This document shows, in pieces, positions 1 through 64,000 of a stretch of DNA of 64,000 nucleotides. This stretch comes from Promineifilum sp. (GTDB taxonomy: Bacteria > Chloroflexota > Anaerolineae > Promineifilales > Promineifilaceae), in assembly GCA_019454405.1 (NCBI GenBank), contig JACFOH010000007.1, positions 22,962 to 86,961 on the forward strand. Reading direction: 5' to 3'. Positions within the stretch are counted from its first letter, which is position 1. The number at the start of each line of letters is the position of its first letter. The notes below the pieces were generated by a model. That model was not told the DNA's origin and did not search any database. It saw only the letters and a list, made by a program, of their open reading frames with translations. A program made the translations under genes and the position numbers.

Positions 1-518
1 TCGAAGTTTAACGGATCGGCCGCGAGAGCCTCGGGAGGAAAATAAGCGGCCGTGCCGACGATTTCGTGCAAACGCGTGCTATTCGAATGAAGGAGCTTGA
101 TCGCCAGGCCACCGACGAGAAGCATCAATCGAGGGTTAATCAGGCGGATCTCCTGATCCAGCCAGGGACGGCAGAGCGCCTGCTCAAACGGGGTAGGGAC
201 CCGATCGCCCTTGCCGTTCTTGCTTGACCCGGGATAGCATTTGGTGACGGCCGTCATATAGGCGTTCGCCCGAAATTCCGTCTCATCCCAGCCGGCTTCC
301 CCCAGCCACTGGAACAGACGACGGCCGCTGCCGGCGTTGAACGGTCGCTTAACCTGCCCTTCGGTGATACCCGGGGCCTGGCCGATCAACATGACCTGCG
401 CCCCCGCCCCGCCACTGAATACCGGTCCCGTCTCGATCCAATAGCCCTCCTCCAGGCAACGACGACATTGGCGCAGTTCGTCATGGAGAGCGGCTAGTTG
501 ATGGGTTTTTGACTGCAT
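1..518 (-). CDS. Uracil-DNA glycosylase family protein (4Fe-4S type), 3' end cut by window edge
   Basis: Probable DNA repair enzyme removing uracil or another deaminated base. The reading frame opens at an ATG (516-518) and runs without a stop to base 1, so the C-terminus is missing. The 172 visible residues contain the family's N-terminal active-site loop as GQAPG (46-50) and four cysteines placed as in iron-sulfur UDGs: Cys18, Cys21, Cys94 and Cys116. This spacing is typical of family 4/5 UDGs; GQAPG is close to the family 4 GEAPG form. The second catalytic motif (HPS-type) would lie beyond the edge, so the exact family and activity cannot be fixed. Confidence 0.85.
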   Translation of the reverse strand, partial: MQSKTHQLAALHDELRQCRRCLEEGYWIETGPVFSGGAGAQVMLIGQAPGITEGQVKRPFNAGSGRRLFQWLGEAGWDETEFRANAYMTAVTKCYPGSSKNGKGDRVPTPFEQALCRPWLDQEIRLINPRLMLLVGGLAIKLLHSNSTRLHEIVGTAAYFPPEALAADPLNF

Positions 519-551
519 AATGCAAGGATTCTAGCAAATGATCGGCAAACA

Positions 552-610
552 AAAGCGCCCCTGTTTGACCATTTCCAGAACTGGAACGATCTCCGGGGCG
601 CTTTCTTTTT
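552..610 (-). terminator. Rho-independent terminator-like hairpin downstream of the baeRF gene
   Basis: The arms at 552-561 and 595-604 pair perfectly over 10 bp (AAAGCGCCCC/GGGGCGCTTT), and an inner CCAG/CTGG pair sits in the loop. Read on the minus strand the hairpin follows the stop of the gene at 677-1795 and runs into a short T-containing tail. On the plus strand it is followed by CTTTTT, so it may work in both directions. Confidence 0.7.
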
Positions 611-676
611 CGGGAATGACCGAGCGCCGGCTATGGCACGCTATAAGCGCGTGACCTTCAACGACATCTAATCACT

Positions 677-1795
677 TTAGTAACGCAGAATGGCGCCGAT
701 ACGGCCGGCAGACTCGAGAGACGGGTTGTCGGAGATCACCTCCACATGCCCCCCCTGAGTCACAGTTTGAGCCATGGCCGCCTCGATGACATCGGCCGTC
801 TCCACCATTTCTGATTCGGCCAGCGGGCTGAGAGCGATGTTCGCCACCAGATAACCGGAGGGTTCGTGGACATATCCCGGGGCGTTATAGCCATCGCTGA
901 TGATCAGCGTCTCTATTCGTTTGTCAGAGACAGCCTGGAGCGTTTTATCCAGCCCGACAACGGCATTGGCGCCCTGAGCATTCAGTGTGATTAGTCGTTC
1001 GACAAGTTTCGCCTCTCGCTCGGCGTTTACCTCGCGCAATAGATTCAGCGCGCGCTGGCGAATTTCCGGCTCACCAGCATCGCGATCGCCAGGGAAAGTG
1101 CCGACCAGGCAACTTTGCAATTGTTTGGGTAGCATCTCGCGAAATTGAGCGACATTCTCATTCGTCCCACTCAAAAACAGCCGGCGGATGGGGCGCGTGG
1201 CGAAGAAAGCGTTGGCTCGGGTCGCGCATTCGCGCATATTCCGGGCAGTCACGGCGTCCTCATGCTTGCCACCTTTAGGCCCGGCATCAGCCGCCCCACC
1301 GCGCCGCCCTACAGTCGACGACCCGGCGCCATCTTTCAACCGACGCACCTCCTCACCGGTGAAGCTATCGGTGGCCTGGAGCTCGCCCAGATGATACTCA
1401 AAGAAACGGCCGCCTACACGATCGACGACGATGACCCCAAAATGGGCGTAGTGGTCCAATAAATGAGCCAGTGGCTTGATATACGGCCGGGTAGTCAATC
1501 GTATCCGGTTTCGAAAGGCCACAGGCGAGCGGTAGGCGCGGAAGAACTCGCCGCCCCTGCCGCAAAACAACGCCAAACCGGGCTTAGACCAATCGTAGCT
1601 ATGATCCAGATAACGTTCGATCATCTGGGCTTCTTTCTCGCGTTGGGGCTGGATCGTTTTCAGGAGAGTTCTGGCAGTCAGTTTTATTCCCTCCACGGAC
1701 TGGCGAGTGCTATCGGTATCCAGATAAATACTGATGACGCCGTCGCCATTTGCCTCATAAGTAACCAGCTCTTGCATTTGCTCCTGGCTAAACAT
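677..1795 (-). CDS. eRF1/Pelota-like protein, bacterial archaeo-eukaryotic release factor (baeRF) family
   Basis: A 372-residue protein resembling the middle and C-terminal domains of archaeal/eukaryotic release factor eRF1. Proteins of this bacterial group (baeRF) are thought to act on ribosomes, perhaps in rescue or hibernation, but most are uncharacterised. The central part has the eRF1 domain-2 style strand (GVIVVDRVGGRFFEY, about 120-134) followed by a Gly/Lys-rich loop where eRF1 carries GGQ. Here the loop has GG at 166-167 and 175-176 but no GGQ. The C-terminal third (about 280-372) looks like the L7Ae/Pelota domain 3. The start is an ATG preceded by AGGAGG at 5-nt spacing. Function is inferred from fold resemblance only. 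Confidence 0.7.
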   Translation of the reverse strand: MFSQEQMQELVTYEANGDGVISIYLDTDSTRQSVEGIKLTARTLLKTIQPQREKEAQMIERYLDHSYDWSKPGLALFCGRGGEFFRAYRSPVAFRNRIRLTTRPYIKPLAHLLDHYAHFGVIVVDRVGGRFFEYHLGELQATDSFTGEEVRRLKDGAGSSTVGRRGGAADAGPKGGKHEDAVTARNMRECATRANAFFATRPIRRLFLSGTNENVAQFREMLPKQLQSCLVGTFPGDRDAGEPEIRQRALNLLREVNAEREAKLVERLITLNAQGANAVVGLDKTLQAVSDKRIETLIISDGYNAPGYVHEPSGYLVANIALSPLAESEMVETADVIEAAMAQTVTQGGHVEVISDNPSLESAGRIGAILRY

Positions 1796-1887
1796 GAAAA
1801 CCTCCTACCTGCTTTGCCGCCTTTGGACCGGACGGCCCTTCGACCGCCGGCATGGATGATGGGGCTTCCGCCCATAGAGCGCTCGGG

Positions 1888-3093
1888 TTATGGGCGTTCG
1901 CCTAGTGTGAGAGGCAGCTCCATCTGAGCGCCGTCTCGAATAATCGTTAGCATAATCGTTTGGCCGACCTCAGTTTCGAATACGAGATAGTTGATCAGGT
2001 CGTCCGGGCTGGCGATGGGTTGCCCGTTGATGCCGATAATCAGATCGCCGCCGGGCAAGGTTCCGACTGAATCATTAAATCCGCTGGCGTGCAACCCGGC
2101 CCGAGCCGCGGGGCCGTTGGGCGTCACATCGGTCACATAGGCGCCGGTCACCTGTGGCAGCTTCATTTGTTGTTGGGCCGACAGATCGAGGGACGTCATC
2201 CGAACGCCCATGAAAGGATAATGATAAACGCCCTCGGCGATAAGCGATGGAATAACGCGATGGAGAGCATTCACGGGAATGGAAAACCCAACGCCGGAGT
2301 TGGTGCCGGTGCTGGTGCTAATGGCGCTGTTGATTCCGATCACCTGGCCATTCAGATTCAGGAGGGGGCCGCCCGAGTTGCCGGGGTTGATGGCCGCATC
2401 GGTCTGGATCACGGAGGGAAGGGAATAACGACCGCCGCCTTCAGCGATCCGGTTGGAAGCCAGGGAGCGGCCCAGGCCGCTGACGATACCTAACGACAGG
2501 GAACCAGTTTCGCCAAATGGGTTGCCGATGGCCACGACAAATTGCCCCACTCGCACATCGTTGGAATCGCCTAGCGATACCGGCTGCACACCATCCGGCA
2601 ACGAATCAACCCGGATCACGGCCAGGTCACTATCGACGTCCGTGCCGACCACTACGGCCGAACGGCGCTGACCATCGGAAAAAACCACCTCTAGCCCATC
2701 GGCTCCCGTTACGACATGATTATTGGTGACGACATGCCCCTGCGCGTCATAGACAATGCCGCTACCCGAACCCACAGGGAAAGATTGCCGATCCAGGATA
2801 TAGATGAGGACGACAGATGGATTAACTTTCTGGTATAGATCGATCATCGACGCTTCCAGATCAGTGCCAACAATCGACAGGGACGCAGCAGGTGTAGCGG
2901 TGGCCGGTTGCGCGCCGATCTGGGCCATCACAGTAGCGACGGCCTGATCGACTATCGCCTGCTGGCCGGCGTTGGTTCCGGATTCATCCGTCGTAGTTTT
3001 TGGTTGACCGAACGATATAGCTTGACAGGCGAGCGCCGAGAAGGCGAGAAGGGCGATAAGCAATAAGAAAGGCGAGCGTTGGAAACGGTACAT
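1888..3093 (-). CDS. HtrA/DegP-type serine protease with PDZ domain, probable lipoprotein
   Basis: An extracytoplasmic quality-control protease. Numbered from the ATG at 3093 (an in-frame TTG at 3099 is possible), the catalytic triad is His126 in TNNHVV, Asp156 in DSDLAV and Ser240 in NPGNSGGPL. A C-terminal PDZ domain spans roughly 285-400, ending in the usual carboxylate-binding and GQTIMLTIIRDG-type strands. The N-terminus has a basic stretch, a hydrophobic segment and then SALAC, an imperfect lipobox with Cys at 23. A low-complexity Thr/Ala/Pro linker (about 60-72) leads to the protease domain. The protein is about 400 residues with a single PDZ, so it is closer to DegS/HhoA architecture than to DegP. 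It stands alone with no clear operon partner. Confidence 0.9.
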   Translation of the reverse strand: MYRFQRSPFLLLIALLAFSALACQAISFGQPKTTTDESGTNAGQQAIVDQAVATVMAQIGAQPATATPAASLSIVGTDLEASMIDLYQKVNPSVVLIYILDRQSFPVGSGSGIVYDAQGHVVTNNHVVTGADGLEVVFSDGQRRSAVVVGTDVDSDLAVIRVDSLPDGVQPVSLGDSNDVRVGQFVVAIGNPFGETGSLSLGIVSGLGRSLASNRIAEGGGRYSLPSVIQTDAAINPGNSGGPLLNLNGQVIGINSAISTSTGTNSGVGFSIPVNALHRVIPSLIAEGVYHYPFMGVRMTSLDLSAQQQMKLPQVTGAYVTDVTPNGPAARAGLHASGFNDSVGTLPGGDLIIGINGQPIASPDDLINYLVFETEVGQTIMLTIIRDGAQMELPLTLGERP

Positions 3094-3379
3094 TGGCAAA
3101 GATTAATCCAAGCGATTTTCCGCCAATATTATTCGCGGAGGGGGATTTAGTCTTGGATCACACTATCTATTCTAATGGGGCGCGAAGGATATCGTCAAGT
3201 ACTCGCGATCATGACTTAGCCATTTATCAGCCGGGCTGAGTGCCGGCCTCGCGCCGGCCTTCCCGGACAACAAGGACACGCGACAGAGACAGCGTGTTTC
3301 TTCTCTTGCCCAAAAAGGGCGGCCACGGAGTGGAACGCGCGCGATCGCCGAACCTCTCCGCAGCCGCCCCTGGATCCGA

Positions 3380-4546
3380 TCAATAGAGAAACATCGGCTT
3401 ACCGAGCACGTGGCGAACCTTCGGCCGATAGTTCTTAGCGTCATACAGCTCGTCAACATCGACCCGCTTCACACCGCTGGTGACAATACTCATGGGGACA
3501 TGGGTATACGCGCCGTCGCGCAGGGCGACCATACGCCCGCTGGAGCCGCTGACGATCAGATCGACGGCCAGTTGCGCGTAGTTCGAGCCAACCATCAGGT
3601 CAAGCGCGTCAGGTGCACCAGAGCGCATCAAGTAAGCAAGCCGCTGCGTGATGATGTTCTCCCCCGTCAATTTCTTGAGCGCTTCGCCGGTGATCTCCCC
3701 GATACCGCCCAATTTGCGATGGCCGTAGGCGTCGGTCTCACCATACTCGACGACTTTGCCCCCGACCATGTGCGCGCCTTCGCTGATCGTGACCATGGCA
3801 TAGTTGCTGGGATTATTGAGCTTGTCTCTCATGACCAGTTCGGCCAGTACTTCTGGGTCATAAGGAACCTCAGAAATAACCGCCCGATCGACCCCGGCCA
3901 GGTAAGAGCTGATCAGGCTCGTCTCGCCGGAATTGCGGCCAAATAGCTCGATAACGGCGATGCGCTCATGCGATCCGGCGCTGGTGCGCAACTGATGAAT
4001 AAACTGCACGCTACGGGTAACGGCCGTGCTAAATCCGATGCAGTAATCCGTGCCATAGACATCATTATCCATCGTCTTGGGGATCGCCACTACCGGGAAG
4101 CCCTCGCGATGCAGCCGCTCGCCATAGCTGAGCGTATCGTCGCCCCCGATAGGGATCAGACGATCGATCTTGAGGAATTCCAGGTTCTTAAGCACGTGCG
4201 GGGTGAAGTCGCGCGTGGAATCGTCCGCCGCTTCGGCCTCAGGATGGTCCGGGTCCTTCAGAAATTCAGGCACGTTATCCGGGCGAACCTTGCCGGGATT
4301 CGTACGGCTGGTATGCAACATCGTGCCGCCACTACGATCGATCGTGCGAACGACATTGTTATCGAGCATCATCGTGTACTTCTGCACCGTCGCCGGGTCA
4401 TCGCGATTGATCAGGAGCAAGCCGCCCCAGCCACGGCGAATACCCACGACTTCATGACCAGCATCAACCGCACGGTTGACGACCGCTTTGATGCCAGGGT
4501 TCAGGCCCGGCACGTCGCCGCCGCCTGTCAAGATTCCGATTCTCAT
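3380..4546 (-). CDS. pfp: 6-phosphofructokinase, pyrophosphate-dependent type
   Basis: Phosphorylates fructose 6-phosphate in glycolysis, and with PPi the reaction is reversible. The 388-residue protein starts [10 protein letters not shown] with the phosphate-binding GGD loop at 8-11. The donor-specificity positions are diagnostic. The motif at 134-138 reads GGDDT, with Asp where ATP enzymes have Gly. The catalytic motif at 156-162 is PKTMDND, with Lys where ATP enzymes have Gly. This Asp plus Lys pair is the classic PPi-PFK signature. Asp160 is the expected catalytic base. The start has AGGAGA 8 nt upstream. It lies 68 bp downstream of the two-lobed PFK on the same strand, probably in one operon. 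The symbol is by family, not proven orthology. Confidence 0.9.
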
Positions 4547-4614
4547 ACTATCAATCTCCTAAACGAAATATATGATCAGAGTCATTCTGTTAATATTTAT
4601 ATGATCCGCCTCGG

Positions 4615-6843
4615 CTATCCCTGAGGCGTACTCGCCTCTTGCCTGGCCAACAGCCGGGCGATAGGTCTCAAATCATCCATCCACCATTGGCTGATGGGCC
4701 GGCTGTGCGCGAAATCCATCAGTTTCGAGATTCCGTCCAGTTCAGTGAACACGATCTCTCCCCGCAACTGACCGATGCACGCGCTCTCGTGAGATCCATT
4801 AAGAGCGCGTTCGATGAGATGTTCAATGCAAGCCACCCCCAGGCGCGTGGCGAAGATACGATCAAACGGGGATGGCGAACCACCCTGTTGCATGTGGCCC
4901 AGAATCGCCTGGCGGACGTCAAAAAGGTCGCCGCCCTCTTCCTCAAAGAGCATCCGCATGAAGTTCGTAGTGTACACTTCATTAGCCATCTCGTTGCGGA
5001 TGATTAAGCCCAGACGTTTGCCTCGCTCGAAGCTGCGCTTGAAATCATCGACGTCCTCCACCAGGTCGCGCATGGTCACGCCTTCCTCGTGAAGGTAGAC
5101 ACGTTCGGCGCCGGTCGCCAACGCGCCCATCAGAGCCAGATAGCCGCAATAATAGCCCATGACTTCAACGATGAAGGTGCGCTGCGTGGCAACGGCCGAC
5201 TGCTTGATCTTGTCTACGGCCATGATGATGCTGTTCAATGCGGTGTCGGCCCCGACACTCAGCTCCGTCCCAGGCAAATTATTGTTGATCGTTGCCGGCA
5301 GACAAACCATCGGGATATCGAAGGCGGGATAGTTCCGGCGCTGCATGTAAAGTTCCAATATGGACTCATATCCCGTCCACCCGCCTATCATCAGGATGCC
5401 GTCGATCTGATTTTCTTCGAGGTTACGCGCGATCGAATACAGATCGCGCCCCTTCGGGATCAAGCGATTAGTGCCCAGCTCGGAACCGCCCCGACTGGCC
5501 CAGCCATTGACGTCCATCCAGTCGACTTCGGCGATCTCATTATTGATCAGGCCGCGAAAAGCATTGCGAACGCCGAGCATAACGTGGCCTCGATCCATGC
5601 CAATACGTACGGCAGCACGTACGGCCGTGTTCATCCCCGGCGCGGGACCGCCGCCGTGGACGATGGCGATGCGCAGGCGGCGCTGGCCTGGATCGGGCGG
5701 ATGCGGCTTGGCCCGAACAAGCGTCTGCACAACCTCAAACGATCGCTTGAAGGTGGCGCCACGCAGTTCAAGGGCTTGATCGAATTCTTTCGCAGCCATA
5801 GCTTTGGCTACAGCCCGCGTCTTTTCCAGCGCCACCGCCAACGGAGTCCGCGTCAGTTTGTTGCCCTGCATACCCACGATTAGGGGCTCGTCATGGGGAT
5901 GCATAGACATAAGAGCATCGACCGCCTCCACACCCAACATCGTGCTCAGGTTGCGATCAAACGCGCTGGGCGACCCTCCGCGCTGTACATGACCAAGCAC
6001 GGTGATCCGCACATCTTCGCCCAATCGACTCTCGATGACTTCCTTGACATGCTGACTAGTGATGGGGTTGCCTTTGCGGTCACGCGCGCCCTCAGCGATG
6101 ATGACCATGCTGTCACGCCGCCCCATCTTGCGGCCATTGCTCAGCTTCTCGCACATCTTCGCCCCCCAATCGTCCACATCGGGTGGCGATTCGGGGATGA
6201 AGACCCAATCCGCTCCGGAAGCGACGGCCGACATAAGCGCCAGATAGCCACAATTGCGGCCCATAACCTCGACGACAAAGCTGCGCTGATGGCTGGCGGC
6301 CGTGCTGGAGATGGCGTCGGTGGCGTCGACGATCCGGTGCAGGGCCGTGTCGGCGCCGGTCGTGATATCCGAGCCGAACATATCGTTATCAATCGATCCG
6401 ATGATCCCTACCACGGGCAGAGATTTGATCCGCCCAGCCGCTTTCTTGGTCACCTCGCCGTTCTCGACCAGTTCCCGAACAAGGCCGTCCCATTCGGCAT
6501 GGAGTATCCCGGCGCCGGTCTGGCTGCCATCGCCGCCGATGACGATCAATCCCTCGATCCCATTAAGCAACAGATTTCGAGCAGCGTGCAGACGGCCCGC
6601 CCGGTCATGGAACGGTTTGCAACGAGCCGAGCCAATCACTGTGCCGCCTAACTGCAGGATACCGCCAACATCGCCCCAGCTCATGGGTTTAATCCGCTCG
6701 CCGCCTTCCACCATGCCCGAATAGCCTTCATAGATGGCATAGACTTCCAGGCCGCGATTAATTCCCGTACGCACCACAGCACGAAGGGCCGCATTCATGC
6801 CCTGGGCATCACCACCGCTCGTTAGAACTCCGATTCTTTTCAT
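4615..6843 (-). CDS. Duplicated (eukaryote-like) ATP-type 6-phosphofructokinase with degenerate C-terminal half
   Basis: A 742-residue protein made of two tandem PFK lobes. Numbering starts at the ATG at 6843 (MKRIGVLTSGG); an in-frame ATG at 6885 would add 14 residues. The N lobe is intact: GGDGS at 103-107 and GSIDND at 149-154, giving catalytic Asp152 and an ATP-type donor site. The C lobe begins near 390. It has GGWTG at 487-491 in place of GGDGS and PATINNN at 516-522 in place of TIDND, so both catalytic aspartates are gone. Animal and fungal PFK-1 shows the same pattern, with a catalytic N half and a regulatory C half. I infer that the C lobe binds an effector. Confidence 0.9.
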   Translation of the reverse strand: MKRIGVLTSGGDAQGMNAALRAVVRTGINRGLEVYAIYEGYSGMVEGGERIKPMSWGDVGGILQLGGTVIGSARCKPFHDRAGRLHAARNLLLNGIEGLIVIGGDGSQTGAGILHAEWDGLVRELVENGEVTKKAAGRIKSLPVVGIIGSIDNDMFGSDITTGADTALHRIVDATDAISSTAASHQRSFVVEVMGRNCGYLALMSAVASGADWVFIPESPPDVDDWGAKMCEKLSNGRKMGRRDSMVIIAEGARDRKGNPITSQHVKEVIESRLGEDVRITVLGHVQRGGSPSAFDRNLSTMLGVEAVDALMSMHPHDEPLIVGMQGNKLTRTPLAVALEKTRAVAKAMAAKEFDQALELRGATFKRSFEVVQTLVRAKPHPPDPGQRRLRIAIVHGGGPAPGMNTAVRAAVRIGMDRGHVMLGVRNAFRGLINNEIAEVDWMDVNGWASRGGSELGTNRLIPKGRDLYSIARNLEENQIDGILMIGGWTGYESILELYMQRRNYPAFDIPMVCLPATINNNLPGTELSVGADTALNSIIMAVDKIKQSAVATQRTFIVEVMGYYCGYLALMGALATGAERVYLHEEGVTMRDLVEDVDDFKRSFERGKRLGLIIRNEMANEVYTTNFMRMLFEEEGGDLFDVRQAILGHMQQGGSPSPFDRIFATRLGVACIEHLIERALNGSHESACIGQLRGEIVFTELDGISKLMDFAHSRPISQWWMDDLRPIARLLARQEASTPQG

Positions 6844-7132
6844 TGGATAAGCACCGTTGATTGATGCATTGTCTGATTCATGCATGATTACCGATTGATT
6901 ATTGTCATGTGAACCCGCCTACCTCAAATGAAGAACCGATATTGACGTAGTGGTCGAGCACATTCGTTCAATTCAGACGATCGTGGCCTTTTAACTATCA
7001 GCGTACAGCGGAGTGGGATTAAAACAATCCCTATACTATCGAGATCGGCTTACGAGGCAACTTTTCACAGATTAGTGACGACTTCATGGCCAGTAGTCAT
7101 CATAACCCCAATCGGCTAAAATTGGCCCAATA

Positions 7133-7204
7133 GTCCTCGTAGCTCAATGGATAGAGCAATCGCCTCCTAAGCGATAGATCATGGTTCGAGTCCGTGCGGG
7201 GACA
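7133..7204 (+). tRNA. tRNA-Arg (anticodon CCT)
   Basis: A complete cloverleaf folds by eye. The acceptor is GTCCTCG with CGGGGAC, the D arm TAGCTCAATGGATAGAGCA, and the anticodon stem ATCGC/GCGAT encloses CTCCTAA with CCT at 7166-7168. The T arm is CATGG/CCGTG around TTCGAGT, and the discriminator is A at 7204. The 3' CCA is not encoded. It converges on priA, whose stop is 11 bp away. Confidence 0.95.
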
Positions 7205-7214
7205 TTTCGTGTTT

Positions 7215-10200
7215 CTACAGGGTGCTCTCCGGGTCGATATCTATCATCCATCCGCGTGGAATGGGCACGTCCTCCAACAGCCGGTGGGGGTCGGGCGTGC
7301 GGACGACGATATGCCAGCGGTAGCGGTCATCCAATCGCGAGAAGAACGCCGGCGTCGGGCCTAACAGATCCGTCGCTGCCAGAGCGCGCTCGCGGATGAC
7401 GCGATGTAGCGCGTTGCCCATCTCCTTGGCCATTCGCTCGGCCCGCTCGTTCACCGGATCGGTCAGTAACAATCGCACGATCCGCCTGAACGGCGGCAAA
7501 GCCTGACGGGTTCGGAAGCGCATCTCTTCAACATAAAACCCGGCATAATCATGATCAGCGGCCGCCCTGATGGCGTAGTGACCGGGATCGTAAGTCTGAA
7601 TAATAACCCGACCGCCCAACAAACCACGCCCGGCTCGCCCGGCTACCTGGGCCAACACCTGAAAGGCGCGCTCGCCCGTATTGTAATCCGGCAGGCCCAG
7701 AGCGACATCGGCCGAGATCACCCCCACCAGTGTCACGAACGGCAGATCCAGGCCCTTGGCAATCATCTGCGTACCGACGAGGATATCGGACTCGCGATTG
7801 ATAAAGCCGGCCAGCAAGGCCTCATGCGAACCTTCCTTGCCGGTCGTGTCGCGATCCCAGCGCACCAAGCGCGCGTCCGGCCAGCACTCGCGCACCAATT
7901 CCTCGAGTCGCTCCGTGCCCAGGCCAAAGTAGCGGATGCGCTCGGAGCCACAATTGGGACAGACGGACGGCGGCTGCTCGCGGTGGCCGCACTGATGACA
8001 GGTGAGCGTCATGCGCGGTTGGTGATAGGTGAGCGGGATGCCGCAGCGCGGGCACTTCATCACATGACCGCAATCTCGACAATTCACGAAGGTCGATGAA
8101 CCACGGCGGTTCAGGAAGAGGATGCTCTGTTCACCGCGCTCCAACGTCTCGGTTATAGCCGCGTCCAGCGCGCGACTGAAGATCGAACGGTTCCCGGCCC
8201 GCAATTCCTGGCGCATGTCCACCACCTGAACAGGGGGAAGCGGGATCGTCAGCGCCTCGTCCAGTCGCATAATATCCCTGCCCTCGTCGGGAGACAGTGG
8301 CGTGTAATGACTCTCCAGATGAAGTCGTTCAGCCTGGCTTTCGATTCGCCGGCGATGGCCCATGATTCGCCTGGGTAGCTCCAGCAGTTGATAGCGTCCT
8401 GATTGGGCGCGATGATAGGTGACCACGTCCGGCGTTGCGCTCCCCATGACGACGACTGCGTTGGTAAGTCCAGCCAGGGCGATGGCTGCCTCGCGGGCGT
8501 GATAGTAGGGAGGCGGCACAGGCGGCGTATGCTTATAGCTGCCGTCATGTTCCTCGTCGATAACAATCACGCCCAGGTTAGGCAAAGGGGAAAACAAGGC
8601 GCTGCGCGGCCCGATCACGATATCAATGAGTCCGCGACGCGCTCGCCGCCAGGTATCGTAACGTTCCCCTTCGCTGAGAGAGCTATGGATCACGGCCACC
8701 CGGCCGGGAAAGCGGGCCGCGAACCGCCTTACAGTCTGTGGCGTAAGAGAGATCTCCGGGACCAGAATGATGGCCTGTTGGCCGCGCGACAAGGCAAAAT
8801 CAATGGCCCGCATGTATATCTCGGTCTTGCCGCTACCCGTGACGCCGTGCAGCAAAAAGGGGAGGGTAGCGGCGTCTGTTGAGTCCGGCAGACCAGGGCC
8901 GGTGTCCTCTGCATCGGCAGCCTCGACAGCATCCGGCGCCTCATCATCCGGCGGGCCTTCAGCCACACGTTCCTCTCGCTCGATCATGGCCATTTTAATC
9001 CGCCCCCAAACGCGAGCTTGATCCAGCGTTAATTCAGGCGGATCAGCCGGGGCAAAGTCCCGGTCGGCCAGCGAGTCGCGCCACACGTGAACATCGTCCA
9101 ATCGTATCAATTCCAGATTGGCCAGTTGTCGCAAATGCCGCAGAGTGGTGTCTGTGGCCTCATAAATCGCGCCCACCGGCATAGGGCGCGCTTCCTCGGC
9201 CAGGAAATCAAGGATGCGACCATAGCCCTCAGCCTTGCGCAAACGCAGGATATGCCCCATCACCCGGCGTGGCGGGATGGCCAGACTCACGGCGGCAGGT
9301 TGCTCTTCAAGGCGCGCCACGCCGGCATCCAGCCATTCGGCCAGTAATTCCGGGCTGGAAAGCTCTCCAGGCTCCAGCGGCAATTGTGCCAGAGCGGCCG
9401 CCTGTTCAGTTCGCGGCTCGGCGCCAGGCACAGGCACGACGACAGTCGCGACTGGGATCCGTGTCACCAGCCCCTCATCGACAAGCGTCTGCAAATGCTT
9501 CATCTCAGCTCCGGTGGCCTCGAGCACAGTAGCCTCGGCGGGAAGCGGGTCGCGCGAATCGTTGAGATACAGCAAAATATCAGCCGCCTTACTGGCCCGG
9601 CCAAGTTGAGGCAGAGCGGCGCGAACGAGAGCTGGGCCGGCAATAAGCTCCGCCGTGCGAATATGCTTGGGGCGTACGCGCGGCGGATCCAGCACCGACG
9701 CCCGACGTAAAATGCCCCGGCCCACGAGCTGGGTGGCGGCGTCCTTCGACTTCTTGTCCTTGATGGCGCGGACGATCTCCCGTTCACGTAGGGCGCCCCG
9801 CTCGCGCAACAAATCGACCAATCGTTGCTGAAGGTCGGTCAACCGGCCACCGCCCTCCCAAGAGGGGTTAACATCATAAATAGAATCAGACCAGCGCGTC
9901 AAGCCGGGCGGCAGCAGCAAGCGGAAGCAAGCGTTGAGCGGCGCCATGTAGCGCTCGCTCAGCCATCGCGCCAGTTCAATTTGCCATGGCCACAGGACCG
10001 GATCGGGATCGATGAGGCTGATGATCGGCTTGGTGTCCTCAACCGGAGCCGAATCTACAAAGCCAACAACGGTCCCTTGGGCCAACCGGCGGCCGAATTC
10101 CACCTCGACCAGGTGGCCGACACGAAGCGCCGGTCGCAAGTCTAGCGGGATATGATAGGTGTAAGCTTCGGCGAGCGACACCTCAACATTGACAACGACT

Positions 10201-10247
10201 TCGGCATAGGGCCGGACAATCATAAAGTTAATTTTAACATGTTCCAT
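7215..10247 (-). CDS. priA: Primosomal replication restart helicase PriA, with enlarged N-terminal region
   Basis: A 3'-5' DNA helicase that recognises stalled forks and reloads the replisome. The N-terminal 3'-end DNA-binding domain (about 10-115) is recognisable by RPYAEVVVNVEV and the VGHLVEVEFGRR-type strand. Walker A is GVTGSGKTE at 468-476 and Walker B is DEEHD at 564-568. The eight-cysteine zinc module is at 723, 726, 732, 735, 750, 753, 763 and 766, followed by FGLGTERLEE and the IAKGLD-type helicase motif. At 1010 residues it is well above the usual 730-830. The extra sequence (about 130-460) contains several helical, winged-helix-like stretches and an acidic linker at about 425-460. 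The start could be Met9 (10223). It is divergent from the FAH-family gene. Confidence 0.95.
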   Translation of the reverse strand: MEHVKINFMIVRPYAEVVVNVEVSLAEAYTYHIPLDLRPALRVGHLVEVEFGRRLAQGTVVGFVDSAPVEDTKPIISLIDPDPVLWPWQIELARWLSERYMAPLNACFRLLLPPGLTRWSDSIYDVNPSWEGGGRLTDLQQRLVDLLRERGALREREIVRAIKDKKSKDAATQLVGRGILRRASVLDPPRVRPKHIRTAELIAGPALVRAALPQLGRASKAADILLYLNDSRDPLPAEATVLEATGAEMKHLQTLVDEGLVTRIPVATVVVPVPGAEPRTEQAAALAQLPLEPGELSSPELLAEWLDAGVARLEEQPAAVSLAIPPRRVMGHILRLRKAEGYGRILDFLAEEARPMPVGAIYEATDTTLRHLRQLANLELIRLDDVHVWRDSLADRDFAPADPPELTLDQARVWGRIKMAMIEREERVAEGPPDDEAPDAVEAADAEDTGPGLPDSTDAATLPFLLHGVTGSGKTEIYMRAIDFALSRGQQAIILVPEISLTPQTVRRFAARFPGRVAVIHSSLSEGERYDTWRRARRGLIDIVIGPRSALFSPLPNLGVIVIDEEHDGSYKHTPPVPPPYYHAREAAIALAGLTNAVVVMGSATPDVVTYHRAQSGRYQLLELPRRIMGHRRRIESQAERLHLESHYTPLSPDEGRDIMRLDEALTIPLPPVQVVDMRQELRAGNRSIFSRALDAAITETLERGEQSILFLNRRGSSTFVNCRDCGHVMKCPRCGIPLTYHQPRMTLTCHQCGHREQPPSVCPNCGSERIRYFGLGTERLEELVRECWPDARLVRWDRDTTGKEGSHEALLAGFINRESDILVGTQMIAKGLDLPFVTLVGVISADVALGLPDYNTGERAFQVLAQVAGRAGRGLLGGRVIIQTYDPGHYAIRAAADHDYAGFYVEEMRFRTRQALPPFRRIVRLLLTDPVNERAERMAKEMGNALHRVIRERALAATDLLGPTPAFFSRLDDRYRWHIVVRTPDPHRLLEDVPIPRGWMIDIDPESTL

Positions 10248-10325
10248 CTATAGAATTCAGGCATAATGGGCGAACATTCACCCGGCCGTCTCACTGGAGT
10301 AAACGGCACACGAGGAAAACCCATC

Positions 10326-11189
10326 TTGAAACTCGTCACCTATCAGCACGCCGACCGAATCGCCGTTGGCCTGTTACGCGAAGATACTATCGTCGATCTG
10401 TCGGCCGTCGCGCCGGATATGGTCGCCCTCATCGAATTGGGAGATGCAGGGTTGACCCGCATCAGGGGGATCGCCGCCACAGCCGCCGCTATCCCGCTAG
10501 CAGATGTAACTTTATTAGCCCCTATCCACCGCCCCCGACGCAACGTCATGTGTGTGGGCAAGAACTACGCCGAGCACACCCGCGAGTCGTACGAGGCTCG
10601 CGGAGAATCCGTCGAGGCCATCGACTATCCGGTCATCTTTACCAAAGCGACGACCTGCGTCAATGGACCTTATGGCGACATCCCGTTCGATGCCGCAGTT
10701 TCAGAAAAGATCGACTACGAAGCGGAGCTGGCCGTCATCATCGGCCGCCCGCTGAAAAACGCGACGCGCGAGGAAGCGCTGGCCGGCGTATTCGGCTACA
10801 CCGTGTTAAACGATGTGACGGCTCGCGACCTGCAAACCTTGCACAAGCAATTCTTCAAGGGCAAAAGCCTCGACGGCAGTTGCCCCATCGGACCATGCAT
10901 CGTAACGGCCGACGCAATTCCCGATCCCTACGCCTTACGCATCACCTGCCACGTCAACGGCGAATTGCGACAAGACAGCGCTAACGAGACCATGACGTTT
11001 GATATCCCAACGCTCATCGGCCATCTCTCGCGCGGGATGACTTTATTACCGGGCGACATCATCGCCACGGGCACGCCCAGCGGGGTGGGTTTCGCCATGA
11101 AACCGCCGGTTTTCCTCCAGCCCGGAGACGTCGTGGAATGCGCTATCGAAGGTATCGGGATTATCCGGAACCGTATCGCCGCCGTCTAA
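10326..11189 (+). CDS. Fumarylacetoacetate hydrolase (FAH) family protein
   Basis: A metal-dependent hydrolase or decarboxylase of oxo-acids, of the type seen in aromatic catabolism (fumarylpyruvate or 2-oxo-hept-diene-dioate substrates) or oxaloacetate decarboxylation. The 287 residues include the FAH hallmarks: a YAEHT stretch, KIDYEAELAVIIG supplying the acidic metal ligands, GYTVLNDVTARDLQ, GKSLDGSCPIGP and the C-terminal GDIIATGTPSGVG. I place the start at TTG 10326 because GAGGA (10312-10316) lies 9 nt upstream and family members begin at this point (MKLVTYQ). The ATG at 10266 would add 20 unconserved residues. The real substrate cannot be told from sequence, and no pathway genes are adjacent. 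Confidence 0.88.
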   Translation: MKLVTYQHADRIAVGLLREDTIVDLSAVAPDMVALIELGDAGLTRIRGIAATAAAIPLADVTLLAPIHRPRRNVMCVGKNYAEHTRESYEARGESVEAIDYPVIFTKATTCVNGPYGDIPFDAAVSEKIDYEAELAVIIGRPLKNATREEALAGVFGYTVLNDVTARDLQTLHKQFFKGKSLDGSCPIGPCIVTADAIPDPYALRITCHVNGELRQDSANETMTFDIPTLIGHLSRGMTLLPGDIIATGTPSGVGFAMKPPVFLQPGDVVECAIEGIGIIRNRIAAV

Positions 11190-11248
11190 ATTCGGACGAA
11201 TAACGTGCAATAGCGATCGCCGCTGCCGGCCGCGCCGTTTCAGTCTGA

Positions 11249-11276
11249 TTGACACGGTAAGTGGCCGTGGTATAAT
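11249..11276 (+). promoter_or_regulatory. Consensus sigma-70 promoter for the S1-protein leader
   Basis: A perfect TTGACA (11249-11254) and a perfect TATAAT (11271-11276) are separated by 16 bp. Transcription should start near 11283, giving a leader of about 280 nt before the S1 gene. Confidence 0.85.
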
Positions 11277-11282
11277 TGGGAA

Positions 11283-11513
11283 TTGGCTGAGTGGGTTAAC
11301 GGTCGGGCGGCGAAGAGTTCAAGTGATTGAAAAAACCACAAGATACGACTCGTGCGTACACTTGCGGTTTTACAATTAAGACTCCAAGAGACTATTATGC
11401 TGAATAGATAACGCCACCTAACCCTTTCTGAAAGGACACTTTATAAGTGTCAATGGCGTAGGAGCTCGGCCCGTAGTTGTCGCCTTAGACAACAGAGGCC
11501 GAGTTTTTGTTTT
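11283..11513 (+). ncRNA. Structured leader or independent small RNA upstream of the S1 gene, identity unknown
   Basis: Three elements lie between the consensus promoter and the S1 gene. Hairpin 1 pairs 11332-11342 with 11361-11371 (11 positions, one mismatch) plus an inner 4-bp stem. A compact three-way junction is closed by ACGCCA (11411-11416)/TGGCGT (11454-11459), with two abutting hairpins at 11423-11435 (5 bp, 3-nt loop) and 11436-11450 (6 bp, 3-nt loop). It ends with an intrinsic terminator. Terminator placement about 50 nt before the start codon suggests attenuation or riboswitch-like control of rpsA-infA. It could also be a free-standing small RNA of about 230 nt. It does not fit 6S, SRP, RNase P or hammerhead RNAs. 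Confidence 0.5.
11465..11513 (+). terminator. Intrinsic terminator at the end of the S1 leader
   Basis: CTCGGCC (11465-11471) pairs with GGCCGAG (11497-11503), an inner GTTGTC/GACAAC stem (11476-11481 with 11488-11493) extends it, and TTTTTGTTTT follows at 11504-11513. It lies between promoter and start codon, so full-length S1 mRNA requires read-through or antitermination. Confidence 0.85.
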
Positions 11514-11562
11514 AGTTAAGGGATCTGCAATCCGCAAAACATAAGCCGTTGTAGGAAAACGT

Positions 11563-13074
11563 ATGTCTGAAGAATCGATGAACTCCTTAGAAGATCTGCT
11601 GGACCAGCACGATTATGATATGCCCCAACCCGGAGATATCCGCATGGGCATCGTCGTGACCAACACACCGCAAGGCCTTATCATCGATCTGGGATTGAAA
11701 CGCGATGGCATCGTGCCCCAGTCTGATCTCGCAAAACTAGAGCCTGAGGAGCGCGAGGAGATTAAGGTAAACGACGAGATCCCTGTCTATGTCGTCCAGA
11801 CTGAGGACCCCGAGGCGCTAGTCGTTTCCATTCACCTGGCCCGCCTTAATCAGGATTGGGTGCAGGCGGAAGCGCTTCTCGCCAGCGGAGAGATTTTCGA
11901 GGGCGAGGTAATCGGCTACAACAAAGGCGGCGTCATCGTCCCCTACGGCCGTATTCGCGGGTTTGTGCCCATCTCGCATCTGAGCGACGTGACGCCCGGT
12001 ATGGGCGAGCGTCGCCGCCAGCAACGCCTGGCTCGCCTGCGCGGCGAGACGATCGGCGTCAAGATTATCGAGGTCGACCGCCACCGCCATCGTCTGGTCA
12101 TGTCGCAGCGCGAAGCCCAGAAGGAATGGGAGGAAAAGAAGCGCGGCGAGCTCCTGGAAGTACTGCAACCGGGCGAGGTCCGTACCGGCCGCGTGAGCGG
12201 CATGCGCGATTTCGGCGCGTTTGTTGATCTGGGCGGGGCCGATGGTCTGGTCCATATTTCGGAACTTTCATGGCACCGGATCGAACACCCACGCGAAGCC
12301 GTCAAGCTGGGAGACGAAATCGAGGTCTACGTTCTGGGTATCGATCAGGAGTCTGGTCGCATCAGTCTGAGCCGCAAGAAATTGCTGCCCAATCCATGGG
12401 ATACTGTCGCCCAACGGTACGTCCAGAACCAACTCGTCGAAGGCAAGATCACACGCATTCTCGATTACGGCGCGTTCGCCGAAATCGAGCCGGGTGTCGA
12501 AGGCTTGCTCCATGTCTCACAACTGTCGCGCAATCCGGTGGAGAATCCCCACGATGTGGTTCATGAAGGCGAGACTCATTTATTGCGTATCGTCAGCATC
12601 GATCAGAAGCGCCAGCGCATCGGTCTGAGTCTGAAAGCAGTGACGCCAACGGAACAGATCGAGTGGATGGCCCAGAGGGAATTGGCCGAAGCGTTGCGGC
12701 TCGAAGAAGAAGAGGCTGCTCAGGCAGCACGCAGAATTCCGAGCAAGGACGAGGCCCAGGAAGTCCCTGAGGCTGAAGAGGCGGAGTCGCCGGTCGCCGA
12801 TGACGTGGAAGCCGCCGTAGAAGAAACCGGCGCAATCGTCGAGGAAGTCATCGGCGAAGCCGAAGTCGCTCTCGATGATGTCGAGGCAGCTGTCGAGGAT
12901 ATTGAAGATACCGTTGATGAAGCCGCGGAAACAGTCGAAGGGACAATCATCATTGAAGAAGTTTCCGAACCGGCCGATGAAGGCGAAGCAATCGTTGAAG
13001 AACTGATAGAAGCTGTGTCTGAAACGGCCGAGAATGAGGATCCGGGCGAGGCTAATGACGCCCCCCTCGAATAA
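11563..13074 (+). CDS. rpsA: 30S ribosomal protein S1-like protein with four S1 domains and an acidic tail
   Basis: An RNA-binding protein expected to assist mRNA docking on the 30S subunit. Four S1 (OB-fold) repeats begin near residues 23, 108, 204 and 288; repeats 3 and 4 carry the best motifs ([20 protein letters not shown] and [21 protein letters not shown]). From about 385 to 503 the protein changes to an Ala/Val/Glu/Asp-rich tail with repeated VEE, VED and VEAAVE units and almost no basic residues. TAGGA lies upstream of the ATG. infA follows after 16 bp, so the two translation genes are probably co-transcribed from the promoter at 11249. Four repeats rather than six is common outside Proteobacteria. 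Confidence 0.9.
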
Positions 13075-13090
13075 ATAAACGCAGGAGTTT

Positions 13091-13336
13091 ATGGCTAAAA
13101 AAGAAGATAAGTTAGAGGTCGAAGGTACGGTCATTGAACTGCTGCCGAATACGCAGTTCACGGTCGAGTTGGATAACGGGCATCGGGTTTTGTCCTATCT
13201 TTCCGGTCGCATGCGCAAGCATTACATCCGCATTTTGCTGGGTGACCGGGTACGGGTAGAGATGACGCCTTATGATCTGGAACGCGGCCGTATCACTTAC
13301 CGTTACCGTCGCAACGTTCAAGCCGCCGAAGCCTGA
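13091..13336 (+). CDS. infA: Translation initiation factor IF-1
   Basis: An 81-residue single OB-fold protein that binds the 30S A site during initiation. It has the family start [14 protein letters not shown], the [21 protein letters not shown] core and the [21 protein letters not shown] strand. AGGAG sits 5 nt before the ATG. The C-terminus (RRNVQAAEA) is slightly longer than the standard 72-residue form. Its position directly after the S1 gene suggests joint expression. Confidence 0.97.
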
Positions 13337-13399
13337 CCTCGACTCAACAGGCTGGGGATTTATCGCCCGGCGATACGGACCCGACAGCCGGCCGTCTAC

Positions 13400-14332
13400 T
13401 CAACGATGGCCGGCTATGAAGGTTATCCAATCGCCCGAGACGATAGTATCCAGCACTCTCCCCCCGGCTGAGGCCAGCGCCGCCTCAACATCAGGGCCTT
13501 GTTCAACAATAATACCGCTCAGTACGAGCCGTCCATCGGCCACCAGGTAAGATAACAGCCCCTTCTCGCTCAACAATTGAATAATGACCGGGGCCAGGAT
13601 ATTGGCCACAACCACATCCCACGTTTCACGTGATGTTTCATGGCGGACACTATCCAGTTCGCCTCGCCAGACATGGATCGACGGCCGCACATTATTTTGA
13701 GTGGCATTATCGATGGTCGCGCGAACGGCCAGTTCATCGGTGTCGAAAGCGTCGATACCAACCGCGCCCAGTTTGGCGGCCGCGACCGACAGGATGCCGG
13801 AGCCTGTGCCCGCGTCCAACACGCTTGCTCCCGGAACGATAAGTTCCTCCAGGGCGCGCAAACACCCCTGAGTCGTCGGATGCAGCCCCGTGCCAAAGGC
13901 CATTCCAGGATCGAGCACCAGGATGATATCGTCTGGTCGAGCGTCCTCGTCTGATTCACGCGGCAACCACGCAGGCCAGATCTTGAGCCGGCGACCGACG
14001 CGAAAGGGCGTGTAGTGTGCTTTCCAGGCATTGGCCCAATCCTCGTCCGCTAATTCACGGAAGACAGGCTCAGGAATGGGATACAGTCGGCCGAGATGGT
14101 AGAGGATCTCCTCGATCCGGCGACGCAATGCAGGCGTATCTTCATCGCCGGGCACATAGATGAGCACCGTCACATACGGTTCCAGCGCATCGGGATCGGC
14201 CGTCGATTCATCGCCGAGCTGCTGCAAAACCACGCTCTCTTGATAAGCAAAAGGCCGCAGCAGTTCTGCCACGGCCTCGGCGCCCTCGCCGTCGGTTCGT
14301 ACACTCACTTCCAGCCAGTGCATCGCGCTCAT
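13400..14332 (-). CDS. prmA: Ribosomal protein L11 methyltransferase
   Basis: SAM-dependent trimethylation of ribosomal protein L11. The N-terminal substrate-recognition domain starts [20 protein letters not shown]. The Rossmann methyltransferase domain carries [20 protein letters not shown] (SAM motif I) and the catalytic-region NILAPVI. The start ATG overlaps the dnaJ stop (ATGA), the usual sign of translational coupling. It is the last gene of the hrcA-grpE-dnaK-dnaJ operon, an arrangement also known in Firmicutes. Its 3' end overlaps an inverted repeat (13386-13393 with 13408-13415) facing infA. Confidence 0.93.
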
Positions 14333-15486
14333 CCGAATAAATCTCCCAATGCGTCTTTTAACTGACCCAGAATACCTTTGCCCCGCTGGGGTACGACTTC
14401 ACGGCCGAGAGAGCGTGATAGTTCAGTAAACAGGGTCTTTTGCTCATCCGTCAGGTTCTTCGGTATGGCGACGTTCATAATCACCAACTGGTCGCCACGG
14501 CCGATATTGGTGCTCCGGCCCGTTCGGTCCAATTTAGGCACGCCCAGCCCGCGCATACGAAAGACCCGACCCGACTGCGTTCCCGCGGGGATATGGAGGT
14601 TCATCTCACCATCCACTGTCGGCACGGCGATCTCGTCGCCCAAAGCCGCTTGCGCCACGTTGATTTGCATGTCAAGCACGATATCATCGCCGCGGCGTTG
14701 GAAATATTCGTGGGGAGCGACGGTCAGAACGACGAAGAGGTTGCCCGGAGGACCGCCATCAAGCCCCGCCCCACCTTCGTTTGTCAATCGAATCTGTGTG
14801 TCGCTATCTACGCCCGCCGGGATCTTGACTTTCTTGGTCACGGTGCGTTCGACGACTTTGCGGCCGCTGCACTCGTGACAAACGTTAGGGATGATCTCTC
14901 CCGTCCCGTTACAGGTATGGCAAGTAGTGACGTTGACGAACTGCCCCAGGATCGATTGCTGAACCCGACGCACTTCACCTGTGCCGTTGCAAGTCGTGCA
15001 GGTAATCGGCCGTGAACCCGGCTCAGCGCCGCTCCCGTTGCAAATCGAGCACGTTTCCGTACGTCGATATTCGATCTCGCGCTCGGTGCCGAATACCGCC
15101 TCTTCGAAGGTGATCGTCAGATCATAGCGCAAGTCCGGCCCGCGCCGCGGGCCATGGCGCCGGCGACGCCCCGCGCCTGCCCCGCCAAATGAGCCAAAAA
15201 ATTCCTCAAAGATATCGGCAAAGCCGCCGAAGCCCTGCTCATACCCGGAGAAGCCGCCATTCCCGACGCCTGCATGCCCAAAACGATCGTAAGCCGCCCG
15301 TTTGTCATCATCCGACAAGACCTCGTAGGCCTCGCTTATTTCCTTGAACCGATCGTTGGCATCAGGTTCATTGTTCACGTCGGGGTGATATTGGCGCGCC
15401 AGACTGCGGTACTGCTTCTTCAGCTCTTCTTTCGTCACAGTCCGGGAGACGCCCAGGACTTCATAGTAATCGCGCTTCGATGACAT
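14329..15486 (-). CDS. dnaJ: Chaperone protein DnaJ
   Basis: The Hsp40 co-chaperone that stimulates DnaK ATPase and delivers substrates. The N-terminal J domain carries HPD at 34-36, followed by a Gly/Phe-rich linker ([20 protein letters not shown]) and a basic patch. The zinc-binding region has four CxxCxGxG-type repeats starting [24 protein letters not shown] and CHECSGRK, and C-terminal substrate-binding domains follow. At 385 residues it is full length. It follows dnaK in the operon and overlaps prmA by 4 bp. Confidence 0.97.
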
Positions 15487-15552
15487 AATATAAGATCTCA
15501 GATTCGGCAGGCAGCCGCATCACAGCCGCTACCTGCCGAACCCAGGAAAGAA

Positions 15553-17460
15553 TCAATTGGCGTCGCTGAATTCACCTTCAACGACATCTTCGTCGGAGCC
15601 ACCACCGGCCTCCGAACCGGTATCAGGGCCGCCATCAGCTTGCGGACCGGTCGCGCCCGCCTGATACATGGCCGCGCCTACTTGCTGTACAGCTTGCTCC
15701 AGTCGTTGGGCAGCCTGCCGCATACCGGCTACATCGTTATTATTGAGGGCCGTCTTCACCTCGTCGATCCGGGCTTGCACATCGGCCTTGTGGGATTCGG
15801 AAACCTTGTCGGCATTGTCGGCCAGAAACTTCTCAGCCATATAGGTGGTCGAATCGGCCACATTGCGCGCCTCAACCTCTTCCTTGCGTCGCGTATCATC
15901 GGCGGCATGGCTCTCAGCGTCGCGCATCATGCGGTCGATCTCGTCCTTGGCCAAGCCGCTGGATGGAATGATCTGCATCGCCTGCTGGCGGTTGGTGGCT
16001 TTATCACGGGCGCTGACGTTCAGGATACCGTTGGCGTCGATATCAAACGATACCTCGATCTGGGGCACGCCACGCGGCGCGGGCGGCAACCCGTCAAGAA
16101 TGAATCGACCCAGGCTCTTGTTATCGCCCGCCATCGGACGCTCGCCTTGCACGACATGAATCTCTACCTGGGTCTGGCCATCGGCCGCGGTGGAGAAGAT
16201 CTGGCTCTTCTTGGTCGGAATAGTGGTATTACGCTCGATCAGCGGCGTAGCCACACCGCCCAACGTTTCGATACCCAGCGTCAGCGGAGTGACATCGAGT
16301 AAAACGACTTCCTTGACATCACCGCCCAATACGCCGGCCTGGATAGCTGCGCCCAGCGCCACGACCTCGTCAGGGTTGACGCCCTTGTGCGGGTCCCGGT
16401 TGAAGAATTTACGCACGGCCTCCTGAATGGCAGGCATACGGGTCATGCCGCCGACCAGAATAACTTCGGTGATGTCGCCCACCGACAGACCGGCGTCCTT
16501 CAGCGCCTTGCGGCACGGCTCGATGGAGCGTTGCACAAGGTCATCCGTCAATTGTTCCAGCTTGGCGCGGGTCAGCGTCAGGTTCATATGCTTCGGCCCG
16601 GCGGCGTCAGCAGTGATGAAGGGCAGATTCAATTCCGATTGCATCGTCGTTGACAGCTCGACCTTGGCCTTCTCGGCCGCCTCGCGCAAACGCTGCAGAG
16701 CTTGCTTGTCATTGCGCAGATCGATGCCCTCTTCCATCTTGAACTGGTCGGCTGCCCAGTCGATGATACGCTGATCAAAGTCATCGCCGCCCAGGAAGGT
16801 ATCGCCGTTGGTCGACTTCACTTCAAAGACGCCATCGCCCACTTCCAGGATGGAGATATCAAACGTGCCGCCACCCAGATCATAGACGGCGATCATCTCG
16901 TCCTTGTTGTTACCCAGTCCGTAAGCCAGCGATGAGGCCGTCGGTTCGTTGACGATACGCAACACTTCCAGACCGGCGATCTTGCCCGCGTCCTTGGTAG
17001 CCTGGCGCTGGCTATCGTTGAAGTACGCCGGCACAGTGATAACCGCCTGGGTCACCGTCTGGCCCAGGTAGGCTTCGGCGTCGGTTTTGATCTTCTGCAA
17101 GATCATGGCCGAAATCTCGGGCGGTGAATATTCGCGACCGTTCATGACCACGCGAACATCGCCATTCGGGGCCTGTTTGACCTCATAGGGTACGTATGCC
17201 AAAGCCCGTTGCACTTCCTGATCGTCGAATTTACGACCCATGAAGCGCTTGACGGAATATATTGTGTTTTGCGGGTTGACGACCGCCTGGCGCTTGGCCA
17301 CCTGGCCCACCAGCCGCTCGCCCGTTTTGGGGTTCACAGCCACCACGGACGGGAACAGCCGGCTGCCCTCCGAGCTGGGGATGACGACAGGCTCGCCACC
17401 TTCCATCACGGCGACAACGGAGTTCGTTGTGCCCAAGTCAATACCGATTATCGTTGCCAT
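15553..17460 (-). CDS. dnaK: Molecular chaperone DnaK (Hsp70)
   Basis: The ATP-driven Hsp70 chaperone, 635 residues, full length. The nucleotide-binding domain begins [20 protein letters not shown] and includes [41 protein letters not shown] and the linker region [14 protein letters not shown]. The C-terminal lid ends in a Gly/Asp/Glu-rich tail (EGEFSDAN). AGAGGA precedes the ATG. It lies between grpE and dnaJ. Confidence 0.98.
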
Positions 17461-17489
17461 TGATTCTGTCCTCTTTCAGTTATTGCTTC

Positions 17490-18032
17490 TCAGGGAGCGA
17501 CCGTGACGAGCGAAGGCCGAATCACCCGATCGCCCAGCTGGTAGCCGCGTCTCATTTCATTGACAATTATGCCGCTATCATGTTCATCTGAAGGTTCTTG
17601 CGATAGCGCTTCGTGGAAGTTGGGATCGAAAGGTTTTCCAATAGCCGGGATCACCTGCACGTTCATTCCTTCCAGAACGGAGAGCATCTTGCGATAGACC
17701 AGCGTCACCCCCACGATCCAGGGATCTTCCTTATCTTCTCCCGGCACGGATTCCAGCGCGCGCTCAAAATCGTCAAGTAACGGCAAAAGCTTAGCGACGA
17801 TTTCCACCGTGGCGTCAACGGAAGCTTCGGCCCGCTGGCGCTCGAATCGCTTGCGCGCGTTGGCGAATTCGGCCTGGGTACGCTGCCACCCGTCGAGATT
17901 ACGGGCCGCCTCAGCTTGCGCGGCGGCCAGTTGCTCGACCAGAACAGGCTCGGCTGCAGACTCTTCTAGCGCAGCCGCATCGGCCGCGCCGGCCGGCTCA
18001 TCCCATATTTGTTCATCATTCGTGATTGTCAC
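17490..18032 (-). CDS. grpE: Nucleotide exchange factor GrpE
   Basis: Promotes ADP release from DnaK. It has a long N-terminal coiled coil (Ala/Glu-rich, about 30-80) and the conserved C-terminal beta domain ending GYQLGDRVIRPSLVTVAP, with NFHEALSQEP before it. I prefer the GTG at 18032 because GAGG lies 9 nt upstream; the TTG at 18041 touches that Shine-Dalgarno sequence. It overlaps the 3' end of hrcA by 17 bp, implying coupled translation. Confidence 0.95.
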   Translation of the reverse strand: MTITNDEQIWDEPAGAADAAALEESAAEPVLVEQLAAAQAEAARNLDGWQRTQAEFANARKRFERQRAEASVDATVEIVAKLLPLLDDFERALESVPGEDKEDPWIVGVTLVYRKMLSVLEGMNVQVIPAIGKPFDPNFHEALSQEPSDEHDSGIIVNEMRRGYQLGDRVIRPSLVTVAP

Positions 18033-19188
18033 TGTGTTCAACCTCTATCTGATCCAGGATAGCGCCCGGAGCGTTGCGCCGTGCGACAGTGTCTGTATCC
18101 TGTACGAAATATTCATATACAAAGCCGCTCATCAGGTCCGCGACGTAGCGCACTGCGGCGACATTGCGGTCGTAGGGCATGCGCGTGGGGCCAACAACGG
18201 CCAGCGTGCCGGAAAAGTTGTCAGTAACGCCGTAGCGCGAGAAGATCATGGTGCAGTCCCGAAGTTCTTCCCAGCGGCCATCGCCGCCGATCACCACCTG
18301 CACCCCTTCTCCCCTCTGGATTTTCGTCTCGGCCAGCACCGAAGCCAGCAGCGTCCGCTCCTCGAGGAGTCGCACGGCGTGGCGTGTGCCTTCGTCGTTG
18401 AGGATATTCACCAGGCCATCGCGATAGATATCGCTGATCGGCCGGTGGTCCGCCCGATGCAAGACATCGATCACCAATCTGGCCACCTCGTTTTCCAACG
18501 TATCCAGGTGGCTATCGGCGATGCACGTGGCGATATCCTCTGAATCCATATCAGGGAATAGCCCATTCAACCGCTCGGCCACTGCGCTTAGACGAGATTG
18601 CGGCAACGGCTCGGCCAGCGTAAGCATTTGTTGCTTCACCTCGCCGCCGAACAGCACGATCACCATCAGGACCAGGCGGCCCTGGGTGGAGATCAGTTGC
18701 ACATGCTTGAAGCGATTGGCGCGAGCCTGCGGGGCGGTGATGAAGCTGGCGCTGCCGGACGTGCGGGCCAGGATAGCGGCCGAGAGGCGCATCCATTGGC
18801 CCAACTCCAGACGGGCCTGATGGAATTGGTGGCGGATCATTTGCCGCTCGTGAAGCGGTAAATGGAACTCACCCAACAACTTCTGAACGAAATAGCGATA
18901 GCCGCGCTCTGTCGGAATTCGGCCGGCCGACGTATGAAGCTGAGCCAGATAGCCCATCTCCCCCAGAGCGACGAACTCATTACGCACGGTGGCAGAACTG
19001 TAATCGAGGCCATAATCCTCGACCAGCGTCTTGGAACCGACTGGCTTGCCCGTTTCAATATAGCTACGGACAACCATGGCCAGTATTCGCTCTTGACGTT
19101 CCGTCAGTGCCAGAAATTCAATCTCGTCCACGATACAACCATCGACCGGGCGACCAACCTTTATCGTGGTTGCGCCCCGACCACTCAT
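18016..19188 (-). CDS. hrcA: Heat-inducible transcription repressor HrcA
   Basis: Represses the chaperone operon by binding CIRCE operators, with activity dependent on GroEL in studied species. The N-terminal winged helix is recognisable (LTERQERILAMVVRSYIETGKPVGSKTLVE, SSATVRNEFVALGEMGYLAQLHTSAGRIPTERGYR), followed by a GAF-like dimerisation region and the C-terminal VGPTRMPYDRNVAAVRYVA signature. The ATG at 19188 is chosen; an in-frame TTG at 19221 lies inside the CIRCE element and is unlikely, and a GTG at 19131 is a shorter alternative. First gene of the operon. Confidence 0.95.
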   Translation of the reverse strand: MSGRGATTIKVGRPVDGCIVDEIEFLALTERQERILAMVVRSYIETGKPVGSKTLVEDYGLDYSSATVRNEFVALGEMGYLAQLHTSAGRIPTERGYRYFVQKLLGEFHLPLHERQMIRHQFHQARLELGQWMRLSAAILARTSGSASFITAPQARANRFKHVQLISTQGRLVLMVIVLFGGEVKQQMLTLAEPLPQSRLSAVAERLNGLFPDMDSEDIATCIADSHLDTLENEVARLVIDVLHRADHRPISDIYRDGLVNILNDEGTRHAVRLLEERTLLASVLAETKIQRGEGVQVVIGGDGRWEELRDCTMIFSRYGVTDNFSGTLAVVGPTRMPYDRNVAAVRYVADLMSGFVYEYFVQDTDTVARRNAPGAILDQIEVEHSDNHE

Positions 19189-19210
19189 TCGCCTGATTCC
19201 TGTGCCAAGC

Positions 19211-19237
19211 CTGGCACTCAAATATTGCGAGTGCTAA
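19211..19237. promoter_or_regulatory. CIRCE operator (HrcA binding site)
   Basis: Left arm CTGGCACTC (19211-19219), 9-bp spacer, right arm GAGTGCTAA (19229-19237). The right arm matches the consensus perfectly; the left differs at two outer positions from TTAGCACTC. It sits between the predicted promoter and hrcA, the right place for autorepression of the chaperone operon. Confidence 0.93.
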
Positions 19238-19250
19238 ATAGGCCGGATTG

Positions 19251-19279
19251 ATCATAACATGCCCACCAATCAGGGTCAA
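19251..19279 (-). promoter_or_regulatory. Sigma-70 promoter of the hrcA operon
   Basis: On the minus strand TTGACC (19274-19279), a 17-bp spacer and TATGAT (19251-19256). The predicted start falls just upstream of or within the CIRCE element, so bound HrcA would block transcription. Confidence 0.8.
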
Positions 19280-19318
19280 TTAGAACCGTGTTAGATTGAC
19301 TCTCGCCCGGGCACAAAA

Positions 19319-20749
19319 TCAATAGCGAGGTCCGTCTTTTTTTCTGGGCGAAAAGATCTGCCAGAGGGTGCGAAGGAGGATTTTAGTATCGAGGAGGATA
19401 GACCAGTTTTCCGAATACCACAGGTCATACTTGGTGCGCTCGTTGATGGAACTATCCCCGCGCAAGCCGTTGACTTGTGCCCAGCCGGTCATACCCCCCT
19501 TCTCGCGATGGCGGTCCATGTAGCGCGGCACAGATTGGCGGAATTGCTCCACGTAGTAGGCCTGTTCCGGCCGTGGACCGACCAGGCTCATCTCGCCCAG
19601 CAAGACATTAATGAGGTTGGGCAATTCATCTACTTCAAGTCGCCTCAGCAACGTTCCCAATCGGGTTTGGCGGGGATCGTTCTTCACCGTCCAACCGGGA
19701 CCGTCTTTTTCAGCGTCGGTGCGCATCGAGCGAAACTTGATCATCATGAACTCGCGACCATCCAGCCCCATACGCGGCTGGACAAAGAAGACCGGGCCGG
19801 GCGATTCCAGCTTAATTGCCAGCGCGGTCAACAGCATCAGCGGAGAGAGTATAATCAGGCCAACGGCCGCGCCCAGAAAGTCTATGATCCGCTTTAACGC
19901 CAATAGATAGCCGCGCAAAGCGTAATCGCGCACAGAAAGCAGCGGCAATCCGCCCAGATCGTCTATGCCCGCGGTGGACGTGATGTATTGGAATAAGTCA
20001 GGGAACACCTTGATGGTGACGCGGCCACGCTCGCAGTAGGAAACGACATGCATGGTCTCACGGTGGCCCTTTTCGGGGATAGCCACGATGACTTCATCGA
20101 TCTGATATCGGGTGATCAAATCCGGCAGATCTTCCGGTTGGCCGAGCACCGGCACGCCGAGGATATCGGTCTCATGTCCGCTGCCGTTGACGATACCGAC
20201 GAGATCATAGCCAAGGTCAGGCGACCACACGATGCGCTGCAGGATCATCCGCGCCGTGTCGCCCGTGCCGACGAGGATCATTCGATCCTTGCCGATGCCG
20301 CGATCCTGTAGCCGCTTGCGCATCCAATTGAGAAGAATACGACCGGCGATCAGCAACGCGACGGTCAACAGCCAGTTATAGACAAGCATCGTGCGCGGGT
20401 AATCGGCAATCGCCCGGTCATTACGCAAGAAGATAGTCGTCAGGGCGATGGCCAGCAGGATACCAACCGAAACGCTGATGAAAACATAGAGGATCTGGTC
20501 GATGCGCGAGACAGCTCGTGGTATATAGTATTGCCGATTGAGAAACAACGCCGCGATGATACTGAACGCCTGGGCCAGGAACATGGGCATATAGTCAGCC
20601 AGCGGTAATTGATTCGCCAACGGCTCGGGCCATTCGATAGATACGCGCAGCTGATAAGCCAACACAAAGGCAAGCCCGATCATCACGAAGTCCATGACCA
20701 TCAAGACGAAGGAGAAGAGAGTGCGTATACGCTGAGTTGACATAATCAT
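19319..20749 (-). CDS. Polyprenyl-phosphate sugar-1-phosphate transferase (WcaJ/exopolysaccharide family)
   Basis: Starts exopolysaccharide or glycan assembly by moving a sugar 1-phosphate from a UDP-sugar to undecaprenyl phosphate at the cytoplasmic membrane. The N-terminal half has about four or five hydrophobic segments and a soluble Rossmann-like domain (ILVGTGDTARMILQRI). A further membrane segment (FLGAAVGLIILSPLMLLTAL) leads into the catalytic domain, recognised by FVQPRMGLDGREFMMIKFRSM, LRRLEVDELPNLINVLLGEMSLVGPRPE and GWAQVNGLRG. Length 476 is typical. Two starts (ATG 20749 or 20743) are possible. It lies 3 bp downstream of recN; no glycan cluster surrounds it. Confidence 0.9.
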   Translation of the reverse strand: MIMSTQRIRTLFSFVLMVMDFVMIGLAFVLAYQLRVSIEWPEPLANQLPLADYMPMFLAQAFSIIAALFLNRQYYIPRAVSRIDQILYVFISVSVGILLAIALTTIFLRNDRAIADYPRTMLVYNWLLTVALLIAGRILLNWMRKRLQDRGIGKDRMILVGTGDTARMILQRIVWSPDLGYDLVGIVNGSGHETDILGVPVLGQPEDLPDLITRYQIDEVIVAIPEKGHRETMHVVSYCERGRVTIKVFPDLFQYITSTAGIDDLGGLPLLSVRDYALRGYLLALKRIIDFLGAAVGLIILSPLMLLTALAIKLESPGPVFFVQPRMGLDGREFMMIKFRSMRTDAEKDGPGWTVKNDPRQTRLGTLLRRLEVDELPNLINVLLGEMSLVGPRPEQAYYVEQFRQSVPRYMDRHREKGGMTGWAQVNGLRGDSSINERTKYDLWYSENWSILLDTKILLRTLWQIFSPRKKDGPRY

Positions 20750-20752
20750 TCG

Positions 20753-22519
20753 CTACAGCTCTTCAACCGGGAATCCGGCCTTGACCTGCTCGGCATGTTG
20801 CAGGATCGATTCCGCTCCACTGACGGCTGAGTCGCCCTGCGTGCCCAACATAGCCGCCAGCTCGCGGATACGGCCACCCCTGTCCAGAGCGCTCACATGG
20901 GTCATGGTGCGGCCGTCGTGCACCGATTTACTCACATGAAAATGAGCGTCCCCATAGCCGGCCAGCTGCGGCAAGTGCGTGACGACAACGACCTGATGGT
21001 CGGCCTCAGCCGCCAACCGCCATAATTTTCGGCCAACGATGTCGCCGACGCGGCCGCCAATGCCCTGATCGATTTCATCGAAGATCAGCGTCGGGGCGCG
21101 ATCGACCTGAGCCAGGGCCGTCTTCAGCGCAAGCATCAGGCGCGCCGTTTCCCCGCCACTAGCTACTCGCGCCAGTGGCTTGAGCGGTTCGCCGGGATTG
21201 GCCGAGATGAGGAACTCAACCTGATCGAAGCCAGTTTGATCAAAAGAGAATCTTTGCTCGTCACCATCGACGGTGACATAGCAGCCATCGGCGGCGAGTT
21301 GAGTCTGAAAATCAACGCCGAAGCGCGCGCCCTCCATCTTGAGATCGGCCAGGTGGATTTCAACGGCCGCGGAGAGATGCTTCGCCGCGGCCTGGCGCTT
21401 TTCAGACAAGGCCGCGGCCATTCGTCCGATATGGCGCAAATAGGCTTCTTGCTCGGACTCAAGCTCGGCCGTGCGCACCTCGCTGTTCTCCAGCGTTTCG
21501 ATCTCTACTGTGGCCCGTTCGGCGGCCGATAACAACCCCGCGATCCCGGCCTCGCCATATTTCCGCTTCAGTTCGCTGATCAGTTCCAGCCGCGCTTCCA
21601 CACCATTGAGCCGCTGTGAATCGTATTCGAGCGAATCCAGGTAGTCGCGAAGCTCCGCGGCTATCTCGCCAAGCTGGAAGTTCAGCCCTTGCAGAGTGGC
21701 CAACGATTCCTCACGTGTTTCATCAAGTTTGGCCAGTTGCCCCATAGCGTGCTCAGCGCGCCCCAGCAAGTCGACAACCGCCGGTCGCTCCTCATCGACG
21801 GCCATCAACAGGGCGATGGCTTCGCCGGCAAAACGACCTAACTGTTCAGCATTGGCCAGCCGCACGCGCTCGATGCGCAAGGTCTCTTCTTCGTCCGGCC
21901 GCAGAGCAGCGGCCGAGATCTCATCGGCCTTGAAGCGCAGCATCTCCAGCCTCTGGGCCATGTCGCGCCGGCTACGGTTCAGGTCGGCCAGTTCATGCTG
22001 AACAGCCCGAAGTCGCTGAACCTCGGCCGCAAGTTCGCGCCGCTGCGTATCGAGACCGCCGAACGCGTCGAGCAAAGGCAGGTGGGCGCGTGGTCTCAGC
22101 AGAGAAAGATGTTCGCCCTGGCCGTGGATATCAATGAGCGGATCGGCCACTTGCCGCAACACGGACAGGCCGACCGTGCGGCCGTTCACCCGGCAGATGC
22201 TGCGGCCGTTGGCGCGGGTTTCGCGGGCTAGTACGACGTATTCTCCGTCGCCCTCGTCCAGCCCCTCACTCTCCAGAACGGGTTGCAGGGTTTCCAGCAA
22301 TACCGGATCGAGCCGGAAAGTAGCTTCAACGTAGGCCTCGTCACTGCCGGCGCGTACAATCGTCGTGTCCGCACGGCCGCCCAGCACCAGCGTGACGGCA
22401 TCCAGAATAATCGATTTACCAGCCCCGGTTTCACCGGTCAGAACGTTGAACCCGGCATCAAGCTGAAGTCGCAGCTCTTCAATGATCGCGAAATTGCGGA
22501 TGTACAATTCCGAAAGCAT
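20753..22519 (-). CDS. recN: DNA repair protein RecN
   Basis: An SMC-like ATPase acting in double-strand break repair. The Walker A motif is in GETGAGKSIILDAVTLVLGG near the N-terminus, two coiled-coil arms fill the middle, and the C-terminal half carries the ABC signature LARVASGGETARLMLALK and Walker B LIFDEIDQGIGGRVG. The length of 588 is normal for RecN. It is followed after 3 bp by the glycosylphosphotransferase and preceded by a zinc-finger membrane protein. Confidence 0.95.
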   Translation of the reverse strand: MLSELYIRNFAIIEELRLQLDAGFNVLTGETGAGKSIILDAVTLVLGGRADTTIVRAGSDEAYVEATFRLDPVLLETLQPVLESEGLDEGDGEYVVLARETRANGRSICRVNGRTVGLSVLRQVADPLIDIHGQGEHLSLLRPRAHLPLLDAFGGLDTQRRELAAEVQRLRAVQHELADLNRSRRDMAQRLEMLRFKADEISAAALRPDEEETLRIERVRLANAEQLGRFAGEAIALLMAVDEERPAVVDLLGRAEHAMGQLAKLDETREESLATLQGLNFQLGEIAAELRDYLDSLEYDSQRLNGVEARLELISELKRKYGEAGIAGLLSAAERATVEIETLENSEVRTAELESEQEAYLRHIGRMAAALSEKRQAAAKHLSAAVEIHLADLKMEGARFGVDFQTQLAADGCYVTVDGDEQRFSFDQTGFDQVEFLISANPGEPLKPLARVASGGETARLMLALKTALAQVDRAPTLIFDEIDQGIGGRVGDIVGRKLWRLAAEADHQVVVVTHLPQLAGYGDAHFHVSKSVHDGRTMTHVSALDRGGRIRELAAMLGTQGDSAVSGAESILQHAEQVKAGFPVEEL

Positions 22520-22532
22520 GGTATTCCCGATA

Positions 22533-23426
22533 TTAGCGCATCTGCCAGTAGGCCGCGCCGCCGGCGACGAAAAGGTAGATAGCCGGACCGATAAGCGACA
22601 GCAACCCGCCTAGATTCCCCATTAGAACAGCCAGGATAATCGGCCAGGCGGGAATGGCCACGCCAAGGATCATCATCGCCACGACGAGGCCCGGCAGGTA
22701 GCGGCCACGCCGGCCACCTATGGCCCGTTTCGTTATCCGGCCGATAGCTCCGCCGATCGCCCCGCCAAAGAAAAAGATCAGGAAGAAAAACAGAAACCCG
22801 CCCCTGAGATAGTGAACGATTAGATAGCCCGCCAGGAGGCTGATGGTTAACGAGACGAGCGCCGCGACCAGGTAATCGAGCGGCCGGCTATTGAAAAAAG
22901 CATCTTCAGCCTCGCGCCGACATTGGGGGCAAATATATCCGACCGGTGTCTTGACCGCGCAACTGCCGCAGATTGGCCGGCCGCAACTGTAACACCGCAA
23001 GGCCGTCATACGGTCGGGGTGGCGATAGCAAAACAACACCTCGCTCGCCTCTCCCACATGCGGAGCAGTCGATTCCTCCACCATATCCGTCCTGATCTCA
23101 GGTTCCGGCTCAGGAGGGTTCTTTTCGGCTTCGGCTGCGGCCAGGGCAGCCTCCACCTCAGGCGGCACCGGGCGACCGTCGAGCCGCGCCAATCCGGCAA
23201 TAGCTGCCGGCAAATCGGGCGCCAACTCCAGCGCGCGCTCGAATGCTGCACGCTTCTCCGTCGCGCCGCCCACTACACCTGCCAAGCCCAACCATGCCTC
23301 GGCGGTATCAGGCGCCTCGCTCAATATTTGTCGATAGGTCGATTCAGCCGCGGCGTTCTTGCCGTATTCCGCGTTGCGAGCAGCTTGCGCCAGCAAGGTA
23401 CGAATTCTCGGTTCAGTAAAAGCCAT
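22533..23426 (-). CDS. TPR-like, B-box-type zinc-finger, multi-pass membrane protein of unknown function
   Basis: A 297-residue three-part protein. Residues about 5-85 form TPR-like helices (AAESTYRQILSEAPDTAEAWLGLAG). A Pro/Glu linker leads to a zinc-finger cluster with Cys133, His136, Cys145, Cys148, Cys153, Cys156, Cys166 and Cys169, arranged like a B-box (FCYRHPDR...CYSCGRPIC). The C-terminal 115 residues are hydrophobic with four likely membrane segments and a basic loop. AAGGA precedes the ATG. The cytosolic TPR and zinc parts suggest a protein-protein platform at the membrane; the function is unknown. It is the neighbour of recN. Confidence 0.75.
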   Translation of the reverse strand: MAFTEPRIRTLLAQAARNAEYGKNAAAESTYRQILSEAPDTAEAWLGLAGVVGGATEKRAAFERALELAPDLPAAIAGLARLDGRPVPPEVEAALAAAEAEKNPPEPEPEIRTDMVEESTAPHVGEASEVLFCYRHPDRMTALRCYSCGRPICGSCAVKTPVGYICPQCRREAEDAFFNSRPLDYLVAALVSLTISLLAGYLIVHYLRGGFLFFFLIFFFGGAIGGAIGRITKRAIGGRRGRYLPGLVVAMMILGVAIPAWPIILAVLMGNLGGLLSLIGPAIYLFVAGGAAYWQMR

Positions 23427-23509
23427 TCAATCCTTCTTAACTGACAAGTGATTTCGATCGATTTTCGGCAGAAACCATAAATCCTCTATCAGAATCTCAT
23501 GAGCGCCAA

Positions 23510-24379
23510 CTAAGGGCGACTGTCGCGGCTGGGGCCGATACCCAGGTGTGGCCAACTGAATCCCAGCCGCCCCATCAACCGACGATAGAAGTAGCCCGGG
23601 CTTTCTACTCTGGCGAAACTACACGTGCGTTCGTGGCGGGCGATAACGATTTCATCGCCATCGGCTACCGGGGTGCTCTTCTGGCCATCAGCCGTCAGGA
23701 ACGCCTCGTGGCTCATTTCTACCTGTATCGCGATGCGCGCGTTCTCGTGCAATACCAACGAGCGATTCAAACTGAGATGCGCCGCCACCGGCACGACGAC
23801 CAGGTTTTGTAGCTGCGGCGGCATGAGCGGGCCGCCGGCAGCCATCGCGTAGGCGGTTGAGCCGGTTGGCGTCGACACGATGAGCGCGTCAGCGATATAG
23901 GTCGTCACCAGGTCACCATCCACGCGCAGATGCAGATGAACCACGCGTGCCTGGGACCCGCGCCCGATCACCACTTCGTTGAGCGCCGAAAACGGCGCGA
24001 TCATCTGCCCATCCCGCCATAGCTCGGCATGAAGCATTAGACGCCTCTCAATCCAGAACTCCCCGTTCAACACTCGCTCCAGCTTCTCTGGCCAATCTTC
24101 CGGCGTCGCCTCGCTCAGGAAGCCCACGCGGCCGACGTTGATGACGAAGATAGGCACCCCATAAGGCACCGTCCAACGGGCCGCTCGCAGCGTCGATCCG
24201 TCGCCACCAAGTACTACGACCAACGATGTCCCCTCCAACCGGCCATCAATATCTTCATCATCCATGGGCGCGGCCGACCATACATCGATGCCGCGCGCCG
24301 TCAGCCAGGCCTGTACCTTCTCAGCCAAAGGCAAGGATTCAGCAATACGAGGTTGTCCTATAATACCAATCGGGTTCAT
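23510..24379 (-). CDS. nadK: NAD kinase
   Basis: Phosphorylates NAD to NADP. It carries the NAD kinase glycine motif VVLGGDGSTLRAARW, the NVGRVGFLSE stretch and the NE/D plus GSTAYAMAAGGPLMPP substrate-site motif. I start at the ATG giving MNPIGIIGQPRI, which matches where family members begin. In-frame GTG (24397) and TTG (24412) codons lie upstream and none has a good Shine-Dalgarno sequence. About 289 residues, normal length. Confidence 0.93.
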   Translation of the reverse strand: MNPIGIIGQPRIAESLPLAEKVQAWLTARGIDVWSAAPMDDEDIDGRLEGTSLVVVLGGDGSTLRAARWTVPYGVPIFVINVGRVGFLSEATPEDWPEKLERVLNGEFWIERRLMLHAELWRDGQMIAPFSALNEVVIGRGSQARVVHLHLRVDGDLVTTYIADALIVSTPTGSTAYAMAAGGPLMPPQLQNLVVVPVAAHLSLNRSLVLHENARIAIQVEMSHEAFLTADGQKSTPVADGDEIVIARHERTCSFARVESPGYFYRRLMGRLGFSWPHLGIGPSRDSRP

Positions 24380-24434
24380 CGGGAGGAGTTCGTTCACACT
24401 ATGGATCGCCAACGGTCAATCGCCGGCATTTGTT

Positions 24435-25718
24435 TTATTCGCTCAATCGCTCTTCCAGCCATGCGGCGATTCGCTCAACCGGCATACGGGTTTGCTCCTC
24501 GCCATCAGCCAGCGGTTTCACCGTCACTTCACCCTGCGCTAGCTCGTCGTCACCGATGATGAGTACGTAGCGAGCATCATGGCGGCCGGCCTCGCGCATC
24601 TGGCTTTTCATACTGCGGCCACGGCGAGCGAAAGCCAGCCGCGCGCCGATCCCGGCCCCGCGCAATTCAAAGGCCAATTTCACGGCCGCGGACTTCGTGG
24701 CGCCGCCGAAATGCGCCACCAGCACCGGCAGCGGCGCAGCAGACGGAGGTTCCACCCCCTGCTCCTTCATACCCAGAATGATGCGCTCGATGCCACTGCC
24801 AAAGCCGACACTGGGCGTTGGCGGGCCACCGATATCTTCGGCTAGCCCGTCATAACGGCCGCCGCCACATAAAGCCGCCTGGGCGCCGATGCCTTCTTGC
24901 CACACTTCAAAAACGGTCTTGGTGTAATAATCGATCCCGCGCACCAGGCGGTAGTTTTCGGCATACGATTGCCCTAGCGCCTCCAGCAGGCTGCGCACTT
25001 CCGCATAATGTTCGCGGCAATCGTCGCAAAGGTGATCCGCGATATGCGGCGCGCCCCCCAGAAGTTCATCCATACCCGGGGCCTTGCTGTCGAGTACGCG
25101 CAAAGGGTTCTTGGTCAAGCGCTCTTTGTCAATATCAGCCAGTTTGTCGATATGGTCGTTCAGATAAGCTACCAACTTCTGGATATAGCCCGGCTTGCAA
25201 ACTCGACAGCCGGTGCTATTAATCTGGAAAGTCAACCCCTTGAAACCCAGCTCGCGAAAGAGATTCATCGCAACCATCATGACTTCGACATCGGCCGCCG
25301 GATCGTCTTCTCCCATGATCTCGCAATCGAACTGGCTATGCTGGCGCAGGCGGCCGGCTTGAGGGCGCTCGCGCCGGAAGCTGGGGCCGATGGTGTAAAT
25401 CTTCACCGGCTGGGGCCAGCTGGGCATACCGTTCTGGATATAAGCACGCACGAGGCCCGCGGTAAACTCCGGGCGCAGAGTAATGCTGGAGTCGTCCGCT
25501 TCCTGGATCGTGTACATCTCTTTTTGGACGAAAAAATCGGAGCCTTCGCCCACACCGCGGATAAACAGTTCCGTGGCCTCGATGATGGGCGTATCAACTC
25601 GCTGGAAGCCGTAGCGGCGGGCCAGGTTTTCGGCCGTGGCGATAATCAGATCCCAATATGGACGATCGTCGGGCAGGACGTCGTGCATACCGGTCAATCG
25701 CTGGATTTGTTTCGACAA
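24435..25718 (-). CDS. hisS: Histidyl-tRNA synthetase
   Basis: Charges tRNA-His. Class II motifs are present: the N-terminal GMHDVLP, motif 2 FRRERPQAGRLRQHSQFD, the histidine-specific LVRGIDYYTKTVFEVW and motif 3 GFGSGIERII. The C-terminal anticodon-binding domain starts PLPVLVAHFG. The chosen start is TTG 25718 (MSKQIQRLTG) because GGAGGT lies 4-5 nt upstream; TTG 25739 and GTG 25730 would place that Shine-Dalgarno sequence inside the gene. It has four cysteines in an insertion (CRVCKPGY and CDDCREHY), perhaps a zinc site, seen in some bacterial HisRS. Confidence 0.95.
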   Translation of the reverse strand: MSKQIQRLTGMHDVLPDDRPYWDLIIATAENLARRYGFQRVDTPIIEATELFIRGVGEGSDFFVQKEMYTIQEADDSSITLRPEFTAGLVRAYIQNGMPSWPQPVKIYTIGPSFRRERPQAGRLRQHSQFDCEIMGEDDPAADVEVMMVAMNLFRELGFKGLTFQINSTGCRVCKPGYIQKLVAYLNDHIDKLADIDKERLTKNPLRVLDSKAPGMDELLGGAPHIADHLCDDCREHYAEVRSLLEALGQSYAENYRLVRGIDYYTKTVFEVWQEGIGAQAALCGGGRYDGLAEDIGGPPTPSVGFGSGIERIILGMKEQGVEPPSAAPLPVLVAHFGGATKSAAVKLAFELRGAGIGARLAFARRGRSMKSQMREAGRHDARYVLIIGDDELAQGEVTVKPLADGEEQTRMPVERIAAWLEERLSE

Positions 25719-25827
25719 GTAGACCTCCACAGGCGGCAAACGAGTCGCAACTCGGCCGTCGTCAATGACTAATCAGGGTATTATACAGGGAAAAAGAGGA
25801 ATTGGCCGAGGTTGAGCCGGGGAAGGA

Positions 25828-26370
25828 TCAGGCCAAGCGACGATTGCACGCCGCACGCACACCACAAGCGCGGCAGCGTCGGGGGTCATTATGGTCAGGT
25901 TCGGGATCAAGCTCCTCGCGAGTGGCTCGCATGTCATCCAGCAGGTCAAGCAGGTCGGCCTCAAGCTCGTCGGTGTAATCAATAGCAAAAGCGTGATTTT
26001 CGTATTGAATAATGCCGTAGGGCGGCCGCACACCATAGTTCTCCTCGACCAGCAGACAATAGGCGGCCAATTGCAGCACATGCCCATCCCGAGGCGCGTC
26101 GCGAACGGAGCCTGATTTAAGCTCGACCGGAATGATCGTCCCGTCATTTTGCTCAACAAGGTAATCAGGTTTGCCCACCAGCCGAACCCCGGCGGCATGA
26201 AGCACGTCGCGATTGGCACGCCATGCTCCGGTATCGGTGTAGATGACATCCCCTTCCGGCAAGCCGCTTTCGACTCTCATCTGACGTCCCCGGAATAACA
26301 GGGTGACCGCCAGGAGCGCGAGAAAGAGCACCAGCGCCAAAGGAAGCCCGCTCATGAACATGCTCATCAT
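25828..26370 (-). CDS. Cas4/RecB-like PD-(D/E)XK nuclease core with N-terminal membrane anchor (second half of split protein)
   Basis: A 180-residue protein starting at ATG 26370. A single hydrophobic helix (about 9-26) precedes a nuclease core with GKPDYL (Asp69), PVELKSG (Glu83, Lys85) and QLAAY (Gln100, Tyr104). The C-terminus has CRACGVRAAC, giving Cys166, Cys169 and Cys175. These are the Cas4 motifs II, III and QxxxY and three of its four iron-sulfur cysteines. The missing N-terminal cysteine and motif I histidine are on the ORF immediately upstream, in another frame, ending 25 nt before this start. No CRISPR array or other cas gene is in the window. The role is unknown; DNA-end processing at the membrane is a guess. 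Confidence 0.75.
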   Translation of the reverse strand: MMSMFMSGLPLALVLFLALLAVTLLFRGRQMRVESGLPEGDVIYTDTGAWRANRDVLHAAGVRLVGKPDYLVEQNDGTIIPVELKSGSVRDAPRDGHVLQLAAYCLLVEENYGVRPPYGIIQYENHAFAIDYTDELEADLLDLLDDMRATREELDPEPDHNDPRRCRACGVRAACNRRLA

Positions 26371-26395
26371 CGTTATTTGTGCCGGGTCAATAGGC

Positions 26396-26635
26396 TCAGC
26401 CAGACAGAAGCTGGAAGACGAGGACCGCCACCGCACAGAATAGCACCAGATAGGCCAAGCGACGTGTCCAGACAGACCGTTCGACAAGGCGACCGTGGCG
26501 TTCATGATAGGCCGTCCCCGCTTGCATCTCGGCCACGTGGGTGGAAGCTACAGAGCGCACGCGCCGCAGCCACCATGCCCGACGGCAATAGACGTAATCG
26601 TCGATCTCGCTAGCACGAATCCATTGATAGCTCAT
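26396..26635 (-). CDS. Cas4-like N-terminal domain with C-terminal membrane anchor (first half of split protein)
   Basis: A 79-residue ORF from ATG 26635. It opens with the Cas4 N-terminal pattern: YVYCRRAWW with Cys17, then AGTAYHERHG with His44 (motif I). It ends in a hydrophobic helix (about 60-77). The downstream ORF starts with its own hydrophobic helix and carries the rest of the nuclease. The pair together would give a complete Cas4-like active site and four-cysteine cluster, with a membrane hairpin inserted between the first helix and the core. The two ORFs are in different frames. They may be two real subunits, a recoded gene or a sequence error; both halves look intact. Confidence 0.7.
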   Translation of the reverse strand: MSYQWIRASEIDDYVYCRRAWWLRRVRSVASTHVAEMQAGTAYHERHGRLVERSVWTRRLAYLVLFCAVAVLVFQLLSG

Positions 26636-26718
26636 ATGTTCTATTCTATAAAAACCAAGCAATAAGTCAAGAGGGAATCGTAAATGAGCGTACCAGCCGG
26701 ACGGGCAGCTTCGCCTCG

Positions 26719-27615
26719 TCAGGGTTGCGTCAGGCGATCAGCCACCTGCCGGTTCAGGTAGGCGCCAAAGAGGAGGATGAGACTACTGAAATAAGCCCAG
26801 GTCAGGAAGGCGATGATCGTCCCGAATGAGCCATAGACCAGGTTGGAACGCGACAAGAAGGCCGTGGCGAAATAGAGAAACAATATCTTGGCCCACTGCC
26901 AAAGCAACCCCGCCATAATCGCGCCCGGCAATACATCTCGCCAGCCGATTTTTACATGGGGGATGAAATAATAGAGCAACGTGAAGAGGAGGATGTTGAG
27001 CAAGATGGCCCAGAACCTGGTTGTGAACGGTTCGAACTCCGACAAGACGTCCGGCAGAAACTTATCAAGGACAGCCAATATCGCCCCCTCAACCGTCGAT
27101 GCCATGAGCAGCAACATGGTGACGATGAGCACCATAAGGATAGCCAGGGTTCGATGGCGCCATACCGACCGCCGATGATTAATATCTGCGCCCCAGATGC
27201 GATCCATCGTCCGCGTGATGACGTTGAATACATTGGAAGCAGACCAGAGCAGCATCAAAGCCGCCAGCCCAGTGACCGGCCCGCGCGCGCTGGCGATGTT
27301 CTGGAGGTTCTCGCCCAACAGAGCTTCAAACCCCGGTACGACAAATTCCAGCTCGGCGACGATACGCGCTTCGGCCAGGAGCGGATCGAGCCACTTGCTG
27401 GCCAGCGCAAAGACAAACAAAGCGAGCGGGAACAGAGAGAGTAAAGTGAAATAGCTGATCGATGACGCGACCAATTGCGATTCAGGTGCGGACGCATCCT
27501 GTAATGCCCGGAGGATCATCCGACCCCACAGATGGATGGTCGATAGCCGATCGCCCGGCGCCGGTTGCGGCTGCTGGATCGGCGTCTCGTGTTGCTCTGG
27601 GGTTGGATTATCCAT
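26719..27615 (-). CDS. YihY/BrkB-like inner membrane protein
   Basis: A 298-residue multi-pass membrane protein of the YihY/virulence-factor BrkB family, long mis-named RNase BN. About six hydrophobic segments are visible, with the family pattern of a cytosolic N-terminus (ILRALQDASAPESQLVASSISYFTLLSLFPL) and the closing YGSFGTIIAFLTWAYFSSLILLFGAYLN. Its biochemical function is not established. It is divergent from recJ. Confidence 0.9.
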   Translation of the reverse strand: MDNPTPEQHETPIQQPQPAPGDRLSTIHLWGRMILRALQDASAPESQLVASSISYFTLLSLFPLALFVFALASKWLDPLLAEARIVAELEFVVPGFEALLGENLQNIASARGPVTGLAALMLLWSASNVFNVITRTMDRIWGADINHRRSVWRHRTLAILMVLIVTMLLLMASTVEGAILAVLDKFLPDVLSEFEPFTTRFWAILLNILLFTLLYYFIPHVKIGWRDVLPGAIMAGLLWQWAKILFLYFATAFLSRSNLVYGSFGTIIAFLTWAYFSSLILLFGAYLNRQVADRLTQP

Positions 27616-27715
27616 TCAAACCACTTATTCCACCGCCTCGCGAGTATAGCCTCGTTACCCATATATTCCCAAACAGCCGGCTATTCACCTACAAATTATT
27701 AAACAGCGGTTCTGT

Positions 27716-27744
27716 TTGAGGATCGCCGCCGGCCGTGCTACCAT
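27716..27744 (+). promoter_or_regulatory. Possible promoter of recJ giving a very short leader
   Basis: TTGAGG (27716-27721), 17-bp spacer, TACCAT (27739-27744). Each box matches consensus at four of six positions. A start about 7 nt later would fall near 27751, only a few bases before the recJ ATG, and there is no Shine-Dalgarno sequence, so a leaderless mRNA is possible. Confidence 0.4.
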
Positions 27745-27753
27745 TCAATTGAT

Positions 27754-29532
27754 ATGACACGGCCCGAATCAGTGCGCGAGTTTCGCTGGCTGGTTGCTCC
27801 CAAAATGCCGGCCGACTCGTCACTCGAGTCGAGCGGTGACGCCACCCATCCCGTACTCCGTCAGATCTTGTTCAATCGTGGACTGACCCGCCCTGCGGAG
27901 ATTCAGTCGTTCCTGTCTAACCATTATCTGCTGTCACGCGACCCGTTCAAACTAGCGGACATGGATCGCGCGGTGGATCGCATCACTCAGGCAATAAAGA
28001 ATGGCGAGCAGATCGTGGTCTATGGGGACTTTGACGCCGATGGGGTAACGGCGACCGTGTTACTCGTCGAGGCGCTTCGTGATCTGGCTGACGACCGGCG
28101 GCTCATCGTACCTTATATCCCCGATCGAGTTGATGAAGGTTACGGCCTTAACCTGGGGGCGCTAAGCAACCTGCGCGAGGGAGGCGCCAATCTGGTGATC
28201 AGCGTCGATTGCGGCATTCGCTCGCCCATCGAGGCCGCCCACGCGCGAGAGATCGGGCTGGATATGATCATCACCGATCACCACAGTCTGGGACCGGATC
28301 TGCCGGCGGCCGTGGCGATTGTGAACCCAAAGCGACCTGAATCGGACTATCCGGAGCGAATGTTAGCGGGCGTCGGCATCGCTTACAAACTGGCCCAGGC
28401 TGTCCGGCAGGCTATGCCCGATCGAGTTCGTAGCGATGAATCAGATCTGCTCGACCTGGTGGCCATCGGCACGGTCGCAGATCTGGCTCCGTTGGTCGGG
28501 GAGAATCGCAAATTAGTGACCGAGGGTTTGGCCGTCCTGAACGAAGTGCGCCGTCCGGGCCTGGCCGCCCTGATGAACGTCAGCGGTCTACAGCCGGGGC
28601 AATTAACGGCTGAAAATATCGGTTTCGCGCTAGGCCCGCGCATCAACGCGGCCGGCCGTCTGGCGCACGCCTACGACGCCGCGCGATTACTCATCACCAC
28701 CAATACCGTCAACGCGCGGGAATACGCCCTCGCGCTGGACGAGCTTAATCGCGAACGGCAAAGGTTAACGCATCAACTCAGCGTACTGGCGGAGGAGCGC
28801 ATCGATCCAACCGCGCCGATCATCATCACCGGCGATCCACAGTTCAAGTCAGGCATCGTCGGTCTGGTGGCTAGTCGTCTGGCCGAGAAAATCTATAGAC
28901 CAACGATCGTCATGGAAGAGGGCGAAACAGAAAGCCGCGGCTCCTGTCGTTCCATCCCGGAGTTCCATATCACCAAAGCACTCGACGAAGTGGCCGACCT
29001 GCTCGTTCGCCACGGAGGTCATTCCCAGGCCGCGGGGTTCACCATCCGTAACGAAAACCTGCCCGAGTTTACGGCACGTATGACCGAGATCGCCAACGAC
29101 AAGCTAGGCGGCCAGGATCTGCGGCCGGCATTAACCATTGAAGCGGATTTACCCCTCAGACAGGTCGATTGGGCCTTGCACGATACTCTGGGGCAGTTGG
29201 AACCGACCGGCTACGCGAATCCGCAACCTCTGTTGCTTAGCCGGGCGGTAGAAGTCGTCAGTCACCGGCCGGTGGGAACAGACGGCAGCCATTTGCAATT
29301 ATTCGTCGTCGACGCTCATCGTAGCGACTCTGCGCGCTATGGCGGAGGTCGGACACAACCGGGCCAGGCATTCCCGGCTATCGCCTTTCGGCAAGGGAAT
29401 TGGGCTGGAGCGCTGCCACGTTATGTCGATATCGTCTATCGAGTCAACGTCAATCGATGGCAGGGGAAAGCGAATCTGCAACTCGTCGTCGAAGATATCC
29501 AGCCCGCTGAGAACGAGAGTTTATCCATATGA
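27754..29532 (+). CDS. recJ: Single-stranded-DNA-specific exonuclease RecJ
   Basis: A 5'-3' ssDNA exonuclease of the DHH superfamily used in recombination and mismatch repair. It carries motif I VVYGDFDADGVTATVLLVEAL, motif III ITDHHSLG, later motifs (VDLVAIGTVADLAPLVGENR-like), the DHHA1 region with VGLVASRLAEKIYRPTIVM and the RGSCRSI loop, then the OB-fold C-terminal region. Length 592 is typical. The ATG has no clear ribosome binding site. Its stop overlaps the epimerase start (ATGA). Confidence 0.95.
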   Translation: MTRPESVREFRWLVAPKMPADSSLESSGDATHPVLRQILFNRGLTRPAEIQSFLSNHYLLSRDPFKLADMDRAVDRITQAIKNGEQIVVYGDFDADGVTATVLLVEALRDLADDRRLIVPYIPDRVDEGYGLNLGALSNLREGGANLVISVDCGIRSPIEAAHAREIGLDMIITDHHSLGPDLPAAVAIVNPKRPESDYPERMLAGVGIAYKLAQAVRQAMPDRVRSDESDLLDLVAIGTVADLAPLVGENRKLVTEGLAVLNEVRRPGLAALMNVSGLQPGQLTAENIGFALGPRINAAGRLAHAYDAARLLITTNTVNAREYALALDELNRERQRLTHQLSVLAEERIDPTAPIIITGDPQFKSGIVGLVASRLAEKIYRPTIVMEEGETESRGSCRSIPEFHITKALDEVADLLVRHGGHSQAAGFTIRNENLPEFTARMTEIANDKLGGQDLRPALTIEADLPLRQVDWALHDTLGQLEPTGYANPQPLLLSRAVEVVSHRPVGTDGSHLQLFVVDAHRSDSARYGGGRTQPGQAFPAIAFRQGNWAGALPRYVDIVYRVNVNRWQGKANLQLVVEDIQPAENESLSI

Positions 29533-30500
29533 CCATTCTTGTGACCGGCGCGGCCGGGTTCATTGGCAGCCATCTGGCTGAGCGACTCTGCCAGCGTGGC
29601 GATACCGTCATCGGCCTCGACAATTTCAACGATTATTACGATCCCGCCCGCAAGCGCGCCAACGAACATCGGCTGAACACTTATCCGAATTTCCGCATGA
29701 TCGAGGCGGACGTACGTGACCGGGACCGGCTATTCGAATTATTCGCAACAGAGAAGATCACTGCTGTAGCGCACCTGGCGGCGATGGCCGGCGTTCGTAA
29801 CGCCGTTCTGAACCCCGATCTGTACGTCAATGTCAACCTGAACGGCACCCAAAATTTGTTCGATGCGAGTCGCGCCGGCGGCGGCGTCGATAATTTTGTG
29901 TTGGCGTCAACTTCTTCGGTCTACGGCAACACCACGCGAATTCCCTTCGTGGAAGACGATCCTTGCGACCGGCCACTCCAGCCCTATGCCGCCGCCAAAC
30001 GCGCGGCCGAGATCCTGGGCTTCAGCTATCACCACCTCTTTGGGTTAAACCTCACCATCCTGCGATTCTTCACCGTCTATGGCCCCAACGGGCGACCGGA
30101 TATGATGGCCTACTTGCTCGCCGACAGCATCGTCAAGGGCCGGGAGATACCGCTCTACGACAACGGGCAAATGTATCGTGACTGGACCTATGTCGATGAC
30201 ACTGTCAGCGGCATCGTCAGCGCGCTCGATCGGCCGCTTGGTTATGAGATCATCAACCTCGGCCGCGGCGAACCGGTCCTGTTAAGCGATTTTGTGGCAA
30301 TTATGGAGAATCTGAGCGGACGGAAGGCCAACGTCGTGCCGGCGCCCCGGCTGGCGGCCGATTTCCCACGTAATGAAGCCAACATTGACAAGGCCCGCCG
30401 CCTGCTCAATTACAACCCCGTCGTCCCCGTGACCGAAGGCGTGCGACGTTTCTGGGAATGGTATCAAGCGAATGACAGTGAACAGAACCAAACGGCCTGA
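29529..30500 (+). CDS. NAD-dependent sugar epimerase (UDP-glucuronate 4-epimerase-like)
   Basis: A short-chain dehydrogenase of the extended type acting on nucleotide sugars. The NAD-binding motif is TGAAGFIGSHLAERL at the N-terminus. The catalytic Ser/Tyr/Lys set is in STSSVYGN and PYAAAKRAAE. The stretch LNPDLYVNVNLNGTQNLFDAS and the sugar-site region RFFTVYGPNGRPDMM follow. The phrase YYDPARKRAN and its overall look fit UDP-GlcA/UDP-Glc 4-epimerases, but the substrate is inferred. It overlaps recJ by 4 bp and RNase D by 29 bp. Confidence 0.88.
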   Translation: MTILVTGAAGFIGSHLAERLCQRGDTVIGLDNFNDYYDPARKRANEHRLNTYPNFRMIEADVRDRDRLFELFATEKITAVAHLAAMAGVRNAVLNPDLYVNVNLNGTQNLFDASRAGGGVDNFVLASTSSVYGNTTRIPFVEDDPCDRPLQPYAAAKRAAEILGFSYHHLFGLNLTILRFFTVYGPNGRPDMMAYLLADSIVKGREIPLYDNGQMYRDWTYVDDTVSGIVSALDRPLGYEIINLGRGEPVLLSDFVAIMENLSGRKANVVPAPRLAADFPRNEANIDKARRLLNYNPVVPVTEGVRRFWEWYQANDSEQNQTA

Positions 30501-31662
30501 GACACACAGCAAACCCGATATGGGCAACCAATCGTCCCCAACCACCCTGCCACCCTCCCGCTATGTCGCCGACACCGACGCCTGGGCTGCCTGTCTGCGC
30601 GATCTTCAGGTCGCTTCGCGGCTAGCCATCGATCTGGAGGCGAACAGCATGTTTGCCTACCGTGAGCGCGTCTGCCTTATCCAGGTTTCGACAGAGACCA
30701 CCGACTATATCATCGATCCCACCCAATCTATCGACCTAAGCGGCCTGGGGGAGATCGTCGCCAATCCTGCCGTCGAGAAGGTATTCCATGCCGCCGAGTA
30801 CGATCTCATCCTGATGCGGAGAGATTATGGCTGGCGCCTTCATAATCTGTTCGACACGATGTGGGCGGTACGAATCCTTGGCTATTCCCAGATGGGCCTG
30901 GCCGGTCTGCTGGAAAGATTTTTCGGTGTTCAAACCAGCAAACGCTTCCAGAAGGCTAACTGGTGCCGCCGGCCACTGTCAGCGGCCGAGCTGGCTTACG
31001 CCCAGATGGATACCCACTATCTCTTGCCGTTGCGCGACCGTTTGGCGGCCGAACTGGAAGCCGGCGGCCACGCCTCGGAAGCGGCCGAAATATTTCGGGA
31101 GCAATCCGACGTACGGCTGCCCAATAATGGCTTTGATCCGGACGGCTTCTGGTCCCTAAACGGGACGCTTGACCTGAGGCCGGAACAACAGTCCGTTCTG
31201 AAGGAGCTATATCTCTTCAGGGATCGCGAGGCCAAGCGTCGCAACGTCCCCCACTTCAAGGTGATGGGTGACCGGACCTTGCTGGAAACGGCCGACAAGA
31301 TGCCGACCAGCTTCAACGAGCTGGCCGACGTCCACGGCATGACCAAACAGCAATTGCAACGTTATGGGCGGACAATGCTCGGTCTGATCGCCGGAGCTCG
31401 CCAAGCCTCACCGCCAAAGCCGCCCAAGCGGACGCCCCGGCCACCGGAACACGTTCTCAATCTCTACGACCGTGTGCATCGTTGGCGAAAAGCACGCGCG
31501 CAAGAGCGCGGAGTGGAATCGGACGTCATTATCAGTCGCGACTCTCTCTGGTCGATCGCCCACGCCAATCCCCAGTCGATAGATGAACTTGCCGCGCTCG
31601 GCGCCCTCGGCCCCTGGCGGCTGGAAACATACGGTGAAGACATTTTGCGCCTGCTCAGATAA
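30472..31662 (+). CDS. rnd: Ribonuclease D (3'-5' exonuclease with HRDC domains)
   Basis: A DEDD-type exoribonuclease for tRNA and stable RNA 3' ends. The exonuclease domain carries DLEANS (Exo I), FHAAEYDLILM (Exo II, with D) and YAQMDTHYLLPL (Exo III, Tyr and Asp). Two helical HRDC domains follow, the first around LKELYLFRDREAKRRNVPHFKVM and the second near the C-terminus (DRVHRWRKARAQERGVESDVIIS). 396 residues. ATG 30472 overlaps the epimerase; ATG 30520 is also possible. Confidence 0.92.
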   Translation: MTVNRTKRPETHSKPDMGNQSSPTTLPPSRYVADTDAWAACLRDLQVASRLAIDLEANSMFAYRERVCLIQVSTETTDYIIDPTQSIDLSGLGEIVANPAVEKVFHAAEYDLILMRRDYGWRLHNLFDTMWAVRILGYSQMGLAGLLERFFGVQTSKRFQKANWCRRPLSAAELAYAQMDTHYLLPLRDRLAAELEAGGHASEAAEIFREQSDVRLPNNGFDPDGFWSLNGTLDLRPEQQSVLKELYLFRDREAKRRNVPHFKVMGDRTLLETADKMPTSFNELADVHGMTKQQLQRYGRTMLGLIAGARQASPPKPPKRTPRPPEHVLNLYDRVHRWRKARAQERGVESDVIISRDSLWSIAHANPQSIDELAALGALGPWRLETYGEDILRLLR

Positions 31663-31711
31663 TAATTACGAGCTATTGCCTTCTCGCCAAGGCAGGAAGA
31701 GAAACAAATAA

Positions 31712-33121
31712 ATGGACATCACATTTTATGGCGCGGCCCGCACGGTGACCGGATCGCAACACTTGCTCGACATCAACGGCCACCGGATCTTGCTCGATTG
31801 CGGCCTCTATCAGGGCCCGCGCAACGAGAGCAAGGAACGCAACCGGCATTTGCCGTTCGACGCGCGGTCGGTAGATGTGATGATCCTCTCCCATGCCCAC
31901 ATCGACCATAGCGGCAATATCCCCAATCTTGTCAAAAATGGCTTCACCGGCCAAATCATCTGCACCTTCGCCACGCGCGACCTGTGCAACATCATGCTCC
32001 GTGATAGCGCCAAAATACAGGAAGGTGATGTTGAATATCTGAACAAAAAGCGCCAACAGCAAGGGCTGCCGCTCCTGGAGCCGCTCTACACAATGGCCGA
32101 CGCACTGAAAAGCCTGAAGCGCTTTGTAAGCATCGGCTATGAACATCCCTACCACGTCGCCCCGGGCGTGACCCTGACTTTCTACGACGCGGGCCACGTC
32201 CTCGGATCGGCGATTACCGTCCTGGATATCGAGGATGAAACCACCAGAGAATCGAAGCGACTAGTCTTCACCGGCGATCTCGGCCGCGCCGGCCGGCCGA
32301 TCCTCAACGACCCGGCTCAATTGGACCGGGCCGATATCCTTATCATGGAAAGCACCTACGGCAACCGCGATCACCCGAGCGACCAGGATACCGACGAAAT
32401 GCTCAAGGACGTCATCCGCGACACGATACGGCGAGGCGGCAAGGTGATTGTGCCGGCTTTTGCCGTCGGCCGGACGCAAGAGCTGGTCTACCGGTTGAAC
32501 AATCTGGTTGAAAGCGGCGAGCTGCCTTCTGACCTGGCGGTCTATGTCGACAGTCCCTTGGCCATTGACGCCACGAGCGTCTTCAAAGCGCACCCCGAGG
32601 CTTATGATGAGGAGGCAGCCAACATGCTGCTGACCGACCATGATCATAATCTATTCGGCTTCCGAATGATGCACTACACCCGCTCGACCGAGGAATCCAA
32701 AGCCCTCAACAGTCTGAAGCGGCCGGCCGTCATTATCAGCGCCAGTGGTATGGCCGAGGCCGGGCGCATTCTGCATCACCTCAAGAATAATGTTGAGGAC
32801 GGGCGCAACACTATTTTGATCACCGGCTTTCAGGCGCCCAACACACTCGGTCGCCGCATTGTCGAGAAACAAAAGCGGATCCGAATCTTCGGCGAAGAGT
32901 ACGATCTGCGGGCGCAGGTCGTCAATCTGACGGGCATGAGCGGGCACGCCGACCGAACAGAGTTACTGGCCTGGGCCGATCATCTGAAGCCGCGTCCCGG
33001 CCATACATTCCTTGTTCACGGCGACCCGGACGCGGCCTTTGAGCTGGCCGGCAGGCTACGCAAGGATTTGGGCTTTCCTCAGGTAGAGGTGCCCGAGTTA
33101 GGCCAGCGGTTTACCCTATAA
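31712..33121 (+). CDS. MBL-fold beta-CASP ribonuclease (CPSF-73/RNase J-like family)
   Basis: A zinc-dependent RNA nuclease of the metallo-beta-lactamase/beta-CASP group, like archaeal and bacterial CPSF homologues. The metal site is in [13 protein letters not shown]; further motifs are [18 protein letters not shown] and ESTYGNRDH. The beta-CASP insert has [18 protein letters not shown] and [15 protein letters not shown], and the C-terminal motif is [12 protein letters not shown]. The ATG has AGGAAGAG upstream. 469 residues. Converges on the kbl-like gene, overlapping by 11 bp. RNase D just upstream suggests an RNA-processing pair. Confidence 0.93.
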
Positions 33122-34301
33122 CGCCCAACTCTCGCCCAACCCGGTTGAACGTCTCCAAGGCCGTCTCGATGTCGCTCAGGCTATGGGCGGCCGAGTTCAT
33201 AACCCGGATACGCGCCTTACCCTTGGCCACGGTCGGATAGCCGATAGCCATCGCGAACACCCCTTCTTCGAAGAGGCGGCGGCTGAACTGCTGAGCCAAC
33301 GACGCTTCGCCTAACATAACCGGGACGATCGGAGTCTGGCTGAAGCCGGTGTCGAAGCCCATCGCCTGCATCTCCTTGCGGAACAGGCCGGCATTGGACC
33401 ATAGACGATCGATTAGTTCGGTCGATTCACTCAGAATCGCCACCGATTCGATACAGGCCGCTGTATCGGGCGCAGTCATGGCGCTGCTGAAAAGGAACGG
33501 CCGTCCCCGCTGGCGCAGCCATTCGATGATGATCGCTTTACCGGCCACCAGTCCGCCCACGACGCCGAAAGCTTTGCTCAACGTGCCTACTTCGACATCG
33601 ACGCGGCCGTGCAAACCAAAGTGATCGACAATGCCGCGGCCGCCCTGCCCCAACACCCCTTCTCCATGAGCGTCGTCGACCATCAGCATAATGCCGTGCT
33701 CTTCGGCTACCTCGGTGATCTTATCCAGAGGAGCGATATCACCGTCCATGCTGAACACGCCATCAGTGATGATCATCCGGCGTTTAAAATCATCTCGGCC
33801 GGCGATCTTTTGGCGTAAATCGTCAACATTGTTATGGGTGTAACGAATCACTTCGGCGCGGCTCAACCGGCAGCCATCGATAATACTGGCGTGATTGAGT
33901 TCGTCGGAGAAGATGAGGTCTCCAGGTCCGACGAGGGCGGGAATCGTCGCCAGATTGGCCGTAAAGCCGCTCTGGAAAGTGATGCAGGCTTCGGCGCGCT
34001 TGAATTCAGCCAATTTCTGTTCAAGTTGCGTATGGAGCGACATCGTCCCAGCGATGGATCTGACCGCGGCCGGGCCTACCCCGAAAGCCTCGATACCTCG
34101 TTGAGCGGCTTCGCGAATTCGCGGGTGGTTGGCCAAGCCAAGGTAATTATTGGCGCAGAAATTGAGTAGCCGGCGGCCGTCGATGGTCACCCAGGCATCC
34201 ACCGGCGATTCAATGGTGCGGATATAATTATAAAGGCCGGCCGCTTTCAAACTATCGATTTCTTCCTGCAGCCATGCGGTGCGTCCATCTTGCGTTGTCA
34301 T
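33111..34301 (-). CDS. kbl: 2-amino-3-ketobutyrate CoA ligase (glycine C-acetyltransferase)
   Basis: A PLP enzyme of the alpha-oxoamine synthase family, which in threonine breakdown converts 2-amino-3-ketobutyrate and CoA to glycine and acetyl-CoA. It contains [27 protein letters not shown], the [10 protein letters not shown] loop and the PLP-lysine motif [12 protein letters not shown]. The N-terminal [30 protein letters not shown] style fits KBL better than AONS (BioF), but the two are close and no threonine dehydrogenase or biotin genes are nearby. AGGGAGA lies 7 nt before the ATG. Confidence 0.87.
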
Positions 34302-34346
34302 GTCACTATCTCCCTACATCGTTCATTGAGGCTTAATACAGGGCGA

Positions 34347-34376
34347 TTGACGATCGCCTTATCTCTCGAGTATACT
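34347..34376 (+). promoter_or_regulatory. Promoter of the HNH nuclease gene; likely leaderless transcript
   Basis: TTGACG (34347-34352), an 18-bp spacer and TATACT (34371-34376). The expected transcription start (about 34383) is 3 nt before the ATG at 34386, so the mRNA would have almost no leader. This also argues against the longer ORF from 34290. Confidence 0.7.
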
Positions 34377-34385
34377 CTCACGGGT

Positions 34386-34907
34386 ATGAGCAGTAATGGC
34401 GTATTGCAAGAGCCAGTGCTCATTCTGAACGTGACATACGAACCCATGCACGTTTGCAGCACGAAGCGCGCTCTGGCTCTGGTACTTTCTGGTAAAGCTG
34501 AAGTCGTCGTCAATGGTCGGGGGACCGTTCGTAGCGCTACCGCTATATTTGAAATCCCCTCTGTCATCAAACTAAGTTACATGGTACGGCGGCCCCGGCC
34601 GCGGATTGCGTTGTCCAAGCGCGAGATCCTGCGACGCGACGAGTACACATGCCAGTATTGCGGCCGCAAGACGCGCACTCTGACGCTCGACCACGTCATT
34701 CCCCGACGGGTAGGAGGCGCGCATACCTGGGAAAACCTGGTGGCTGCCTGCCCATCATGCAACCGGCGAAAGGGTGGCTATATGCCGGCCGAAGCCAATA
34801 TGATGCCGCGGCGAATCCCATTCGAGCCAAGCCCTTCGGCCGCCTACCGCTTCGGGGGTCTTCTCGAGCAACGCCGGGAGTGGGCCCAGTTCATCGAGGG
34901 CTGGTAA
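34386..34907 (+). CDS. HNH endonuclease family protein
   Basis: A 173-residue protein widely found as a stand-alone HNH protein in Chloroflexota, Cyanobacteria and Actinobacteria; its cellular role is unknown. The N-terminal domain reads VLILNVTYEPMHVCSTKRALALVLSGKAEVV. The HNH domain is RRDEYTCQYCGRKTRTLTLDHVIPR followed by GGAHTWENLVAACPSCNRRKG. This gives two CxxC zinc pairs and His/Asn/His-type catalytic positions. The promoter just upstream fixes the ATG at 34386. Confidence 0.9.
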   Translation: MSSNGVLQEPVLILNVTYEPMHVCSTKRALALVLSGKAEVVVNGRGTVRSATAIFEIPSVIKLSYMVRRPRPRIALSKREILRRDEYTCQYCGRKTRTLTLDHVIPRRVGGAHTWENLVAACPSCNRRKGGYMPAEANMMPRRIPFEPSPSAAYRFGGLLEQRREWAQFIEGW

Positions 34908-34948
34908 CCAGAGCAACCTCACCCACATCCCATATCTATTGAAACCTA

Positions 34949-35464
34949 TTAAGGTTCGGCCTCGCCTGTCCTGCCCGTCCCGCTCTTCACAGTTCCGTTC
35001 GCGTTTTCCCGTGCCAGCGTGATGATTCGATCCAGGCCCTTATCGATCACCTCGCTAAGGCTTGAATACATCCGTTGATATTCTTCAAACGGGCCGCCAT
35101 AGGGATCGGGGACGTCATAGCTATGATCGATCATCTCCGTGAGCATAAAGACCTTGTGGGCATAGGCATGGAATTCAGCCCGCAAGGCTTCCGCGTGACC
35201 TGTCTCCATTGTGAGCACCAGATCGGCATCGCGCACATATCGCTCGTCGACCATCCGGGACCGATGGTCGGTGATGTCAACCCCATTTTGCTGCATCACC
35301 TCAATGCTATATCGAGAAGCTCCACGCGAGACCATAGCCCATGTCCCAGCGGAGCTAACCGTCCAATCGCTCAACCCTCGCTGCCGGAGCCGGTCGCGCA
35401 ACAGGGCGGCGGCGACCGGCGACCGGCAGATATTGGCCGTACAGATAATGAGAATATTGGCCAT
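34949..35464 (-). CDS. Low-molecular-weight protein tyrosine phosphatase
   Basis: A 171-residue LMW-PTP. The catalytic CX5R loop is at the N-terminus (CTANICRS after ILII), and the general-acid region is DPYGG near residue 125. This family includes arsenate reductases and capsule-regulating phosphatases; the DPYGG acid loop points to the phosphatase branch. The substrate is unknown. The gene converges with the HNH gene, and the long-HPF gene lies just upstream. Confidence 0.92.
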   Translation of the reverse strand: MANILIICTANICRSPVAAALLRDRLRQRGLSDWTVSSAGTWAMVSRGASRYSIEVMQQNGVDITDHRSRMVDERYVRDADLVLTMETGHAEALRAEFHAYAHKVFMLTEMIDHSYDVPDPYGGPFEEYQRMYSSLSEVIDKGLDRIITLARENANGTVKSGTGRTGEAEP

Positions 35465-35483
35465 ATACAGCTACAGAACGTCT

Positions 35484-36041
35484 CTAACCCATTTCGGGTT
35501 GGAGCAATCCAAACGACCCGTCACGACGACGATAGAGCACGTTCACCGCGTCGTCGTTAGCGTTGAAAAATACGTAGAAATCGTGGCCAAGCAGTTCCAT
35601 CTGATCGATGGCCTCCTCCGGGGACATGGGGTGGAGGGCAAAGCGCTTGAAACGCACAATGTCCTGCTCTTCCTCGACAAATTCTTCGGCGATCGGTAAA
35701 GGCTCGCCCAGCTCCAGTTCTTCCCCTTTACCGCGCACCTTACGCCGTTTCTTGCCCCGATAACGTTCAATCTGGCGGTAAAGTTTGTCTACAACGGCAT
35801 CAATGGCGGCAAACATATCGCTGTTTCGTTCTTCAGCACGAAGGATAGTGCCGCGCTCATCGCGAATGGTGATCTCCGCTACATGACGCTGAACGGCGCT
35901 GCGCGTGTTTTCCATGGCTAGTTCGACCTGAACACTGGAAAGATTAGGGAGATAGCGATCCAACCGCGCCGTTTTCTTCTCCACATAATCGCGCAACCGT
36001 GGAGTTACTTCCATATTATTTGAGAAGATCTGTAGTTCCAT
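35484..36041 (-). CDS. hpf: Ribosome hibernation promoting factor, long form
   Basis: Binds the 30S decoding region and dimerises 70S ribosomes to 100S in stationary phase. The N-terminal S30AE domain opens MELQIFSNNMEVTPRLRDYVEKK and has the RAEERNSDMFAAIDAVVDKLYRQIERYR helix. The C-terminal dimerisation domain is present (FALHPMSPEEAIDQMELLGHDFYVFFNANDDAVNVLYRRRDGSFGLLQP). The 185-residue length identifies the long HPF class. Confidence 0.95.
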   Translation of the reverse strand: MELQIFSNNMEVTPRLRDYVEKKTARLDRYLPNLSSVQVELAMENTRSAVQRHVAEITIRDERGTILRAEERNSDMFAAIDAVVDKLYRQIERYRGKKRRKVRGKGEELELGEPLPIAEEFVEEEQDIVRFKRFALHPMSPEEAIDQMELLGHDFYVFFNANDDAVNVLYRRRDGSFGLLQPEMG

Positions 36042-36150
36042 ATAGCTACACCTGTTCCTTTGGATAAATTTTGGTGAGAACCAAATCAGCCAATCGGCTT
36101 ACGTTCGAATGAGTCTATATCACGACCGAATTGTCGCCATTATCCCATGA

Positions 36151-36891
36151 CTAGCTAACCCGCGCCAAACAATAGGCCGAGACGCTTGCCGCGCCGGCGG
36201 ATAACAAGGCTTCGGCCGCCGACCGCATAGTGGCGCCGGTGGTCAACACGTCATCGACCAGCAATATATGGTGGCCGGCAACGCATGGATCGGCCGAGAA
36301 AGCGCCGCGCACGTTGTCGCGTCGCTCCTCCGGCCCCAGGCCAACCTGCGGTATTGTGTGACGCACTCGATGCAGGGCCTTGGGCGCAAAGGCAATACCC
36401 AGAGCCTGGCTCAACGGGCGCGCCAGCAACGCGGATTGATTATAGCCGCGTCGCCTCTGCCGCCGCGGATGCAACGGGATGGGCAGGACAAGATCAAGCG
36501 GCTGCTCCCAGGCAGGCCACCCAGTGATCAGATATTCAGCCAATGGTTCCGCCAGGGCGAAATACCCCTCATATTTGAATCGGTGGATCACCTGATCGAG
36601 CGGGCTCTGATAGCGTAATGGAGCGCGCATCTGCGCCACAGGCGAAGGGTGTTGCCGACACTCTTGGCAAAGTCCGTCATGAGCATGTTCAACGGCGAAC
36701 TTCTGAAAACGGCCACATCGGAAGCAAATAGAGTCAGGCACGGCAACCATCTGGCCCCGGCAATCGGAGCACAAGATCGGCCCCATCCGCCGGCAATGAA
36801 CACAGACAGGCGGGAATACGACATCCCATACGAATGCCAGCCAGTGACGCAATCGAGCGCCGGTGTTGGCCCGGGCCTCAGGATCAATCAC
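36151..36891 (-). CDS. comF: ComF family phosphoribosyltransferase-like protein
   Basis: ComF proteins are needed for DNA uptake in transformable bacteria. The N-terminus has zinc-type cysteine pairs (CVHCRRMG, CSDCRGQ, CFRCGRF, CQECRQ). The middle and C-terminal part is a PRTase-like domain with the PRPP loop VLLVDDVLTTGATMRSA and the RRRGYNQSALLARPL segment. The start is a GTG at 36891 whose GTGA overlaps the stop of the upstream small gene, so translation is coupled. 246 residues, full length. Confidence 0.92.
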   Translation of the reverse strand: MIDPEARANTGARLRHWLAFVWDVVFPPVCVHCRRMGPILCSDCRGQMVAVPDSICFRCGRFQKFAVEHAHDGLCQECRQHPSPVAQMRAPLRYQSPLDQVIHRFKYEGYFALAEPLAEYLITGWPAWEQPLDLVLPIPLHPRRQRRRGYNQSALLARPLSQALGIAFAPKALHRVRHTIPQVGLGPEERRDNVRGAFSADPCVAGHHILLVDDVLTTGATMRSAAEALLSAGAASVSAYCLARVS

Positions 36892-37193
36892 GATGGTGGG
36901 TGAATCAATTCAGCGACGATCGCTTCAAGCAGTTGACGCCTCTCCGAACGATTAGCGACAATTCCTTGTTCTTCCAAAAGAGCGTCGATACGGTCGTGGG
37001 CATAAGAACGCAGTTGGGCAGGATGATCAATATCGCCGGTTAGCCTGAGTTCTTCACGAATCCGATCGGACAATTTATTCTTCAGTTCCAGAAAAGCGTC
37101 GCGCATACCTTGTGTGGGCGAATCCCGACGAACACGAATCTCGTGTAATTCATCCATATTGGCTGCTTCATCTTTATCCGGCTTTGCCGCCAT
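36888..37193 (-). CDS. Small protein resembling the isolated N-terminal domain of a CpaF/TadA secretion ATPase
   Basis: 101 residues from ATG 37193, chosen because AGGGAG lies 7 nt upstream; the frame is open to 37256 but that overlaps the Flp pilin gene. From about residue 35 on, its all-helical sequence (LELKNKLSDRIREEL, then RSYAHDRIDALLEEQG and RSERRQLLEAIVAEL) resembles the helical domain preceding the motor of CpaF. It stops just where the GxGPLE segment would begin. No Walker motif follows; comF starts instead with a GTGA overlap. It lies between a Flp pilin gene and comF. The CpaF resemblance is by eye; no function is assigned. Confidence 0.65.
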   Translation of the reverse strand: MAAKPDKDEAANMDELHEIRVRRDSPTQGMRDAFLELKNKLSDRIREELRLTGDIDHPAQLRSYAHDRIDALLEEQGIVANRSERRQLLEAIVAELIHPPS

Positions 37194-37228
37194 CGCTACA
37201 CTCCCTGGACACCTTGCAATAAAAAGCA

Positions 37229-37393
37229 CTAGCTGCCGATAAGTTGGCGAATCCATTCAGCGGCGTTGTTCAGCCATTCGCCAATATACGGCCCCAACAG
37301 AGCCAGGACCGCGATCAAAACAACCGCTATCAGGACCAATACCAGCGCATAATCGATTAAGGTTCTATTGTTCTTGTTCTGAGAGAAGCCCAT
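37229..37393 (-). CDS. Flp/Fap-type pilin-like microprotein
   Basis: A 54-residue ORF. Its short basic N-terminus (MGFSQNKNNR) is followed by TLIDYALVLVLIAVVLIAVLALLG and a 15-residue tail ending IRQLIGS. This is the class IVb Flp pilin layout: an acidic residue plus Tyr (here Asp-Tyr; usually Glu-Tyr) opening a single hydrophobic helix that ends in LLGP.IG. GGAGG lies about 9 nt before the ATG. The downstream gene resembles a CpaF N-terminal domain and the next is comF. Pilus assembly genes (prepilin peptidase, full CpaF, TadB/C) are not in the window. Confidence 0.75.
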   Translation of the reverse strand: MGFSQNKNNRTLIDYALVLVLIAVVLIAVLALLGPYIGEWLNNAAEWIRQLIGS

Positions 37394-37435
37394 TCTCCCA
37401 TTCCTCCACGATAGTCGACCCGACGAAAGCAGCGA

Positions 37436-38131
37436 TTAAAACGACGAAGATGAATCCAGCCGTACCCAACCATGCCGCAACGCATAGACGGCCGCCTGCG
37501 TGCGATCGTCAACATGTAATTTGCGCAGGATAGCTGTCATATGATTCTTTACGGTCTGTTGACTGATATTAAGTTCGAGAGCAACCTCTTTATTACTGGC
37601 GCCGCGCGCCACCATTTCCAGCACTTCCATCTCTCGCGGTGATAATGGGGTGAACGATTCAGCCGATTCCACATTCCCGGAAGGATCATAATGGCCCAAT
37701 CGCCGCTCCGCCCATTCGATAACCGCGTCATAGGTCATCTGTCGTCCATGGACGACATAGCTGCCGGCGTGGACAGCGTAAATCGTCTGTAACAACTCTT
37801 CAGGCGGGATATCTTTCGAGCAATAAGCTGTTGCCCCCAGGCGCAGCGCGTGAAAGGCCTGATCTGTATCGTCATAGCCGGTCAGGATGATCACCTTGGT
37901 ATTGGGCAACGTGCTGAGGATCTGCCGAGTGATTTTCAACCCGTTAGCGTCGGGTAAATTAACATCCATGAGGATGATATCAGGCTGATGCTCCAACGCA
38001 CGCTGGACGGCCGAGTCTCCGTCGGCAGCTTGCGCCACCACGTTCAGGCCGGGATCCATTTCCAACACATCGACAAGCCCCTGACGAAAGAGAGGGTGAT
38101 CTTCGACGATAAGTATCTTAATGGGATCCAT
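37436..38131 (-). CDS. NarL/FixJ-family response regulator
   Basis: A two-component transcription regulator of 231 residues. The receiver domain starts IKILIVEDHPLFRQGL with the phosphorylated Asp56 in IILMDVNLPD. The C-terminal LuxR-type helix-turn-helix is LSPREMEVLEMVARGASNKEVA through NISQQTVKNHMTAILRKLHV. The start is the ATG at 38131 that begins the receiver domain; the frame is open a further 21 codons upstream. There is no adjacent histidine kinase. It is the gene just upstream of the Flp pilin gene, so it may control it. Confidence 0.92.
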   Translation of the reverse strand: MDPIKILIVEDHPLFRQGLVDVLEMDPGLNVVAQAADGDSAVQRALEHQPDIILMDVNLPDANGLKITRQILSTLPNTKVIILTGYDDTDQAFHALRLGATAYCSKDIPPEELLQTIYAVHAGSYVVHGRQMTYDAVIEWAERRLGHYDPSGNVESAESFTPLSPREMEVLEMVARGASNKEVALELNISQQTVKNHMTAILRKLHVDDRTQAAVYALRHGWVRLDSSSSF

Positions 38132-38186
38132 AGTGTAGAACGCTAAACTTTGGTCAGTCGAGTATAACACGATCTCCGCAATCGTT

Positions 38187-39089
38187 CTATTCACGGCGGC
38201 ATATGAAGGTCCTCAGATCTCCAAAGTTCACCGGTATGGCGGCCTCGCGCAACCCCAGGCGGTTGACAGCCGAACGGGCAAAACGCCCCAACCCGGTATT
38301 CATACCCGCCAACCGCGAAGCCAAATAGCCCAGGCGCAGATAACGCCCCTGCGTACCCTGCCAGACGATTTCGTAGCCGTGGTCGACCAGCATTTGGCTC
38401 AACGTTCGCGCGCTGAAGAAGTAAAGATGCATATCCATCAGCCAAGGCCAGCGACGCCCCATCAATCGGGCAATTGGGGCATCGATGTCCATCGTATGGA
38501 CTACCAGCCAGCCGCCGGGCCGTAACAAACGCCGCGCCTGTTCCAGCTCGGTTGCCGGATCGGCAAAATGTTCGATCACGTCCCAGAGCGTCACCACGTC
38601 AAATGACTCGCTCGGCAACTCAGTCGATTCCAGTGTGCCGAGGCGGACGTCCAGACCGTGTCGCTGGGCCTCGGCCGCTGCCCAATGCGACGGCTCGATG
38701 CCCTGAGCGCGCCAGCCGGCCGCGTTGGCCATCTCAACGAACACCCCGATATAGGCGCCCACGTCAAGAAGCGCACGCCCATCAGCCGGACCAATGATGC
38801 GTTCCATATCGCGCAGGTGATGGCGAAACGTTAGCTCGCGCCCGATGCGTTCCTCGACATAGGTCTCATCTTCGACGGCCGAGTAGGCATCGAGTACGAC
38901 GTCAGACGGCCAACGTGGGTTGGTGTAAACCAGGCCGCAATGATTACACTCTACGATCTGCCCGTGATGGCCGTAACCGGAATGGGTGCAGCGGAAAGCA
39001 TCGACGCGAAGTACGTCACCATCTGCGGTGGCCGGGAATCGCACGTGATAGTCGTCGCGGCCGCACAGATTACAATTGACTTTTATCAT
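38187..39089 (-). CDS. SAM-dependent methyltransferase with N-terminal zinc-type motif
   Basis: 300 residues from ATG 39089. The N-terminus has CNLCGRDDY and, later, ECNHCGLVYTNPRW, a four-cysteine pattern typical of sugar C-methyltransferases and related enzymes. The Rossmann domain has LLDVGAYIGVFVEMANAAGW (SAM motif I), then VVTLWDVIEHFADPATELEQARRLLRPGGWLVV. The C-terminus includes MHLYFFSARTLSQML. The substrate is unknown; the downstream part of a GT2/methyltransferase pair suggests lipid-linked sugar modification. The start overlaps the glycosyltransferase stop by 20 bp. Confidence 0.85.
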   Translation of the reverse strand: MIKVNCNLCGRDDYHVRFPATADGDVLRVDAFRCTHSGYGHHGQIVECNHCGLVYTNPRWPSDVVLDAYSAVEDETYVEERIGRELTFRHHLRDMERIIGPADGRALLDVGAYIGVFVEMANAAGWRAQGIEPSHWAAAEAQRHGLDVRLGTLESTELPSESFDVVTLWDVIEHFADPATELEQARRLLRPGGWLVVHTMDIDAPIARLMGRRWPWLMDMHLYFFSARTLSQMLVDHGYEIVWQGTQGRYLRLGYLASRLAGMNTGLGRFARSAVNRLGLREAAIPVNFGDLRTFICRRE

Positions 39090-39852
39090 TACTAATAACA
39101 GGGGAAACAGATATCGTCGGACGGCGTGGTTCTCCACCACGCAAACGGCGCAGGAACAGGCGAAAGATTGTGTATTGTGCCTTGAAAATCTCTTGCCGGG
39201 AAATCTTGGTCTGACCCTTGCGGCGATCCTCAAAGATGATGGGCACTTCCCCGATCTGCCAACCGCGCCTTTGACAAAGAAAGAGCATCTCCACCAGGAA
39301 AGAGTAGCCGCTGGAGAAGATTTCATCGAGGGGGATCGACAACAGCACCTCGCGTCGATAAAGCCGGAAGCCGGCCGTGGCGTCTCTGGCCTTCAGCCCC
39401 AGCAAGGCGCGAGCGATAAAATTCGCCCCCAGACTCAGGATAATCCGTTTGCGGGTGCAGTTGCGGGTGCCGCCACCGGAAACATAGCGCGAACCGATGA
39501 CGACGTGCTTGCTCTGGCTCATTGCCAACATATCGGGTATGTAGCGCGGGTTATGGGAGAAATCGGCGTCCATCGTCAAAATACGCTCGGCGCCAATCTC
39601 ATAGAGCGCTTTCTTGAAACCCGCGATGTAGGCCGTTCCCAGCCCCATCTTGGACGGCCGGTGGATCACATAAACGCGGCCGGGGTATCTCTCCGCCCAT
39701 CGGTCAGCGAGATCGCCCGTGCCGTCGGCCGAATTATCGTCAACAACGATCGCGCCGATCGAGGTGGGCAGTGCAAGCAACTGCTCCAACAACTCATCCA
39801 GGTTGTCAGCCTCATTATACGTGGGCACGATCACATAGGTATCGATAGACAT
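39070..39852 (-). CDS. Polyprenol-phosphate glycosyltransferase, DPM1-like (GT2)
   Basis: A GT-A fold family 2 transferase resembling dolichol/polyprenol-phosphate mannose synthase. It moves a sugar from a nucleotide donor to a polyprenyl phosphate on the cytoplasmic side. Key features are IVPTYNEADNLDELL, VVDDNSADGTGDL, the metal site ILTMDADFSHNP, and the acceptor-region GSRYVSGGGTRNCTRKR and DATAGFRLYRREVL. No long C-terminal membrane domain is present, so it is the soluble/DPM1 type. 260 residues. Overlaps the methyltransferase. Confidence 0.9.
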   Translation of the reverse strand: MSIDTYVIVPTYNEADNLDELLEQLLALPTSIGAIVVDDNSADGTGDLADRWAERYPGRVYVIHRPSKMGLGTAYIAGFKKALYEIGAERILTMDADFSHNPRYIPDMLAMSQSKHVVIGSRYVSGGGTRNCTRKRIILSLGANFIARALLGLKARDATAGFRLYRREVLLSIPLDEIFSSGYSFLVEMLFLCQRRGWQIGEVPIIFEDRRKGQTKISRQEIFKAQYTIFRLFLRRLRGGEPRRPTISVSPVISNDKSQL

Positions 39853-39960
39853 GGAAGATGCTCCGAACAGGCTGGATTTTAACGAGAAGCGAGAGGACGG
39901 TCAAAGTCGCTCAGCCAAGAGTAGCCTATCCGGCCAGTCAGATGGACAATTGAGACCATC

Positions 39961-40884
39961 ATGCGTATCGGCATTCTTTCCCGCAATCCAACACTCTATA
40001 GCACCCAACGACTGGTCAATGCAGCGCACGAGCGCGGCCATCGGGTCGAAGTCATCGATACGCTTTCGGTGACCGTCCACATCGGCCGCACGGATGCCCA
40101 ACCTGGCAAGCCTCAACGTCTGGTCGGTAACGCAATCGGGCTAGCAGGCACGACCCTGTTACCCGAGTTTGACGCGCTTATCCCCCGCATCGGCACATCA
40201 GTGACCTTCTATGGACTGGCAGTTGTGCGCCAATTCGAGGCGATGGGCGTCATGATGACCGCATCCTCCGACGCCATCGCCCGCTCGCGCGACAAGCTCC
40301 AGAGCCTACAGCTAATGGTCAAGGATGGGTTGCCCATTCCGCGCACAGCGATCATTGCTCAACCTGACGCACTTTACGCAGCTGTCGAAGCCATCGGGGG
40401 GTTGCCGGCCGTGGTCAAACTCATCCGCGGGACGCAGGGGCGCGGCGTGTTCCTGGCCCACCAGTTGTCAACGATCGCCACTCTGCTGCAGCGCGTGGGA
40501 GAACTGAACCGGCAAGCCATCCTCCAGGAATTTATCGCTGAATCACGCGGCCAGGACATGCGGTTGATCATCGTTGGCGACCGTTGCGTGGCAGCGATGG
40601 AGCGACGTGCAGCGCCCGGAGATTTTCGTGCCAACCTTCATCGGGGCGGGTCCGCAACCGCGCTCGAGCCGGACAAAAGCACCGTGGCATTGGCGGTAGC
40701 GGCTGCGCGTGCCCACGGGCTGGGTGTAGCCGGCGTCGATCTGCTATCTTCAAAGCGCGGCCCACTTCTCCTGGAAGTTAATTCTTCACCAGGTCTGGAG
40801 GGGATCGAAAGCGCGACCGGGGCCGATGTTGCTGGGGCAATCATCGACTATGTAGAGAAAATGGCCGCAGTCAAACGCCGATAG
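39961..40884 (+). CDS. RimK-type ATP-grasp ligase
   Basis: An ATP-grasp enzyme of the RimK/LysX family, which adds amino acids (often glutamate) to a carboxyl terminus or coenzyme. It begins MRIGILSRNPTLYSTQRLVNAAHERGH. Its ATP-grasp core shows the ASSDAIARSRDKLQSLQLM segment, VVKLIRGTQGRGVFLA (nucleotide-binding Lys), ILQEFIAESRGQDMRLIIVG and the metal-binding C-terminal LLLEVNSSPGLEGIE. 307 residues, about the length of E. coli RimK. The actual substrate (S6, F420, or a small molecule) is not visible from context. Confidence 0.9.
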   Translation: MRIGILSRNPTLYSTQRLVNAAHERGHRVEVIDTLSVTVHIGRTDAQPGKPQRLVGNAIGLAGTTLLPEFDALIPRIGTSVTFYGLAVVRQFEAMGVMMTASSDAIARSRDKLQSLQLMVKDGLPIPRTAIIAQPDALYAAVEAIGGLPAVVKLIRGTQGRGVFLAHQLSTIATLLQRVGELNRQAILQEFIAESRGQDMRLIIVGDRCVAAMERRAAPGDFRANLHRGGSATALEPDKSTVALAVAAARAHGLGVAGVDLLSSKRGPLLLEVNSSPGLEGIESATGADVAGAIIDYVEKMAAVKRR

Positions 40885-40910
40885 AATAAAAATTGCCGGC
40901 TCAAGGCCAA
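40885..40910. terminator. Weak bidirectional terminator between rimK-like gene and the ABC importer locus
   Basis: A small hairpin with one bulge (TTGCC at 40893-40897 with GGCCAA at 40905-40910) is flanked on one side by AATAAAAATT. On the minus strand it gives a T tract after the last importer ATPase gene. Pairing is short, so this is tentative. Confidence 0.35.
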
Positions 40911-40920
40911 CGATTCATCA

Positions 40921-42018
40921 TCAACGAATGACTTTCTGGGCAATATCCCGCCCCTTACGGGCGGCGATATTTTCAGGCGTCAGCTTGCTGGCTCCACTCT
41001 CGCCCATCTCCAGCCAATGACAGGCAGCGTAATGGCCGCCTCCATAATCTCTCAAGACGGGTTCTTCCTTCGAACAGCGGTCGAAAGCAATTGGGCAACG
41101 GGTATGGAATCGACAACCGGATGGCGGGCGTAACGGGCTGGGTACATCGCCTTCCAGAATAACCCGCTGCCGCTTCGCAGTCGGATCGGGGACGGGAATG
41201 GCCGACATTAACGCCTGGGTATAAGGGTGGAGAGGATCGCTGTAAAGTAGATCTCGCGGGGCCATCTCCATCATCTTGCCCAGGTACATGACGCCAACGC
41301 GCTCGCTGAAATGCTCGACGACGCTCAAATTATGGGCGATAAACAGATAAGTCAGGCCAAAATCGCGTTGCAGCTCGTGTAGAATGTTAAGAACCTGGGC
41401 CTGAATCGACACGTCAAGAGCCGACACCGGCTCATCACAAACAATGAATTTGGGCTTCAAGGCCAGGGCACGAGCGATGCCAATGCGCTGCCGCTGACCG
41501 CCGGAGAATTCATGAGGATAGCGCCGGGCGTGCTCCGCACGCATACCGACTCGCGTGAGCATCTCCACCACGATATCATAGCGTTCTCGGGCGCTCTTGT
41601 TGGTATGCACACGCAAACCTTCGGAGATACTTTCCCCAATCGGCAACCGTGGATCCAATGATGAATAAGGATCCTGGAAGATAATCTGCATGTCGGCGCG
41701 CATCTTCTTTAGCTCGGTCGCGTTAAGGTCGAAGATATTCTTGCCGTTCATGACCACTTCGCCCGAGGTAGCGGGAATGAGACGAAGGATCGTGCGGCCG
41801 ACGGTCGTCTTGCCGCAACCGGATTCACCCACTAGTCCGAGAGTCTCGCCTTCATTAATGAAGAAGGAAACGTCATCGACAGCCTGGACCCATGCATTCA
41901 CACGTCTCATCAGCCCGCTACGAACAGGGAAATATTTAACGAGGTTGTTGACCTCGATCAATTTTTTACGCTCCGTGGGTGCTTCAACCACGGCTGTTTG
42001 GTTCAACTCATCAGCCAT
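40921..42018 (-). CDS. Peptide/oligopeptide ABC importer ATPase, F-type (second copy)
   Basis: The cytosolic motor of an Opp/Dpp-family importer. The start is ATG 42018 (MADELNQ) with GGAGGGG just upstream, overlapping the D-type gene by 8 bp. It carries Walker [10 protein letters not shown], the Q-loop [14 protein letters not shown] signature [15 protein letters not shown], Walker [15 protein letters not shown] and the oligopeptide-type C-terminal domain [14 protein letters not shown] with its three cysteines for an iron-sulfur cluster. It is downstream of the D-type ATPase and forms the second D/F pair of the locus. Confidence 0.95.
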
Positions 42019-43081
42019 TTGCCCCTCCTGCCTCCACACCGTCGCTTGAGGCGTCATATATTCCTGCTTCCCGTGCCCGCCGCATTTCAGGGATATCTTC
42101 ATAGATCCAACACCGGACGGTGTGACCAGGGGCGAGTTGCTTCAATTCCGGTTCCTCATGCAGGCAGATCTCCAGACCATACGTGATGCGAGCCTCACAT
42201 CTCGGATGGAATTTACATCCGTTCGGCAAATCAACCAGGTTGGGCACGGAGCCGGGGATGGTCGTCAACGGTTTGTCAGCCTGCCCCAGGACGGGGGTAG
42301 AACCGATGAGAGCTTTAGTGTAGGGATGTTTCGGATGTTTATACAATTCGTTGACGGGCGCCTGCTCGACAATCCGCCCAGCGTACATAACATTGACGCG
42401 GTCGCACATTTCGGCCACTACTCCGAGGTCATGGGTAATCAGAATAATGGCCGTATCCATCTTCGACCGCAGGTTACGCATAAGATCGAGGATTTGCGCC
42501 TGGATAGTCACATCGAGGGCCGTCGTCGGCTCGTCGGCGATCAACAACTCGGGCACGCAAGCCAAGGCCATAGCGATCATCACACGCTGGGCCATGCCGC
42601 CCGACAGCTCGTGGGGGTAGGACTTGACGCGAGATTCGGGATCAGGCACGCCAACCATCGCCAGCAGCTCGATGGCACGCTTCTCGCCTTCCTCCTTGCC
42701 GATTTTCTGATGAATCTGCAAGACTTCGGAGAGCTGATCGCCAATCCGGAAAACGGGGTTCAAACTGCTCTGCGGCTGCTGAAAAATCATCGAGACGCGG
42801 TTGCCGCGAATATTGACCATGCGCGACTCAGGCAGCTTCAGCAGGTCCTGGTCATCAAAGATAATGCTGCCTTCAACGACCCTGCCCGGCCGGCCGATGA
42901 GGCGCATGATCGATAATGAGGTAACGCTCTTGCCGCAGCCCGATTCACCCACCAGTCCGACAACTTCGCCGCGCCTGACATTGAAATCAATGCCGTCTAC
43001 GGCATGCACAACACCAGCCTCGGTGAAGAATTGTGTTTTTAGATTTTTAATGTCGAGTATGACGTTCTTGTTATTTTCCAA
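42011..43081 (-). CDS. Peptide/oligopeptide ABC importer ATPase, D-type (second copy)
   Basis: Walker [17 protein letters not shown]-loop [13 protein letters not shown], signature [15 protein letters not shown], Walker [16 protein letters not shown] and H-loop [11 protein letters not shown]. The C-terminal oligopeptide-type domain reads [18 protein letters not shown]. The start is TTG 43081 without a clear Shine-Dalgarno. It is separated from the first half of the locus by 180 bp that contain a 30-bp palindrome, so it may have separate transcription. 356 residues. Confidence 0.95.
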
Positions 43082-43204
43082 TGCGTCCCGTTTCCAGATA
43101 ACTACTGCACAACTGATAAGCTAGCCTGATCCGTCTCAGGCAACGATAACCTGATGATACCAAACGTGGGCGAATATCGAAAAGTATACTCGCCCAATAA
43201 GACA

Positions 43205-43234
43205 CAATTCGCCTGCCGGCCGGCAAGCGAATTG
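43205..43234. repeat. 30-bp near-perfect palindrome dividing the importer locus, possible terminator or processing site
   Basis: CAATTCGC(c)TGCCGG is followed directly by CCGGCA(a)GCGAATTG. All but one of 15 pairs match. The element lies 28 bp after the microprotein stop and 124 bp before the second D-type ATPase. On the minus strand it is followed by TGTCTTATTGGG, only moderately T-rich. Confidence 0.75.
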
Positions 43235-43262
43235 TTCTTTGATCAATATGCGGCCCTGACGA

Positions 43263-43484
43263 CTATCGATCGTCGTGCCAATCGTCCTTCCGTTTCCGGC
43301 GTGCCTCGCCCACATGCGTGGCTACACCAAGAATTCCGAGGAAAATACCAACGGTAGAAGCCCCATACGCCACAAAATTCAGAAAGAATGTCGACGGCAA
43401 GATATGGAGAACGATCAGAAACGGTAAGACAGCTCCGATCACGACCAATATCATGCCGACAACAATCAATCTATTAAATGGCAT
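43263..43484 (-). CDS. Small two-helix membrane protein in the importer locus
   Basis: 73 residues from ATG 43484 (MPFNRLIVVG); the start overlaps the F-type ATPase stop by 11 bp, so it is coupled to it. Two hydrophobic helices (about 5-25 and 32-53) are joined by a short loop and followed by a basic, charged tail (GEARRKRKDDWHDDR). I do not recognise the family. Its position inside an Opp-type operon suggests a membrane accessory of the transporter, but this rests on location only. Confidence 0.7.
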   Translation of the reverse strand: MPFNRLIVVGMILVVIGAVLPFLIVLHILPSTFFLNFVAYGASTVGIFLGILGVATHVGEARRKRKDDWHDDR

Positions 43485-44517
43485 GTCCTTTTTCTTCGTC
43501 GTAGAGCCAGCACGCAACCAGATGCTTCGGTGTAACCTCTATGTTGGGTGGCTCAAGCACGTCACATATCCCTTCCATCATGTACGGACACCGTGGGTGG
43601 AACCGGCAGCCCTTCGGCGGGTTGACCAGGCTGGGCGGTTCGCCCTTGGGGATCTCTCGCTGGACGAGGGCGTTATCCGCGTTGGGATCGGAAGATGCCT
43701 CCAACAAAGCAAGGGTATAAGGATGCTTGGGATTGTCGAGCAGATCCTCCATTCGCGCGAATTCCACAATCTGACCGGCGTACATAACAAAGATGTACTC
43801 CGAGAAGTAGCGCACCGTGGAAAGATCGTGGGTGATGTAGAGGACAGCCAGATGATGTTCTTCCTGGAGCTTACGCAACAAGCGCAAGATCTCGACACGC
43901 ACCGAGGCGTCGAGCATCGACACCGGCTCATCGGCCACCAGAAGCTTGGGCTCCATGATCATAGCCCGAGCGATGACCACGCGCTGCTGTTGCCCACCGC
44001 TCAACATATGCGGAAACTTGGGCAAGACTTGCTCAATAGGCGTCAGCTTCACTTCTTCCAGGATTTTCTCGATACGACGCCGGCGCTCCTGCTTGTCTTT
44101 GATCCCGTTGATGATCATCGGCTCTTCAAGAATGCTTTGGACATTCATGAAAGGCGGCAATGCCCCGAACGGATCCTGCTGAATATAACCGATCTTGGAT
44201 CGGTAACGGCGGAGGTCTTCCCCTTTCGTTTGGCTCAAGGATGTATTATCAAAGATCACATCGCCCTTGGTGGGGATATTCAAGCCCAGAATGGTCTTCA
44301 TCAGGCTTGACTTACCGCAACCACTCTCGCCGACGCAGGCGATAGCCTCGCCCTGCTCCAGAACAAAGCGAACATTATCGACCGCGCGAACGTAGCCGGC
44401 ATGCCCAAAGCCGAAACGCTTCAGTTCATACCAGACATGCAAATCCTTGATTTGCAGCAACGCCTGGTCGTTTGTTATATGGTCTACTGCGCTGATTTCA
44501 GCGTTAACGTCACTCAT
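43474..44517 (-). CDS. Peptide/oligopeptide ABC importer ATPase (first copy, F-type position)
   Basis: 347 residues with Walker [17 protein letters not shown]-loop IQQDPFGALPPFMNVQ, signature LSGGQQQRVVIARAM, Walker B LLVADEPVSMLDAS and the C-terminal CRFHPRCPYMMEGIC. The Q-loop region (QDPFGALPPF) differs from the QDPxSSLNP norm seen in the other three ATPases of this locus. It lies between the D-type ATPase and the membrane microprotein. Confidence 0.95.
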   Translation of the reverse strand: MSDVNAEISAVDHITNDQALLQIKDLHVWYELKRFGFGHAGYVRAVDNVRFVLEQGEAIACVGESGCGKSSLMKTILGLNIPTKGDVIFDNTSLSQTKGEDLRRYRSKIGYIQQDPFGALPPFMNVQSILEEPMIINGIKDKQERRRRIEKILEEVKLTPIEQVLPKFPHMLSGGQQQRVVIARAMIMEPKLLVADEPVSMLDASVRVEILRLLRKLQEEHHLAVLYITHDLSTVRYFSEYIFVMYAGQIVEFARMEDLLDNPKHPYTLALLEASSDPNADNALVQREIPKGEPPSLVNPPKGCRFHPRCPYMMEGICDVLEPPNIEVTPKHLVACWLYDEEKGHAI

Positions 44518-44555
44518 ATCGCTGGTCTTCCTTTTGGTTTGACGTCATCAAGGCC

Positions 44556-45521
44556 TTATACATAAAGCCAGCACTTCACTTTTCGATCGCCGTCGACCAG
44601 AACGGTCGGCGGTTCCTCATCACACTTCTCAAAGCGCTTGGGGCAACGATCCTTAAAACGGCAGCCCGTGGGCGGGTTGAGCAAACTCGGAGGTTGGCCG
44701 GTAATAAATTCCGGCTCGATGGTCTCACGCAGGCGAGGCACGCTGGCCATCAGGGCATGAGAGTACGGATGAAGCGGCTTGGTGAAGAAACGGCGAGCAT
44801 CACTCACCTCGACAACCTGCCCGGCATACATAACGGCCACGTTGTCGGCCAGTTCGCTAGAGGTGGCGATATCGTGGGTGATGAGGATGAAGCTCGTCTC
44901 CAGCTCTTTCTTCATTCGCTTCATCAGATTCATAATGGAAGCCTGGGTCAGAACGTCCAGCGCCGACGTCGGCTCATCCAGAATGACTACGTCGGGTAAC
45001 GTCACCAAGGCCATAGCCAGGGCTGAACGTTGCCGCATGCCGCCGCTCAACTCGAACGAGTAGCGATGGAGGAAGTCAACCGGCACGCCGACATGCTCCA
45101 GCATGCGCACGGCGGCCTTCGTCGCCTCCTCCTCGTTCATGTTCATATGAACCATCGCCGGTTCGGCGACTTGTGTGCCGATTTTAAGCACCGGGTTCAG
45201 AGCATTCATGGCCGCCTGAGGCACCATCGAGATCCGCTTCCAGCGAATTTCCTTACGGAAGGATTCGTCATCCAGCTTCATAATATTCTTATCATGGAGC
45301 CAGACTTCGCCATCATAGGTTCCCGCATTACGCGGCAACAAACGCAAGATAGCCTTGGCCAGCGAACTCTTGCCGCAGCCGGACTCACCGATGATGACCG
45401 TGGCCTCGTTCTTGCGCAGATCAAAATCCACACCGTCAACGGCCTGAACAGGACCGCTGTGTGTGTTGAAGTACAACCGAAGGTTCCGCACCTTCAGTAC
45501 TAATTCGTTTTGTTGTTCCAT
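44556..45521 (-). CDS. Peptide/oligopeptide ABC importer ATPase, D-type (first copy)
   Basis: 321 residues. Walker [17 protein letters not shown]-loop region MVPQAAMNALNPVLK, ABC signature LSGGMRQRSALAMAL, Walker B VVILDEPTSALDVLTQ, H-loop ITHDIATSSEL, and the C-terminal CRFKDRCPKRFEKC. It follows the OppC-like permease by 5 bp, so the first D/F pair is the one nearest the permeases. Confidence 0.95.
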   Translation of the reverse strand: MEQQNELVLKVRNLRLYFNTHSGPVQAVDGVDFDLRKNEATVIIGESGCGKSSLAKAILRLLPRNAGTYDGEVWLHDKNIMKLDDESFRKEIRWKRISMVPQAAMNALNPVLKIGTQVAEPAMVHMNMNEEEATKAAVRMLEHVGVPVDFLHRYSFELSGGMRQRSALAMALVTLPDVVILDEPTSALDVLTQASIMNLMKRMKKELETSFILITHDIATSSELADNVAVMYAGQVVEVSDARRFFTKPLHPYSHALMASVPRLRETIEPEFITGQPPSLLNPPTGCRFKDRCPKRFEKCDEEPPTVLVDGDRKVKCWLYV

Positions 45522-45526
45522 TAGTT

Positions 45527-46888
45527 TTACAACTCACGCAATCTCGGGTTGAACACCCGGTCCAAGGCAAAGCCAACCATGGCGAAGGCCAGACCAGCAA
45601 TCATGAGCAAAGCCGCCGGTTGCAGGATCCAGTAATAGTAGCCACTGAACAATGCGCCTTGCGTGTTGGCATCATTGATTAGCTTGCCCCAAGTGGGTAC
45701 GAAGGGGTCGCCCAGTCCTAGCACAGCCAGCGAGGCTTCCAGGAAAACGTAACTGGGGACCAGAATGACGATGGCAGGGATGACCAGGGGCAAAATGCGC
45801 GGAATCAAATAGCGGAAGATAATGCGCATGTCACTGGCCCCATAGGCTCGGGCAGCATCGATATAGGGCGACTCCTTCACTTGCAGGAAAATAGCCCGAT
45901 AATTCTTGATGCCCAGACCAAAGATGCTGAGCAAGATGACCAGCCCCAGCATAAGCCAGACGCTCCGGCTGTAAAGCGTGCCCACCATGATCAAAATGGG
46001 CAGGAGGGGAATAATGGAATTCACCTCCGTGATGCGCTGGATGACGGCATCGACCCAACCGCCGATCCAGACACCAAACGCGGCAATACCCATCGTAGTA
46101 AACGTGGTGAGCAAAGCCGCCAATAACCCAAAGGCCATAGCGATTGGCGTTCCCCACAACAAGGCTATGGTGAGATCGCGCCGTTGATGATCCGTGCCGG
46201 CGATGCCATACACCTTACCGTAGCTGACGAACGCCAGATCAAGGCTGGATTCCGGTTCGAACAATAGCGCTGTAGCGTCGAGCCGGTAGGTACCTTGCAA
46301 GACCTGCACGCCTTCCTTATTAGGGTCATCAAATAGCCCCTTGATGACCGATATCCCCTTAATTCCGGTCTCACGCTCCAGGCGGCGCTGCAAACGTGTA
46401 TCCTGGTCGAAGCGCACCGAGGTGCTGGCGCCGGAGGAAAACTCTCCAGCGCGAATTTCCCGGCCGTCAGGCGTTATCCAGGTCAACTCAACGAAAGGCT
46501 GCTTATCTTTATAGGCCGCCGAGGAGAACAAAATAATCTCGGGCGGAAATGTGTCATAAGGAAAATCGAATTCGAACGAGAAGCGTGCCTCACGTGTATC
46601 GGCCGAGATCGGTTCGATGACGGGTTCAACATCCCCTTTGGCGCTGTCGATAATGACGGTTCCAGCCAGGTCAGTGCTCCTGAACCAGTTCGTCCAGGCC
46701 GGAGAAGCATTGCGTGGATAGTAGCGCCACACGGCTTCGCCGCCACGCCACATCTTCACAGCCTGGTTGTAGGGCAAGACAATAGGCGTGACGATAGCGA
46801 CGATCATCAATATAACAATGACGATCAAACCGATGATGGCTGTCGGATATTGGCGCAGTTGCCGCAGGCCACTCAGGATCCCTTTCAT
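45527..46888 (-). CDS. Peptide/oligopeptide ABC importer permease, OppC-type, with large extracytoplasmic insert
   Basis: A membrane subunit of 453 residues. After an N-terminal helix (TAIIGLIVIVILMIVAIVTPIVLPY) there is an unusual region of about 190 residues (50-240) without hydrophobic segments, expected outside the membrane. The conserved BPD_transp_1 core follows, with GTDHQRRDLTIALLWGTPIAMAFGLLAAL and the EAA loop DAARAYGASDMRIIFRYLIPRILP. Standard OppC/DppC proteins are about 290-310 residues, so the insert is the odd part. The start overlaps the OppB stop (ATGA) and has GGAGGG upstream. Confidence 0.93.
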   Translation of the reverse strand: MKGILSGLRQLRQYPTAIIGLIVIVILMIVAIVTPIVLPYNQAVKMWRGGEAVWRYYPRNASPAWTNWFRSTDLAGTVIIDSAKGDVEPVIEPISADTREARFSFEFDFPYDTFPPEIILFSSAAYKDKQPFVELTWITPDGREIRAGEFSSGASTSVRFDQDTRLQRRLERETGIKGISVIKGLFDDPNKEGVQVLQGTYRLDATALLFEPESSLDLAFVSYGKVYGIAGTDHQRRDLTIALLWGTPIAMAFGLLAALLTTFTTMGIAAFGVWIGGWVDAVIQRITEVNSIIPLLPILIMVGTLYSRSVWLMLGLVILLSIFGLGIKNYRAIFLQVKESPYIDAARAYGASDMRIIFRYLIPRILPLVIPAIVILVPSYVFLEASLAVLGLGDPFVPTWGKLINDANTQGALFSGYYYWILQPAALLMIAGLAFAMVGFALDRVFNPRLREL

Positions 46889-48051
46889 TGTTTGTGCCCT
46901 CCACCTTCGATTCTAACGCGTGGGTCGACCAGAGCGTAGATAAAGTCCAGCAGGAAAACCGTCAGGGCCAACAGATACGCATAGAGTACCACATTGGCCA
47001 CGATAACCGGGGTATCAAAAGCGCTAATCGCCCGATAGTAGAGTTGGCCAATTCCAGGCCAGTTAAATACAGTCTCGAAGATAATGGCCCCAGTCCAGAG
47101 GGTGATCAACGTCAGAGCAAAGCTGGTGATGATGTTGGGTAACGTGGGGCGCAGAATATAGCGGCGTTCGATCATCCCGTCTGAGAGGCCCTTAGCCTTG
47201 GCCATCTCGACATAATCTTCACTAGCATAGATCAGGAAAAATGTACGCCAGTTATAGATAGTCAGGAAAATCGAAGAAATAAGCCATGCAGCCAGGGGCA
47301 AGATCATATGCTTGCCCAGGCTAAGGGCGTAATCAACAGGGTTGTCGGGTGGCGGCGCGTCCACCATCCCACCAAACGGCAACATCTTGAGCCACGCGGC
47401 AAAGATCAGGATCAGAAACAGTCCATAGAACCACGCCGGCACAGCTGAGGATGGCGCGAGGGCCAGAACCAGCTTATCAAAGAAGCTGCCGTAGCGCCGG
47501 GATAGACTTAGCCCGGCGAATAATGCCAGGAAAAACAAGATCAGATTCGCCGTCCCAAACAAGAGCAAGGTGGACGGCAATCGTTCCAGGAGGATATTCC
47601 TCACGAAGCGCGAGCCACTATCGCTCATCAATTGCTGGGCGTAACCGAGGTTTAGCACCATACCGTCCCTCAGATACTCAAAGCTGCGGATCATAAATGG
47701 CCTGTCCAGGCCGAGCCGCTTTACTTCAAGTTCGACTTGACGGTTAAGGTAGTTGGTGCGCTCTTCAACCGACATATATTTGAATGCCGGATTAGCCGTG
47801 GCGGCCAAAGCAGCGCTTTCACGGATAGTAGCCAAGCGTATCTTATCCACCGCGCCGCCCATATTTGCCACGAGAATCGTAATGTAAACGCCGATGGCGA
47901 CCGTGAATACCAGTGCAACCAGTTTCAGGAACGTATAGCGCAAGAGGCGCTTGGTACTCTGCAAACGAGCCTTACGAGCCGAAGACTCGATGGATTCGAC
48001 GTCTACCTCGGCACTAAGGTCGAAGTCGCCAGTGATAGCGTCTGTGGCCAT
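46885..48051 (-). CDS. Peptide/oligopeptide ABC importer permease, OppB-type
   Basis: The partner membrane subunit, 388 residues. An N-terminal extension with acidic residues precedes the first helix (FLKLVALVFTVAIGVYITILVANMGG). A soluble loop carries NYLNRQVELEVKRLGLDRPF. The permease core includes LLLFGTANLILFFLALFAGLSL and the EAA loop EDYVEMAKAKGLSDGMIERRYILRPTLPN. AGAGAGGTGA precedes the ATG. It overlaps OppC by 4 bp. Confidence 0.95.
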   Translation of the reverse strand: MATDAITGDFDLSAEVDVESIESSARKARLQSTKRLLRYTFLKLVALVFTVAIGVYITILVANMGGAVDKIRLATIRESAALAATANPAFKYMSVEERTNYLNRQVELEVKRLGLDRPFMIRSFEYLRDGMVLNLGYAQQLMSDSGSRFVRNILLERLPSTLLLFGTANLILFFLALFAGLSLSRRYGSFFDKLVLALAPSSAVPAWFYGLFLILIFAAWLKMLPFGGMVDAPPPDNPVDYALSLGKHMILPLAAWLISSIFLTIYNWRTFFLIYASEDYVEMAKAKGLSDGMIERRYILRPTLPNIITSFALTLITLWTGAIIFETVFNWPGIGQLYYRAISAFDTPVIVANVVLYAYLLALTVFLLDFIYALVDPRVRIEGGGHKQ

Positions 48052-48098
48052 GGTATCACCTCTCTAATGTTGCGAGAAAACGCAGGATGGCAAGTCAG

Positions 48099-48126
48099 GA
48101 GGAGGTGACTCGAAGGTCACCTCCTC
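48099..48126. repeat. Stable hairpin between the binding-protein and permease genes
   Basis: GAGGAGGTGAC (48099-48109) pairs perfectly with GTCACCTCCTC (48116-48126) around a 6-nt loop, with no T tract after it. It sits between a highly expressed-type binding protein gene and the permease genes, a usual place for mRNA-stabilising or partial-termination hairpins in ABC importer operons. Confidence 0.8.
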
Positions 48127-48187
48127 AACTGCTTGCTCGATATTCTAGCACATACGATCCGATGTGCTACTGATTAAACAACGGATA

Positions 48188-50797
48188 CTACGGGGCGGTC
48201 ACGAACTCGTGGCTGGCTGTGCCGGGAATGGCGACCAGCTTGGAGACGACGACGATATCCAGACGGTTTGAACCCTCAGCGAAGCCGCCGGTGACGTCGC
48301 TGCCCAGGGTGACCTGCCAGAGACCGTCCTCAACAGCTTCGGCCGTACCTTCGGCGACCAGAGACCCATCGGCACCGAACACCAGGTACTTGACGGAGTC
48401 CATATCAGCAACCGGGTAAGGTCCGTCAAAGACGTCGATGTAGATGTCGAAGGACGCTTCCTCGCCGATCGTCACGCGCGCGGGTCCGTCGATCTCAGTG
48501 ACCGGGAAGGCCGGAGCAGAGAAGGCAGACCAGCGGTTGGCCGGATCCGGATGGGCGTCGTAGTGCTGCAGCACAGCTTGACCCTGGACCGGGAACACGC
48601 CGGACAGGAAGTATGGGCCAGTGCTGATGTAGTAGTGACCGTTACGACGGACGAACTCGGTCAGATTGGCGTAGCGAGCAGCCGCGTCGTCCGAGGAGAT
48701 GTACTGACCCAACGTCGGAGCATAGGGGATGTAGTTTTCCTCAGTAGCAGCGGCCAGCTTCTCAGCCAAAATGTCGAGCGTCGGGCCGGCGATCAGGTTG
48801 ACGCGCTCGACCTCGCCCGCGGCGGCTTTTTCGTCCGTGAAGGCGAATCCACCGTCAGCGTCACCCAGCAGCATGATAGCCATGTTGTGCCAGGCGGCGT
48901 CAGAGTAGTCGTAGTTCGGCCACCAGGTATTGACGGCGTTCTCGGCATCCAGGCTACCAGCGTTAGACCAGGTCTCGATTACGAGCGGGTCAACGGAGGC
49001 GACGCGCATAGCGACGAAGCTCGACAGGAACTGCTCGCGAGTCGGCACCAACGCCTCATCGTAATTCGGGCTGGCCGGATCGCCCAGATCCAGAACCGTG
49101 ATCAACGGCATAATGAAGTCGGCGGCGCTGATGGGGCTGCCGTCATGCCAGGTCACAGTGTCATACAGGTCGGCCGGATAGTAAACGGTCGATTTACGCA
49201 GAACGGTTTGCGTCTCGGTATAGACTTCGCCAGCGGTCAGGAAGACCTGGTTCTCGGCATCCCAGCCGGCCCATGCGTCGTCCGGAACAGCGACCTCGGG
49301 TACGAAGTTGAGCGTGACCCAATCGGAAGAAGCGGTCATCGGATAGCCCTCGCGGACATCCAATTCAGCCTTCTCGATGCGACCACGAACGCCCAGACCG
49401 GTATTCGGATCCGAGTAGATACCCTGATCGTTGATACCGCGGATGACCATCTGATCAAAGACCCAGTTTGAACCGCCGAAGGGGTTCCAGGGTTCGGTGA
49501 AGACACTGGGCAAGCCAATGCGCATGGAACCGCCGACCTTGTCAGCGAAGCGAATGGTCTTGGACCACAGGGCGGCGCCACTGATACCGCCGGCCAGGTC
49601 GGTCGTCACCGAAACCTCATTGCGGAACGGGACAACGGTCAGACGGCTGGTGATCCAGTTGCGGGTCGCGTATTCCATGGACAGCGGCAGGGCCGTGCGG
49701 AACAGCTCATTGCGCTCTTCGATGGAGGAGAAGTCGCCGTTGTAGATCTTCTGCGAAGCCTCATCCAGAGCCGCGGGCGGGGAGTAGAGCGCCCACAGCG
49801 GCCACGGCAGAACGCGGTTGGTGTAGTACTGCTCGAAGGAGAACGTGGATTCGCGATCGATAGCCGTCTGGCTCCAGGCGCCGGTATAGAGGCTCCACAG
49901 ACATTCGGCCGGATCGCTGGAGACCCACAGCGGGCTCAGATCAGCCGCGGGGCGGATCATACGATCGACGGTGAATCCGGCATCCTCAAGTTGGGTGGCC
50001 AGGTAATCGCCGATGAGCGCACGGGTATCCTCGGAGCGAATCAGGAAGATAATGTTGACGGGCTTGCCGTTGTAGGTCCACACGCCGCCTTCGAGGGTAG
50101 CACCCATGCCTTCCATTTCGCTGGCGATGAGCGCGCTGCCCTTGTCAAAATCGTAACCCCACTGGGCTTCGATCTCGCGGATCTCCTTGGCAAAACGAGC
50201 GCGGTCAGCGCTGGCCTCGGCAATCGTCGTGTACTTGGGCGTAGCCAAACCCTGATACAGTTCCTGAGCAATATATTCGCGGTTCATGATGTAGTTCATG
50301 GCCTGGCGAATCTTCTCATTCTGGAACGGGTTGAGCATGGTCTCGTCCGCGCACGTGGCGATATTGAAGGTCAACTCGTCAAAGAGACCGTACTGGGTAC
50401 GGGTCTGGATTTTGTCGGAGTTGATAGCCTGCAGAGCGGCCTCACCACCTACGTCATCGGCATAGACATCCAGGTCGCCAGCTTCCAGACGAGCGATAGC
50501 CGAGTTGGAATCAGGCTCCTGGACGATCACGATCGTGTCGAGCCAGCCACCCATACGATTGGCTTCCTCTTCGTTCACGACCGGAACCTCGACGACACGA
50601 GTGACCTCGACCGTCTCGGCCTCGCCCTCGACGACGCGCGTAACTTCGACCACTTCGGGTTCCTGTTCCACGACTTCCGTCTCGGTAACAACGCGGGTGA
50701 CTTCCACAACAGTCTCCCCGCCGCTGGTGCAGGATGCTAACGCCATCGCACCAACCAATACAAACAGCGCCAAAAGCGCCCAAACTTTTCTCGACAT
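48188..50797 (-). CDS. Very large peptide-type ABC solute-binding lipoprotein (SBP family 5) with VEVTRVV repeats
   Basis: Captures the substrate outside the membrane and delivers it to the permeases. The N-terminal signal (MSRKVWALLALFVLVGAMALASC) ends in a perfect lipobox LASC with Cys23. A Glu/Val/Thr linker follows with three VEVTRVV-type repeats (about 30-72). The core resembles SBP_bac_5 proteins (MLNPFQNEKIRQAMNYIMNREYI, then WHDGSPISAADFIMPL). A C-terminal beta-rich domain (about 770-869, PARVTIGEEASFDIYIDVFDG) has no counterpart in OppA/DppA. At 869 residues it is about 300 longer than usual. AGGAGG is 10 nt before the ATG. Confidence 0.93.
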   Translation of the reverse strand: MSRKVWALLALFVLVGAMALASCTSGGETVVEVTRVVTETEVVEQEPEVVEVTRVVEGEAETVEVTRVVEVPVVNEEEANRMGGWLDTIVIVQEPDSNSAIARLEAGDLDVYADDVGGEAALQAINSDKIQTRTQYGLFDELTFNIATCADETMLNPFQNEKIRQAMNYIMNREYIAQELYQGLATPKYTTIAEASADRARFAKEIREIEAQWGYDFDKGSALIASEMEGMGATLEGGVWTYNGKPVNIIFLIRSEDTRALIGDYLATQLEDAGFTVDRMIRPAADLSPLWVSSDPAECLWSLYTGAWSQTAIDRESTFSFEQYYTNRVLPWPLWALYSPPAALDEASQKIYNGDFSSIEERNELFRTALPLSMEYATRNWITSRLTVVPFRNEVSVTTDLAGGISGAALWSKTIRFADKVGGSMRIGLPSVFTEPWNPFGGSNWVFDQMVIRGINDQGIYSDPNTGLGVRGRIEKAELDVREGYPMTASSDWVTLNFVPEVAVPDDAWAGWDAENQVFLTAGEVYTETQTVLRKSTVYYPADLYDTVTWHDGSPISAADFIMPLITVLDLGDPASPNYDEALVPTREQFLSSFVAMRVASVDPLVIETWSNAGSLDAENAVNTWWPNYDYSDAAWHNMAIMLLGDADGGFAFTDEKAAAGEVERVNLIAGPTLDILAEKLAAATEENYIPYAPTLGQYISSDDAAARYANLTEFVRRNGHYYISTGPYFLSGVFPVQGQAVLQHYDAHPDPANRWSAFSAPAFPVTEIDGPARVTIGEEASFDIYIDVFDGPYPVADMDSVKYLVFGADGSLVAEGTAEAVEDGLWQVTLGSDVTGGFAEGSNRLDIVVVSKLVAIPGTASHEFVTAP

Positions 50798-50813
50798 GTT
50801 AGATTATCCTCCT

Positions 50814-50948
50814 CTAACGATAGTCAGGTCTGCGTTTCGGCCTATATACCTTATCGATCAGGCCGAATTTCTCGACGTGTTTTAACTCTGTAACAAGAAA
50901 CTCGATACTTGTCTTCTCAGATAACGTTCCCTGTCTCTGTCTAAGCAT
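50814..50948 (-). CDS. Possible leader peptide/small ORF upstream of the binding-protein gene
   Basis: A 44-codon frame (MLRQRQGTLSEKTSIEF...). Its start codon abuts AGGAGGTGAT, a 10-nt match to the 16S anti-Shine-Dalgarno, but the gap to the ATG is only about 2 nt, which is short. It ends 17 nt before the binding-protein ATG. It could be a leader peptide or just a ribosome standby site. An open frame of this size occurs by chance fairly often. Confidence 0.3.
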   Translation of the reverse strand: MLRQRQGTLSEKTSIEFLVTELKHVEKFGLIDKVYRPKRRPDYR

Positions 50949-50987
50949 CACCTCCTCTCATAATCCCTTGCAAATCCCTTTCCTGAA

Positions 50988-51038
50988 AACAAAAAACGCA
51001 GCCAACATGAACGCGCCCTGGCGCTGTGTCAACTGCGT
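50988..51038 (-). terminator. Intrinsic terminator within the binding-protein leader (possible attenuator)
   Basis: ACGCAG and CTGCGT arms (50996-51001 with 51033-51038) close a larger stem with an inner GCGCC/GGCGC region, and the minus-strand tail is TTTTTTGTTTT. It sits about 75 nt downstream of the promoter at 51122-51150 and about 190 nt before the binding-protein start. Confidence 0.75.
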
Positions 51039-51121
51039 GATCTTCTTGCGGGATTGTTTTCAACAAGCGTCGGGACGGACAGTCTCATTTGATTGATGAT
51101 GGATCTCGACTTGATTCCATC

Positions 51122-51150
51122 AGTATAATACACGCCAGGTTTCCTGTCAA
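51122..51150 (-). promoter_or_regulatory. Strong sigma-70 promoter of the ABC importer operon leader
   Basis: On the minus strand TTGACA (51145-51150), 17-bp spacer, TATACT (51122-51127). Transcription should start near 51115 and gives a leader of more than 300 nt before the binding-protein ATG. Confidence 0.8.
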
Positions 51151-51249
51151 ATGAGTGGCATTTGAGTGACGAAAGGGCGATTGATGGGAGCGCCCCCGTG
51201 ACACATCGGCCAACTGAGCGCGCAGCCGCAGCGCCTTGTTTAGTCAGCA

Positions 51250-51281
51250 TAAAGAGAACAGGCCACCGTATTGGTGGCCTG
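51250..51281 (-). terminator. tmRNA terminator
   Basis: CAGGCCACC and GGTGGCCTG arms (51259-51267 with 51273-51281) form a 9-bp stem with a 5-nt loop followed on the minus strand by TTCTCTTTAT. It lies 19 bp after the tmRNA 3' end. Confidence 0.85.
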
Positions 51282-51300
51282 CATTGAGGAAATCCTCTGC

Positions 51301-51715
51301 TGGTGGAGATGGCGGGAATCGAACCCGCGTCCGAAAAATTCGACCTCCAGATGTCTACAAGCTTAGTCGACCTTTTTAGTTTCGTGGTCGGGCGCCCCGG
51401 TCAACTGGGTCAGCCGGCTCACTAACCGATCACCCCCGAAAGGGCCTCTCTAGCCGCGCCTATCGGTATCCGCGCGGAGCACGTCGGCATTGATGTCGCC
51501 CGCTAGCGTCCGACCGACGAAAGGACAATAGCGAACGGGTTCCTTGTTTAGGGGAACATCTGGCTATCCCTTGGCTGGATTAAGCAGCCATCGGGAGAGC
51601 GCTGTAAGCATGGGTGCGGTTGGCACTTATGCGTATGCTTCCAGTTTTACGAGATGTAAAGCGTGCTCGGCTTGCGATCCAGGGCCAGCCTTCCCCGTCG
51701 AAGCCAGTCATCCCC
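51301..51715 (-). ncRNA. ssrA: tmRNA (SsrA)
   Basis: Rescues stalled ribosomes and tags the nascent peptide. The 5' end GGGGATG (from 51715) pairs with the 3' CATCTCC followed by ACCA, and CCA is encoded. The T arm reads GGGTTCGATTCCC. The 5' segment has the conserved GACTGGCTTCGACGGGG and CGAGCACGC. The tag frame reads GCC AAC CGC ... GCT GCT TAA, giving ANRTHAYSALPMAA with a GCC resume codon. Length 415 nt. The segments between are expected to fold into pseudoknots. Confidence 0.97.
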
Positions 51716-51727
51716 GAATGTGTCTAC

Positions 51728-51756
51728 AGTATATCATGCTCGACCTCGGCCGTCTA
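51728..51756 (-). promoter_or_regulatory. Promoter of tmRNA
   Basis: On the minus strand TAGACG (51751-51756), 17-bp spacer, TATACT (51728-51733). The -10 box lies 12 nt before the mature 5' end, allowing a short precursor trimmed by RNase P. Confidence 0.6.
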
Positions 51757-51786
51757 TCGGAGAATGATTAGATTCCGGCTAGCGGT

Positions 51787-52578
51787 CTACTTCCAGCGGG
51801 TCAGAATCGTCTCGCGCTGGAATAACCGGATCGCCAGATAGAGCAAAACGGCATCCAACACCAGAACGCCCAACCCCAGCCACAGCATGAACTGGCGATT
51901 GATCAGGATCAGCCCCACGGATTGGCCGATGATCAGCAAGACGACGGGCAAGACAACCACAGCCGATAGTTGTTCGGCCACACGAGGATCCGATACGCGC
52001 GAAGAAACGATGACAGCCAGGCAGGTCGACAGGATGGTCATCAACGGCGAAACCAGAAAAATGGCCAGCAACCAATGGGCCGAGAAAAACTCGGCGAAGA
52101 CGGCTGGGGGAGTCATAAATTTCGCGCCGACCAGGAATACACCAAACGCGACCCAGGTGGCGACGATGGCGGGCACGACGGCGGCGATGATCTTCGCGCT
52201 GAGCAGTTCAATGGTCGTGATCGGCGTCGCCAGCAACGGCTCCAGGCTACGAGTGGTCTTCTCGCCCACGATGCTGTAGGCAGCGATCGTCACGGGGATA
52301 GCCACCGGCAAGACCATGAACATCAGCACGAACAGGTTCAGCGTGTAGACGAGCGCGCAATCCGTCTCGCTGAGGCCGGTGCACATCTCTCCGGCCAGAG
52401 TCATGATCGACGGATCGTTCATCTCGGCGCTCATCCCCTCGACGCTATTAAAGGCAACCAACATCCCCAGCGGCATGATAGCCAGGAGGAGCGGTAAAAA
52501 GAGGACCGTGAAGAAGACCATTTTGTTCTTGAACATCTCGGCCCATTCTTTGCGAGTGATGGTGATAATTTTATCCAT
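51787..52578 (-). CDS. ABC-2 type transporter permease
   Basis: The membrane part of an exporter similar to the NatB/ABC-2 group. It starts MDKIITITRKEWAEMFKNKMVFF and has about six hydrophobic segments with the GEKTTRSLEPLLATPITTIELLSAKIIAAVVPAIVATW stretch typical of these permeases. Start ATG 52578 is chosen; a GTG at 52590 is also possible. The ATPase gene ends 21 bp upstream, so the two are one operon. The exported substrate is unknown. Confidence 0.9.
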   Translation of the reverse strand: MDKIITITRKEWAEMFKNKMVFFTVLFLPLLLAIMPLGMLVAFNSVEGMSAEMNDPSIMTLAGEMCTGLSETDCALVYTLNLFVLMFMVLPVAIPVTIAAYSIVGEKTTRSLEPLLATPITTIELLSAKIIAAVVPAIVATWVAFGVFLVGAKFMTPPAVFAEFFSAHWLLAIFLVSPLMTILSTCLAVIVSSRVSDPRVAEQLSAVVVLPVVLLIIGQSVGLILINRQFMLWLGLGVLVLDAVLLYLAIRLFQRETILTRWK

Positions 52579-52599
52579 GGATATATCCACTCCGCCTTA

Positions 52600-53520
52600 T
52601 CAGGCCTTGGTCACGTCCTCTTTCATCAATTGCAAGTACACATCTTCCAACGAGTAGCGCAACTCGCCCACGAACTGGATAGCCGCGCCCGCGGCCACCA
52701 ACGCCCGGATGATGTCGGGATTATGGGTCTCGGGGTCATCCAGCGACAGGATGAGCTTGTTGTCAGACAGTTTAGCCTCTTTAATGTAAGACAGGGGCTG
52801 GACGATCGGCAAAAAGGCGTCCGCGGAGCCGGCCAGATGAAAGGCGATCTGCCGGCCATAAACCTGCTGTCGCAATGAACTCGGCGCATCGAGCACACGC
52901 AGATGGGTCTTGAATACGGCCACACGGTCGCAGAGTCGGTCGGCCTCATCCAGGTTGTGGGTACACAGGAAAATAGTACGCCCCTTGCCTTTTAACTCAT
53001 TAATGAAGTCATGGACCAGGCGGGACGCTTCGGGATCGAGGGCGGCCGTCGGCTCGTCGAGAAACAACGCCCGAGGCTCATGTAACAGGGCGCGGCCGAT
53101 GGCCAGCTTCTGTCGCATACCCTTGCTGAATTCGCCCACCGGATCATCCCGCCGCTCCCAGAGGCCCAGCAATTTGAGGTACTTTTCCACCTGGTAGTCC
53201 ACGTGCTCGACTTCATAGAGTTTGGCAAAGATGGTGAGGTTGCGGCGTGCTGACAACCGATCATACATGCCGGGCGTCTCGGTCAGTATGCCGACGTTGC
53301 GACGGATTTGCTGGTCGTCGCGGCCAACCTCATAGCCCAGAACGTGCGCGCCGCCGGAGGTGGGTGAGATAAGGCTGGTCAACATACGAATCGTGGTCGT
53401 CTTGCCCGCGCCGTTCGGCCCCAGAAAGCCGAACACTTCCCCCTCGGGAATCGTAAGGCTCAGCCGATCGACAGCAACCTGGTCGCCAAACTTTTTCGTT
53501 AAGTTGTCTGTTTGGATCAT
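52600..53520 (-). CDS. ABC transporter ATPase (ABC-2 exporter, CcmA/NatA type)
   Basis: Motor of the exporter whose permease follows. The start ATG 53520 (MIQTDNLTKKFGD) has GGAGC 7 nt upstream. Walker A GPNGAGKTTTIRMLTSL, Q-loop LTETPGMYDRLSARRNL, signature FSKGMRQKLAIGRAL, Walker B LFLDEPTAALDPEA and H-loop CTHNLDEADRL. The C-terminal extension is the usual regulatory region of this group. 306 residues. Confidence 0.93.
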   Translation of the reverse strand: MIQTDNLTKKFGDQVAVDRLSLTIPEGEVFGFLGPNGAGKTTTIRMLTSLISPTSGGAHVLGYEVGRDDQQIRRNVGILTETPGMYDRLSARRNLTIFAKLYEVEHVDYQVEKYLKLLGLWERRDDPVGEFSKGMRQKLAIGRALLHEPRALFLDEPTAALDPEASRLVHDFINELKGKGRTIFLCTHNLDEADRLCDRVAVFKTHLRVLDAPSSLRQQVYGRQIAFHLAGSADAFLPIVQPLSYIKEAKLSDNKLILSLDDPETHNPDIIRALVAAGAAIQFVGELRYSLEDVYLQLMKEDVTKA

Positions 53521-53641
53521 GTGATTAGCTCCGCAATTGATTGCACTGTAACGCCGCCGGATCGGCCTGTCAAGAGCATTGAGCCACAAATTATTGCCTC
53601 ATCAGGCGGCGAGTGTGCTATCATGAAAGCTGGAACAGGCT

Positions 53642-54628
53642 ATGGATACCGACCTCCTCTATACGGATACGGAATGGCGCGATCGCGTCAATGAATTGCA
53701 AACCATTCTGGACGAATTACGACCACGACTGATCGACGCCGAGGCGCAGCTGGCCGAACGGCTGGCAGCCGTTAGCGCCTTCGAATATCGGCTTCGCGCT
53801 CGGCTGGATCCGCTCTACCGGCGGCTCGACTCTCTGCAGGCTGACATCGACGACCTGCGTCGCCAACTACGGCGCCTTTCAGTCGCCTGGCTGGATCAGG
53901 ATGACGCAAGTCCTGTCGGGGAATCCTGGCGCTTTGAAGAGAGCGCCGCCTCGGCCGGCTCTTTTCGCTATCGAGCCAAAGTGGAAGAACCTACTCCATC
54001 ACTGGAAGGCAAGCGCCTGGTCTCGCTGAAGCAACTCTATCGCAAGCTGGCTCATCGCTTTCATCCCGATCTGGCGCCGAACGAGGCTGACCGCACCTAT
54101 CGTACCGACCTGATGATGGCCATCAATGCCGCCTACACTGCCGGCGATCTGGAAGCGCTGGAGCGGTTGGCCAACGAACCGGACAGCATCTCGCGCGTCC
54201 CCCAAACGCTACAGGAGTTGGCGGCCGCCCTGGAACGCGAGGTCGAGCGCTGTCGCCATCGCCTTCACGAGATCGCCAGGGAATTGGCGACCCTGGGGAA
54301 GCATCAAAGCGCCCGACTGATGGAACAGTTCGAGCAGGCCCAGGCACAAGGGCGCGATCTGCTGGCGGAGTTGGCCGCCAATCTACGGCGACGCATCTCT
54401 GAAAAGCTGGTCGAGCGAGATGTATTGGAATCCCAACTGGATGAAGTGGAGCAGGGCGGCGCGGAGGTGGACGCTAGCGATCTGGCCGATATCGTCTATA
54501 ACTTGGGCCTGGAGCAGGCAGATGAGGACGATCTGTTCGGCAACGGTCACAGTTGGCGGCCGCGCCGGCCGCGTCCCTGGGAATCTAACGACGGAGAGGA
54601 TGAAGACGGCGTACCGAACGATTTTTAG
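53642..54628 (+). CDS. Coiled-coil protein with internal J domain
   Basis: 328 residues. An N-terminal coiled coil (about 10-85, VNELQTILDELRPRLIDAEAQLAERL) is followed by a DnaJ-like J domain (about 125-175) with HPD at 141-143 (KLAHRFHPDLAPNEADR). A second coiled coil spans about 200-290 and the tail is acidic and Arg/Trp-rich. J domains stimulate Hsp70 ATPase, so this may be a DnaK adaptor, but its client is unknown. It has no cysteine-rich region or C-terminal DnaJ domains. Not near the dnaK operon. Confidence 0.8.
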   Translation: MDTDLLYTDTEWRDRVNELQTILDELRPRLIDAEAQLAERLAAVSAFEYRLRARLDPLYRRLDSLQADIDDLRRQLRRLSVAWLDQDDASPVGESWRFEESAASAGSFRYRAKVEEPTPSLEGKRLVSLKQLYRKLAHRFHPDLAPNEADRTYRTDLMMAINAAYTAGDLEALERLANEPDSISRVPQTLQELAAALEREVERCRHRLHEIARELATLGKHQSARLMEQFEQAQAQGRDLLAELAANLRRRISEKLVERDVLESQLDEVEQGGAEVDASDLADIVYNLGLEQADEDDLFGNGHSWRPRRPRPWESNDGEDEDGVPNDF

Positions 54629-54656
54629 CCACGCTCCGCTTTAAGAGACGGGCAGG

Positions 54657-54908
54657 CTACGGCCCATAGAAGTCAAGGACCGGGGCGTAGACGGCATAAC
54701 ATTCGCCGCCATTTGAACAACCTTCCAGCGGTAATTCGGGGACGTTGTCGAAATCATAAACCCCTTCAGCCGCCCGACAGACGGGGCACGCATCGAGGGC
54801 GACGAGAATGCGCACTTTAGTCGCCAGGCCATTTCGTATCCGCTCCAGGGCGGCCTTTTGCTCAGCCCGACGTTCTTCTTCCGTTTTTACTTTTGCAGTA
54901 ATGGCCAC
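54657..54908 (-). CDS. Small four-cysteine protein of unknown function
   Basis: 83 residues from a GTG start with AGGAG 6 nt upstream. An N-terminal charged helix (VKTEEERRAEQKAALERIR) precedes CPVCRAAEG (Cys41, Cys44), then LPLEGCSNGGEC (Cys64, Cys70) and YAVYAPVLDFYGP. The CPxCRALEG...LPLHGC pattern resembles the C-terminal motif of phage head-morphogenesis proteins, but no phage genes are near. A metal site built from the four cysteines is plausible. Function unknown. Confidence 0.75.
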   Translation of the reverse strand: MAITAKVKTEEERRAEQKAALERIRNGLATKVRILVALDACPVCRAAEGVYDFDNVPELPLEGCSNGGECYAVYAPVLDFYGP

Positions 54909-54968
54909 AGCTCGCTCCTATCATGCGGCAATCTTGTCCGTTCAATGCCGTTCGGACCTGATTATACG

Positions 54969-54990
54969 TTTGCCCCGTCCCTGGGGCAAA
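54969..54990. repeat. Perfect hairpin upstream of the CHAD gene
   Basis: TTTGCCCC (54969-54976) pairs with GGGGCAAA (54983-54990) around GTCCCT. It lies 36 bp before the CHAD ATG, ahead of a possible TAGAAT -10 box. Role unknown. Confidence 0.6.
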
Positions 54991-55025
54991 CCAGACGGCA
55001 TAAATGTGATAGAATTATCCTTGCC

Positions 55026-55919
55026 ATGACGCTCTCAATGGTCATCCCCGATCTCCTGATGGTCGAGGCCGGACGACTACTCATGGCCAACGAGCTTGCC
55101 ATCGTGCAAACCTATTGGCCCGATCTTCGCCTGTCAACCGAGGCAAGGGCCGTGCACGAGACGCGCAAGGCGATCCGGCGCACGTTCACGCTTTTTAAGC
55201 TATTCGCCCCGTTTTTCGCCGGCGGAGAACTGGACCCACACCGGCGCGGCCTGCGCAAGATCATGCGACGACTGGCTCCCTGCCGCGATACAACCGTCTT
55301 CCGTATGAAGCTGGCAATCTATAACGAGACCGCCGAACGGTCGCTAACTGAGCTGGCCGGCGATTGGGATACGAAACAGATCGCGGCCGATGATGCCTTG
55401 CGCCAATATCTGGCCCGACCTTCGGTCGCCGCTGTTCTCGAACGTTATGCACAATTGACAGGCACCGCCGGTTCGGGGTTGCCCGCCGCGAGCGACAATG
55501 CCGCCCCTGTCCGAGTCCGCCATGCCCTGCCTGCGATGGTCTTCCAGAGACTCGGGACCGTGCAAGCTTACGGGGATCTGCTGCCCGACGCCACCGAGGA
55601 CCAACTTCATCAATTACGTATCCAGTTCAAGGAACTGCGCTATACGCTATCTTTCTTCAAAGAAGTCTTGGGAGAAGCGGGCAACGCGTTCATCGAGGTC
55701 AGCCGATCGATGCAAGATTTCCTGGGCGATCTGAACGACGCCCGCGTCGCCGTCGATCTGATGGCCAAGACAGAGGAACATCGCGAGGAAGCGGCCATCT
55801 ATCGCGCGTTCCAGCAATCCAGGTTGGAGGAACTGATGGCCGAAGCGCCGGAACGCTACGCTGATTTCGATCAGCCGGCACTGCGCCTGGAACTGGCGAC
55901 GGCTTTGGCCACTTTATAA
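55026..55919 (+). CDS. CHAD domain-containing protein
   Basis: CHAD domains are all-helical and bind inorganic polyphosphate through conserved His/Arg/Lys. Seen here are VHETRKAIRRTFTLFKLF near the N-terminus and the second repeat LHQLRIQFKELRYTLSFFKEVLG followed by DFLGDLNDARVAVDLM. The start is placed at ATG 55026, where the domain begins; the frame stays open upstream to 54858. 297 residues, typical. No CYTH domain or polyphosphate kinase gene is adjacent. Confidence 0.9.
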   Translation: MTLSMVIPDLLMVEAGRLLMANELAIVQTYWPDLRLSTEARAVHETRKAIRRTFTLFKLFAPFFAGGELDPHRRGLRKIMRRLAPCRDTTVFRMKLAIYNETAERSLTELAGDWDTKQIAADDALRQYLARPSVAAVLERYAQLTGTAGSGLPAASDNAAPVRVRHALPAMVFQRLGTVQAYGDLLPDATEDQLHQLRIQFKELRYTLSFFKEVLGEAGNAFIEVSRSMQDFLGDLNDARVAVDLMAKTEEHREEAAIYRAFQQSRLEELMAEAPERYADFDQPALRLELATALATL

Positions 55920-55952
55920 ATCCAATTTGACATAATGGGAAACGCGATCGCT

Positions 55953-57608
55953 TTAATCACGCCGGTTATGCCGCTCGCGCCGGTGTTCCAGATAGAGCAA
56001 CGTGGCCGAGAGAATCCCCGCGGCCGAGACAATGCTCCAGCCCAATTGGCTGACACGCTTCTCCATCTGCTCCTGCCGGTGCAACGCTTCGTGGTCTGTC
56101 TTTAACTGGACGCGCAACCGGCCCTTCTCAGCCTCCTCCAACAATCGTTGGATGCGCAGCGGGGTTTCCAGGTAGGGGCGTATGATCTCCACCAGACCGA
56201 ACAATCCACGCTCGCGCAACTCAGCCAGACTCTGGTCCTGAATGAGCCGGCGGCCGAAGCGTTCCATCGTTCGCCACGGATTGATCTGGGGATCAAGCTG
56301 TGAAACCAGCCCGGAAATCATCCCCAGGGCGCGGCCAAGATAGATGAAATCCTGAGGGATCTGGAACGGGAAGGAGAACAGAAGATCGCGAAACTCGCGA
56401 CCGATAGCTTCGACTTCCTTGGGATCGGGTTGAGTCAAATCGAGCAGGTTCCGGCCCCAGATATGATTGAGGATAACCTCCTGGGCCTCGGTAATCCGAT
56501 CTATGTCCGCGCCCGGCAGGAAGAAGCCCAAATCATGATAAGCCTCGGTAAGCTGGCTGGCGCTACGCTGGCTGACGCCGATGAGCACCTTACGCAGATT
56601 CTCTCCGACAGTCTCCGGCAAGCGAACCGCCATACCGAAATCGACGAAGATCAGCTGAAAGCCTCGTTCGCCGTCAGGTTCAGCAGGGGTGAGAGGCGTC
56701 GGCCGGACGAAGAGGTTGCCGGGGTGGGGATCGGCATGAAAAAACTCGGCCACAAATACCTGCTTGAAGTAGGCCTCAAGCAGCAGACTGGCTACATCCC
56801 TGGAGTCAATCCCCGCGCGAGTCAAACCGTCCACGTCAGCGATCTTTAGCGCTTCTACGTCCTCCAGCACGACGACGCGGCGAGTAGAATGTTCGCGGTA
56901 GACCTTGGGGATGTAGATGTTGGGGTTATCGGCATGGATACGGGCAAATTCTTCGGCGTTGTCCGCCTCAGACTCATAATCCAACTCTTCCCAGAGCGTG
57001 CGAGCGAACTCCTCCATGAGGGCCGGGACATCCGCTCGCTTGCGAATCGGCTTGTAGCGCATGAGCCAGCGGGCGACAACCCGCAACGCGGCCAGATCGG
57101 TACGCACCAGAAATTCGATCTGTGGTCGCTGCACTTTGATGACGACTGACGCGCCCGGCCCGCTCTCGCCGCGCGGGGGTTTCAGTCGGGCGCGGTAGAC
57201 CTGCCCCAGAGAGGCAGCAGCCAACGGCTGTGGCTCAATCGATTCAAAGCGTCGGTCGATATCGCCTAATTCCTGCCGCAACAAGCCCATGATGATCTTT
57301 GTATCGGCCGCCGGCACTTCGTCTTGCAGCCCTTTCAGTTCTGCGGTCACCTCCAACGGCAAGACATCGACGCGCGCGCTAAGGAACTGGCCAAGCTTGA
57401 TCATCACCCCGCCCATCTCGATGGCCAAACCGCGAAATTCACGAGCCAGTTCGCGAAAACGCTCCGGCCGGGTAGCCAGCGCTCGCTGGCGTGCCACCGG
57501 CAGCCGGCGCATCATCAGGTCCCACCAGACGATGTTGGCGATGACGCCAGAGAAGAAGCGCAGAATTCGCCGGTAGCGATATTGGTCGATTTGGGTCGGA
57601 TTATCCAT
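55953..57608 (-). CDS. UbiB/AarF/ABC1-family kinase-like protein
   Basis: An atypical kinase-like protein; homologues support quinone biosynthesis or isoprenoid lipid handling. It shows the family motifs IKLGQFLSARVDVLP, SLGQVYRARL (Ala-rich nucleotide loop), the VIKVQRP lysine, EELDYESEADNAEEF, FHADPHPGNLF and VDFGMAVRLP. The C-terminus has a hydrophobic helix (WSIVSAAGILSATLLYL) and a basic end, so it is membrane-anchored. 551 residues. Converges with the CHAD gene. Confidence 0.92.
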   Translation of the reverse strand: MDNPTQIDQYRYRRILRFFSGVIANIVWWDLMMRRLPVARQRALATRPERFRELAREFRGLAIEMGGVMIKLGQFLSARVDVLPLEVTAELKGLQDEVPAADTKIIMGLLRQELGDIDRRFESIEPQPLAAASLGQVYRARLKPPRGESGPGASVVIKVQRPQIEFLVRTDLAALRVVARWLMRYKPIRKRADVPALMEEFARTLWEELDYESEADNAEEFARIHADNPNIYIPKVYREHSTRRVVVLEDVEALKIADVDGLTRAGIDSRDVASLLLEAYFKQVFVAEFFHADPHPGNLFVRPTPLTPAEPDGERGFQLIFVDFGMAVRLPETVGENLRKVLIGVSQRSASQLTEAYHDLGFFLPGADIDRITEAQEVILNHIWGRNLLDLTQPDPKEVEAIGREFRDLLFSFPFQIPQDFIYLGRALGMISGLVSQLDPQINPWRTMERFGRRLIQDQSLAELRERGLFGLVEIIRPYLETPLRIQRLLEEAEKGRLRVQLKTDHEALHRQEQMEKRVSQLGWSIVSAAGILSATLLYLEHRRERHNRRD

Positions 57609-57774
57609 TCCGTGGTACGACGGCCGCCGCGGGAACGATCACTTCCCTTTTCCTGCCAACGACGGGCCTCGATTTACCCACCATTGTAGCAGATTCCGCC
57701 AGGGTTTGCCTCGTTCCCTCCACCCGATTCAGACGAAGAAACCAGAATCGTTCATCTAATCGCTAATGCCTGTA

Positions 57775-57810
57775 GAAAGCAAAATCCGCATGTACGACTA
57801 CATGCGGATG
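57775..57810 (-). terminator. Terminator of tRNA-Glu
   Basis: An 11-bp perfect stem (57784-57794 with 57799-57809), 4-nt loop, followed on the minus strand by TTTTGCTTT. It begins 3 nt after the tRNA discriminator. Confidence 0.9.
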
Positions 57811-57811
57811 A

Positions 57812-57884
57812 TGCCCCATAGGGGACTCGAACCCCTGTTTCGGCCTTGAGAGGGCCGCGTCCTGGGCCACTAGACGAATGGGGC
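57812..57884 (-). tRNA. tRNA-Glu (anticodon CTC)
   Basis: The minus strand reads GCCCCATTCGTCTAGTGGCCCAG. The acceptor GCCCCAT pairs with ATGGGGC; the anticodon stem CGGCC/GGCCG encloses CTCTCAA with CTC. The T arm is AGGGG/CCCCT around TTCGAGT. Discriminator A at 57812; CCA not encoded. It shares the D-arm pattern of E. coli tRNA-Glu. Confidence 0.95.
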
Positions 57885-57944
57885 CAGCGAGGAGGAATTC
57901 TAACAGAGGCGAGGGTTGGTGTCAAACAGCGAGAAGGCCACCTC

Positions 57945-59249
57945 TCAGGTCGCTGGCGGCTTGGCAATCAAGACCTTATCGATACGATTTCCGTCCATAT
58001 CGACGACCTCGAAGCGATAATCTTCCCATTCAACCCGATCGCCAACCCGTGGCAAACGGCCGATCAGCGATACGATGAACCCGCCCAGCGTCTGGTAATC
58101 TCCCTCGTCGGGCAACTCATCAACGTCAAGCAAATCCTTCAGATCATCGACATCAAGCGAGCCGTCCACCAGGTAGGAACCGTCTTCGCGCTCGACGATC
58201 GGCGGTTCAGCGATCTCTTCCGCCGTCGGAATGTCGCCGACGATGGCTTCCATCATATCGATAAGCGTCACCATGCCTTCGACGCCGCCAAACTCATCGA
58301 CCAGCAAGGCCCCCTGTATCCCCGTCTGTTTAAATCGTTCCAAGGCCCGCAGAGCGAGCATCGTCTCGGGCAGGAACAGAGGCGGCCGGAGGACGGCCCT
58401 GAGATCAAACGGCTTTCCGGCCCAGCTATCGGGCAGCAGATCCTTGGCGTCAACCGTGCCGATGACCCGATCGAGTGTGCCATCACATACCGGGAAGCGG
58501 GAATGATGGGATTGGCTGATCGTCTCGCGAATGACTTCTTCCGGATCATTGATATCGAGCCAGGCGATCTCCGTTCGCGGCGTCATTAACGAGCGCAGTT
58601 GCTTGTCGCCGAAACGAAAGATACTTTCCACCATGTCGCGCTCCACTTCCTCAAAAACCCCAGCCTGCGCCCCCTGTTCCACCAGAACCTTGATCTCTTC
58701 CTCGGTGACGGTCGTCTCGCTCAGATCGCCTTTGATACCGAGAACGCGCAAGAAGAACATAGTCGCCAGGGTGAGCAAACGCACGAGCGGCCGGGCAACA
58801 CTCGCCAGGAGACTCATCGGCCGGGCTAGCGCAGCGGCAAAACGCTCCGGGTTGCGCAAAGCCAAACGTTTGGGCACCAACTCGCCCAATACCACATTGA
58901 AGAAAGTAATCGTGCCCACAACCACAGCCAGGGCGATCGTCCGGCTATAAGGCTCAAGTACCTCTACATGCGCGATCAGTTGTGCGAGCGCGTCCGTAAG
59001 CGAAGCGCTGCCAAACGCGCCGATCAGAATGCCGATAAGTGTGATGCCAACCTGTACCGTCGATAGAAAGGCGGTCGGTTCTCGCGACAGGTGAAGGGCC
59101 ATCAGCGCTCCCTTATCGCCATTATCGACCAGCATTTGTAATCGCTCGCGACGGGAAGACACAATGGCCAACTCCGCCATCGCGAGAACGCCGCTGATCA
59201 GGGTGAGGATGACGAGGACAGAAACTTCTATAAATAATCGCGATTCCAT
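57945..59249 (-). CDS. CNNM/CorC-family membrane protein with CBS domains (hemolysin-like)
   Basis: Family linked to magnesium or other divalent cation export. From ATG 59249 (MESRLFIEVSV) it has about four hydrophobic segments in the first 150 residues, including the DUF21 core (MAELAIVSSRRERLQ and GITLIGILIGAFG). Two CBS domains follow (MTPRTEIAWLDINDPEEVI ... ALLVDEFGGVEGMVTLIDMME), and a C-terminal CorC_HlyC domain (LPDEGDYQTLGGFIVSLIGRLP). The frame is open upstream to 59282. 434 residues. Confidence 0.92.
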   Translation of the reverse strand: MESRLFIEVSVLVILTLISGVLAMAELAIVSSRRERLQMLVDNGDKGALMALHLSREPTAFLSTVQVGITLIGILIGAFGSASLTDALAQLIAHVEVLEPYSRTIALAVVVGTITFFNVVLGELVPKRLALRNPERFAAALARPMSLLASVARPLVRLLTLATMFFLRVLGIKGDLSETTVTEEEIKVLVEQGAQAGVFEEVERDMVESIFRFGDKQLRSLMTPRTEIAWLDINDPEEVIRETISQSHHSRFPVCDGTLDRVIGTVDAKDLLPDSWAGKPFDLRAVLRPPLFLPETMLALRALERFKQTGIQGALLVDEFGGVEGMVTLIDMMEAIVGDIPTAEEIAEPPIVEREDGSYLVDGSLDVDDLKDLLDVDELPDEGDYQTLGGFIVSLIGRLPRVGDRVEWEDYRFEVVDMDGNRIDKVLIAKPPAT

Positions 59250-59373
59250 AGGCCGCCAAATGCCCGGATATGACCGCAGCACCTGATAAAAGTATAAACG
59301 ATGATGCCCAGGCGCGGGAGACTGAAAACAGCTTTGGCTGTCCCAAAGCGCTCGATGTAATAGAATTGGTTAT

Positions 59374-61665
59374 ATGGATTTACTTGATAACCTGAACCCG
59401 GCCCAACGTGCGGCCGTCGGCGCGCCTCCCGGAGCCATCCTTGTCGTCGCCGGACCCGGCAGCGGCAAGACCCGCGTCCTGACCCATCGCATCGCCTATC
59501 TGATCAGCGCAATGCACGTCTCCCCTTGGCACATCATGGCTGTCACCTTCACCAATAAGGCGGCGCGGGAGATGGAGCATCGTATCGAACAGCTGCTCGA
59601 CGGACGGCCGCAGGGGCTTCTCATGGGCACTTTCCACGCTATCTGCGCCCGCATCCTGCGCCGTGAAGTCGATAATTTAACGCATTATCAGCGCGACTTC
59701 GTCATTTTCGATACGGCAGACCAACTCCAGGTTGTGAAGCATGTCCTGGCAGAACTCAATATCGACAACAAAAAATTCCCGCCGGGCAAGATGCTCAACG
59801 GCATCAGCAGCGCCAAAAACGATCTGATATCGCCCGCGGAATATACAGCCACAAACTACGTCAGCGAGGTGACCCGCCGCGTCTACGAACGCTACCAACT
59901 GACGCTTCAGGCTAACAACGCGATGGACTTCGATGACCTGCTGATGAACACTGTGCTGCTCTTCGACGAGCGGCCGGACGTATTGGCAAAGTATCAGGAG
60001 CGTTATCGCCACATCCTGGTCGACGAATTCCAGGATACAAACGCCACGCAATACCGCCTTCTGCGCCAGTTAGCCGGCGAACAGAACAGTATCTTCGCCG
60101 TCGGGGACTCCGACCAGTCGATCTACAAATGGCGCGGGGCCGACTATCGTAACATCCAGAACTTCTACCGTGATTTCCCACAGTCCCAGACGATCCTCCT
60201 CGAGCAAAACTACCGGTCGACACAGGTCATTCTGGACGCAGCCATCGAGGTGATCCGCCGCAATCGCGACCACATCCCCAAGAAGCTTTTCACCGAGCGA
60301 CCGGGAGGCTCGAAAATCATCATTCGCGAGGCCTATAACGAATCGGACGAGGCGGCCACGGTTGTCAACACCATCGAAAGCTTGATGCTACAGGGCTATA
60401 ACGGCAACGCCTTCGCCGTGATGTATCGCACCAATGCCCAATCCCGCGCTATCGAGGAAGCTTTCGTGCAGGCGGGCATCCCGTATCGGCTGGTTGGGGC
60501 CACCCAGTTCTACCAACGGCGCGAGATCAAGGACATCATCGCCTACCTGCGGCTCGTTCACAACCCGCTTGACGCCGTGAGCTTCAACAGGGTAATCAAC
60601 ACTCCAATGCGCGGCATTGGACAGCAGACCCAGACGCAGTTTGCCGCTTGGGCGGCCGCCCTGGAATTACAACCGGGAGAGGCGCTCGTCAGGTTGGCGA
60701 CCGACCCCGACGTGCAACACCCGTTCAACGGCCGCGCCTACAGCGCCCTCTACGCGTTTGGAGGCCTGTTCGCCGGGTGGCTGGCTTTGCGCGACCGGGT
60801 CAGCGTTGGCGATTTGTTGGATGCCATCCTGGAGCAAACAAACTATCGCGCCTACCTGGAAGACGGCACAGAGGAGGGCGAGGAACGCTGGGCCAACGTC
60901 ATGGAGTTGCGCAGTGTGGCGGAGATCGGCGGCGACATAGCTCTGAGCGACTTCCTGGAGCAGGTGGCCCTCGTGGCTGAGACCGATAACCTCGACCATG
61001 AGGCTCAGGCTCCGACCCTGTTAACACTCCATGCCGCCAAGGGGCTGGAATTTCCCATCGTCTTCATCACCGGCCTGGAAGAAGGCCTCCTGCCCCATAG
61101 CCGATCAATGGATAGCGAGGATGAATTAGCCGAGGAACGCCGCCTGTTCTATGTCGGCCTGACTCGCGCTCGTGACGCTGTTTACCTGTCACACGCGTTC
61201 CGGCGGACATCGTGGGGCGACAGCTCGGTGGCCGTGCCGTCGCGCTTCCTGGCCGATATTCCCGAAGAGTTCATCGACGGACAGCGGCCTAGCGCACGCC
61301 GGCGCGAAAGCATCGACCGGGCCAGCACATGGGATACAGGCCGGAAAAGCTGGAATAACAACCAGGCACGACAACAGACGGCCTGGGGCGATCATGAACG
61401 CCGCTCGCCAGCCCGGCCTGAGCAAGCCCGGCCGGCGGAATCGCGCTTGCCGGAGCCGTATAGCCGGACGGAGGAGCCACGAGCGGACCGCCCGGCCAAC
61501 CCAAACTTCAAAACAGGTCAAAAGGTACGCCACGGCAAGTTCGGCGAGGGCACGGTGATCGAGAGCAAAATAACCGGCTCGGATGAAGAAGTGACCGTAG
61601 CCTTCCCCGGCATCGGCATCAAACGACTGGCGGCCAGCATCGCCGGACTGGAAGCGGTCGGCTAG
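59374..61665 (+). CDS. pcrA: UvrD/PcrA-type ATP-dependent DNA helicase
   Basis: A superfamily 1A 3'-5' helicase. It begins LDNLNPAQRAAVGAPPG. Motif I is GPGSGKTRVLTHRI, motif II VDEFQDTN, motif III GDSDQSIYKWRGAD and motif IV ILLEQNYRST; motifs V and VI are TLHAAKGLEFPIVFITGLEEGLLPH and EERRLFYVGLTRARD. The C-terminal domain after an Arg/Pro-rich linker (about 640-715) is the PcrA type that binds RNA polymerase (GQKVRHGKFGEGTVIE). 763 residues. The NYN nuclease gene begins 5 bp downstream. Confidence 0.95.
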   Translation: MDLLDNLNPAQRAAVGAPPGAILVVAGPGSGKTRVLTHRIAYLISAMHVSPWHIMAVTFTNKAAREMEHRIEQLLDGRPQGLLMGTFHAICARILRREVDNLTHYQRDFVIFDTADQLQVVKHVLAELNIDNKKFPPGKMLNGISSAKNDLISPAEYTATNYVSEVTRRVYERYQLTLQANNAMDFDDLLMNTVLLFDERPDVLAKYQERYRHILVDEFQDTNATQYRLLRQLAGEQNSIFAVGDSDQSIYKWRGADYRNIQNFYRDFPQSQTILLEQNYRSTQVILDAAIEVIRRNRDHIPKKLFTERPGGSKIIIREAYNESDEAATVVNTIESLMLQGYNGNAFAVMYRTNAQSRAIEEAFVQAGIPYRLVGATQFYQRREIKDIIAYLRLVHNPLDAVSFNRVINTPMRGIGQQTQTQFAAWAAALELQPGEALVRLATDPDVQHPFNGRAYSALYAFGGLFAGWLALRDRVSVGDLLDAILEQTNYRAYLEDGTEEGEERWANVMELRSVAEIGGDIALSDFLEQVALVAETDNLDHEAQAPTLLTLHAAKGLEFPIVFITGLEEGLLPHSRSMDSEDELAEERRLFYVGLTRARDAVYLSHAFRRTSWGDSSVAVPSRFLADIPEEFIDGQRPSARRRESIDRASTWDTGRKSWNNNQARQQTAWGDHERRSPARPEQARPAESRLPEPYSRTEEPRADRPANPNFKTGQKVRHGKFGEGTVIESKITGSDEEVTVAFPGIGIKRLAASIAGLEAVG

Positions 61666-61670
61666 AGGCG

Positions 61671-62288
61671 ATGAACTACCTGATCGACGGCCATAACCTG
61701 ATCGCGCGGACGCCCGGTCTGTCGCTGGAAGATCCCGACGACGAAGCCCAACTGGTGCAACTGCTGCGCCGCTGGGCGATGGCCGATCGGCGTCGCAAGG
61801 TGACGGTGATCTTCGATGCCGGGTTACCAGCCGGGGTAGACAAACAGCTGTCGGGCGGCGGGGTCAAAGTCATTTTCGCCCCCAATAATTCGTCGGCCGA
61901 TGCCGTTCTGATCCGTCGCATCAAAGCCATCGGCAACCCGCCAGAATATATAATCGTGACCAGCGACCAGGAAATAACCAAGGCGGCCGCGCGCCGGCGG
62001 GTACCTGTGCAAAGCTCGGAAGCGTTCGCCGCCGAAATGATCACCGATCGCCGTCTTAAGAAGGACGAGGCAGAACAGACAGAGCGCCCGGATGCTTCGG
62101 CCATGAGTCCGGAAGAGCTGAAGGAGTGGCTGGCGATCTTCGGCCCGGAACCGGAAACGCCTCGCCCGCAACGGCGCGCCCCCAAGCCAAAACCAGCCAC
62201 GCCGGCGGCGCCAAAGCGCAAATCACAAGAAGAGCGAGAGGCCGAAGAGATAGAGGAATGGTTGCGACTCTTCGGATACAAAAAGTAA
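61671..62288 (+). CDS. NYN (PIN-like) domain RNA nuclease, YacP-like
   Basis: 205 residues. The NYN/PIN fold has acidic metal-binding residues: NYLIDGHNLIAR (Asp6), KVTVIFDAGLP, NSSADAVLIRRI and IVTSDQEITKAA. YacP/Rae1 proteins cut mRNA on the ribosome in Firmicutes; equivalence here is inference. The C-terminal half is charged and Pro/Lys-rich, ending REAEEIEEWLRLFGYKK. It is co-transcribed with the helicase. Confidence 0.88.
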   Translation: MNYLIDGHNLIARTPGLSLEDPDDEAQLVQLLRRWAMADRRRKVTVIFDAGLPAGVDKQLSGGGVKVIFAPNNSSADAVLIRRIKAIGNPPEYIIVTSDQEITKAAARRRVPVQSSEAFAAEMITDRRLKKDEAEQTERPDASAMSPEELKEWLAIFGPEPETPRPQRRAPKPKPATPAAPKRKSQEEREAEEIEEWLRLFGYKK

Positions 62289-62335
62289 TACCTGCCGCGC
62301 CGGCTCTCTCATCCACACTGTGAAAACAGGTGAAT

Positions 62336-63397
62336 TTATGTCAACTTCTTATAATGGATATCCGATAGCCGGCGCAAGCGATCGGCCGCCTGCTCAGCAG
62401 TCAGATCGCGCTGAGCTTCCCCCAACAACTCGTAACCGACCATAAACTTTCTGATGGTTGCCGAGCGCAACAGAGGCGGCAGAAAATGAGCGTGCAGTTG
62501 CCAATGATCCTGGGAGTCGGGCTGATAGGGGGCGCCATGCCAGCCCATCGAATAGGGGAATGAGGTATGGAAGAGATTATCATAGCGGGTGAGGAGCCGC
62601 TTGAGAATCTCCGCCAGAGAGAGGCGTTCGCCTTCCTGTAAATCGGGCAGGCGCAGGATATGACGGCGACGCGGCAGCAGAAGCGTCTCAAACGGCCAGA
62701 CCGCCCAGTAAGGCACAACGACCAGCCAGTCATCATTCTCGATAACGACCCGCTCACGTAGTTCAAGTTCCAGCGCAGCGTAATCGACCAACAACGGCCG
62801 TCCCTCGGCCGCATAATACTCCCATTGGCTCCGGTCCTCTTTAGCCGGTTCATTGGGCAACGTATCGATGCCCCATACCTGGCCGTGGGGATGCGGATTG
62901 GAGCAGCCCATCATCTCGCCCTTGTTCTCGAACAACTGAACCCAGCGATAATCGCGGCCCAGATCGAGCGTCTGCTCGATCCATGTCTCGACAACGCGAA
63001 CGATGGCCGTCAGATCCATTTCCGGCAACGTCAGATCGTGGCGGGGCGAGAAACAAATGACGCGGGCAGTTCCGGGGACCGTCTGGGCGCGCAATAAGGA
63101 GCGCGGACCGGCATCAGCCAGGCCGGTTACCGGCGGAACATTGGGCAACACGGCAGCATAATCATTGGTGAAGACAAAGGTATCGCGGTATTCCGGGTTG
63201 CGGACGCCTCCGGCCCGCTCATTTCCCGGGCACAGATAACAGGTCGGATCATACGGCGGGCGCACCCCGTCATCGAGGTCTTCAACCTGGCCCTGCCACG
63301 GCCGTTGAAGGCGATGGGGCGACACTTGCACCCATTCCCCGGTCAATGGGTTACGGCGACGATGGGGATAAAGAGTTGGATCGAAGGTCATAGGCAT
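62336..63397 (-). CDS. galT: Galactose-1-phosphate uridylyltransferase
   Basis: Leloir-pathway enzyme transferring UMP from UDP-glucose to galactose 1-phosphate. It has the N-terminal [21 protein letters not shown], a possible zinc site (CYLCPGN), the nucleophile motif HPHGQVW and the second-half histidine pattern (WHGAPY, HAHFLPP). About 353 residues from ATG 63397; ATG 63391 or 63439 are alternatives. No galK or galE neighbour is in the window. Confidence 0.94.
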
Positions 63398-63484
63398 GCT
63401 TATGGTAGCGCGAATAGATCGCCGGGACAATGAAAGCAAACACGCCGGTTGCCGTATCCGACCGTCACTGGTTTAATCCCGGTC

Positions 63485-64000
63485 ATGGCCGTTATCCGCG
63501 CTTTCATTGCCGTACAATTGCCCGTCGAAGTGAAAGAGGCTCTGGGGAACGTCTCCCGCACCCTGGATAGTCAAGTCACGCGGGGCGCGGTGCGCTGGGT
63601 TCGGCCGGAACAGATGCATCTAACGCTCCGCTTCCTGGGCGATACAGATGTCCAATCATTGCCGGCCGTGCAGGCGGCACTTGACGCCGTCGCCACCGGC
63701 TACAAACCGTTCACCTTGCAGCTAGAGGGAATTGGTTGTTTCCCCAACGCGCGACGGCCGCGCGTCATCTGGGTAGGGTTATCAGACGACGCAGGTCACC
63801 TGCAACCGCTTAAGGTCGCGTTGGATGAGAGGCTTGACCCGCTCGGTTGGCTGCCGGAAGACAAGCCTTTTCGCGCCCATCTGACACTCGGTCGGGTGAA
63901 GGACGAGCGAGCCGCACAGGGCGCCGCCTGGACAGGCGACGTTCCACGCCTGCCCGTACCGGTCGACGCTATCCACCTGATCGAGAGCCGGCTACAACCG
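63485..64000 (+). CDS. thpR: RNA 2',3'-cyclic phosphodiesterase (ThpR/LigT), cut by window end
   Basis: A 2H phosphoesterase family enzyme that handles RNA 2',3'-cyclic phosphates. The two HxTx motifs are both present: HLTL within EQMHLTLRFLGD and AHLTLGRVK. The start is MAVIRAFIAVQLP. 172 codons are visible without a stop; family members are about 180-190 residues, so only the end is missing. Divergent from galT. Confidence 0.92.
   Translation, partial: MAVIRAFIAVQLPVEVKEALGNVSRTLDSQVTRGAVRWVRPEQMHLTLRFLGDTDVQSLPAVQAALDAVATGYKPFTLQLEGIGCFPNARRPRVIWVGLSDDAGHLQPLKVALDERLDPLGWLPEDKPFRAHLTLGRVKDERAAQGAAWTGDVPRLPVPVDAIHLIESRLQP

Follow-up and report, generated by a model that had tools for sequence, protein, structure and literature searches.

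The nearest parallel that we found to the locus described here is the leader of the Bacillus subtilis rplJL operon in which, as outlined in the report on that system, L10(L12)4 favours termination by stabilising an anti-antiterminator (PMC4538822). For the gene of ribosomal protein S1 itself, the account available for E. coli rpsA is one of translational autocontrol by bS1, with free S1 competing with 30S-bound S1; that source describes S1 control in γ-proteobacteria, at the level of translation, and portrays S1 as being without strict sequence preferences (PMC10931766). Besides, the rimP-leader (rimP-nusA-infB) and rpsL-leader attenuators carry a conserved terminator ahead of a translation operon, the former being presented as having no larger conserved element (PMC2965389). 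In three surveys of attenuators or structured RNAs (PMC2965389, PMC2864571, PMC8632094), the term "rpsA" is absent from the main text, as is "Chloroflex*" from that of the first, and we recognised no rpsA transcription attenuator in the open-licence literature on rpsA/S1 leaders, attenuation and Chloroflexi.

The leader of the rpsA-infA operon analysed here seems to be a novel switch for the control of S1 and IF-1. As in the outline of B. subtilis rplJL, a ribosomal protein operon is preceded by a (here predicted) antiterminator that overlaps an intrinsic terminator, with readthrough unless the antiterminator is prevented; unlike there, the gene is rpsA, the transcript carries the antiterminator strand at its 5' end and no anti-antiterminator was recognised, and feedback by the encoded protein, which is the model for rplJL, is a guess for the rpsA leader (PMC4538822). 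With E. coli rpsA, as described in that work, the locus shares the gene and a structured leader, and S1 feedback would be the common logic, whereas the E. coli initiation region lacks a canonical Shine-Dalgarno (SD) sequence and the present leader has a promoter-proximal terminator and an SD-like AGGA (PMC10931766). The rimP- and rpsL-leaders, as presented in their survey, resemble it in their conserved terminator ahead of a translation operon, yet here a 5' antiterminator strand accompanies the terminator (PMC2965389).

The window, i.e. the whole stretch of 64,000 nucleotides that was analysed, belongs to a genome assembly of 118 contigs whose best named S1 matches are Promineifilum and other Chloroflexota metagenome-assembled genomes. 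An initial annotation, made from the letters of the window, had placed S1 and infA downstream of the leader, which the domain matches and the four S1 domains bear out (Table 1). The gene order is leader, rpsA, infA, and the leader extends over ∼280 nt from ∼11281 to the ATG of rpsA at 11563. Elsewhere in the window, a 756-aa open reading frame on the minus strand (4615-6885) resembles, as judged from sequence, two tandem phosphofructokinase halves, and a tmRNA match of 415 bases lies at 51301-51715, likewise on the minus strand.

Table 1. Features of the rpsA-infA leader and operon (window coordinates).
Feature	Position	Strand	Basis or remark
Promoter TTGACA-16-TATAAT	11249-11276	+	12/12 consensus matches
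P1 5' strand GGCUGAGU, mimic of terminator 3' arm	11285-11292	+	complementarity, folding
P2 5' strand (partner 11412-11419)	11305-11312	+	genus alignment, folding
P3 long hairpin, conserved apical GACUCGUGCG-type segment	11325-11377	+	genus alignment
Three-way junction of the initial annotation	11411-11459	+	drawable in window sequence, not conserved in genus
P2 3' strand	11412-11419	+	genus alignment, folding
Switching strand GCUCGGCC: P1 3' strand and terminator 5' arm	11464-11471	+	complementarity, folding
Intrinsic terminator (hairpin 11465-11503, then TTTTT)	11465-11508	+	sequence, folding
Shine-Dalgarno-like AGGA	11553-11556	+	read from sequence
rpsA (ribosomal protein S1)	11563-13074	+	503 aa, four S1 domains, PF00575 E 1.3e-66
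infA (translation initiation factor IF-1)	13091-13336	+	PF01176 E 2.8e-26

All 98 genomes, with that of the window among them, contained an S1 match (E <= 1e-60). Regions upstream of S1 were sampled from 45 of the 52 family genomes (own included) and from 24 of the 46 remaining order and class genomes. Seven family genomes were left out: G005, whose leader is cut by a contig end, G016, whose leader is split across contigs and which, read separately, is of the same type as the family leaders, and G009, G010, G033, G039 and G047, which gave weaker S1 matches only. Of the stretches from outside the family, three are only 182-249 nt long, and for some the gene concerned may be a second S1-like one. 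One further leader (L011) came from CAMYNE010000401.1, a contig labelled Pirellulaceae (Planctomycetota), with the same promoter as in the window (at ∼2116), a GGCTGAGT 5' end, a CTCGG terminator and an S1 of 65% identity to that of the window; it is probably a wrongly binned Chloroflexota contig. Across many relatives, the leader precedes the ribosomal protein gene rpsA. S1 was accompanied by IF-1 in 29 of 30 family loci, while the upstream FAA hydrolase gene was found in 11 of these 30, some of which are truncated by contig ends; since IF-1 is kept with S1 and the upstream gene is changeable, we assign the leader to rpsA-infA. When initiation regions were inspected for SD sequences, a loose SD-like pattern was found in 28 of the 45 family leaders, and the window's rpsA is preceded by AGGA.

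A perfect promoter and a strong terminator ahead of the start codon had both been claimed for this leader, and both stood up to inspection. The -35 element TTGACA (11249-11254) and the TATAAT (11271-11276) are separated by a spacer of 16, and transcription would start near 11281-11283. Exact TATAAT together with TTGAC. occurs in 45/45 family leaders and exact TTGACA in 44/45, with a spacer of 16 in 11 and of 17 in 34 of them. Each of the 45 has a hairpin assignable as the terminator (by hand in nine, automatically in the rest), starting at a median of 179 nt past the presumed transcription start and ending at a median of 53 nt ahead of the start codon, although its predicted probability at full length was at least 0.8 in only 25/45. 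A strict automatic scan found a promoter followed by a terminator in 43/45 family leaders (0/180 shuffled copies) and in 9/24 of those from elsewhere in the order and class (0/96 shuffled copies). Promoter, leader and terminator before the coding region thus form the general layout of an intrinsic-terminator attenuator. Promoter and terminator are the most conserved parts of the leader, and the 5' arm of the latter reads CUCGG in 44/45 (CUUGG in G001), most commonly as (A/G)CUCGGCC, while the 3' arm usually reads CCGAG, UCGAG or CCGGG. The constancy of the CUCGG arm beside a varying 3' arm suggests that a second constraint acts on the CUCGG strand, for which P1 or direct recognition would be candidates.

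A strong promoter, a strong terminator and a compact fold could also be the marks of an independent small RNA, a stable trans-acting transcript of ∼225 nt past which S1 would be expressed by leak-through. Yet the position ahead of rpsA-infA is constant while the upstream gene changes, the middle sequence is variable, and no second promoter (at least 9/12 matches) lies between terminator and start codon in 44/45 family leaders, so that most S1 expression would be expected to come from readthrough. Nor is the place of 6S RNA vacant: RF00013 exceeded its cut-off in 53 of 59 genomes, and in the window's own genome the match sits on another contig (G000:C35), away from the leader, and 6S RNA was rejected on this ground. 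We therefore regard an independent small RNA as improbable, and both 6S RNA and a stand-alone small RNA fit worse than an attenuator with P1.

P1 had been missed by the initial annotation. The 5' end of the transcript, GGCUGAGU, is nearly identical to the terminator 3' arm and can thus pair with the terminator 5' arm; in the window leader, 11285-11292 are complementary to 11464-11471, and this pairing would exclude the terminator. Among the 45 family leaders, GGCUGAGU stands exactly at or near the transcript start in 20 (in 8 of 21 genera by our own count), with near variants in others, and in a sliding-window comparison the 30-nt segment that pairs best with the terminator arm lay at the 5' end in 29. 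In the family alignment, 91.3% of the cells of the eight core P1 pairs were paired, versus 18-48% when the strands were slid by 1-3 columns. When the window leader was folded at increasing lengths, P1 (11285-11291 with 11465-11471) had a probability of 0.99 at 192-198 nt, dipped to 0.36-0.40 at 204-210 nt, returned to 0.99 at 216 nt, fell to 0.02 at 222 nt and was gone at 228 nt, from where on the terminator reached 0.997.

Over the whole family, the terminator arm paired with the first 45 nt at a probability of at least 0.5, at one or more lengths preceding synthesis of the 3' arm, in 35/45 leaders, as compared to 59/135 (44%) with those 45 nt shuffled; when the pairing was averaged over these lengths, the figures were 33/45 versus 25%. 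An antiterminator sharing a strand with the terminator was hence found in the window leader and in 35/45 overall, without covariation; at the chosen threshold, ten leaders did not reach the pairing. P1-like and terminator states were both clean in silico, by the thresholds used here, in 17/45 only, and in the leaders short of this, P1 stays ahead in some and a third fold wins in others. In G021, G035 and G046, P1 spans 15-16 bp and outlasts the terminator even at full length, which indicates that the balance between the two differs between genera. Terminator arms paired with their own rather than with swapped 5' ends at P 0.009 among 25 representatives and at P 0.078 among the 16 core ones, and duplex energies differed significantly from those with shuffled 5' ends in some leaders only. 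A test of outer P1 pairs was negative (P 0.50, 9 leaders) and was flawed, since for one leader at least (G021) the anchor motif matched a wrong copy. The covariation score of core P1 in the family alignment was reached by 102 of 500 shuffles, P1 varying too little for proof, and the evidence for the predicted helix accordingly consists of its position, complementarity and conservation rather than of covariation. Outside the family, the best partner of the terminator arm lay at the 5' end in only one (G052) of eight leaders, and a ninth (G088) was negative. Five leaders of the class from beyond the family (L091, L095, L099, L102 and L103) have a promoter and a terminator, share the (A/G)CUCGG 5' arm and have their best arm partner elsewhere than at the 5' end.

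These observations bear on a simpler arrangement, a constitutive or elongation-factor-set attenuator that would let S1 mRNA through the terminator in a fixed or growth-linked proportion, with no specific RNA sensor. The rimP leader is reportedly under NusA-type control, and such an arrangement would agree with a terminator and promoter that are the most conserved parts and a middle that is free to change. It leaves unexplained, however, why most leaders keep a 5' strand complementary to the arm and why P2 and P3 are conserved within the genus, and we consider it rather unlikely.

As a whole, the leader (11283-11513) folds better than 200/200 dinucleotide shuffles (z -3.74). The initial annotation had recognised no RNA class in it, and Rfam was likewise silent, with no match in the leader at the gathering score or up to E 10, none at the gathering score in the leaders of 16 relatives' loci, and none to the covariance models of ribosomal protein leaders, riboswitches or the T-box. 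A DNA search (E <= 0.001) found no copy of the leader in its own genome besides itself. A model built for the genus (R1) hit seven genomes, each with one strong copy that coincides with the S1 leader, and had no match in the family's other 21 genera, where its filters can lose weak matches; a weak match in G005 (E 0.046) was discounted, the locus being without a promoter match. Of the 27 places with the terminator pattern in the 98 genomes, 21 were at S1 (by coordinate comparison, and for G016 by reading). The middle of the leader has no family-wide conserved core, its mean column identity being 30%.

Within the genus, the predicted P1-P2-P3 fold is supported. The seven leaders form 8/8 P1 pairs in all cases, 5-7 of 7 P2 pairs and 15-17 of 17 or 18 P3 pairs; 93% of cells are paired, and the covariation score (0.189 versus 0.149 shuffled) was matched by only 1 of 500 shuffles, while pairs with both sides changed were not unusually numerous (84/500). 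A long hairpin had been noted from the sequence, and it corresponds to P3, whose apical GACUCGUGCG-type segment is nearly invariant within the genus. The compact three-way junction that had been drawn next to it fared less well. It can be drawn in the window sequence, but the minimum-energy fold keeps its second hairpin only, the closing stem being lost to P2, with which it competes for CGCC at 11412-11415. Among the seven genus leaders, all of its pairs are present in the window alone and the sister G004 is one pair short; in the other five, the closing stem retains 2-4 of 6 pairs and the first hairpin is broken, while two of them keep 5/6 pairs of the second. Pairing in this stretch, which is poorly aligned and gapped, was no better than in shuffles (63.8% of cells versus 61.8%; 125/500 as high). 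We rejected the junction as a conserved core, and by comparative analysis the conserved parts of the leader are P1, P2, P3 and the terminator instead.

In an alignment of three other genera (A2; g4, g15 and g22), a GUCGCUUUAC-type sequence is conserved near the 5' end (columns 43-52), as is GUAAACGAC ahead of the terminator (columns 189-197), the two being partly complementary; they could possibly be the core of a sensor domain in these genera.

The retention of P2 and P3 within the genus, with some covariation, and the near-invariant apical segment would also suit a metabolite or ion riboswitch, in which the middle domain would be an aptamer whose ligand stabilises P1, making an ON switch for translation genes with identical P1/terminator logic. 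Known aptamers usually retain their core over wide distances, whereas the genus model is silent in the other 21 genera, within the reach of its filters, though promoter and terminator persist there. Together with the silence of Rfam and the restriction of genus matches to S1, this makes a riboswitch quite improbable. A leader-peptide attenuator, in which a ribosome on a short leader reading frame chooses between P1 and terminator, could point to the SD-led reading frames of at least eight codons in 13/45 leaders. These frames vary in position and length between genera and none occurs in the window leader; we rejected them as not conserved, and a leader peptide, fitting worse than an attenuator with P1, appears highly improbable.

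What sequence and computation show is a promoter, a terminator and two overlapping helices, together with their conservation and a predicted switch that depends on transcript length. The leader likely acts in cis to attenuate transcription of rpsA-infA, with P1 as its antiterminator; we infer that P1 forms in the cell and that termination is regulated. RNA polymerase would start at the strong promoter and make GGCUGAGU first, followed ∼180 nt later by its complement GCUCGGCC. A free 5' strand would allow P1 to pair and close a folded domain (P2 and P3 in the window leader), sequestering the terminator 5' arm so that polymerase continues into rpsA-infA. With P1 absent or opened, CUCGGCC would pair with the GGCCGAG made next and transcription would stop at ∼11508. 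Surplus S1, or S1 with IF-1, may bind or melt the leader such that P1 fails and the operon is switched off. Such feedback by S1 (or S1 and IF-1) is our leading guess for the regulating signal, a metabolite, NusA and IF-1 being candidates as well. The earlier description of the leader as a riboswitch-like or autogenous attenuator thus stands as to the attenuator architecture, given its conserved promoter, its terminator and competing helix, and an rpsA-infA operon that has no further good promoter from the terminator to the start codon; overall, the initial annotation was partly confirmed in its observations and partly supported in its interpretation.

S1 binds and melts RNA. We tentatively raise the possibility that it opens whatever structure closes P1, letting the terminator win, in which case the leader would be a sensor with no aptamer, read by melting instead of recognition. 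The low sequence preference of S1 would account for a quickly changing sensor domain: only the balance between P1 and terminator would need to be conserved, leaving the middle free to drift. The CUCGG arm in 44/45 leaders, the complementary 5' strand in most and the 30% mean column identity match this pattern. If this proposal holds, the leader would be an S1 transcription attenuator whose sensor is read by melting.

As a predicted two-state RNA, the leader is approachable in vitro without culturing the organism, and its fast-changing middle beside a conserved switch strand bears on the evolution of regulatory RNAs. All 45 family genomes examined have the attenuator layout, and 9 of the 24 other order and class genomes have the promoter-terminator layout. 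If true, the attenuator would represent a separate solution to the dosage of S1 and would extend attenuation to rpsA-infA.

Follow-up and report, generated by a model that had tools for sequence, protein, structure and literature searches.

Two short ORFs on the reverse strand of the analyzed DNA very probably encode two single-pass subunits of one membrane-bound, Cas4-type nuclease, which is vertically inherited and acts outside CRISPR adaptation. Cas4 is known as a soluble one-chain nuclease; here, two membrane proteins each contribute part of both its active site and its iron-sulfur site, and they are inherited through much of the phylum even though their genes can be unlinked. In the window (the whole 64,000-nucleotide stretch that we analyzed), ORF1 (26396–26635, reverse strand, stop included; 79 aa) represents the N-terminal half of Cas4. 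ORF2 (25828–26370, reverse strand, stop included; 180 aa) comprises an N-terminal membrane helix, a PD-(D/E)XK core, and three cysteines. The coordinates confirm the 25-nt spacing and the differing frames noted in an earlier sequence-only reading of this DNA: the spacer covers 26371–26395 (reverse strand) and shifts the frame by +1. The ORF2 frame is open upstream to 26505, but conservation among homologues ends at about 26370, and we therefore consider this position the likely start.

Within ORF1, Cys17, the fourth iron-sulfur ligand, and His44 of motif I (26504–26587) precede a C-terminal membrane helix at about residues 60–78 (26402–26458). In ORF2, the membrane helix at about residues 4–25 (26296–26361) is followed by the catalytic core with Asp69, Glu83, Lys85, Gln100, and Tyr104 (26059–26166) and by Cys166, Cys169, and Cys175, arranged as C-x2-C-x5-C (25846–25875; all on the reverse strand). 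Translation thus places every residue and helix of both ORFs where the sequence-only reading had put them. The Cas4 active-site set (motif I His, motif II Asp, motif III Glu-x-Lys, and motif IV Gln-x3-Tyr) is complete and divided over the two chains, as is the four-cysteine set, with one N-terminal cysteine on ORF1 and three C-terminal cysteines on ORF2, which are predicted to bind a cluster. C17, W21, G40, and H44 are invariant in an alignment of 38 ORF1 homologues, and D69, E83, K85, Q100, Y104, C166, C169, and C175 in an alignment of 44 ORF2 homologues. Because of this invariance, the residue pattern is, as judged from the sequences, far from chance, and the proposal that the two ORFs jointly hold a full Cas4-type set of residues stands. 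Within the genus, both halves are under purifying selection (dN 0.1–0.3 versus dS 0.7 to >2).

Curated family models place the two halves colinearly, each as a part of Cas4. TIGR00372 (cut-off 65 bits) matches ORF1 with its positions 2–49 (E = 1.9e-6, 27.8 bits) and ORF2 with its positions 52–179 (E = 8.9e-18, 64.7 bits), and PF01930 (cut-off 22.7 bits) assigns 37.5 bits to ORF2 and 17.6 bits to ORF1. As expected of fragments, one half exceeds the Pfam cut-off and neither exceeds that of NCBIfam. Annotation pipelines would probably name ORF2 alone and record ORF1 only as a small hypothetical protein, which could make the enzyme look truncated.

Hydropathy and charge indicate complementary, opposite topologies in 37 of 38 ORF1s and 40 of 44 ORF2s. 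In ORF1, basic residues precede the helix and a median of two residues follow it (N-in/C-out), whereas the ORF2 helix lies at the start of the protein with basic residues after it (N-out/C-in). Accordingly, both soluble parts should be cytoplasmic, and the two helices could pair as a hairpin. The halves also match different parts of a solved Cas4 (8d3l), ORF1 its residues 8–62 (a weak match, E = 0.025) and ORF2 its residues 102–202 (E = 1e-7). For structure prediction, the same-genus in-frame pair L051 was joined by reading its TAG stop as Gln, a modeling device that implies no read-through, and the alignment supplied contained seven other in-frame pairs together with single-half homologues. 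The resulting model (mean pLDDT 91.8, pTM 0.87) contains a motif I helix that is continuous with the membrane helix (residues 34–78) and a second long helix (94–120) that returns to the core, in agreement with the earlier suggestion of a membrane hairpin between helix 1 and the core. The model has the Cas4 fold and superimposes end to end on 7mi4 Cas4 (Z 19.9, rmsd 2.7, 183 residues) and on 8d3l (Z 18.7), and is less close to AdnA, SSO0001, EXO5, Dna2, and ACE1. In the model, the two halves thus form a complete Cas4 in which a helical hairpin separates the core from the N-terminal helices; since the joined chain forces the halves into proximity, the model alone does not prove that the separate chains associate.

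These features suggest a mechanism in which ORF1 and ORF2 would each cross the membrane once and expose almost nothing outside the cell. The helix at the end of ORF1 would pair in the membrane with the one at the start of ORF2, and the N-terminal helices of ORF1, with Cys17 and His44, would dock on the PD-(D/E)XK core of ORF2 at the cytoplasmic face. Such docking would generate one complete active site, in which the His joins the Asp, Glu, and Lys as well as the Gln and Tyr, and one complete four-cysteine iron-sulfur site (one plus three). We infer this physical assembly of the halves, cluster binding, and nuclease activity. The assembled enzyme would then process single-stranded DNA or DNA ends beside the membrane, most likely at its inner face, as a vertically inherited housekeeping function outside CRISPR adaptation.

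Families outside the window's class provide further indications that the halves function together. In one divergent family, L200 (339 aa) and L209 (330 aa), from different genera, are single-ORF fusions whose two membrane helices lie next to each other, and these natural fusions strengthen the reading of the halves as one machine. In all other genomes examined, there are two membrane-anchored chains and not the soluble single polypeptide usual for Cas4. Moreover, the catalytic residues of the two chains tend to be kept or lost jointly. In the divergent set, all 13 genomes that retain the ORF1 His keep the ORF2 Asp/Glu/Lys, and eight of the nine genomes without it are changed at at least one of these three positions (P = 3e-5 by genome, 7e-5 without the ambiguous G080, and 0.015 by genus, uncorrected for phylogeny and with histidine calls made by eye on printed sequences). 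Nearly all members of the divergent set keep the cysteines, an indication that the iron-sulfur scaffold is important even where catalysis is lost.

Such losses raise the alternative that the conserved function of the assembled chains is that of a membrane scaffold that holds an iron-sulfur cluster or binds DNA, such as a sensor of redox state or of DNA, and that nuclease activity is of lesser importance or has disappeared. Several divergent genomes, which lose the ORF1 His and the ORF2 Asp/Glu/Lys while preserving the cysteines and membrane helices, agree with this view and show that nuclease activity is not the sole possible function. However, the catalytic residues are invariant in all aligned homologues of the class Anaerolineae, including those in the window, and a full active site so strongly conserved would hardly be expected without catalysis; as a general account, we therefore regard the scaffold as improbable. 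Somewhat more plausible, though still tentative, is a combined version in which the pair would be a conserved gatekeeper nuclease for DNA or RNA at the inner membrane face, complete only once both chains come together, and a nuclease-dead iron-sulfur form might sense redox state or DNA at the membrane in some lineages. The loci with catalytic residues lost on both chains and cysteines and membrane helices kept are L169, L173, L174, L200, L206, L209, L210, and L213, and their products are, by sequence, possible nuclease-dead iron-sulfur membrane proteins.

The Cas4 fold and motifs, together with the presence of Cas1 in 19 of the 32 carriers in the class, could indicate that the pair is a membrane-bound replacement for CRISPR-associated Cas4 that serves adaptation in trans. 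We consider this very unlikely, because in the other 13 carriers, namely the source genome (71% complete) and 12 more, Cas1 was not detected, and because several genomes additionally encode an ordinary one-chain Cas4 adjoining Cas1 (e.g., on contig C169 of G275). A neighbor survey of the loci shows no recurrent cas gene family beside the pair, which in the window is not encoded with cas1/cas2 or an array, as a CRISPR-associated Cas4 would be. Consistent with the earlier remark that the window lacks cas genes and arrays, its 64,000 nt contain no direct repeats at array-like spacing, and among the PADLOC matches listed for its 46 proteins (25 of 79 families), the only Cas model is Cas4, on ORF2. 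Given the carriers without detectable Cas1, the pair is independent of CRISPR.

The two-chain, membrane-bound nuclease is further supported by the distribution of the split. An ORF2 match was found in 53 of 59 genomes (the source genome and relatives), and coordinates were worked out for 38 ORF1/ORF2 pairs from the window's family and class. All 38 consist of two ORFs, 31 of them adjacent and seven with another gene in between. The spacers of the adjacent pairs range from −10 to +90 nt, and their frame relations are 0, +1, and +2 in 4, 10, and 17 cases, respectively; even the same-genus loci L001–L007 include all three frames and spacers of 21–83 nt. The two-ORF state thus extends from the window's family across the class, and it is also found in other Chloroflexota families. 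Unlinked halves occur in eight genomes: in G048, they lie 2.8 Mb apart on one contig; in G340, 0.89 Mb apart on opposite strands; and in G041, G314, G208, G335, G328, and G153, on different contigs.

Two ORFs that encode one fold in the correct order, and the two in-frame fusions of the divergent family, might also be explained by a single protein made through programmed frameshifting or stop-codon read-through. This is highly improbable, as frame relation and spacer vary even inside the genus, several families have an intervening gene, and the split cannot depend on recoding where the halves are unlinked; there, two genes are retained together without linkage. Finally, the adjacency of the window's halves in different frames 25 nt apart would suit a solo-Cas4 gene broken by a frameshift, pseudogenization, or an assembly error, an explanation that we effectively dismiss, since every located pair is split likewise, in all frame relations, with intervening genes or unlinked halves, since purifying selection acts on both halves, and since intact one-chain genes were not found in close relatives. 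The sequence-only reading had left room for a recoded or broken gene and had named uninterrupted single ORFs in close relatives as evidence against a genuine split; the search of related Chloroflexota with each half instead returned two ORFs consistently, adjacent or unlinked, no single ORF among the 38 family and class pairs, and the two distant fusions as the only exceptions. As no frame relation is kept and many independently assembled genomes share it, the split is old and real, and no error. These split homologues support the membrane-tethered, two-subunit Cas4-like system without CRISPR that had been proposed, in which the halves would bind each other and cut DNA.

In a phylum sample of 301 genomes searched with a profile of each half, ORF1 accompanied a strong ORF2 (E ≤ 1e-43) in 61 of 61 cases (not corrected for phylogeny), and ORF2 was present in 61 of the 62 genomes with ORF1, the exception being the draft G119 (82% complete), where ORF1 alone was found. 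Both halves are absent from six genomes of the class. Their co-retention even when the genes are far apart suggests a membrane-bound role unrelated to CRISPR. The distribution of the pair looks vertical. The nearest named relatives include Promineifilum MAGs, with up to 78% identity, and in a scan of 84,980 species that rested on one peptide pattern, the best 80 of 246 matches carry Chloroflexota-type titles, except for one "uncultured bacterium"; the genome-level searches covered Chloroflexota. Viral contigs yielded one relative, which is short and weak, and plasmids yielded only partial matches to one-chain proteins. A second copy of the pair, L168 (G282:C30:248300-254700), is apparently broken, with ORF2 interrupted by a stop; the same genome also has an intact pair, L167.

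Solo-Cas4, encoded outside CRISPR loci, has been reported as monophyletic in many Chloroflexi (PMC5704561), so the family as such is already known. Solo-Cas4 shares with the pair Cas4 motifs I–IV, the four cysteines, the absence of CRISPR neighbors, and vertical inheritance, and the Chloroflexi sequences of that study may include ORF2; its text, as searched, describes no split, membrane helix, or ORF1, in contrast to the two membrane-anchored chains found here. Literature searches for split or membrane-anchored Cas4 gave nothing relevant. What appears to be new are the two membrane-anchored chains, their unlinked retention, the natural fusions, and the joint catalytic loss on both chains. CRISPR-associated Cas4 and Cas4/Cas1 fusions (8d3l, 7mi4) resemble the joined model most closely in fold (Z 18.7–19.9, end to end), but they are single soluble chains acting with Cas1–Cas2, whereas the pair consists of two membrane chains without cas neighbors and often without detectable Cas1. 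The Argonaute-associated Cas4 family protein ACE1 (9iac, 9iab) is likewise non-CRISPR and has a related fold (Z about 12), but is one chain, and no Argonaute family recurs among the neighbors of the pair. The nuclease domains of Dna2, AdnA/AddB, and EXO5 share the superfamily fold, in which an N-terminal part packs against the PD-(D/E)XK core (Z 10–15), but reside in larger or soluble proteins, whereas the pair forms two membrane subunits; its sequence is nearer to Cas4 proper, as reflected by the score of ORF2 on TIGR00372. The pair offers a natural two-part system for determining the function of solo-Cas4 and the cellular site at which it acts.

The genes around the pair in the window are housekeeping genes. 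A hisS-like gene (24435–25739, reverse strand), which is a recurrent neighbor, lies downstream, followed by nadK, TPR protein, and recN-like genes (20753–24412, reverse strand), and a BrkB-type membrane protein gene and a recJ-like gene lie upstream. This downstream order of hisS, nadK, TPR, and recN recurs in relatives, with each gene found at 23–30 loci, and forms the context of the enzyme. In other families, ORF1 directly follows a TRAX/translin-like gene, often with an overlap (25 of 77 loci with room upstream), which matches archaeal AfTrax (E = 6e-36) and is a real homologue; ssb and a DUF3467 gene are found further upstream in some loci. Although a recurrent neighbor, the TRAX/translin-like gene is not a proven partner: It is present in 166 of 301 genomes, many of them without the pair. 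Co-occurrence with ComEC was likewise uninformative about a connection with DNA uptake (269 of 301 genomes have ComEC, carriers or not). The TRAX, ssb, and DUF3467 neighbors are compatible with a function in single-stranded nucleic-acid metabolism without settling the role, because TRAX and ComEC are both widespread without the pair, and no conserved neighbor fixes the cellular role. Speculatively, the two likeliest roles are the processing of DNA on its entry through the membrane and the turnover of DNA ends or flaps. At 23 loci within L086–L122, the TRAX/translin-like gene often lies directly upstream of, or overlaps, ORF1, and that of the source genome is on another contig (G000:C105:11868-12497).

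The gene between the halves in L028, the only one so tested, encodes an L,D-transpeptidase (Pfam, E = 8e-21), and genes of this YkuD type also separate the halves in L029, L032, L034, L035, L038, and L044. In seven further loci (L090, L092, L093, L109, L113, L119, and L160), partly on the same contigs as earlier ones, the stretch that separates the halves contains a YkuD motif. Elsewhere in the window, an ordinary ComF-like phosphoribosyltransferase with a double zinc ribbon (36151–36891) is encoded next to a ribosome-hibernation factor gene (35484–36041).
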